From a virus: a DNA stretch of 31,960 bases. Location of the stretch: positions 1-31,960 of IMG/VR virus record IMGVR_UViG_3300044948_000402. The stretch is one strand, 5' to 3'. Shown here piece by piece: positions 1 to 31,960 of the stretch (positions within the stretch are counted from its first letter, which is position 1; each line of letters opens with the position of its first letter). The position numbers and the translations under genes are program-made. The notes beneath the pieces are model-generated. The model was given only the letters and a program-made list of their open reading frames with translations. It made no database searches and was not told the origin of the DNA.

Positions 1-20
1 GGGATTTTAGCGCGATTCTC

Positions 21-39
21 TTGACGAAACATCAAGACC
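21..39 (+). promoter_or_regulatory. Phage leader/promoter motif, copy 1
   Basis: The stretch TTGACGAAACATCAAGACC lies 16 bases before the ATG at 56. It shares the core ACGAAAC-[AG]T-[AC]AAG with five other plus-strand sites at 2987, 3704, 20047, 20800 and 24815, each directly upstream of a gene or RNA. Its role as promoter or leader element is inferred from position and repetition. Confidence 0.6.
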
Positions 40-55
40 GTGAATCTTCGCGTTC

Positions 56-631
56 ATGCACATCAAAAACATCGACGAGACATTTCCCGCCCCCGGCTAT
101 TTCCGACTTTGCAACGACGACGGAGAGTTCCGCGTGCTCGATGCCACTGGCCGCCGCTATCGCTTACGGCCTGAGTCTGGCACTCCTGTTGTCGGAGTCG
201 CCGCCACTGGCACGATCAACCCTGCTGGCGCAGACAACTCGATCCTCTACACCGCCATCACCGCAGGTGCCGCAGGCAACGGGATCACGATCACCTACCT
301 CATCAGCGGCGTCGGCTCTGCCGTCCTCACCGTTGTCACCACTGACCGCAACATCGTCGTCACTGCTGGCAGCGCGACTATCGCCTCCGCTGTCGTCACG
401 GCCGTCAATGCTGATGCGACTGCCGCCGCTCTCGTCCTAGCTGCCGCGTCCGGCACCGTCACCGGCGCAATCGCTGCCGTGGCCGCAACCAACCTCACCG
501 GAGGCGTCAATGCCACCACCGCGAGCAAGGGCGACCAGATGATTGATGGCGACTACCTCTACACCGCTACTGCCAACGTCGCCATCAGCTCCACCTCGGG
601 CTGGGAAAAATCCGCCGTAGCTGCGGTCTAA
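56..631 (+). CDS. Putative phage structural protein (191 aa)
   Basis: The first complete gene encodes 191 residues. The N-terminal 45 residues are mixed and polar. The rest is an Ala/Val/Thr/Gly-rich beta-type sequence with the pattern NIVVTAGSATIASAVVTAVN followed by NLTGG near residue 145. As I recall, such segments are common in phage tail, fibre or capsid-decoration proteins, but the exact family was not identified. The ATG at 56 is chosen because it follows motif copy 1 by 16 bases and because an overlapping frame starting at 21 has out-of-frame composition. The gene sits just upstream of the packaging genes, consistent with the end of a structural module in a circularly permuted map. 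The structural role is an inference. Confidence 0.6.
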   Translation: MHIKNIDETFPAPGYFRLCNDDGEFRVLDATGRRYRLRPESGTPVVGVAATGTINPAGADNSILYTAITAGAAGNGITITYLISGVGSAVLTVVTTDRNIVVTAGSATIASAVVTAVNADATAAALVLAAASGTVTGAIAAVAATNLTGGVNATTASKGDQMIDGDYLYTATANVAISSTSGWEKSAVAAV

Positions 632-658
632 TGATAATTCTCCAGCGGTCCGCGCTGG

Positions 659-686
659 CTGTCAGGTGAGTTGTTACACCTGACAG
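659..686 (+). promoter_or_regulatory. Perfect 10-bp stem hairpin
   Basis: CTGTCAGGTG pairs perfectly with CACCTGACAG across an 8-base loop. The hairpin sits between the structural gene and the 48-residue gene. No T-tract follows, so it is not a typical intrinsic terminator. It could be an operator, an RNA-processing site or an mRNA-stabilising structure. Confidence 0.6.
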
Positions 687-733
687 GCTCATACACTCAG
701 ACCCGGCGAGAGCGGACACCGGGAAATTTTCTT

Positions 734-880
734 ATGGATGCACCCGAATACATCACCGCGTTGGCCGAGGACATCAAAGAGACGATCGACGCCTATCGCG
801 TCACTCATGGCCTAACGCTCGCCTCGGTTGTAGGTGTTCTGGAGGTGGTCAAGGTGGAGTTGATGCAGGAGGCGGAGTGA
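734..880 (+). CDS. Small hypothetical protein upstream of terminase (48 aa)
   Basis: This 48-residue, mostly helical protein begins MDAPEYITALAEDIKETIDA and ends in an acidic tail. An in-frame upstream start at 671 would fall inside the 659-686 hairpin, so the ATG at 734 is preferred. The stop TGA (878-880) overlaps the terminase ATG at 880 by one base, implying translational coupling. The last codons carry AGGAGG, the terminase ribosome-binding site. Its position before terL is that of a small terminase subunit, but it is much shorter than known TerS proteins and no helix-turn-helix is evident. No function is assigned. Confidence 0.65.
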   Translation: MDAPEYITALAEDIKETIDAYRVTHGLTLASVVGVLEVVKVELMQEAE

Positions 881-2619
881 TGGACATCGCCGAGCTTATC
901 AAGGAAGCCGCTAAGTGGGACACCGCCGCTTGGATGGAGACAGGCGGGAAGATCGCCGATGACTCAGGCAACATCGTTAGCCCAACATGCAACGAGTTCC
1001 AACGGGACGTTAGCGACATCATCAAGTGGTGCCACGAGAACGAGCGTCCATGCCGAATGATTATTCTCAAGCCTCGACGCAAAGGAAGCTCAACCGTTTC
1101 AGTGGGTGCTGGATACACGCGATTGCAGGCACAGCGCGCAACAGGGTGCATAGCGGGTGGATCACACTACCAAGGCGGCAAACTGTTCGACATGCTCAAG
1201 ATCTACGCGAACAACGACACGATCAACCCGAAGACGTGCAAGGTGCAGGACATGGTGGCGCGATTCAACAATGGATCGAGCATGGACCGGATGACGCTTG
1301 CCAACGCTGCGGCTGGTCGATCAGGTGGCTATCAGTTCCTCGTCGTTACGGAAATGGCCTTGCTGTCAAACGAAGGCGTCGCCAATGCCCCGGAAGTGGT
1401 GAGCGGCCTACTGAAGACGGTGAAGTTTCTGCCGGATACCATCGTTATCCTTGAATCCACGGCATCCGGCGCATCCGGCGACTACTACGACCGGTATCAG
1501 CGGGCGATCACGTTCGAGGAATTCAAGGCCGGACAGAACGGTTACATCAAAGTGTTCTATCCGTGGTTCTCATTCAGGGACTCGCGCACCGATCCAGCAG
1601 GCGAGGCGATTACTAGCCCTGCCGACTACACCAGCTTCGAGAAGGAATATGCGGAGAAGTGGGAGCTGGATCTATGGCAGATGGCATGGATGCGGATGAC
1701 TCTGCGTGACGAGTGTAATGGAAACTTCGACAAGTTTCAGGAAGACTACCCAAGCGACGAGTTCAGCGCATTCCTTCGTTCAGGCCGTGGCCGCTTCAGT
1801 ATCGAAGGACTCGCATACCAGGACAAGCGCGCTCGCGAGAATCCGCGTGAGTTCGGAGTGCTGGAGTATCGCCCCGGACCTGACCGCGTGCAATGGGTGG
1901 CGACGACCGAGCAGCAAGCGCGGGTGGTTCGATGGGAGCAGCCGCGAATCGGATGCCGGTATCTCATGGCGATTGACCCGATGACCGGTGCCAGTCAGAC
2001 AGGCGGCGATGACCCCGACAGCCATGCGGTGTTTGTGCTGCGTGCCGGATTCTTGCAGCACGGCGTGTGGAATGAGCCGGCGGTAGTCATGCGGAATATG
2101 CTCCATGCGGACGGGCAGAGGTTTGGCGATTGGTGTGACATCGACGTGCTCGAAGAAGAAGTCTGGCGGATGGCGCGCCACTGGCAGGCGTTGATCGTTC
2201 CCGAAATGAACATGGACAGAGGGTTGGTCGAGCTGCTGAAGCTGCGTGGCGACGTGGATATTTATCAACGCGAGATGTTCAACCGGCGCGAGCAGACGAA
2301 GACGACGGCACTCGGATGGATGACAGATCTGCGGACGCGACCGATGGTGATCGAAGGACTGGCACGGATGATCCGGGAGGCAGGCCGGGGGCAGGTGAAC
2401 GAAGGCATCGAGATCCGTTGTCCATGGGCGATCAAGGAGTTGCGGAATTTCATCGTGAAGCCGAATGGGCGGAGCGAGGCAGCGACGGGGCATCACGATG
2501 ATGCCGTGCTTGCGCTTGGATTTGGAAGCTATTGCCTGGACTCAGCGATTCCTTATCAGGAGCGGGTGAGGGAGTCGTATATGCAGCGGGCGGCGGTGAA
2601 GAGAAATCAATGGTCATGA
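880..2619 (+). CDS. terL: Terminase large subunit (packaging ATPase/nuclease, 579 aa)
   Basis: This is the DNA-packaging motor and headful or end-cutting nuclease. It acts on concatemeric phage DNA at the portal. Residues 65-71, PRRKGSS, occupy the place of the variant Walker A typical of large terminases. FLVVTEMA (about 153-160) occupies Walker B, with Thr-Glu where Asp-Glu is common. ESTASGASGDYY from residue 192 matches the coupling motif. The RNase-H-like nuclease domain shows a candidate metal-binding Asp at 366 (MAIDPMTG) and HHDDA at 538-542. The ATG at 880 is preferred over the in-frame GTG at 877 because AGGAGG at 867-872 lies seven bases upstream. It overlaps the next gene. Length and motif order fit a complete TerL. 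Confidence 0.92.
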   Translation: MDIAELIKEAAKWDTAAWMETGGKIADDSGNIVSPTCNEFQRDVSDIIKWCHENERPCRMIILKPRRKGSSTVSVGAGYTRLQAQRATGCIAGGSHYQGGKLFDMLKIYANNDTINPKTCKVQDMVARFNNGSSMDRMTLANAAAGRSGGYQFLVVTEMALLSNEGVANAPEVVSGLLKTVKFLPDTIVILESTASGASGDYYDRYQRAITFEEFKAGQNGYIKVFYPWFSFRDSRTDPAGEAITSPADYTSFEKEYAEKWELDLWQMAWMRMTLRDECNGNFDKFQEDYPSDEFSAFLRSGRGRFSIEGLAYQDKRARENPREFGVLEYRPGPDRVQWVATTEQQARVVRWEQPRIGCRYLMAIDPMTGASQTGGDDPDSHAVFVLRAGFLQHGVWNEPAVVMRNMLHADGQRFGDWCDIDVLEEEVWRMARHWQALIVPEMNMDRGLVELLKLRGDVDIYQREMFNRREQTKTTALGWMTDLRTRPMVIEGLARMIREAGRGQVNEGIEIRCPWAIKELRNFIVKPNGRSEAATGHHDDAVLALGFGSYCLDSAIPYQERVRESYMQRAAVKRNQWS

Positions 2620-2978
2620 GAAGCGTTCGGAAGAAACTCACCCGGAAGGATTTAAAAGAACTCCCACTCCGCCCATACCCCGGCATGGTGTTCGTCACCA
2701 AGAGTCGGAAGGCGTTCGAGCGTGCAGCGATGGAGTTGTTTGGGCGCGAAGAAGACCTCAGCGGGAAAGCCGGGAGGTTTCTTATGGAGCCGTCATGGTA
2801 TCATCCGCACACGTCGCTGGTCTGGTATTCGAGCCATGCGGTATTGGCGCACGAGCTGGCGCATGTGATCTTCGGTATCTTTGACGCAGTAGGGATTCGC
2901 GCCGAAAGCGGGAACGAGGAGCCATTCTGCTATCTATTGTCGCAGTTGTTTATGGAGGCTACGGAGAAGAATGGTTGA
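2610..2978 (+). CDS. Small HExxH putative metallopeptidase-like protein (122 aa)
   Basis: The protein has a basic N-terminus and a zincin-like motif HELAH at residues 81-85, followed by NEEPFCYLL with Glu103/Glu104 as a possible third metal ligand. Small phage proteins of this type (HExxH followed by a downstream EE and an aromatic/Leu helix) occur next to packaging genes. Their biochemical role is unknown to me. The ATG at 2610 is chosen because GGTGAAGAG ends six bases before it. The ATG at 2616, which forms an ATGA overlap with the terminase stop, is an alternative. Longer starts at 2532 would only read the terminase gene out of frame. Peptidase activity is inferred from the motif alone. 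Confidence 0.72.
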   Translation: MVMRSVRKKLTRKDLKELPLRPYPGMVFVTKSRKAFERAAMELFGREEDLSGKAGRFLMEPSWYHPHTSLVWYSSHAVLAHELAHVIFGIFDAVGIRAESGNEEPFCYLLSQLFMEATEKNG

Positions 2979-2986
2979 CATCCACC

Positions 2987-3004
2987 ACGACGAAACGTAA
3001 AGAC
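2987..3004 (+). promoter_or_regulatory. Phage leader/promoter motif, copy 2, before tRNA block
   Basis: ACGACGAAACGTAAAGAC ends four bases before the mature 5' end of tRNA-Met. Because the downstream product is untranslated RNA, this copy favours a transcriptional role over a ribosome-binding role. A TTGACA at 2975-2980 with a 17-base spacer to TAAAGA (2998-3003) also resembles a sigma-70 promoter here, but the other copies do not preserve that arrangement. Confidence 0.6.
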
Positions 3005-3008
3005 GTTC

Positions 3009-3082
3009 AGCGCGGGTGACGAAAGGCTAGTCGGGACTCTCATACGGTTCATTACTCGGTTCGATTCCGAGTCGCGCAACCA
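3009..3082 (+). tRNA. tRNA-Met (anticodon CAU)
   Basis: A full cloverleaf folds by hand: acceptor AGCGCGG/TCGCGCA, D stem GAC/GTC with a loop containing GG, anticodon stem GGACT/GGTTC with loop CTCATAC, variable loop ATTA, T stem CTCGG/CCGAG with loop TTCGATT, and encoded CCA. The anticodon is CAU at 3041-3043. Position 1-72 is an A-A mismatch. The anticodon stem lacks the three G-C pairs of initiator tRNA, so elongator Met is most likely. A lysidine-modified Ile(CAU) tRNA cannot be excluded. Confidence 0.85.
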
Positions 3083-3156
3083 AAAGGGCTTGTCGTTTGA
3101 TTGCACTGTATTTGGCAGCAACCGATTCTGATTTCAAGCGACTCGCCCACCAAATA

Positions 3157-3234
3157 CCCAGAATAGCTCAGCAATGAGAGAGCGGCGGAATTCTAAACCG
3201 CAGGTCGTCGGTGCAATCCCGACTTCTGGTCCCA
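3157..3234 (+). tRNA. tRNA-Arg (anticodon UCU), divergent
   Basis: The acceptor CCCAGAA/TTCTGGT has a C-U mismatch at 1-72. The D stem is GCTC/GAGC, the anticodon stem GCGGA/ACCGC and the loop ATTCTAA gives anticodon UCU. The variable loop is AGGTC, the T stem GTCGG/CCGAC, and CCA is encoded. The T loop TGCAATC has G at position 55 instead of U, and the D loop lacks the usual GG pair, so the elbow contacts are altered. There is an A-A mismatch at 31-39. A TTTTT run follows the CCA. It would read AGA codons. Confidence 0.78.
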
Positions 3235-3246
3235 TTTTTAGCAACA

Positions 3247-3260
3247 GCGGGAAGCCCCGC
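3247..3260 (+). other. Small hairpin upstream of tmRNA
   Basis: GCGGG pairs with CCCGC across the loop AAGC, between tRNA-Arg and the tmRNA 5' end. It may separate or mark processing of the two RNAs. No T-tract follows. Confidence 0.35.
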
Positions 3261-3269
3261 AACCATAAT

Positions 3270-3697
3270 GGGCCACTTCCGGTTTCGACAGAACAGAAGG
3301 CCCTCACGATAGCATGCAGAGGTTGATCGGTTGGCCTCTTAAAAGCCGATCACGAATCCAAATGGCAAACATCAGTTCGCCCCGACCGTCGCAGAAGCCG
3401 ACGCCATCCTTGCCCGTTTCGGTTATGCCGAAGCTGGTGAACTGGCCGCAGCCTAAGCCTCGGAAGGTAACGGTCCCCGGAATGATCCGATAACTGGGAG
3501 ACTTCAAAGCGGATCAAAAGACAGTCTGAGTCCTGCCGATGATTCAGTGGTGGAGGCTATTGGAAGAATCGAAAGATGAAGCCAGTCGCCCTCAAGGACT
3601 CCGGCCGCCTTGTAAAATCCGGGTTGGAGATAAGCATGTTTGAAGTTGTGAGGAGAATCAGTTCTGGACAGGGGTTCGACTCCCCTGTGGTCCACCA
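3270..3697 (+). ncRNA. ssrA: tmRNA (transfer-messenger RNA)
   Basis: This is a one-piece tmRNA of about 428 bases that would rescue ribosomes stalled on truncated mRNA and tag the product for proteolysis. The 5' end GGGCCAC pairs with GTGGTCC at the 3' end, followed by A-CCA. TTCCGGTTTCGACAG matches the conserved 5' tmRNA block. GAGG-TTG-ATCGG-TTGG-CCTC and AGCCGAT form the PK1 pseudoknot. TAAGCATGT and the T arm AGGGG-TTCGACT-CCCCT are conserved 3' elements. The best tag frame runs from about GGC at 3364 to TAA at 3454-3456. It includes QFAPTVAEADAILARFGYAE and ends GELAAA, giving about 30 residues, long for a tag. The resume codon is not certain. CCA is encoded and TTTTT follows at 3698. 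The gene lies within phage genes, so it is probably phage-encoded. Confidence 0.93.
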
Positions 3698-3703
3698 TTT
3701 TTC

Positions 3704-3719
3704 TTGACGAAACGTAAAG
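3704..3719 (+). promoter_or_regulatory. Phage leader/promoter motif, copy 3
   Basis: TTGACGAAACGTAAAG begins seven bases after the tmRNA CCA end and ends 19 bases before the ATG at 3739. Copies 1, 3 and 6 share a TTG immediately before ACG and leaders of 16 to 19 bases. Copies 1 and 3 also share TGAATC in the leader. Confidence 0.6.
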
Positions 3720-3738
3720 TTCATGAATCGTCACAGGC

Positions 3739-5304
3739 ATGGCAGCCAAGGACGAAGACATTGGAGGAGTGGGGCAACGCGCAGCAGGAGCCGTTGCGGC
3801 GAACAAGCTGGAGATTGTTGAGGGCTATCCAGGCAAGGAGAAGAAGAAGGAGGAAAAGAAGAAGAAAGGTGCCGTGAATCAGATCCAGCCGCCGACCGAT
3901 GACGGAGTGGTGAAAGATCCGAAACTCTACGCGAAAGCCCGCGCCAAGCAGTCGATGTTTTCAGGCTCCGGGCGTGTGATTACGCCGGGGAAAGACGGCA
4001 ACGACCGCTTCCAAGGCCGGTATCAGATGGGCCGTTTTGCAGGCAAGACGCCGGAAGAGGCGGATGAGATTTTTGAAAGGACATACGAAAAAGCCACCCC
4101 CGCCCAGCGCGAGGTGTATGCGAAGAAGGCCGACCCCGGCGCAGGCATGGCCCCGAGCGAACGAGCGAAGCAGTTGAAGCTGCAACGGGACAAGGAGGCG
4201 AAGGAGAATCCGGTTCCGCAGGCGAATGCGAAGGACGAGAAACCCGCCCCCGGCGCTGACTTCGAGAAGCTCACCGTATCCCGCCCACACAATTTCAACA
4301 TGGATGCCTCGGGACTGGCCACCGGTCCTGATGGGAAGATCAACGCGATTGGCGATGGATCTACGAAGGATGGGAAGTGGATTGCTGCACTTGGAAACGA
4401 CGCAAGCCCGTTTGCCGCGATGGACGCGAATCCATACTCCCAAGCCGCGAAAGACGTTGCGAAAAATCAAGCCCTCGCCACCGAAAACACGGCACGAGAA
4501 AAGGCGACAGCCGAAAGGACCGCCCAGATGAAGAGCCAAGGTCAGGCCGCCGCCGTAGGACTTGGGGTCCAACCTGCTCCGACTGTCGGACCGCCAGCAT
4601 TTGTCGGACCGCCAGCTTCAGCAATGAATCCCGCGCCCAACGTCCAGCCCAACGTCCAGCCCGCCGCTGCCGCAGTTACATCTGCCGCTACTCCCTCCGC
4701 ACCCCCGTTCGTCGGACCACCCGCCCCCGCCCCCGCCCCCGATAGCAAATACGATTTTGAACCCGGCGAAGGCAAAGAACTCACAGGCATGGTCGGAGGC
4801 CGCAAGACCTACACCAAGGCTGACACGTTGTATGGCGCAGCGAAGCCGCCGATGGCAGCACCGTCGCTTGACGCCATGCGCGCCGACTACCAAGCCCGCA
4901 ACCAGAACGTCGCTGCCGCCGACCGCGCCTTGCCGTCGTCACTGAGAACCCCGACGGCACCAACTCCCGCCGCTCTCCCGATGCGCGGACCCGCCAGCCA
5001 ACCAGCGGCCGTCACCGCGCCACGCGCAATCGTGAAGCCGAACCAAGACGTGATGAATCAGCACGCCTCTGCCATGGAACGCCAGCACGCTTACGGCGCA
5101 GATCCGGCACTGGCCAAGGAAACGCAAGGGATCTTCAACAATGCCGACGTGAACACCCGGAACGCCATCGGCGGTCAGGTGGCACTCCGGGCGCAGGGGA
5201 TTGACAAGCCGGCCATTCAGAAGCCGCAACCAGTCTCCCAGCGCGTAGTCGCCCAACGTCCGGCCACGCCGGAGGAACTGCGGACCGGTAAAGCGAGAAT
5301 TTAA
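3739..5304 (+). CDS. Pro/Ala-rich hypothetical phage protein (521 aa)
   Basis: The protein is not recognised. Residues about 33-44 are a Lys/Glu-rich stretch (KEKKKEEKKKKG). Residues 70-125 look globular (FQGRYQMGRFAGKTPEEADE). The middle is long and low in complexity, with repeated VGPPA-type units around 278-335 and Pro/Ala/Gln runs. The C-terminal third is also rich in Ala, Pro and Gln. The ATG at 3739 follows motif copy 3 and gives a whole ORF. The gene directly precedes the giant polyvalent gene and shares its Pro/Ala linker style, so it may be an internal virion or ejected protein. That role is inferred from position only. Confidence 0.6.
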   Translation: MAAKDEDIGGVGQRAAGAVAANKLEIVEGYPGKEKKKEEKKKKGAVNQIQPPTDDGVVKDPKLYAKARAKQSMFSGSGRVITPGKDGNDRFQGRYQMGRFAGKTPEEADEIFERTYEKATPAQREVYAKKADPGAGMAPSERAKQLKLQRDKEAKENPVPQANAKDEKPAPGADFEKLTVSRPHNFNMDASGLATGPDGKINAIGDGSTKDGKWIAALGNDASPFAAMDANPYSQAAKDVAKNQALATENTAREKATAERTAQMKSQGQAAAVGLGVQPAPTVGPPAFVGPPASAMNPAPNVQPNVQPAAAAVTSAATPSAPPFVGPPAPAPAPDSKYDFEPGEGKELTGMVGGRKTYTKADTLYGAAKPPMAAPSLDAMRADYQARNQNVAAADRALPSSLRTPTAPTPAALPMRGPASQPAAVTAPRAIVKPNQDVMNQHASAMERQHAYGADPALAKETQGIFNNADVNTRNAIGGQVALRAQGIDKPAIQKPQPVSQRVVAQRPATPEELRTGKARI

Positions 5305-5310
5305 TAACGG

Positions 5311-5352
5311 GCATCCCCGATAGGATGCAAACGACCGCCGGTGGATTCCGGC
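5311..5352 (+). promoter_or_regulatory. Two adjacent hairpins before the giant gene
   Basis: In the 67-base gap between the 521-residue gene and the giant gene there are two inverted repeats. GCATCC/GGATGC spans 5311-5328 with a 6-base loop, and GCCGG/CCGGC spans 5337-5352 with a 6-base loop. Neither has a T-tract. They may modulate translation or read-through into the giant gene. No copy of the ACGAAAC motif occurs here. Confidence 0.4.
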
Positions 5353-5371
5353 ACCAACTCAATGAACACTC

Positions 5372-8300
5372 ATGGATGATGAAATTTTCCGCCAGAAAGG
5401 GCCAGGCGTTGCGCGTGGCGAAGCCGTCGATGCGAATCCGAGTGAACGGAGTGGTGGCGGAGGGTCCGGCACACCGATTTGGAAGTCGTTTATCACCAAT
5501 GAATCCATCAACAAGCGGGACCGCGTAGCGATTGCCAACGAGCAGCGGGCGATCGCATCGAAGGACAACGAATCTTCCGCTCCCCACGAAACATGGGGAG
5601 GCGACAATGGCCGCCTACTGAGAAAAACCCGCAACGGCATCGAGCAGTTCGACGCGGAACTCTACACGGAAGATCCGAACGTCGGCGGATTCGCTCGCAA
5701 GAGTCTGTTTGACCGCGAGAAACGCACGGCGGCCGCCGAATACGACTCGCACGCTTTGCGGTTGGAAGATCCGGCGTTCAAGGCGAAGCAGTTGAGCAAG
5801 AAGGCTCGGGAGGACATCGAGCTGGAGGGTTCCGTGCTGGCGGAGACCGATCCTCGACACAAGCAGCTCAAGGCCCAACTCGTCGCCGACGACGAATACC
5901 GCGCCGAGCGCGCCGACTTGGAGCAGCGGAAATACGACGCCAAGGTCAAGGCGACGAATCTTGGCAACACCGACCATGAATCATGGTGGTCAAGCCGCGA
6001 GGCACCTGCCCCGGTTGATCCGGTGCAGACCGCCGTTGCTCAGCGTGATGAAGCCGACGCCGCCGATCAGTCGGCGATGGAGGAAGAGAAAGCGTTAGGT
6101 CAGGAATTAGCTGGTGGAGTTCCCGCCGCTCGCTTGCAGGAAATTCAGGCGCGTCAGGCGGAAATCTCTCAAGCCCGCGCAGTGGCCGGCGAGAAGAAGG
6201 TGGAGGCGGGGCAGGCGATTGAGGGGGTGAAGGCCGCAGCGGAAAAAGAGAAGCCGTTTTTTGGAATGGGCGATACCGTTTCAGGCATTTGGGATGCGGT
6301 TAAAGGGCTTGGTGTCACTGCCCCTGCTGCATTTTACCAGTTAGTCGAGGGGATGGAACGCCCCGACACTTACTCTGAATCCGCCAAAGCCGCGTTCGCC
6401 GAGGCGGATGCGTTCAACAAGGAGATGCAGGCAAAGACCGCGGCGAATCAAGCGGCGGGAACAAGTTCATCGGTGGGTGAAAGTTTCCGCGAAGCTGGTC
6501 AAAGCCTTGGTTTCACGGCTGGAAGCATGGCCGCAGCAATTCCCGCTTCTATCGCCGGGGCAAAAGCGGGTGCCGCAACTGGCGCAAGTATTGCCGCAAT
6601 CGCTGGCTTTGCCGGACCCCAAGCCGCAACTCCCGAAGAAATTGTAACCGTCCCCGTTGGTGCTGGCCTTGGCGGCCTTATTGGTGGCGGTGCCGCTGCT
6701 ATGGCCGCGTCTGGAACAGCGGCCTATCGCATGGCCGGGGCGTCGTTCCTCAACGAATCATTCCAAGCCCTTGAAGCGGAGTCCATGCGTAAGAGCGGGC
6801 GGGCGATGAACGAGGAGGAAAAGCAATCGGCATACGAGTCTCTAATGCCTATCGCGCAGAATACCGCGCTTTGGGAAGCTGGCCCCGAGGCGGTCGGCAA
6901 CGCCGTTTCTCTTGGCGCTGGTAAAATCATATTTGGGTTAGGTAAGCCACTCATGGCAAAATTCATGGCAACTGCTGGCGGAAAAATCGCCACAAAAGCC
7001 GGAGCTGCCGGAGCAGCGCTTGGAACCGAGCTTGCCACGGAAACCATCACGCAGGTTGAGCAATCCGCCGACCAACAGAAAATGCAAGAAGTCGTTGCTG
7101 GACGTGATCCAAGCACGGTTTCCGCCAACTGGTCTGCTGGAGGCGTTGTCGAGGCGTTCAAAGAAGTTGCACCACAAACCCTTGCCCTCATGGGCTTAAT
7201 GGGTGGTGCTGGCGGCGCTGTCAAAATTGCATCCAAGGGAGTTGATGCACTCAAAAGCACCAACGAAGGAGACGCAGCAGTCAAAGCGACAACCACAGCC
7301 CTCCGCGCCATCGACCCCGAAGCCCCCGCACCATCGGCGGATGAAGTGGTCAGTGCCGCGAGCATCGTGAATCCGAACCGTGGATTTGAAGGATTTGCCG
7401 AAGGCGTCCGGATGGAACGGGCGATGAAGATCATTTCGACGGAAGACGACGCATCGCTTGCTGCCGCTGAGGAGGCGCTGACAGCCGCCAAGGCGTCAGG
7501 TGACACGAATGCAGTCACGCTCGCCGAAGAGGGCAAGGCGAAGGTGCAGGGACGAGCCGAGGGCGTCCGGGCGGTTCTAAAGATCGCCGCTGGCAAGCGG
7601 TTGGAAGATTTGACTAAAGCCGAGCTGGCATCGCTTGGATTCAACGAGGGGGAAAAGGGAAAAACTCCCACCCCGATGTCCGACGAGGAGCTGGCGAAAG
7701 TCGGGTTGGATGATATTCAGGTCACGTTGAGGGAAGATCCGGAGACGGAAGCCGTCGATCTAATCATCAGAGACGCCGCCATCAAGCGGGTGACATCCAT
7801 CCTCCCCGCCGCCGCCAACTTCGTCACGAACGAAGAGACGGCGATTGCAGGCGCGCAGAAGCGGAGGACTGAGGCGGCCGAGGCCGCGAAGGCCGCGAAG
7901 ATTTCCGGGCAAGCCCCGGCACAACTTTCCACGGAGCAGCAGAATGGTGAGCAGGGAGATCCTGCTACGGGTTTGCAATTCCCCTTAGAAACAAATGCGC
8001 CCGTGGAAACATTTTTTGACGTGCCGGTCCGCACTGGTCCGCCCGTCCGAGTTCAGGCGAATTCGCCGCAGGAGGCTGAACTAGCCGTCGCTGGCATGTT
8101 CGCCCCGCATGAGAACGGCGTGTTGCCGAATCAGGCGGTGGCTGTCGCCCCCAATCCAAATGCACTACCAAATCAACCTGCCGCAATTGCCCCCGGAGTC
8201 GCCGGAGGAAATCCAGTCCCGAATCCGGCAGCGGGAATTCAGCCGTTGGTGGAGGGAAGTTCAGCAACTCCGATCGCTGCCGATCCCGGCACCGGAGTTC

Positions 8301-11300
8301 CAGGTGGAGGAGGATTAGCGTCTCCGCTTGCCGTCGGCCAGACGATCGTTCACGGAGGCATTCCGCGTGTAATCGCTGACATCATCCCTCACCCTTCAAC
8401 GGGTTCACCCGTCGTTTCATTTACAGAGAACCCGCAAAGCTACGTTTTCCCAGAACCTCAATCCAATGAGCAGAACCCGCAAGCCCCACCCCCGCAAGCA
8501 CAAGTGCCGATGCCATCGGTGCCAGTTGGGACGCCGACACCCGCGAACGCTGGCATTGCTGGCGGCAGCGCGCCGATTGCTGGGACTCCCCAAGCGCAAG
8601 TGCAAGGTGCGGTAGCTTCGCCCGAGGCACAAGCGATCGAAGAAAGGTATCAATCGTCTCTTCGCCTTGCCGACTCATGGGCAAAAAACGATCCAGAAAA
8701 AGCAGGGAAGATGCGCAAGGCTGCGGGAATGATCCGGGCCGCTGAAGTGCGAAAATTAACTGGCAATCTCACAGGCAAAGAGCAACAGGCGAAAGCCAAG
8801 CGCGAGGCGTCAAATTACACTGGCAAGCCAGTTGTTGTTGGAGGCCAAACAGGGAAAGTCGCAAAAACCGCGTTTGGAAAAGTGGTTGTGGCGTTTGACA
8901 ACGGAGAGACGCGATCCGTAAATCCTGATGAGATTTTCGACGCTCCCGCCACCCCCAAACCCGCCGCCGTTGCCAAAGCCCGCACCATCATCGCCGAACA
9001 TCGTTCCGGTGTTCTGAAAGCCCTCACCCCCGAAATCCTCAGTGTCGCGCAAGAGACAGGAATGCCCGTCACCAACAAAACGACGCTGGATGAAGTTGTT
9101 TCCCACCTCGACGCGAAGTTCCCGACGGTGAAAATCGAGGACATTCCAAAGCCGACGGTGGCCAAGGTTTCCAAGCTCGTCACCGAGACGCTGGGCGCGT
9201 GGAAGAAGAATCCCGCCATCAATTCAGTTCTCAAGCTCGACACGAAATTCACCGCCAAGGCGGAAACCGTTGAAGGCTCCGGCGTTCACTTGAATCCTCA
9301 GTTGTTGGTGCAAGAGATCGCCACGGCGGGACTCTCTGACACCGACGCGAAGGTCTGGCTCGACCGCGTTCTATTCGAGGAGCTTCACCACTTGTCGCAG
9401 CTCCAGACGTTCCGTGAAATCTATCTGCGTCAGGTAAAGGCGAAGGAAACGAAGCTCTCGTTCGAGAAATGGCGTGAAGCCTACTCGAAAACTCTGATTC
9501 AAGAGTTCAAGAGCATAAAGTTCCTTGAGACTAATGAAAACGGCGACACCGTAGAAGTGAGTCTCTACGAAAAGGCCGTTGACGCCTATGGCGTGACGCT
9601 GAAAGCAAAAGGCACCCCCGCATGGATTCAAGTCTCCGAGATCAACCGGATGATCTTGCAAGACATGATGACCGGTAATCCGACCGAGGCGACCAAGGCC
9701 GCGTTGGGAGTGAAGGAAATCCGAGACTTCATCAATCAAGCCCTCGAATCCCTCAAGGCGTTCGTCGCGGAGTTCCGTGCGGATTCATCAAACTTCTCCA
9801 AAGACCTGATCGAAAACATGGATCGGGTCGAAGAACTGCTAAAACAATATGGAATCACCAACGTCACAGACCAAAACCAATCACGCCCAAGAACTCCAAA
9901 AGCTGATTCAGCTCAGCCCGCTCAAAGCAAGCCGAGTGTTGGAACTAGCATCACGCCCGCACAAGGGGGCGATAGCAGCCCTAGTGGGAATGGCGGGACT
10001 CAGCAGGCATCAAGCAACGGCGCTGGTTCACCATTACAGCCAGGTCAAAGGGTAGAGTTTGAGCATAAGGGAATCGCTGGAACTGGCGTGGTTCGTCTGG
10101 CGTCGAAAGAAGCGGTTTCGATTTATCCTGACAGCAATCCGGGCGCGGCGATTCTGGTTCCGGTGGGTAGCGTGAGATCGGTCGTCGCCCCTCTCGCGGA
10201 CACCCCGCAAACCCCGGCTGCGGAGAAATCCCCGGTGGCTCTCACGCCCGAGGAAGAAAGTCAGAAAGCTTACACGAAGCTGAAGAGCTCCGTGGCAAAA
10301 GCTCAACGCTCCGAAAAATGGAGTGAAGTGGTTTCTCTGATCGACCAAGCTGAAAAAGACTTCACCGGCACAAACGGATTTTCTGACCAATGGCAAAACT
10401 TCGAGCGTTACCGTGAAGACGCGCAGGAAAAACTCACGCCAAGATCGTTTGTTACGCCAATACTCAAGCCTTATGTGCCGTCCGCGCCCGCCCTCACCCC
10501 CGACGAGCAAGCCCTAAAAGACGCATTCTCCGACATGGTGGACGGACTCGAAGCCGCGCCACTTATTGAACCAGACCCTTATCAGTCAAAAGGCATCCCC
10601 CGCGACAAGCGCGCTACATTCATGGACGTGGCCGACCAGCTTTACGATGCAGGCGTCCGCACACCTGCCGACCTTGCGGCCAAGTTGGAAAAAGTCGGCG
10701 GTGGAAAACTCCGCGCTTATTCTGACGCCGTGTGGAGCGTTCTTCGCTCAAATTACCCGACTCTCCCGCAAGCTAGCGATTGGGCTGGAGTTTATGCGGG
10801 GTTGGACAAGCCAGCAAATCAGGCCGAGGCTGGTTCTGATTTCAACAACGCCAAAGGCAAGGTGTTGCAAAGCGTTTCCAATAACACCCGTGACATGCTC
10901 CTTGATGGCGAAACGGTGACGGTTGATCGAATCAAGTCAGCCGAGCCATTGTCCTCAACGCTCACCCGCAAGGAATTGGATGAAGCGATTGAAGCAGGGA
11001 TCACCGCCGCAGCTCACCAAATGGTTAAGCGAGTTGATGATTATGCGGATGGAACGGATAATGTGCAGGAACGCACGTTTAACGCCCTTGTTCGCCTCTA
11101 CGACCGCCAGCCATCGCTCAACGCCAAGACCAGCACCAGCAAGATCAATCAAGCATATTCTACGCCGTCACCACTCGCCTACGTCGCAAGCCGCCTTGCT
11201 GACATCGCGGGCGGAAAGGTTCTTGTCGAGCCGACCGGTGGACACGGGATGCTTTTGATGGAATCAACTGCCGACCAAGTGGTGCAATTTAATGAAATCG

Positions 11301-14300
11301 ACGACGCTCGCCATGAGCGCACGAAGTTGGCCATTTCTGAATCATCCGGTTGGACAATGACCAGCGAAGACGCGACATCATGGACTCCCAGCCAATCGCC
11401 TGACCGGATCGCAGCAAACCCACCGTTTGGCTCAGTGATGGCCGAAGATGGTAGCAACATCGCGTGGATAACGGCAGCAGGAAAAACATCCACTATCGAC
11501 CACGCGATCATGCTTAAGCAGCTCGGGAGCATGACGCCGGACGGTCGCGCTGTCTTCATCATCGGCGGACCCGCCAAAACTGCCAGATCGGAAGCCGCTC
11601 GGAAAGAACACTACGGGCGAGGCGCGAAAGCCGCGTTCTTCAAGCACCTCCACGACAACTTTGGAGTGGTGGATCATTTCACCGTCGATGGCGACCTTTA
11701 CGCCAAGCAGGGCGCGGGATGGAATGTCGATGTGATCGTGATCCAAGGCCGCAAGGCTTCCAGAACCTCCTTGCCATCGGCCAAAGCCCCGCGTATGCTT
11801 GCGACGTGGGACGATGTTTTTCAAACTACCCAACTGACAGATGAACAAAGAATCCAACTCAATCGCCTTAGCGAGGAAGAAGTGCGCGACTCAGTTCGCG
11901 GCATGGTTGATGCTCTCGCCGGAATTGGAAACGTGGGAAGACCGCAGATTTCTAGTTCACGACCTGAATCGAGTGGCGGACAGGATGGAACAGGAGGGAC
12001 GACCCGTGACACCGTTTCTTCCGAGTCTTCAGAAACCGAGTCAGGAGACAATCAAGGAACTGGCGGAGTGGGCGGCGAACGCGATGGCGTTGTTGGAGAT
12101 CAGCCCGCCGGAGTGGAGCAAGGAACGGAACCATCTGGAGAAAACTCAGGAACTCGTGGATCTTCTGACCCAAGCGGCAATCCCGCTGGAGCCGTCAGAA
12201 CTCCGGTAAAGGAATCCGGCAAGTTTCAGGCGGAATACACGCCGTTCAGTGGAGAAAAAGGGCTGGATACGCTCTTGCCGAGGAATATGGTTGGCCCGGT
12301 GGCGGATGCTTTCGCTCGGATCAAGCGGGACTTGGGTGGCAACCTCACGAAGTTCGTCCATGAGAAGCTCGGATACCCGGAGGGCGTGGACATCATCCCA
12401 TACCTCGCAGGCGAGCAGATCGACGCGGTAGCCGCCGCCATCTGGAACTTTGAAAAAGGCGGAGCATTGATCGTCGGCGACCAGACGGGAATCGGCAAGG
12501 GCCGGATCGCTGCCGCTTTGATGAAATACGCCGTGAATCAAGGATATATCCCGGTCTTCATGACCAAGGATTCCGGCTTGCACGATACAATGCTTACCGA
12601 GGATCTTCCTGACATTGCCGCGCCGGAGATCATCCCCGCCGTGATGGATACCCAACTCCAATTCACTTCCGCGAAAAAGCAGAAGCTCGATTATGGGCAG
12701 GAGTATTTCGCCAACCTATCGTCGGCGAATGGCGGGGCTGCGATTTTAACGCCTGAGCAAATCAAATCAAAGCTGCCAAGTGGTAGAGGGCCGGGGTTTG
12801 ATTACGAATTGGTTGCTCCAGGAGTAGCTTCCAGACTTGTATCGAATGCATCAGGGACGACTCCAAACATACTTCCAGATTGGCATATTGTTGCACCGGG
12901 ATTATTCACCGTTGGGCGGGGCAAAACTGCCATGGACGCCTATCGGGGATACTTGGATCATATTGGCGAAAATGAAGAGCAAGCGCCGATTAAAACTCTC
13001 CCCGGCAAGTCCAACGCCATCTTCGTCACTTACAGCCAGATCCAATCCGACGACGCGAAAGGACTCACCAAGCGTGACCGCGCCACCGCTCGCAACGCCG
13101 GGGAACCGCCCGCCGACAACTGGCGGATGCGGACGCTCCGCAGGCTCGCCCCCAACGCGGTCTTCATCCTCGATGAAAGCCACCTCGCCTCCGGCCAAAG
13201 CACCACGGGTTGGCGCGTGGCTGACATCATCGGTCGCTCGCCCCGCGTCTATTACTCGTCGGCAACGTCGGTGAAACGCCCGGAGAACATGGGCATCTAT
13301 TTCAAGACCAACGTGGGGATGCTGACCAACGGCAACATGGCAGACCTCACCGACCTGATGAACCGGGGCGGAGTTCCCGCCATGCAGGTGGTTTCCTCGA
13401 TGCTCGCCCAAGATGGACAATACCTCCGACGCGAGCGCAGCTTCGACGGGGTGAGCTTCACCACGCAGATTGCCGAGGAAAGCTCGGATCGCGACCGCGA
13501 CCTTGCCGACGCCCTCACTGGCTCATTGCGCGAGATCGTCACCGTGCAGGATGCCATGCGCCAAGCGGCGGAAGCGATCAACAGCGTCATCGCCGCCGCT
13601 GGAAGACGGATGAGCGTCCCCGCCGCCAACCGGGCAAAACTCGAAACCGTCAACTTCTCGTCCAAGCTCCACAACATCGTCGGCCAATACCTGCTGGCGA
13701 TCAAAACACAGTCCGCTGCCGATACGGCAATCCGGGAAATCCGGGCGGGAAAGAAGGTGGTCGTCGCCTTGCAATCCACCATGGAAAGCGCCATCGACGC
13801 GCTGGAGACAGGCGGATTTGAAATGAGCTACAAGGGCTTGGTTCTTCGCTACCTCGACCAGATGCGCTTCCTTAACAGCGGCAACCGCGCTTTCGGTCGT
13901 GGCGAGGTGGAGACCTTTGAAGTCACGGAAGATGGATTGCCAGAGTTTGAGGAGCTTTCCAGCCGTGAGCTTGAGGCGCGGATCGTGTCAACCAGTCGCG
14001 ACCCAGAAACCGGAGATACTATCATCCTCATCAACGAGGACGTCGCCGCCGAACTGATGCGCCGCGCCATGTGGGACGTGTTCGTCAACGCCCGCGAGCA
14101 AATCGAAAAAGCCGACCTTGGAGACCTTCCGCTTTCCCCCATCGACGCCATGCGCCAAGCAGTGGAGCGCGAGGGCATCCGCACCGGAGAAATCACCGGG
14201 CGCAAGCGCGGAATCGACGTGGACGGCGAGATTTACGCCCGCTCCGCGCAGGACACCAGCAAGCCCGCCCGCCGGGTGGTGCAGTCCGCATTCAACAACG

Positions 14301-17300
14301 AGGACTTGGATTTCCTCGTCATCAACCAGAGCGGATCGACCGGCATCAGCCTGCACGCCTCGGAAAAGGCCAAGAATCAGGCAACGCGGGTGATGGTCGT
14401 CGCCCAGCCGAATCTCGACATCAACGAGTTCATGCAGACGCTCGGACGGATTCACCGCTCCGGGCAGGTAGTGAAACCGGAGTTCATCCTTCTGCAAACC
14501 GCGCTCCCTGCGGAGAAGCGGCCCGCCGCGATCTTGGGCAAGAAAATGTCCATGCTCAATGCCAACACCACGTCCAACGCCAAGACGGACGTGAGCGAGG
14601 GCAACACCGCTGTCGATATTTTCAACCAGTATGGTGATGAAGTCGCCTACCGGGTGTTCGAGCGCGACCCGGACCTACAGCGTCAACTCCGCCCGCTGGG
14701 ATCTTCGCTGGCGAAGTTCTTCGACAAACTGACAGGCAACGCGCTCTCGTTTCAAGACGCACAAGGAGCGGTTGAAGACCAGCCCGCCGGATACATCGCC
14801 CGGACGATTACGGGCTATCTCGCAATCCTGCCCGTGGAAGAGCAGGAGATTTTCTGGGAAAAGACCATTGCCGACTATCAGGCATACATCTCCTATCTCG
14901 ACCAGATCGGAGCGAATGCACTGGAAGCGAAAGCTCTCGACCTTCAGGCCAAGACGATTTCCAGCGAAGTCTTCACGGAGCAAGCTGAAGGCGATTCAGC
15001 GTTTTCTGATCCGTCATACATCGAAACGGTGGAAACTAAAGTTGGAAAAGAACCGTTGACTGGCGACGCCGCCGTTGAGCTTGCACGCGACGCCAAGGCG
15101 CAATCAAAGCGGATTCTCCAGAAGTATCTCTCTGATGCGGACGCCATGGCGAATCAGCACGCCGACCAAAAAGCCAAGCGAGCGGTGAAGAAATGGGATG
15201 ATGAAAAACGCGCAGAGTTCCTTTCAAACCAACGCGCCCAACGAAACGTCATCGCGTCTTCAATCTCCCTTATTGGCCGCTTCGGAAGCGTGAAGCGCAA
15301 TGACGGGAATTCGGGACTTGGAGTAATTGAAGAGATCAAGATGGACAACGAACACCTCTTGACTCCCAGCAAGCAAATCGCGGTGATTCGTGTGAATGAC
15401 AGCCGCGAGACGCTCCGCGTGCCAGTGACTCAACTGAACGAAGCGTTCACGCCAAGCCCTTACGAGTCGGCGAAAGAATGGACTGACACCACAGACGTTG
15501 GTGGAGAAAGCGCCATCGCCACTGGCAACCTCATGGCCGCGATGAAAGCTCTTGGAGGATCAGGAAAGGTCATCACCTACACCACGGACACCGGGGTTGA
15601 TAAAATGGGCATCCTGCTTCCGAAGTCGTTTCTCACGAAGCGGGCCGCCATCAAGGCGCGCGTCCAAGTTGGAACGGCTGAGAAGCTATTGGAGATGCTT
15701 GATTTAGGCGTTCAAGTTACCAATGAAGACGGTTCGATCAAATGGACGAAAGGCGGTAATCTCGTCACGCTCAGTGTTCCAGCGTCTCGCTCTAACGGAG
15801 GAAATATCTGGAGACATCCGACCCTCAACCGAAATTCGATTGGCAGCGAATTCACTCAGGTCGGAAATGAGATGAGAGCCACATACGGCACTGGAGTTAT
15901 CCGTCTGGTGTTTCAAATTGTTACTGAGATGGGAGAGACGTTTTCAAGCGTAAAGTCCGACACCGGCACCACCCTCCGCGCCGCCGAGCTGCCAGCACAA
16001 GCCCGCCACGCCGAACTCGAAGCCCGCAAGGACAGTTTGACGCCCGGGGAGCTTGCCGAGGCGCAGGCGTTGGTGGATGCGGCGGCGAAGGCTGCGGGGT
16101 ATAACCGGAAAGGGGTCCGGTTTGGGTTCTACGTTGACGGCGTTCCTTTACCTCCTGCGCGTAGCACAGAATTGAATTTTGGTCCGGGGTATTACGTCGC
16201 GGAAGATGCGGTATTGTCGGATATGACTTCAGATAAAGTTAGTGTTCGTCCGACCGGAAACGAGGGCGAATTTGAAAGACTCGGAGTTGACCCAAGTAAA
16301 GTGGAATTTAGGCGTGATAGTGTCTATGTGAAAGCCGAGAACCCCTTGGTGAGCGCCAATGGGGGTAACTACTCTCCCGAGACAGGGAAATTCATCATCG
16401 CCCAGCTTGCGTACGACTCTGCTCTACAAGACGCGAAGAGGGTCTTGCGTATGCCGTTCGAGCAAACTTCGTGGTCAAAAACTGTGGCTGATCTGATTGC
16501 GGATTCCCGTATTCCTTTTGACTCAGTAAGAGGGTTAACCGGACGAAAAGGAATGACCTCGGAGTTGGTCGTTCAGAATCCCTCCCAAATCAAATCCGCC
16601 GACCCATTCACCGGAGTCCCTCTCAGCGAGCGGTTCAACTCTTCCAGCCCGAGCATTCTTCAAACCGCCCCTCTCCCCTCCACCCCCGCCAAAAAAGCCC
16701 GCGACGCATTCAACGCAAACCGCGAGAAATTCGAGAACGCGCAAGAGCAAGTGAAGGCGCTTGGCAGCGGCACCGCAGGCGCAGATCCTAAATTCGCCAA
16801 TCCCGGCGCAAGCCCGAAAGCCCGTGATGCGTTCGACATCGCCCGGATGATCGACAGCAATCAGCGCGAGATCAAAAAAGACCGCGACACTCACGCGCAG
16901 GGTCGGGAGTTTCTTGAGAAATACCCGGAAGAGGTTGAAAGACTTCTCTTGGAATCTGGATACGGCGACAATCCGGAATTCACCAACGATTACCGCCAGC
17001 ACGCGATCAATCTGCTTCTCAACCGCAAGGCGGAAGCAGCGAGCACCACGGCAGACTATGAGCAGCTCTACATGCTCGCCACCGCGAATGTCATTCTTGG
17101 CCGTGAACAAGCACGGGCATTCCGTCAACGCATGGACAAGTTCCTGACGCCCGCAGAACGCGCACACGCCGCTATTGCCGACGCCATCTTCACGCCGAGC
17201 AAGAAGATCGCCGCTCGCGCCGAAGTGATGAAACCCGCCGAGCGCAAAGCGTTTCTCGCCGACGAAGGCAAGAAGCGCATCGCCGAGGTTGAAAAGGCAC

Positions 17301-20041
17301 TCGCAAAACGCGACCTGTCTATCCAGCAGATTCAAGGCAAGAACCGCGACTTGCAACTCGTCAACTCCCGCCTTGAAAAAGAAGTCTTGAGTCTCCGCAA
17401 CACGCTGGAACAAGACATCATTCGGTTTGTCCAGAAGGGCGCGTCCCCTGTGGACGTTAGAAAGCGGTTTGGAAAATTAGGCGCAGAGCAGGCGAAGGGG
17501 ATCATCGAGAAAGCCGCCGCCGAAATGGACGAGAAGCTGTATAAGATGCTCGCCGCTGGCATGACGATGGAAGACATCCTCGCTTCCCAAAGAGACACGC
17601 TGAAGGCCGCTCCGCTCGCGGGTGCCGCTGCCGGGATGAACGAAGCCGCCATGCGCGCGCTTGCCATGAAAATCCGCAAGGAACAGATGGGAATCCCTGA
17701 CGCTGAAGCGTGGTCGAAAAGCCGCCCGCTCCCCACCGCTCGCCCGAAGAAACCCGTCACCGAGATCGAAGCGCACCCGCTCGCCGCCAACTGGTCCCGC
17801 CCGGAGTTCTCCGACCACATGAAAACCGTGGTGTTCGATTTGAAGGACCGCCACGGAATCATGGAGCGCGTGGAGATCATTCGCGGATTGGCCGGCGCGT
17901 TGGGCAAGATCGACAGCTTGACCGGCGAGAAACGCACAAAGGCTGAAGCCGCCCTCGACGACATCAACAAAACCCTCGCCAAATACAACACCGACGCCAA
18001 GGGGATCTTCGAGGGAACTAAGGGAATCGAGGACTACCGCTTCGACATCAACGACGTGGCGCATGTCGCTCTCGTTGCCCGCACGATCAATTCGCTGGAT
18101 GCCGACTTCGTGGACAAGGCGAGTGAATATCTCTACTTCTCCATGCTCTCCGGCTTGCAGACAATGATGGTGAACGCCACGGCGATTGTTCCCGCAGCGT
18201 GGGAATCCACCGTGGGACGTGGCGTGAACATGGCGATCAACCATTTCGTCAAAGACCCGATGGCCGAGCAATACGGCGAAGGGAAATACATCGTCCGCGC
18301 ACTCGGGACCGCAATTTCACGGGCTTGGTCAAACGCTCAAGCCTCCATGGCCGCGCAACACCCGATGTTCGACCGGGACGTGAATGCAATGGAAGTCGAT
18401 TGGGATAAAATCCTCGGTGGCGGAAGTCACCGGATGGTTGGCAGCATCGCCGGACGCAAGGGGGATTTGATCCGCCTGCCAATGCGCCTGCTGACAGCAA
18501 CGGACGATTTCAACCGCACGCTCATTGCCGTGGCTGAGGTCGGGACGTTCGCCTATCGCATGGCGAAGATGAAAGGATTGAAAGACGGCAGCGCCGAGAT
18601 GGACACCTTCATCCGCCAAGAGGTCAACACCGCTGGAAGCCTCTCCTATCAAATGGCCAGCCAGAAAGCATCCAAGGCGATCTACTCGAATCCGCTGCCC
18701 GGACAAAAAGACCCGCACACAGGCAAGGAAGTTCCCCGGCATGACATGGGCGACTTCGTGGGATACATGGCCGCCCGCCTCACTGATGCCGTGACCGGGG
18801 AGCACGACAACATCTTCATCAAGGCACTCTCCGCCGCTCTCCGCGTGGCGTTCTTCCCGTTCCAACGCACGCCGTTCAACATCATCCGCAAGGGTGTTCG
18901 CCACACGCTCAATCCGTTCTCGCTCGCCGACATCGCAATGGGAGTTGTGAGAAACACCCGCGTCGATGGCAAGTGGCAGTGGGCGATCGAAGGCGACGGG
19001 CAGGAGGCGATGAACCGCCACCTCCACCGCGCCGAGTTGATCGAGCGCATGGGCCAACAGTTGCAAGGTGCCGTTCTCATGACCGCGCTCTACGCTCTGG
19101 CATGGGGCGAAGGCGACGACGACGACCAAGATCAAAAATTCATCATCACCGGATCGTCTCCATTCCTTCCAACTGGCATGGCCGAGCGTGACGCCCGGAT
19201 GCGTTCCGGCATCGGACCATTCCGCATGTCATGGATGAACAAGGACGGCAGCGAACGCCTTGGATTCTCCTACGGCCGCATCGAGCCAGTGGCAACTATC
19301 CTCGCCGCGACCATCGACATGATGAAGTCGTTCAAGCGCGCCGACCGATCCGGCAAGGACACCTACGACGCAGGCATGGCAGCCATGGGCGGCCTCATCA
19401 GCCAAGCGCAAGACAAGAGTTTCATGAAGGGCATCGGAGACTTCATCAAGCTCTCATCGTCCGTCATGACCGAGCCGGACTTGCGCGAGAATCGCAAGGC
19501 GCTTCAGTTCCTTGCCAGCCGCGCCGCGATGGTGGTTCCAAACTTCATCAAGCAGCCGCTCCGCGAATCAGACACGCAGTTCCGCGACCGCGCCGACGGA
19601 TTCATGCAGTCTCTCATGTATGAAGTCGCCCCCATCGGCCAGAAGCCCGCGAAGGTCGATCCATACGGCAAGAAACTCACGAAACCCGGCGTTGCCCCGC
19701 TCCGCCCGATCGACCCGACGGACATCGGTTCTGACAGCGTGAACACCTTCGACCGCGTTCTTCTGAAGTGGAGTGACAAGCATCCTGACAAGGCGTGGTT
19801 CCCATCGCCGATCATGAAGGGCGAATTCAAGCACGCTCGCACGGGTGCCGTGGTGGAGATGAATCAAGCGCAACTCACCGAGTTCCGCGACATCGCCGGA
19901 AAGCGCGTCACCGCCATGCTGAAGCGTGCAGGAATCAACATGCAGAATCCAACCGAACTCGACCTGAAGAAAATCAAGGAAGCGCACACCGACGCAAGGT
20001 CCGAGGCGAAAAAACTGGTTGCATTCAAATATTCACGATAA
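5372..20041 (+). CDS. Giant polyvalent protein: N6-MTase, Strawberry-notch/DarB-type helicase, LPD-like C-terminus (4889 aa)
   Basis: The ORF is uninterrupted over 14.7 kb. Residues 1-310 are charged. Residues 378-564 are Gly/Ala-rich and hydrophobic. SH3-like modules lie near 987-1030, 1149-1190 and 1554-1603. RVLFEELHHLSQ at 1332-1343 is a possible metal-binding site but not a true HExxH. Residues about 1905-2130 form an adenine-N6 methyltransferase, with EPTGGHGMLL from 1953 as motif I and NPPFG at 2016-2020 as motif IV. A superfamily-2 helicase follows, with GDQTGIGKGR at 2369, DESH at 2601 and QTLGRIHRSGQ at 3022. Residues about 3583-3770, ending in QIKSADP, resemble the ADP-ribosyltransferase-like modules of polyvalent proteins. 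A coiled coil lies near 3970-4023. Residues 4134-4710 (LLTATDDFNRTL, FFPFQRTPFNII) match the C-terminal region of large phage proteins. DarB-type proteins protect phage DNA from host restriction, and many are packaged in the virion. Either role is an inference here. Confidence 0.9.
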   Translation: MDDEIFRQKGPGVARGEAVDANPSERSGGGGSGTPIWKSFITNESINKRDRVAIANEQRAIASKDNESSAPHETWGGDNGRLLRKTRNGIEQFDAELYTEDPNVGGFARKSLFDREKRTAAAEYDSHALRLEDPAFKAKQLSKKAREDIELEGSVLAETDPRHKQLKAQLVADDEYRAERADLEQRKYDAKVKATNLGNTDHESWWSSREAPAPVDPVQTAVAQRDEADAADQSAMEEEKALGQELAGGVPAARLQEIQARQAEISQARAVAGEKKVEAGQAIEGVKAAAEKEKPFFGMGDTVSGIWDAVKGLGVTAPAAFYQLVEGMERPDTYSESAKAAFAEADAFNKEMQAKTAANQAAGTSSSVGESFREAGQSLGFTAGSMAAAIPASIAGAKAGAATGASIAAIAGFAGPQAATPEEIVTVPVGAGLGGLIGGGAAAMAASGTAAYRMAGASFLNESFQALEAESMRKSGRAMNEEEKQSAYESLMPIAQNTALWEAGPEAVGNAVSLGAGKIIFGLGKPLMAKFMATAGGKIATKAGAAGAALGTELATETITQVEQSADQQKMQEVVAGRDPSTVSANWSAGGVVEAFKEVAPQTLALMGLMGGAGGAVKIASKGVDALKSTNEGDAAVKATTTALRAIDPEAPAPSADEVVSAASIVNPNRGFEGFAEGVRMERAMKIISTEDDASLAAAEEALTAAKASGDTNAVTLAEEGKAKVQGRAEGVRAVLKIAAGKRLEDLTKAELASLGFNEGEKGKTPTPMSDEELAKVGLDDIQVTLREDPETEAVDLIIRDAAIKRVTSILPAAANFVTNEETAIAGAQKRRTEAAEAAKAAKISGQAPAQLSTEQQNGEQGDPATGLQFPLETNAPVETFFDVPVRTGPPVRVQANSPQEAELAVAGMFAPHENGVLPNQAVAVAPNPNALPNQPAAIAPGVAGGNPVPNPAAGIQPLVEGSSATPIAADPGTGVPGGGGLASPLAVGQTIVHGGIPRVIADIIPHPSTGSPVVSFTENPQSYVFPEPQSNEQNPQAPPPQAQVPMPSVPVGTPTPANAGIAGGSAPIAGTPQAQVQGAVASPEAQAIEERYQSSLRLADSWAKNDPEKAGKMRKAAGMIRAAEVRKLTGNLTGKEQQAKAKREASNYTGKPVVVGGQTGKVAKTAFGKVVVAFDNGETRSVNPDEIFDAPATPKPAAVAKARTIIAEHRSGVLKALTPEILSVAQETGMPVTNKTTLDEVVSHLDAKFPTVKIEDIPKPTVAKVSKLVTETLGAWKKNPAINSVLKLDTKFTAKAETVEGSGVHLNPQLLVQEIATAGLSDTDAKVWLDRVLFEELHHLSQLQTFREIYLRQVKAKETKLSFEKWREAYSKTLIQEFKSIKFLETNENGDTVEVSLYEKAVDAYGVTLKAKGTPAWIQVSEINRMILQDMMTGNPTEATKAALGVKEIRDFINQALESLKAFVAEFRADSSNFSKDLIENMDRVEELLKQYGITNVTDQNQSRPRTPKADSAQPAQSKPSVGTSITPAQGGDSSPSGNGGTQQASSNGAGSPLQPGQRVEFEHKGIAGTGVVRLASKEAVSIYPDSNPGAAILVPVGSVRSVVAPLADTPQTPAAEKSPVALTPEEESQKAYTKLKSSVAKAQRSEKWSEVVSLIDQAEKDFTGTNGFSDQWQNFERYREDAQEKLTPRSFVTPILKPYVPSAPALTPDEQALKDAFSDMVDGLEAAPLIEPDPYQSKGIPRDKRATFMDVADQLYDAGVRTPADLAAKLEKVGGGKLRAYSDAVWSVLRSNYPTLPQASDWAGVYAGLDKPANQAEAGSDFNNAKGKVLQSVSNNTRDMLLDGETVTVDRIKSAEPLSSTLTRKELDEAIEAGITAAAHQMVKRVDDYADGTDNVQERTFNALVRLYDRQPSLNAKTSTSKINQAYSTPSPLAYVASRLADIAGGKVLVEPTGGHGMLLMESTADQVVQFNEIDDARHERTKLAISESSGWTMTSEDATSWTPSQSPDRIAANPPFGSVMAEDGSNIAWITAAGKTSTIDHAIMLKQLGSMTPDGRAVFIIGGPAKTARSEAARKEHYGRGAKAAFFKHLHDNFGVVDHFTVDGDLYAKQGAGWNVDVIVIQGRKASRTSLPSAKAPRMLATWDDVFQTTQLTDEQRIQLNRLSEEEVRDSVRGMVDALAGIGNVGRPQISSSRPESSGGQDGTGGTTRDTVSSESSETESGDNQGTGGVGGERDGVVGDQPAGVEQGTEPSGENSGTRGSSDPSGNPAGAVRTPVKESGKFQAEYTPFSGEKGLDTLLPRNMVGPVADAFARIKRDLGGNLTKFVHEKLGYPEGVDIIPYLAGEQIDAVAAAIWNFEKGGALIVGDQTGIGKGRIAAALMKYAVNQGYIPVFMTKDSGLHDTMLTEDLPDIAAPEIIPAVMDTQLQFTSAKKQKLDYGQEYFANLSSANGGAAILTPEQIKSKLPSGRGPGFDYELVAPGVASRLVSNASGTTPNILPDWHIVAPGLFTVGRGKTAMDAYRGYLDHIGENEEQAPIKTLPGKSNAIFVTYSQIQSDDAKGLTKRDRATARNAGEPPADNWRMRTLRRLAPNAVFILDESHLASGQSTTGWRVADIIGRSPRVYYSSATSVKRPENMGIYFKTNVGMLTNGNMADLTDLMNRGGVPAMQVVSSMLAQDGQYLRRERSFDGVSFTTQIAEESSDRDRDLADALTGSLREIVTVQDAMRQAAEAINSVIAAAGRRMSVPAANRAKLETVNFSSKLHNIVGQYLLAIKTQSAADTAIREIRAGKKVVVALQSTMESAIDALETGGFEMSYKGLVLRYLDQMRFLNSGNRAFGRGEVETFEVTEDGLPEFEELSSRELEARIVSTSRDPETGDTIILINEDVAAELMRRAMWDVFVNAREQIEKADLGDLPLSPIDAMRQAVEREGIRTGEITGRKRGIDVDGEIYARSAQDTSKPARRVVQSAFNNEDLDFLVINQSGSTGISLHASEKAKNQATRVMVVAQPNLDINEFMQTLGRIHRSGQVVKPEFILLQTALPAEKRPAAILGKKMSMLNANTTSNAKTDVSEGNTAVDIFNQYGDEVAYRVFERDPDLQRQLRPLGSSLAKFFDKLTGNALSFQDAQGAVEDQPAGYIARTITGYLAILPVEEQEIFWEKTIADYQAYISYLDQIGANALEAKALDLQAKTISSEVFTEQAEGDSAFSDPSYIETVETKVGKEPLTGDAAVELARDAKAQSKRILQKYLSDADAMANQHADQKAKRAVKKWDDEKRAEFLSNQRAQRNVIASSISLIGRFGSVKRNDGNSGLGVIEEIKMDNEHLLTPSKQIAVIRVNDSRETLRVPVTQLNEAFTPSPYESAKEWTDTTDVGGESAIATGNLMAAMKALGGSGKVITYTTDTGVDKMGILLPKSFLTKRAAIKARVQVGTAEKLLEMLDLGVQVTNEDGSIKWTKGGNLVTLSVPASRSNGGNIWRHPTLNRNSIGSEFTQVGNEMRATYGTGVIRLVFQIVTEMGETFSSVKSDTGTTLRAAELPAQARHAELEARKDSLTPGELAEAQALVDAAAKAAGYNRKGVRFGFYVDGVPLPPARSTELNFGPGYYVAEDAVLSDMTSDKVSVRPTGNEGEFERLGVDPSKVEFRRDSVYVKAENPLVSANGGNYSPETGKFIIAQLAYDSALQDAKRVLRMPFEQTSWSKTVADLIADSRIPFDSVRGLTGRKGMTSELVVQNPSQIKSADPFTGVPLSERFNSSSPSILQTAPLPSTPAKKARDAFNANREKFENAQEQVKALGSGTAGADPKFANPGASPKARDAFDIARMIDSNQREIKKDRDTHAQGREFLEKYPEEVERLLLESGYGDNPEFTNDYRQHAINLLLNRKAEAASTTADYEQLYMLATANVILGREQARAFRQRMDKFLTPAERAHAAIADAIFTPSKKIAARAEVMKPAERKAFLADEGKKRIAEVEKALAKRDLSIQQIQGKNRDLQLVNSRLEKEVLSLRNTLEQDIIRFVQKGASPVDVRKRFGKLGAEQAKGIIEKAAAEMDEKLYKMLAAGMTMEDILASQRDTLKAAPLAGAAAGMNEAAMRALAMKIRKEQMGIPDAEAWSKSRPLPTARPKKPVTEIEAHPLAANWSRPEFSDHMKTVVFDLKDRHGIMERVEIIRGLAGALGKIDSLTGEKRTKAEAALDDINKTLAKYNTDAKGIFEGTKGIEDYRFDINDVAHVALVARTINSLDADFVDKASEYLYFSMLSGLQTMMVNATAIVPAAWESTVGRGVNMAINHFVKDPMAEQYGEGKYIVRALGTAISRAWSNAQASMAAQHPMFDRDVNAMEVDWDKILGGGSHRMVGSIAGRKGDLIRLPMRLLTATDDFNRTLIAVAEVGTFAYRMAKMKGLKDGSAEMDTFIRQEVNTAGSLSYQMASQKASKAIYSNPLPGQKDPHTGKEVPRHDMGDFVGYMAARLTDAVTGEHDNIFIKALSAALRVAFFPFQRTPFNIIRKGVRHTLNPFSLADIAMGVVRNTRVDGKWQWAIEGDGQEAMNRHLHRAELIERMGQQLQGAVLMTALYALAWGEGDDDDQDQKFIITGSSPFLPTGMAERDARMRSGIGPFRMSWMNKDGSERLGFSYGRIEPVATILAATIDMMKSFKRADRSGKDTYDAGMAAMGGLISQAQDKSFMKGIGDFIKLSSSVMTEPDLRENRKALQFLASRAAMVVPNFIKQPLRESDTQFRDRADGFMQSLMYEVAPIGQKPAKVDPYGKKLTKPGVAPLRPIDPTDIGSDSVNTFDRVLLKWSDKHPDKAWFPSPIMKGEFKHARTGAVVEMNQAQLTEFRDIAGKRVTAMLKRAGINMQNPTELDLKKIKEAHTDARSEAKKLVAFKYSR
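8160..8318 (+). CDS. Nested ORF A in a linker of the giant gene (52 aa)
   Basis: This ORF is in the +1 frame relative to the giant gene and encodes 52 residues, including SRIRQREFSRWWREVQQL, with balanced charge and two Trp. The giant frame here is a low-complexity Asn/Pro/Ala/Gly linker (residues 930-982). By hand count 40 of 52 nested codons end in G or C, against 20 of 52 for the giant frame over the same bases. That is the bias expected if the nested frame is or was coding. The longer in-frame start at 8109 is less convincing. No Shine-Dalgarno is evident. It may be an expressed overprinted gene or a relic of a gene lost by fusion. Confidence 0.4.
   Translation: MHYQINLPQLPPESPEEIQSRIRQREFSRWWREVQQLRSLPIPAPEFQVEED
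8466..8615 (+). CDS. Nested ORF D, basic Cys-containing (49 aa)
   Basis: This ORF is in the same +1 frame as the other nested ORFs and opposite a Pro/Gln/Ala linker of the giant protein. It encodes 49 residues beginning MSRTRKPHPRKHKCRCHRCQ, with Cys at 14, 16, 19 and 46 and a Leu/Ala-rich middle. About 39 of 49 codons end in G or C. Arg/His/Cys-rich translations also arise by chance when Pro-rich, GC-rich DNA is read out of frame, so this is the weakest of the four candidates. Confidence 0.22.
   Translation: MSRTRKPHPRKHKCRCHRCQLGRRHPRTLALLAAARRLLGLPKRKCKVR
9849..10055 (+). CDS. Nested ORF B in a linker of the giant gene (68 aa)
   Basis: This ORF is in the +1 frame, with 68 residues predicted as mainly helical: HAQELQKLIQLSPLKASRVL, then an Ala/Leu/Gly helix and RHQATALVHHYSQVKG at the end. 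The giant frame over the same bases is a Ser/Gln/Pro/Gly-rich linker (residues about 1493-1561). That linker lies between the EELHH-containing region and the third SH3-like module. The nested ORF ends just as the SH3-like module begins. No ribosome-binding site is evident. It could be an overprinted gene or the remnant of a small cistron between two formerly separate genes. I do not recognise the family. Confidence 0.42.
   Translation: MESPTSQTKTNHAQELQKLIQLSPLKASRVLELASRPHKGAIAALVGMAGLSRHQATALVHHYSQVKG
11841..12209 (+). CDS. Nested ORF C between MTase and helicase domains (122 aa)
   Basis: This is the best nested candidate. The +1 frame encodes 122 residues of ordinary composition, with helices such as FLVHDLNRVADRMEQEG, ETIKELAEWAANAMALLEI and NHLEKTQELVDLLTQAAI. 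The giant frame over most of it is a Gly/Ser/Thr/Glu linker with no predicted structure (residues about 2188-2280). That linker joins the end of the methyltransferase region to the start of the helicase. By hand count 84 of 122 codons end in G or C. The first 30 or so codons overlap a part of the giant frame that still looks structured. It may be a translated overlapping gene, or a relic of an operon in which small genes separated the two enzymes. Its function is unknown. Confidence 0.52.
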   Translation: MNKESNSIALARKKCATQFAAWLMLSPELETWEDRRFLVHDLNRVADRMEQEGRPVTPFLPSLQKPSQETIKELAEWAANAMALLEISPPEWSKERNHLEKTQELVDLLTQAAIPLEPSELR

Positions 20042-20046
20042 TCCCA

Positions 20047-20062
20047 ACGAAACATAAAGACC
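20047..20062 (+). promoter_or_regulatory. Phage leader/promoter motif, copy 4
   Basis: ACGAAACATAAAGACC directly abuts the ATG at 20063 and follows the giant-gene stop by five bases, preceded by TAATCCCA. If transcription started at or after the motif the mRNA would be almost leaderless. The stop-TCCCA-motif arrangement is repeated at copy 5. Confidence 0.6.
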
Positions 20063-20794
20063 ATGGAAACATTTGACGAGGTAAAAGCAAGAAACGCAGC
20101 AGAGTTTGCCGCCAAGCTGGCCGAAAACGCGGCGAAGTTCGCGGCGGCTCTGGAGAAGAACACCACGGAATTCGAAACGGATAAGTCCGAGAACACCACG
20201 GAATTCCAGACGCGGAGATCCGGGGATGTCACGGACTTTGAAACGGCGAAATCCGATGATTCCGCAGAATTTGAAACGGACAAATCCGAGAACACCACGG
20301 AATACCAGACGCGGAGGTCCGGGGATGTCACGGACTTTGAAGCGGCGAAATCCGAGGATTCCGCAGAATTTGAAACGGATAAGTCCGAGAACACCACGGA
20401 ATTCCAGACGCGGAGGTCCGGGGATGTCACGGACTTTGAAACGGCGAAATCCGATGATTCCGCAGAATTTGAAACGGATAAGTCCGAGAACACCACGGAA
20501 TTCCAGACGCGGAGGTCCGGGGATGTCACGGACTTTGAAGCGGCGAAATCCGAGGATGCCACGGAATTTGAAACGGATAAGTCCGAGAACACCACGGAAT
20601 TCCAGACGCGGAGATCCGGGGATGTCACGGACTTTGCGACGACACAGTCAAGCGACGTTCGCTCATTCATGATTAAAAGAACCGATGACTCCAACTGGTT
20701 CACCCGTCAGGCGGCCAACACCCTCTTGGCCATCGCCGCCGCCATCATCCGGATTGAAGCACTCCGCCGTTCAAGCAGAAGCAAAAGCAAATAA
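20063..20794 (+). CDS. Hendecad-repeat fibrous protein (243 aa)
   Basis: The protein is built from about 19 successive 11-residue units from residue 13. Phe (once Tyr) falls at unit position 3, for example TEFETDKSENT, TEFQTRRSGDV and TDFETAKSDDS. Three hendecads form a 33-residue super-repeat that recurs almost identically. The pattern is that of an elongated, highly charged helical rod. The C-terminus changes to NTLLAIAAAIIRIEALRR, a hydrophobic helix that could anchor it to a membrane or another protein. The gene lies between the giant gene and portal, with motif copies on both sides. It is probably a virion or assembly protein. No specific function can be assigned. Confidence 0.72.
   Translation: METFDEVKARNAAEFAAKLAENAAKFAAALEKNTTEFETDKSENTTEFQTRRSGDVTDFETAKSDDSAEFETDKSENTTEYQTRRSGDVTDFEAAKSEDSAEFETDKSENTTEFQTRRSGDVTDFETAKSDDSAEFETDKSENTTEFQTRRSGDVTDFEAAKSEDATEFETDKSENTTEFQTRRSGDVTDFATTQSSDVRSFMIKRTDDSNWFTRQAANTLLAIAAAIIRIEALRRSSRSKSK
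20186..20636 (+). repeat. 99-bp tandem repeats
   Basis: TCCGAGAACACCACGGAAT or its one-base variant starts at 20186, 20285, 20384, 20483 and 20582, exactly 99 bases apart. This gives four full copies and a partial fifth. Copies differ by only a few bases, implying recent expansion or homogenisation. Copy-number change would preserve the reading frame. Confidence 0.9.
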
Positions 20795-20799
20795 TCCCA

Positions 20800-20815
20800 A
20801 CGAAACATCAAGACC
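20800..20815 (+). promoter_or_regulatory. Phage leader/promoter motif, copy 5
   Basis: ACGAAACATCAAGACC ends eight bases before the portal ATG. It is preceded by TAATCCCA containing the stop of the hendecad gene, the same arrangement as copy 4. Confidence 0.6.
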
Positions 20816-20823
20816 CCATCACC

Positions 20824-23016
20824 ATGATCCAAGACCAAATCGAACGTATCCTAACCCCGCAGGAGGGCGAGGAGCCTATTCATGACGACGGGGTTTCTCG
20901 CGTAATGCCATTTCCGACTTCCTATGAACTCACCCGCGACCAAGAAGAGGAGCTGGTGAATCACGCCATGACCCGCTTGGAGCAGTTGGAGAAGGAAACC
21001 GGGCGCGACGTGTGCTCTGGCGAGTGGTGGGGGCAGGACGCGCAAGGCGTGGACAGCCAAGACTTCGAGGGCAAGGGCAGCCGCCAGCAAACGTGGATGG
21101 GCAAGCGCCACCTCTATGACCTCACCTACAAGAACGAAGTCGGATGGCGGCGTTACCTGATGGGCGGGATCTTCGCGGAATCCAATCTCGTCGTGCCGGC
21201 CGCGCGACGGATCTGCCGCCAGATGATCGCCCGCGCCGTGAATTACTTCTTTGGCACCGATCCGTGGTTCGCCATTTACCCGGTCGGCGCGCTCGACCGC
21301 GACCGCGCCGACAAGGCGGACCGCTACATCCGCTGGAAGATGGATCAGGCGAAGCTCAAGCGCAGCCAAGAGCAAGGCATCGAGCGGGCGTTCATCATTG
21401 GCGAGGCGGTGATGAAAACCTCGTGGGCGAACCGGGCGCAGATTTACAAGACCCGCGCCGCCGTGCTGGTGGATGAAATGGGCGCGGACATCCTTGGTGC
21501 TGATGGGGATTACATCCTTGAGGATGATCCGTGGATTGCCGAGGCCGCCCCTGACCCAGCCACTGGTGAAATGATTCCTTCCGGAATGATCGTTCTCAAG
21601 CGCGACGGCGTGACGCCGCAACCGCCGACGATGCAGTTTGTTCAAAAACTCATTACCCGCCGCATCACCCACTACAAAGGCCCGGAGGCGAAGGTGGTCA
21701 ATTTCATGGACTTCCTCTGTCCGCTCGAAGCGGAGAGCCTCCAGCAGGCGGATTGCGTGGTCCACCTCTACGACCGCCCGCTGATGGACCTGGCCGATGA
21801 ATGGAAGAAATCCATCGAAGCAGGCGCGAGCGCGGAGGAAAAGGCCGACGCCACCCGCAAGGCGGTGGACCTGCTCCGTACGCTGGCCGCCTCATCGTCG
21901 CAATCGAAGAGCAACCAGAATTCCGGGAACGTGGACAGCGCCACCGAATACGGGCGCGCCGACGAGCAGTCACAACCGATCATCGAGATTGCCGAGTTCC
22001 ACCTTCGCTACGATTGCGACGGCGACGGCATCTTGGAGGATGTCATGCTGCTGGTGGACCGCCGCAGCCGCGCGCCGATCTTCTACGACTACGAGGCGAA
22101 CATCACCGCCGACGGCCTCCGCCCGTTCGTGGTGGTCCGCGTGAATGAAGTCCCTGGGCGTTGGTATGGCATTGGCGCGATGGAGATGTTCGACACCTCG
22201 CAGCGGATTGTTGACCTCCTTGTCAACCGATGGAGTTTCAGCAACTCGAAGTCCGCCCGCGTGGATTTCTGGAATCCTCACAACACGATTGAAGGGCGGG
22301 CGAACCAGAACCTTGAATTGAACTGGGGCGGCACCTACACCCCGGCACCGGGGAAAACCGCCAAGGATTGCCTTGAGAGCGTCTATCTGGAAAACCAGAC
22401 AGGCGATCAGGTGCAAGAGTTGTCAGAGTTCTTCATGCAGCTCATGACCAACGAAAGCGGCGTATCGAATTCCAACGACGCCGAACTTGCAGGCTTGGAA
22501 TCCGGCAAGCTCGCCACTGGCATCAGAAACATCGAGAAGTCCGGCCAAGAGTTGTTTTCCCTCCACCTCGGACACTTGGAACCCGGCGTGAGCGAAACCC
22601 TTGGGAAAATGGTCAAGCTGATGATGAGTCGCCTAGACCCCACGGAAACCCACCGCTATTTCGAGGATGGCGAAGGCGGCGAAGGCTCGGGCGAGTTCCG
22701 CGAGATCAACGCGGGGGACATTTCAAACATCGAGCTGGATACTCGGATCCTGCTCACCCGTTATCGCGGGGAACAAATCCTTGAGAGCAGCATCCGCGCT
22801 TGGGAGATCGTTGAGAAGTATTACGCCCAACCATCCATCGACGTGCAGATGCGCACGCAGAACATGGCGATTGATATTCTCAAGGCACTCCAGATCCCGA
22901 ACGCCGACCGCGTGATCGAGCCGATCCAATTGCAGGCCATGCCGACCGCCCCCGTCGCGCCCGGTGCTGCCGCCGCCGTTGCTCCGAAACCACGTCAATC
23001 CACACCAAACCTATGA
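20824..23016 (+). CDS. Portal protein (730 aa)
   Basis: This is the dodecameric ring protein at the packaging vertex, through which DNA enters and leaves and to which the terminase docks. Length, the early WRRYLMGGIFAESNLVVPAA block, the acidic and proline-rich middle, and the helical region FDTSQRIVDLLVNRWSFSNS followed by a Glu/Ser-rich loop are typical of large podovirus-type portals. Family resemblance was judged by eye. The ATG at 20824 follows motif copy 5 by eight bases. The C-terminal tail is Ala/Pro-rich. The stop overlaps the next start (ATGA at 23013), so the downstream small gene is probably translationally coupled. Confidence 0.8.
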   Translation: MIQDQIERILTPQEGEEPIHDDGVSRVMPFPTSYELTRDQEEELVNHAMTRLEQLEKETGRDVCSGEWWGQDAQGVDSQDFEGKGSRQQTWMGKRHLYDLTYKNEVGWRRYLMGGIFAESNLVVPAARRICRQMIARAVNYFFGTDPWFAIYPVGALDRDRADKADRYIRWKMDQAKLKRSQEQGIERAFIIGEAVMKTSWANRAQIYKTRAAVLVDEMGADILGADGDYILEDDPWIAEAAPDPATGEMIPSGMIVLKRDGVTPQPPTMQFVQKLITRRITHYKGPEAKVVNFMDFLCPLEAESLQQADCVVHLYDRPLMDLADEWKKSIEAGASAEEKADATRKAVDLLRTLAASSSQSKSNQNSGNVDSATEYGRADEQSQPIIEIAEFHLRYDCDGDGILEDVMLLVDRRSRAPIFYDYEANITADGLRPFVVVRVNEVPGRWYGIGAMEMFDTSQRIVDLLVNRWSFSNSKSARVDFWNPHNTIEGRANQNLELNWGGTYTPAPGKTAKDCLESVYLENQTGDQVQELSEFFMQLMTNESGVSNSNDAELAGLESGKLATGIRNIEKSGQELFSLHLGHLEPGVSETLGKMVKLMMSRLDPTETHRYFEDGEGGEGSGEFREINAGDISNIELDTRILLTRYRGEQILESSIRAWEIVEKYYAQPSIDVQMRTQNMAIDILKALQIPNADRVIEPIQLQAMPTAPVAPGAAAAVAPKPRQSTPNL

Positions 23017-23279
23017 GAGCAGACCCGAAAACCGAAATGATGCGTGCCGCGAACTCCATGGTCGCGGATATTGATTACCTTGCCACCCGCGAGGAGTTCA
23101 CCCGATTCATGGATTCCTTCAAATCCCGAGCCGATGGATTGGCGGAAGAAATCCTTCACGCCGACATGACGGCGGAAGAGCGCGAAGCCAAGCGGCAGTT
23201 CCGCATGGGAATCATGGAAGTCTTGCGCTGGCCATCAGACACCAAGCGGTCTTGCATGAGGCTCTTGAATCAGAGCTAG
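23013..23279 (+). CDS. Small hypothetical protein after portal (88 aa)
   Basis: This is a short helical, charged protein (DYLATREEFTRFMDSFKSRA, then LHADMTAEEREAKRQF) whose start overlaps the portal stop by four bases. Its TAG stop shares the palindrome CTAG with the stop of the minus-strand gene that converges on it. It is not recognised. Coupling to the portal suggests a role in head assembly. Confidence 0.7.
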   Translation: MRADPKTEMMRAANSMVADIDYLATREEFTRFMDSFKSRADGLAEEILHADMTAEEREAKRQFRMGIMEVLRWPSDTKRSCMRLLNQS

Positions 23280-24133
23280 AGCTTGGCCCCGGTGTCCGCA
23301 TCCCACACGGCGACGGGGGGCGCGTCCTTGGCGTAGGGCCACCATTCGGTAGCCTCATGGATGAAATGGGTTCCGGATTCCTCGGACCATGCGTCGGCGG
23401 CGAAATAGACTTGGCAAGTCGCGTCGCCGCTTTCGAGCCGCAGGATGTATTGGCAAATCGGTTCCGCGTATGCGCTCCAATCATAGCCGTAGCCGTCGTC
23501 ATAGATATTGGTTCCGCCGAAAAACGGCAGTGGGTAGTAGTCCTCCCAAAGCATCTCAATCTCCAGATAGAACTTGTTAGTTGGAGCAAAGAGCCCGTCC
23601 GCCGGGTCGAGCTTGACGACAGCGACCCGGTCCCCGCGCCGCACTTTCGCTTTTACCCCAATGCCAACGGAAGGCGTCCCCCACCATTGCGAATTGCTAG
23701 ACTGGGTGCCGTTAAAGTCATCCTGCCCGAAAGAAAAGGCGTCGATGTGGGGAGTCTTCCACGCGCTGCGCCAAATGCCATACTCACTTGCCGCAATGTC
23801 ACTGTAATAGCTGCCGGTGCCGGAGTTGTATGTCGCTCCGTTGTAATCGTCGCCGCCGAGCTTGCAATAACCGCGCTGCTGATAGGTTGACGCGCTGACA
23901 TCAAGCCGCCTGTTTGTTGGAGCGGTCGTAGGGGCGCTGATCGACACCGTCGATCCAGTCACTTTCCACTCCGCGGTGCCGCCCGTAAACTGAGCGTCTT
24001 TGACGCGGTAGAATATCTCCGCGATCTGGTCCCACGTCACCTCCATCGGATAGGCAGTGCCGTCGCCTACCTCGCCTGCCGTTTTATCGACAAAGGTAAA
24101 TCTCAGGTCGGCAGTGAAAACCCCGGCGCTCAT
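23276..24133 (-). CDS. Minus-strand hypothetical protein, aromatic-rich (285 aa)
   Basis: The protein is rich in Tyr, Trp, Asp and Gly (for example LWEDYYPLPFFGG and NIYDDGYGYDWSAYAEP) and appears mostly beta-structured. This would suit a secreted or virion-surface fibre or decoration protein, but no family is recognised. Its ATG overlaps the stop of the upstream minus-strand gene by four bases (ATGA), so the two are probably co-translated. Its stop is the same CTAG used by the plus-strand gene it meets. The pair is the only minus-strand coding block in the window and may be a separately regulated or exchanged module. Confidence 0.75.
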   Translation of the reverse strand: MSAGVFTADLRFTFVDKTAGEVGDGTAYPMEVTWDQIAEIFYRVKDAQFTGGTAEWKVTGSTVSISAPTTAPTNRRLDVSASTYQQRGYCKLGGDDYNGATYNSGTGSYYSDIAASEYGIWRSAWKTPHIDAFSFGQDDFNGTQSSNSQWWGTPSVGIGVKAKVRRGDRVAVVKLDPADGLFAPTNKFYLEIEMLWEDYYPLPFFGGTNIYDDGYGYDWSAYAEPICQYILRLESGDATCQVYFAADAWSEESGTHFIHEATEWWPYAKDAPPVAVWDADTGAKL

Positions 24134-24771
24134 GGCAATGGCGGTGCGTAGCTGTTGCGGCTGTTAGCCTGCACCGGCAGCAAGGCGAACTCGCCGTTGG
24201 CGACAATTAACAGCTCATAGCTGCAAATCTCATCACGGCGGCACTGGGTGATATCAGGAGGGACGTCGCCGCTCGTCGCAGTGACTTCCGCGAGCACGGT
24301 GTATTCCTCCTCGTCCGTGCTGGTTGGCTGCGCGGCGTGAAATTCGATGACGGGCGGATGTTCAGAGTCATATACCCGGCTCGCGTTGTCTCTTGTGACT
24401 TTGAGCACAACAAACCCGCCGCCTTTCGTCGTCGTGGTATCGTCGCCTAGCGGCACTTCAACGACATCCGCCACCTTGACCCGTGTTCCCTGGATGACGG
24501 CAATTCCTCCCAGCGCGCTGAATTTCGGCACCCCGTCAGTCTCGCCGCTTTGCGTCACCTTCCACATGTGATTAACCGAGGACTCCAACGTCACCCGCCC
24601 AAGGATGCTCCCTAGCACGCGGATTTGATTCCCCCATCCTTCGATGCCGGTTGGCACCACGACGATTTCAGTTCCCACGCCCCGCAGCCTGGATTGCACG
24701 CCGTCTAAGTCGCGGAGCAGTCCGGAGACTTTCGATTCCAAGCGGGCGATGTCGGATCGTGAGTGGTCCAT
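24130..24771 (-). CDS. Minus-strand hypothetical protein with N-terminal coiled coil (213 aa)
   Basis: The chosen start gives MDHSRSDIARLESKVSGLL, a heptad coiled coil of about 30 residues that would support oligomerisation. The rest is a beta-rich domain with VVEVPLGDDTTTTKGGGFVV near the middle and a Cys pair (TQCRRDEICSYELL) late. An in-frame start eight codons upstream would add a hydrophobic leader, MHLYLFCV, but it lies in the AT-rich intergenic part. The coiled-coil plus beta domain layout recalls fibre or adhesin components. The link to the 285-residue partner is shown by their ATGA overlap. Function is unassigned. Confidence 0.72.
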   Translation of the reverse strand: MDHSRSDIARLESKVSGLLRDLDGVQSRLRGVGTEIVVVPTGIEGWGNQIRVLGSILGRVTLESSVNHMWKVTQSGETDGVPKFSALGGIAVIQGTRVKVADVVEVPLGDDTTTTKGGGFVVLKVTRDNASRVYDSEHPPVIEFHAAQPTSTDEEEYTVLAEVTATSGDVPPDITQCRRDEICSYELLIVANGEFALLPVQANSRNSYAPPLP

Positions 24772-24814
24772 AACGCAAAAAAGATACAAATGCACAAAAA
24801 TTGCAATTCTATTC

Positions 24815-24832
24815 TTGACGAAACGTAAAGAC
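24815..24832 (+). promoter_or_regulatory. Phage leader/promoter motif, copy 6
   Basis: TTGACGAAACGTAAAGAC ends 17 bases before the scaffold ATG. It lies in the divergent gap between the minus-strand pair and the capsid operon, where a promoter for the plus strand is expected. No matching copy faces the minus strand. Confidence 0.65.
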
Positions 24833-24849
24833 TGGGGCCCATCGTTTCC

Positions 24850-25839
24850 ATGTCAGACACAGATCAGGCGCAAGCCGACTTGCCGGAAGACGACTCAACG
24901 GTCCTCGATCCATTGGATACGAGGAACTCCCTAGACAATGGGACCAGCGAACTCGCCAGTTACGAACAGGAGATTTACTCTCTTGAACTCACCGACGCGC
25001 AACCCGAGCAAGGCGATACGCCTGCTGAGGAACCTGCCGCAGAGGAAGAAGCCAGCGAAACGCACGAAGAATCTTCCGGGCAGGAAGACGACGAAGAGAC
25101 GCAGGCGCGTGAACAAATGCGCCCAAGGCTCAAAGACCCGCTCGACATCGCGGTTGCTTCACTGGCGAAAGCCAAAGGGATTTCCCTAATCGAAGCAGCC
25201 AAGATCATCGACGGCAACACGTCGCCTAACCAAACAACCGCCACGGAGAGTCAAGATCACACGCAGGCCGAAACCAGCACGTCCGAAACCAGCACGTCGA
25301 TCACTCAGCAAATCAAGGAACTACGGGTAAAACTCAAGGAAGCCACTGGCGCGCTTGAATTTGAAACCGCAGCGGAAATTTCCGACCAGATTGAGGAGTT
25401 GCGCGACAGGCAGGTGGACAGCCGCATCGCCGAAGTGCAGGAGCAATCCCGCGCCGAAGTGGCTAGATCACAAGAATTCGACGCCAAGTGGGAGGAGAGC
25501 AAGCGCCAAGCCGTTGCTTTTTATCCTGACACTGACAAGCCGGATTCCGATATCAGCCAGCGCATGATCGAGATCAATGATTGGATGCAACAAAACGGCG
25601 ATCCGATTTTCCACTCTCCAGACAAGTTGTTCATCCTTGCCAAGATGGCCGCCGCAGAACTCGGAAAACCGATGAAGCGCCCCGTCAGCAAGGAAACCCC
25701 AAGACCTTCCAAGAGTCCCGTCCAACCCGCAAGCGGCAACGCTCGCACAGCCCCCACTAACCCTACCAAACGGGCTAATGAGGAGTTGGAAGGCATTAAC
25801 TCTTTGGATGCTTTTGAAGCACTCATCGGAGCAATGTAG
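24850..25839 (+). CDS. Probable capsid scaffold protein with UVR-like helical hairpin (329 aa)
   Basis: Position between portal and major capsid, an acidic and disordered N-terminal half, a coiled central part and a basic Pro/Ser-rich tail fit a scaffolding protein that shapes the prohead and then leaves. Residues about 153-184 (QQIKELRVKLKEATGALEFE and following) closely match the UVR helical hairpin known from UvrB and UvrC, with the diagnostic LEFE-AA-DQI-EL spacing. That motif mediates protein-protein contact in those proteins. The start follows motif copy 6. Scaffold assignment rests on context and composition. Confidence 0.7.
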   Translation: MSDTDQAQADLPEDDSTVLDPLDTRNSLDNGTSELASYEQEIYSLELTDAQPEQGDTPAEEPAAEEEASETHEESSGQEDDEETQAREQMRPRLKDPLDIAVASLAKAKGISLIEAAKIIDGNTSPNQTTATESQDHTQAETSTSETSTSITQQIKELRVKLKEATGALEFETAAEISDQIEELRDRQVDSRIAEVQEQSRAEVARSQEFDAKWEESKRQAVAFYPDTDKPDSDISQRMIEINDWMQQNGDPIFHSPDKLFILAKMAAAELGKPMKRPVSKETPRPSKSPVQPASGNARTAPTNPTKRANEELEGINSLDAFEALIGAM

Positions 25840-25877
25840 TTTCGGTCTCTCGTTTTCCCATCGGTAGTTAGATGCGG

Positions 25878-25916
25878 GGTTTCTCCTGTTCCGGCAACGG
25901 AACGTCTCCTGAAACC
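25878..25916 (+). promoter_or_regulatory. Structured 5' leader of the capsid gene
   Basis: An inner stem GTTCCG/CGGAAC is capped by a GCAA (GNRA) tetraloop at 25888-25903. It is enclosed by GGTTTC/GAAACC at 25878-25883 and 25911-25916 across an internal loop. The structure lies 19 bases before the capsid ATG. It may stabilise the abundant capsid mRNA or control its translation. It has no T-tract. Confidence 0.6.
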
Positions 25917-25935
25917 AACCAACTAAACCACTACC

Positions 25936-27426
25936 ATGGCCATCGACATCACACCAGCCACGACTGGAACCAACCTGCTCAGTCAGGACGCCGCCTCCCT
26001 CCGCCAGAAATGGCACAAGGGTGCTCTACTCGCCGAAGAAGAGGAAGATTTCTTCCAACAATTCGAGGGCAACGAACGTGCTCCCATCTGGGTGCAGAAA
26101 GACCTCTCCAAAGGAGACGGTGCCAAAATGACCTTCACCACCACCTCCGGTTACTACGGAGAGGGTCAATACGGCGAAGGACTCTTTGAAGGCCCGGACG
26201 ACTACGAGAAGGACGACATCGACTCTTTCGAGCTGAAGGTGGATTACATCCGCAATGCCGCTTCCCGCTCCAAGCGCGCCGACGAGATCATGGGCCTCAT
26301 GGACGAACTCAAGTCCATGGTTCCTGTCAAGCTCGGCAAATGGCTTGGCCGCGTCAAACGCGACAACATCATGGGTCTTTGCACCCTGACCTTGCCGCAG
26401 GATAACCGCATCTATGCTGGCGGCAAAACCCTCGCAACTCTCGGTTCTGCCGACGTGTTGAGCTGGGATGATGTCGTCATCACCGGTGCCGCCATGAAAC
26501 CCCTCGGCGGCCTTCCAGCCAACGTGGCGGCGAACGGCAGCAATCCTATCTGGTCGCAGAACTTCATCCCTTCCGAAACGGCTGCCCTCAGCCTCCGTCT
26601 CGATCCGGATTACAAGACTGTGCTTAGTTCCGGCGACGTGCGCGGACGTGGCAACACCCTGTTCAAAGGCGGATACCCCGCCATTGACGGTCACACCATC
26701 ATCCCTCACAACGCACTCAACCACGCTGGCAAAGGCGCGGTCGGTTCGTTCCTCGCTCCCGAAGCGTTCCTCGGTCTTGCCATCGCTGGCTACGCCGACA
26801 CAGCCCGCACGCTCTCGGGCGGTGGTTCTGACAACGCCGACGACGCACTGACAGGCACCGGCAAGCCTCTCTGGTTCAAGTATTTCGGCGGCCACGACTT
26901 CCAATTCGTGGACACCGGCGTGCTCGACGTGAGCGCCTCCGCCATCGGCGACGTTGCTGGCCCGTATTACGCGATCATCTACAACACCAGCGGCGCAAAC
27001 GCTGGCAAGTGGGGTTTCGTGAAATACACCACTGGCAACGACGGCAACAGCATTGATGTCACCGAGTTCCTCACTGGCCAAGCCGACGGAACTTACCGCA
27101 AGGGCACCGTTGGTTCGGTCACTTGGAACGCCGCCATCAACACCGAAGTGTGGGCGTCCGGCGCTCTCATCATCCCTGCTAACGCCAAGGGTGTTCCATT
27201 CGGCCACACCATCGCAATGGGACGTGCCGGCATCGTTCGTGGCTACGGCTCCGAGCGCGCCAAGCGCGACATCGAGATGGACAACGGCAACTTCATCAAG
27301 CGCGTGTTCATCATGAGCATCTTCGGTCAGGCCCTTCGCCGCGACCGCAAGAACCGCGTGCCTGCTGTCGCCTTGCTGACCCACGCCCTCAACCGCCCCG
27401 GCATCAACCTGCCAACGATTGCCTAA
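25936..27426 (+). CDS. Major capsid protein, DUF4043/N4-gp56-like (496 aa)
   Basis: This forms the icosahedral shell. Residues about 47-100 contain the characteristic block APIWVQKDLSKGDGAKMTFT, then a Gly/Tyr-rich loop, FEGPDDYEKDD and SRSKRADEIMG. This order resembles DUF4043/N4-gp56-like capsid proteins: a load-bearing Lys-Gly stretch, an EG-containing loop, then a helix. The C-terminal half includes VPFGHTIAMGRAGIVRGYGS and ends RRDRKNRVPAVALLTHALNR. Length is close to the family norm. It follows the scaffold gene by 96 bases and is followed by a strong terminator, consistent with high, separately limited expression. No Shine-Dalgarno is visible, but the leader hairpin is. Confidence 0.82.
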   Translation: MAIDITPATTGTNLLSQDAASLRQKWHKGALLAEEEEDFFQQFEGNERAPIWVQKDLSKGDGAKMTFTTTSGYYGEGQYGEGLFEGPDDYEKDDIDSFELKVDYIRNAASRSKRADEIMGLMDELKSMVPVKLGKWLGRVKRDNIMGLCTLTLPQDNRIYAGGKTLATLGSADVLSWDDVVITGAAMKPLGGLPANVAANGSNPIWSQNFIPSETAALSLRLDPDYKTVLSSGDVRGRGNTLFKGGYPAIDGHTIIPHNALNHAGKGAVGSFLAPEAFLGLAIAGYADTARTLSGGGSDNADDALTGTGKPLWFKYFGGHDFQFVDTGVLDVSASAIGDVAGPYYAIIYNTSGANAGKWGFVKYTTGNDGNSIDVTEFLTGQADGTYRKGTVGSVTWNAAINTEVWASGALIIPANAKGVPFGHTIAMGRAGIVRGYGSERAKRDIEMDNGNFIKRVFIMSIFGQALRRDRKNRVPAVALLTHALNRPGINLPTIA

Positions 27427-27434
27427 CCCAACTT

Positions 27435-27466
27435 GGAGGGGGCGGAGCAATTCGCCCCCTCCTTTT
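27435..27466 (+). terminator. Intrinsic terminator after the capsid gene
   Basis: GGAGGGGGCG pairs perfectly with CGCCCCCTCC over an 8-base loop and is followed by TTTT, then CCCTTTT. It lies nine bases after the capsid stop. It is expected to reduce transcription from the capsid gene into the downstream genes. Confidence 0.88.
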
Positions 27467-27480
27467 CCCTTTTCTCTACT

Positions 27481-27978
27481 ATGAAAGCCGTTTTCCGCGT
27501 TTCCAACCGCCTCCGCGCTGGTGCTCCAATCCCTCGGGATTTCCTGCCGATTCCCGGAATCGAGCATCTTGGGCTTTGCTTCCAACAGAAGATCATCACC
27601 GATCCTGCGGAGTTCAACGCCACCTTGGCCCTGATTGACGACCCGCGCTTCCCGCGCCGTGGCGCTGTCATTTCCGCCTACATTCTCACTCCTGCCGACG
27701 AGGCGAAGCTGACCGCTAAGCCGGTCGTTATCGCGCCGGTTGTCGAGGTTTCCGAACCGGAACCGGAACTGGTCGAGGAAATCGCTCCGGTCGAGGAATC
27801 CGCTCCGGTCGTTTCCGAATCCCCCTTCCGCATGGAAGGCAAGGCCATCTTCCTCGGAGCTGACCGCGTAGCCGGTCTTTTCGGTGAAGGAGACAAGCAA
27901 CATTTGCGTGTCGCAGCCGAACACGCCGACCTCCGCCCGGAGCTCGAAGCATGGCTGAAATCTCAACCAACCATCTAA
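27481..27978 (+). CDS. Hypothetical protein after capsid (165 aa)
   Basis: The start MKAVFRVSNRLRAGAPIPR is chosen because the longer upstream frame at 27433 would run through the terminator. The N-terminal 80 residues look globular. A Pro/Glu/Val linker (SEPEPELVEEIAPVEESAPV) follows, then a short C-terminal domain (AEHADLRPELEAWLKSQ). It lies six bases before the next gene. Small proteins here are often head-completion or decoration proteins, but I recognise no family. Confidence 0.65.
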   Translation: MKAVFRVSNRLRAGAPIPRDFLPIPGIEHLGLCFQQKIITDPAEFNATLALIDDPRFPRRGAVISAYILTPADEAKLTAKPVVIAPVVEVSEPEPELVEEIAPVEESAPVVSESPFRMEGKAIFLGADRVAGLFGEGDKQHLRVAAEHADLRPELEAWLKSQPTI

Positions 27979-27984
27979 ACCACC

Positions 27985-28968
27985 ATGTCCGCACTATCAG
28001 ACGCCCTCGAAACCTCGTTGCTGAACCATCTGCTCCGAGCCACTGCATACACTCCCGCAACCGCGCTTCACTTTGGCCTCTTCCTCACCGACCCCGGCGA
28101 AAGCGGGGTATCCGGCGAGGTTTCAGGCGGAAGCTATGCCCGCGTAGCCGTTACCAATAATTCGACCAGCTTCGGACTTGCTTCTAACATTGCAGGGAAA
28201 AGCAACGCCATCGACATCGTGTTCCCGGAAGCCACCGCCGCTTGGGGAACCCCGAAGTTTTGGGCTGTTTATGAAACCCCAACATCGTTCACTGGCACTA
28301 CCACCAGCGGAAACGCCACCATTGCGTCCGTTGCCGACACTAGCGCAATCAAAGTGGGCATGGCGCTTTCTGGAACCGGAATCGCCGCTGGCGCTACCGT
28401 GGTTTCGATCGTGCTAAATACATCCGTGACCATGAGCTTGGTCGCTACCGCCTCGGGCACCGTATCCATCGCTGGGGAGCAGATGCTCGTGCACGGGGCT
28501 CTCTTGTCTCCGCGCTATGTTGCGACTGGCGACACCCCGAAAATCGCGGCTGGCGCGATGAGCGTCAGCTTTGGATCCTTGACGGGAATCGGCCTGACCG
28601 ACTACGCAAAATCCAAGTTGCTCGATCTGGTGTTCGGCGCTTACGCCTTCACCCCTCCCACAACGGTTTATGCGGCAGTTGCCACCGGACTGACTACTGC
28701 TGGTTTTACCGAGTGGACAGATTCCAGCTACACCCGCCAAGCCGTCACGTTTGGGGCTCCAAGCGGAGGGGTTTCTTCCAACTCTGGAGTAATCACGATG
28801 AGCGGGGCGGTGGTTTCCTCCATAGGCCCGCTTACCCAATTCCAGCTTCTTGATAGCGCCACCGTAGGAAACGCCCTTTTGAGCGGCCCGCTATCTTCCG
28901 CACGAACCATTCCGGTTGGTGACAGTTGTAAATTCGCCATCGGTTCAATCAGCTGCACGCTTCAATAA
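27985..28968 (+). CDS. Tail-fibre-like protein with duplicated domain and insertion (327 aa)
   Basis: The first domain begins with LLNHLLRATAYTPATALHFG, continues with VSGGSYARVAVTN and WGTPKFWAVYE, and closes with HGALLSPRYVATGD. It is the fold I associate with small phage tail-fibre or decoration proteins. A second, diverged copy follows from about residue 205 (YAKSKLLDLVFGAYAFTPP onward, then SSYTRQAVTFG, SARTIPVGDSCKFAIG). The first copy is interrupted near residues 100-165 by a Gly/Thr/Ser beta segment (TTSGNATIASVADTSAIKVG) of a type that recurs in virion proteins. This is inferred to be a receptor-facing or decoration protein. Its stop abuts the next start. Confidence 0.68.
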   Translation: MSALSDALETSLLNHLLRATAYTPATALHFGLFLTDPGESGVSGEVSGGSYARVAVTNNSTSFGLASNIAGKSNAIDIVFPEATAAWGTPKFWAVYETPTSFTGTTTSGNATIASVADTSAIKVGMALSGTGIAAGATVVSIVLNTSVTMSLVATASGTVSIAGEQMLVHGALLSPRYVATGDTPKIAAGAMSVSFGSLTGIGLTDYAKSKLLDLVFGAYAFTPPTTVYAAVATGLTTAGFTEWTDSSYTRQAVTFGAPSGGVSSNSGVITMSGAVVSSIGPLTQFQLLDSATVGNALLSGPLSSARTIPVGDSCKFAIGSISCTLQ

Positions 28969-29664
28969 ATGACTCTTGTTGGGACATGTGCTGATGCTTC
29001 TGGGACAATCTCGAATACCACCGCGTATTCGGGGTTGGCCACGGGCATGAAGATTGCTCCGTGCGTGGTGTTCCCATCAGGAGCGACGGTAACAGACATT
29101 GAAGGCGTGGCGGGCCTTTCTTTCACGGTCACTCCCGTTGCGTCTGAAGAGGCATACAAATACACGTTTACGCTTTACGAACCCAAAGCGGGAGGGGCAG
29201 CAATCGTGTATGCTGAGGCGATAGCGGTTTCTGCCGCCGTGGCAGGGATTCTGATTTCTGGCGCGGCCGTGATGTTGGAATCGTCGTTTTTAGATGGAGT
29301 CAAAGCCACGGCGACAACGAGCGGCGGAAACTCCCCGTTTGCTTTCCACTGCATCAACACCGCAGCGGCCACGGCGACAACCAATTGGGGACGCCGTGTT
29401 GATCTCGGTTTTATTGGCCTTGAAGCCGTATCCGCGAAGTCTTTCTTGTCCGGCCACAGCTCTCCGTTTGCTTTCCACTGCATCAACACCGCAGCGGCCA
29501 CGGCAATAGCGGGCGGCCTCTTTGTATTCTTTCGAGCGACTGCTTCAACTTCAGCCACGGCATCGGCTCCAATCAAGGTAACGAGAGATCGATTCATAGA
29601 AGCAAAACCAAGGACACTCTCTCGCGCCAAGGCCGAAATTAGCGGCTTCAATAGTTACGTTTAA
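28969..29664 (+). CDS. Hypothetical protein with internal direct repeat (231 aa)
   Basis: The protein starts immediately after the preceding stop. Its first half is beta-like (VVFPSGATVTDIEGVAGLSF). The second half is Ala-rich and twice contains SPFAFHCINTAAATA, encoded by a 41-base identical repeat. No family is recognised. A minus-strand frame over 29175-29651 is also fairly long, but the plus-strand gene is favoured by its tight placement between neighbours. A tail or head-accessory role is inferred from context. Confidence 0.5.
   Translation: MTLVGTCADASGTISNTTAYSGLATGMKIAPCVVFPSGATVTDIEGVAGLSFTVTPVASEEAYKYTFTLYEPKAGGAAIVYAEAIAVSAAVAGILISGAAVMLESSFLDGVKATATTSGGNSPFAFHCINTAAATATTNWGRRVDLGFIGLEAVSAKSFLSGHSSPFAFHCINTAAATAIAGGLFVFFRATASTSATASAPIKVTRDRFIEAKPRTLSRAKAEISGFNSYV
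29335..29504 (+). repeat. 41-bp perfect direct repeats
   Basis: CCGTTTGCTTTCCACTGCAT and the following 21 bases are identical at 29335-29375 and 29464-29504, 129 bases apart. The spacing is a multiple of three, so both copies read SPFAFHCINTAAATA. The intervening sequence is unrelated, suggesting a recombination or duplication event. Confidence 0.85.
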
Positions 29665-29667
29665 GCC

Positions 29668-30489
29668 ATGACTATCACTACCGCCATCGCAGTTGTATCA
29701 GGTTTTAACGCCGCGCTCCAAGCGGAGGCGTTACAGTCGGCTACCGCCATCGCAGTTGTCACCGGCGCGAGCGACATCCGCACGCGCTCGGTGTGCAGTC
29801 TCATCCAAGAGTCGCTTTCGTTGTGGGGGTTCCTCTGCGCGAAAACCGCGCCGGACTTCGCCAAGTCCCGCGCTCTCACCGATCTCAACACCGCGTTGCA
29901 GCTCGTCTGGAGCAATGCCGACGGCAACGACTACTGGACGAACGAGACGCTGACGATCACTCTGGCAGATACGGAGGATTCCTATGACCTGCCGGACACG
30001 ATCCAGAACGTCAAAGGCCCGTGCCGCCGCGACGACACCAAGCAACCGCTCGCGGCGATCGGTTCGATCAGCGAGTTTGAATCATTCGTGGACCTCTACT
30101 TGGACGGCGACGCCGCCTCCGGCCCGGTGGCCTACCATATCGAATCCATGAAGCAGGCGGGCGAAGATCCGGCGAAAACCGTCTTCCGGATCACTCCGGC
30201 AGTTTCCGGCACCAGCGTAGCATTCCTGCTCGACGTGGTGAAAGAAGCACCCCGCTACACCACTGCGGATCTCGTCTCCTGCCCAGCGGTGCCAATCCCT
30301 CACCGCTACGCGGAAACCCTCCTCATCCCGATCATCCGCTACCACGCCTCGTCCTACTATCTGTTTGAGGCACTTGACCCCAAGCAGAAGGAAACCATCG
30401 ACCGCGAATACCAGCAAGCCCGCCAGCAGCTCGGGCTTGTCGATCCAAACCCGGTGAAGGAATCCCCATCCTCCAGTAAAGAAGCATGA
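29668..30489 (+). CDS. Probable head-tail connector/adaptor protein (273 aa)
   Basis: The N-terminus carries two similar segments with TAIAVVSG/TAIAVVTG encoded by a 19-base repeat 63 bases apart, then the main domain. The order of blocks is DLNTALQLVWSNADGNDYW, DTEDSYDLPDTIQNVKGP, FLLDVVKEAPRY and PIPHRYAETLLIPIIRYHAS, closing with a helix ending QQARQQLGLVDP. This matches the connector-type proteins I know next to phage portals and capsids. It probably sits below the portal and docks the tail. It overlaps the next gene by ATGA. Confidence 0.65.
   Translation: MTITTAIAVVSGFNAALQAEALQSATAIAVVTGASDIRTRSVCSLIQESLSLWGFLCAKTAPDFAKSRALTDLNTALQLVWSNADGNDYWTNETLTITLADTEDSYDLPDTIQNVKGPCRRDDTKQPLAAIGSISEFESFVDLYLDGDAASGPVAYHIESMKQAGEDPAKTVFRITPAVSGTSVAFLLDVVKEAPRYTTADLVSCPAVPIPHRYAETLLIPIIRYHASSYYLFEALDPKQKETIDREYQQARQQLGLVDPNPVKESPSSSKEA
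29678..29759 (+). repeat. 19-bp direct repeats near gene start
   Basis: CTACCGCCATCGCAGTTGT occurs at 29678-29696 and 29741-29759, 63 bases apart, within the start of the connector gene. The region is a second small duplication within 500 bases of the 41-bp repeats. Confidence 0.8.
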
Positions 30490-31340
30490 ACGCATTCGCC
30501 TTCGCCAACCGACTTTGCCGAGACCTCAATGCTGAGAGTTTCGCGGACGTGTCTTCAAGAGATCGGCAGGAAATACTGGACGCCATCAATGGCGGCATCC
30601 AACGCCTCGACGCCCTCGCCTCGCATGAGTCCCGCACCACCACCGTTGGCTTCTCGCTCGCCGCCCCGGCCACCGTGTCCATCGGCGTGACGACTGGCAG
30701 CACCGGGACGACTGGCACCGCGTTCACGGACGATCAACTTTACCGGACCATCCGCGTTGACGGCGACGACATCGACAACCAGGTCATCGCGGCTGGCGAA
30801 CTCCTGCACCCGTATTCCGGGGCCACTGGCACCGTTTCGGCGATCATTTACAGCGACGCCATGACGGTTCCAGAACCTTATGACGAGGTTGTCGGAAACA
30901 TCCGGATTTTGGAAACTTTGCGCGAGATTGAAAACCGCGTCGTGGGGCAGTCATCCCGCAGAACCGGCGAGCCTCGGTCATTCATTGTTGAGCCAAACGC
31001 CCGCAACCAAACGCCTCCGGTTCCTGCCGTGATCCGTTTGGATTCCTTGCCCAGCCGAGCCTATCGGCTCGAAGCTAAATTCACCCTCGCTCCTTCGCGT
31101 GTGGCATTTGCGGACCTGCTCACAGCCGGGAGTAACCTGCCAATCCGCACGGAATACATCGAAATTTACCTGCTCCCCATTTGTCGCGGCCTGCTGGCCA
31201 CCTCGGAAATGTGGAAGAACGCGGACACCCGCAGCATCGTCATGAAGAGCGCGGAAAAGGCGGAGTCGGACTTCGCAACCCGCGTCCCTCGCACCCTCGC
31301 TACTCCGCGCAACCTTTGCAGAACCAAACCCGGATTCTAA
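30486..31340 (+). CDS. Hypothetical connector/tail-associated protein (284 aa)
   Basis: It overlaps the preceding gene (ATGA) and its start is chosen there. The N-terminus is helical (RDRQEILDAINGGIQRLDAL), the middle is a Gly/Thr-rich beta segment (VSIGVTTGSTGTTGTAFTDD), and a helical C-terminal part follows with KNADTRSIVMKSAEKAESDF. Placement after the connector suggests a second collar or tail-assembly component. The family is not recognised. Confidence 0.62.
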   Translation: MNAFAFANRLCRDLNAESFADVSSRDRQEILDAINGGIQRLDALASHESRTTTVGFSLAAPATVSIGVTTGSTGTTGTAFTDDQLYRTIRVDGDDIDNQVIAAGELLHPYSGATGTVSAIIYSDAMTVPEPYDEVVGNIRILETLREIENRVVGQSSRRTGEPRSFIVEPNARNQTPPVPAVIRLDSLPSRAYRLEAKFTLAPSRVAFADLLTAGSNLPIRTEYIEIYLLPICRGLLATSEMWKNADTRSIVMKSAEKAESDFATRVPRTLATPRNLCRTKPGF

Positions 31341-31343
31341 TTC

Positions 31344-31960
31344 ATGGAAAACATCATCCCTATCGCCGATCTCCCTGCGTTCATTGCGAACACCGTCGCC
31401 AACATCTCCAAAGGCGTGGCGCTTGCGCGTGAGCAAGGCATCATGGCGGAACTTCCAAAAGAAGTCGGATTCGAGGTGACGCTGGTTCAAACGTGGCAGT
31501 CATCCGACCTCGTGTTGGTTTCTACCGACGTGAACAGCGGAATCGACGGGACCACGGTCACGGAGGAGCGGCATTCGGACGACACGAGCACGTCCACCGA
31601 CACGAACACGTCGTCGGATACGAGCAACGGCACCGACACAAGCACGTCCACCGACACGAACATCTCGTCGGATACAAGCAACGGCACCGACGCGAGCACG
31701 TCCACCGACACGAACATCTCGTCGGATACAAGCAACGGCACGGATTTCAGCACGTCGAGCGACACCAACGACTCCACCGACAACAATAAAACAACGGACT
31801 TCAGCACGTCGAGCGACACCAACGATTCTACCGACAACAACAAAACAACGGATTTCAGCACGTCGAGCGACACCAACGATTCTACCGACAACAACAAAAC
31901 AACGGATTTCAGCACGTCGAGCGACACCAACGATTCTACCGACAACAACAAAACAACGGA
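31344..31960 (+). CDS. Partial gene: short N-terminal domain plus 18-residue repeats (over 205 aa)
   Basis: The gene starts three bases after the preceding stop and runs past the window end without a stop. Residues 1-58 (MENIIPIADLPAFIANTVAN onward) are globular, with the end reading EVTLVQTWQSSDLVL. From about residue 80 the protein is an array of 18-residue units made almost only of Ser, Thr, Asp and Asn, first DTSTSTDTNTSSDTSNGT and later DFSTSSDTNDSTDNNKTT. The full-length protein is unknown. Such acidic Ser/Thr repeats could form a disordered linker, stalk or calcium-binding surface, but none of these is shown. Confidence 0.7.
   Translation, partial: MENIIPIADLPAFIANTVANISKGVALAREQGIMAELPKEVGFEVTLVQTWQSSDLVLVSTDVNSGIDGTTVTEERHSDDTSTSTDTNTSSDTSNGTDTSTSTDTNISSDTSNGTDASTSTDTNISSDTSNGTDFSTSSDTNDSTDNNKTTDFSTSSDTNDSTDNNKTTDFSTSSDTNDSTDNNKTTDFSTSSDTNDSTDNNKTT
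31581..31960 (+). repeat. 54-bp tandem repeats
   Basis: Units begin at 31581, 31635, 31689, 31743, 31797, 31851 and 31905, exactly 54 bases apart, and continue to the window edge. The first three units form one subfamily and the last four another, the latter being nearly identical at the DNA level. Confidence 0.9.

Follow-up and report, generated by a model that had tools for sequence, protein, structure and literature searches.

A phage-encoded tmRNA is usually taken for a spare copy of the host gene, and a tmRNA gene (ssrA) carried by an uncultivated virus raises the question of whether it is such a copy or encodes a tag of the virus's own. The gene lies at 3270-3697 of a linear 31,960-base fragment (IMG/VR virus record IMGVR_UViG_3300044948_000402), referred to here as the window, meaning the whole stretch of DNA that was analysed; it is on the plus strand, as are the tRNA genes and the terminase, giant-protein, portal, head and downstream phage genes described below. 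Upstream lies the terminase large subunit (TerL) gene (877-2619), identified as a PHROG terminase. A cryptic tRNA-like gene with a CAT anticodon and an encoded ACCA (3010-3082; 24.9 bits, under the Rfam gathering score of 29) and a tRNA-Arg(TCT) that adjoins the tmRNA (3157-3234; called by ARAGORN, 42.8 bits with Rfam) complete a group of three RNA genes between the upstream genes and a giant gene. Callable tRNA-Met(CAT) genes are found near the tmRNA in the related viral loci L006 and L388. Downstream of the tmRNA are a phage gene of unassigned function (3739-5304), matched at the corresponding position of L006 by a 659-aa ORF, the gene of the giant phage protein (5372-20041; 4889 aa), which is common to viral contigs L002-L008, and the genes of the portal protein (20824-23016) and the major head protein (25936-27426). 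Tandem repeats of 33/99-bp and 54-bp units occur in or beside coding sequence at 20063-20794 and 31580-31960, the first within a mucin-like 243-aa ORF adjoining the portal gene. No sigma-70-like promoter was detected in 2700-3900.

The body of the gene displays the features that define one-piece tmRNAs. The Rfam model RF00023 aligns with the window tmRNA over its full length (model positions 1-374 of 374) at 97.6 bits (E 3.7e-37), above the gathering score of 47. The 5' strand of the acceptor stem, GGGCCAC (3270-3276), forms 7/7 pairs with the 3' strand GTGGTCC, which is followed by an encoded ACCA (3687-3697), and contains the G3 of the G3-U70 alanine identity pair. Pseudoknot 1 (PK1; 3318-3350), consisting of the helices AGAGG/CCTCT and ATCGGTT/AGCCGAT, is separated by a spacer of 13 nt from a GGC resume codon. 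The 3' domain harbors the TAAGCATGT element (3631-3639) and the T arm AGGGGTTCGACTCCCCT (3670-3686; 5/5 pairs). PK1, the 3' element and the T arm had all been recognized in the original prediction, made from the sequence alone, and each is present. In the window and four relatives (L006, L388, L038, and L073), the acceptor stem retains 7/7 pairs with G3-U70 and the T arm 5/5 pairs despite base differences. PK1 of the relatives carries compensatory changes, such as GAGG/CCTC to GGGG/CCCC and ATCGGTT/AGCCGAT to ATCGACT/AGTCGAT. This covariation indicates that the tmRNA body is maintained by selection at the RNA level. Over its nt 43-83 the window tmRNA shares 95% identity with a tmRNA of Verrucomicrobiota whose tag is ADSNELALAA, and the body is probably derived from a Verrucomicrobiota host. 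In all that defines a one-piece tmRNA the gene is ordinary, and its novelty is its tag.

The tag reading frame extends from the GGC resume codon to a TAA stop at 3454-3456 (3364-3456) and is called by ARAGORN as GKHQFAPTVAEADAILARFGYAEAGELAAA*, a peptide of 30 residues with the C-terminal end ...AEADAILARFGYAEAGELAAA and the last residues ELAAA. The frame given by Rfam, in which the consensus resume codon is placed at the same GGC (3364-3366), agrees with the ARAGORN call; the covariance-model comparison suggested in the original prediction therefore left the frame unmoved and bore out a tag of about 30 residues ending LAAA. The length of this tag depends for its interpretation on the set with which it is compared. 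In a 2025 tmRNA database the commonest tag length is 10 aa, and tags far shorter than usual have been reported previously (PMC11915505). Sampled bacterial tags differ from viral tags and are mostly 9-11 residues; those of Verrucomicrobiota comprise 9-16 aa (n=56), with a maximum of 20 aa among the longest tmRNAs checked. One Verrucomicrobiota genome (G014) harbors two full tmRNA genes on contigs C14 and C67 (L418 and L410), with the short tags ADYEGLALAA and ANEELALAA. In a set of 57 viral tags, gathered with a 3'-end pattern blind to the tag and limited to tmRNAs callable by ARAGORN, the median is 21 aa, with 29/57 tags of at least 20 aa and 3/57 of at least 30 aa. Long tags are hence common in uncultivated viruses, and the window lies near the upper end of their range. 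The 30-aa tag, predicted to be unusually long, is long by comparison with bacteria and unexceptional among uncultivated viruses.

The limit on the survey arises from the fact that ARAGORN missed several relatives of the window tmRNA, including L006:4634-5016, L388:10445-10811, and L038:417-758. Of 20 viral loci left uncalled by ARAGORN, 12 match RF00023 over its full length with scores above the cut-off, and in three more the match is truncated where the locus ends. Oddly tagged phage tmRNAs thus escape ARAGORN, and published counts of phage tmRNAs that depend on it are probably underestimates.

In a tree of the conserved flanks (172 columns), the window and the four relatives form one clade (support 90/82, unstarred), and the window body thus sits within a viral clade whose tags differ greatly in length. 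All five members have a GGC resume codon at nt 95-98. Their tags comprise 30 aa in the window, 23 in L006, 21 in L388, 7 in L038, and 15 in L073, with unrelated sequences. The last residue is alanine in four of the five and the last two are alanines in three; the exceptions to terminal Ala-Ala are L006 (...LALPA) and L388 (...LVLSN), which means that the ClpX degron is not uniformly kept in the lineage. Because tag length ranges from 7 to 30 aa and two of the five tags lack Ala-Ala, no single tag function is common to the lineage. Such variation is what would be expected if tag length were neutral, that is, if the RNA loop tolerated insertions, any frame ending in a stop rescued ribosomes, and only the last residues mattered.

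Comparison of the window with more distant viral tags argues against neutrality. The viral tag L254 is carried by an RNA whose body outside the tag is just 47-61% identical to that of the window, and the two peptides nevertheless keep 16/29 residues in frame, whereas the alternative frames keep 3/28 and 4/28. In-frame differences by codon position are 8/8/24, a third-position excess with P = 5e-4, and of the codon changes 14 are synonymous and 13 are non-synonymous. Three viral tag families, two of them distinct from that of the window, each show this third-position bias. The codon pattern, the in-frame identity, and the bias common to the three families indicate selection on the tag as a peptide, which makes neutrality of its length unlikely. 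The predicted translation thus has a stop and a frame that, judged from codon positions, is selected as a peptide.

The tag of the window belongs to a family found in diverged viral tmRNAs. Its core, AP..AEADA.L...G....LAA, recurs in tmRNAs of other uncultivated viruses, and a profile of seven other viral tags, from which the window was left out, matches the window tag at 40.5 bits (E 2e-10). Across the tag set, 12 of the 30 window residues are invariant. Two more families of viral tags, RVAEG[DE]AILAS[IL]F (26 aa; L081, L092, L098, L123, and others) and TFDDxMSFVGADYALAA (23-24 aa; L020, L056, L069, L074, and others), are likewise conserved as peptides by codon position; neither was found in cultured phage records. 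Searches of 50,697 phage records with four viral tag sequences yielded nothing credible. The literature searched, which mostly excluded subscription journals, yielded no earlier account of a conserved family of viral tags, and the novelty of this family is to be read as unproven. AlphaFold places a helix at residues 9-18 of the tag (pLDDT 86 for the block 11-20), with a low overall pTM that makes this weak evidence. The window tag may also resemble that of Chlamydia, a likeness on which no conclusion is based. Shuffling of tags between bodies was suggested by a first tree and dropped: a single clade of all AEADA-tag tmRNAs is not rejected by the body tree (172 columns; p-AU 0.40), and tag exchange between bodies is for this reason not claimed.

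The host of the window virus is most likely a member of the Verrucomicrobiota, an assignment based on the host of a related prophage. On contig C172 of Verrucomicrobiota genome G250, a prophage follows a chromosomal lgt and a chromosomal-type ftsK, and the TerL of this prophage shares 58% identity with that of the window. The FtsK of this contig is 54-73% identical to those of six other Verrucomicrobiota and 38-51% identical to those of one Omnitrophota and one planctomycete genome. The prophage harbors its own tmRNA (101.2 bits), which has the tag GKQNASFSRSRVVSDDLVLSN and is separated by 35-39 kb from the junction on the ftsK side; the tmRNA of the host itself is intact, on a separate contig, with the 10-aa tag ADSNELALAA. 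The distinctive tag of the original prediction is supported in that the window tag differs from that of this plausible host. Assignment of a host via cultured phages was rejected, as TerL matches reached at most about 27% identity and came from phages of mixed hosts; the portal protein has no match among cultured phages.

The tag could also be that of the actual host, if this host belonged to a bacterial group outside the sample and the phage copied a chromosomal gene. Long chromosomal tags do exist: 22 of 29 sampled Omnitrophota tmRNAs have tags of 20-31 aa, several of them with VAEAEAILA, although the first loci with this motif were drawn in by a pattern built on it. The genomes searched are moreover a sample per phylum, and a host is identified only for the relative of the window phage. 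That host, however, is a Verrucomicrobiota bacterium with a 10-aa tag, and the window body sits in the viral clade of very different tag lengths. An eight-member tag profile retrieved no tmRNA from 917 prokaryote genomes, sampled by phylum (388 Verrucomicrobiota, 237 Omnitrophota, 246 Planctomycetota, and 46 other); all of its matches there (E up to 0.01) fall within long ORFs. As a control, the profile recovered 4/4 viral tags, which are near-copies of profile members. Omnitrophota were considered as the source of the tag in view of the resemblance of VAEAEAILA and rejected, since their tags score about 10 bits with the profile; this is background level, and homology is not claimed. Taken together, an origin of the tag in the chromosome of an unsampled host is improbable.

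A shift of the reading frame is far less probable still. If the resume codon were the GCA that begins one base later, the +1 frame would yield a 42-residue product, ANISSPRPSQ...GMIR. GCA is the resume codon of Escherichia coli, and in E. coli an A is required 4 nt before the resume codon, known as the A86 rule (PMC2481249); the window has an A at -4 of the GGC, in agreement with this rule, and the GCA frame fits it likewise. In L388, however, an A is found at -4 for the GGC frame only. GGC is the resume codon chosen by both Rfam and ARAGORN. The +1 frame displays no peptide conservation (3/28 with L254), and in none of the five lineage members would it give a tag that ends in alanine. The +1 frame was rejected on the conservation evidence, and the GGC frame is retained.

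The least credible explanation, in which the gene would be either the copy of a host tmRNA at an attachment site or its decayed remnant, is almost certainly wrong and was rejected, since the gene is complete with compensatory changes, is flanked by phage genes on both sides, and has a counterpart inside the G250 prophage, away from the integration junction, where the internal position and the intact host gene on another contig argue against such a copy. Identical tmRNAs occur in L004, L090, L267, and L269 (100% identity; L004 and L269 represent one contig). L006, the giant protein of which is 50% identical to that of the window in the best segment, harbors a tmRNA (RF00023, 115.6 bits) at the corresponding site, between TerL and the large ORF that comes after it. 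This tmRNA has diverged: it is 91% identical to that of the window over nt 231-288, but has the tag GNNVIRGQFGNRAISQELLALPA. The gene is therefore phage-borne, as originally proposed, and the attachment-site copy named at that time as a refutation did not materialize.

The locus is likely to encode a working phage tmRNA that uses the SmpB and AlaRS of the host and adds a virus-specific 30-aa tag. In tmRNA biology, the RNA is charged by AlaRS, enters the ribosome guided by SmpB, and is then translated through its tag. The same steps are predicted for the window tmRNA on the basis of its intact features and this established biology. Expressed during infection, it would be charged with alanine by the host AlaRS and brought to stalled ribosomes by SmpB, presumably that of the host because no SmpB-like family was detected among the scanned proteins of the window, which is a fragment. 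The GGC resume codon would then start the 30-residue tag ending ELAAA-COOH, translation of which would free the ribosome and mark the nascent chain. The tag appears to be the fast-evolving, phage-specific part of the RNA, lengthened, shortened, or replaced within the lineage of the window.

The RKH motif of ClpX contacts a terminal di-alanine (PMC9601184), which is present in the window tag, as it ends AAA; the tagged chain may accordingly still be directed to ClpXP. The additional about 20 residues could act as an added segment that determines adaptor binding or fate, and their conservation at the peptide level argues for a binding or fate function. As parts of the tail are kept among viruses while the tails of sampled bacteria differ, the virus may alter the fate of proteins from stalled ribosomes via its tag. 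A broader proposal is tentative and rather doubtful: that viruses of uncultivated bacteria keep a tag class of their own, long, peptide-conserved, and partly helical (AEADA.L), to give proteins a non-host fate, for which another protease or adaptor, or shielding against degradation, would be candidates. The roles put forward in the original prediction, to redirect host tagging or to protect phage translation, are likewise candidates. Should the tag change what becomes of stalled proteins, phages would be editing a quality-control signal that is nearly universal in bacteria.

The window tmRNA shares with the one-piece bacterial tmRNA (ssrA; RF00023) the tRNA-like domain, G3-U70, the T arm, PK1, the TAAGCATGT element, and a tag frame with a stop, and differs in that its tag begins with Gly and is three times as long as the commonest 10 aa (PMC11915505). 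The chromosomal tmRNA of Verrucomicrobiota with the tag ADSNELALAA shares the RNA body (at most 95% identity over nt 43-83), whereas its 10-aa tag has GCN as the first codon in place of GGC. Chromosomal tmRNAs of Omnitrophota share long tags, several with VAEAEAILA, and differ in their background score with the viral tag profile and in their bodies, which form a separate group. Phage tmRNAs listed previously are those of Bacillus phage G, mycobacteriophages Bxz1 and others, and DS6A (PMC4131195), and tmRNA was present in 402 of 18,146 phage genomes (PMC9004378). These earlier examples, including that of the marine phage Melnitz (PMC9004378), are likewise phage-encoded. The DS6A tmRNA extends barely beyond the tRNA-like domain and that of Melnitz is two-piece, whereas the window tmRNA is a complete one-piece molecule. 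In contrast with the earlier phage tmRNAs, it is carried by a phage related to a Verrucomicrobiota prophage; its body is constrained, its tag departs from that of the host of this prophage, and the tag comes from a virus-restricted family, under peptide-level selection in diverged viral tmRNAs and absent from the tmRNAs of the prokaryote genomes searched.
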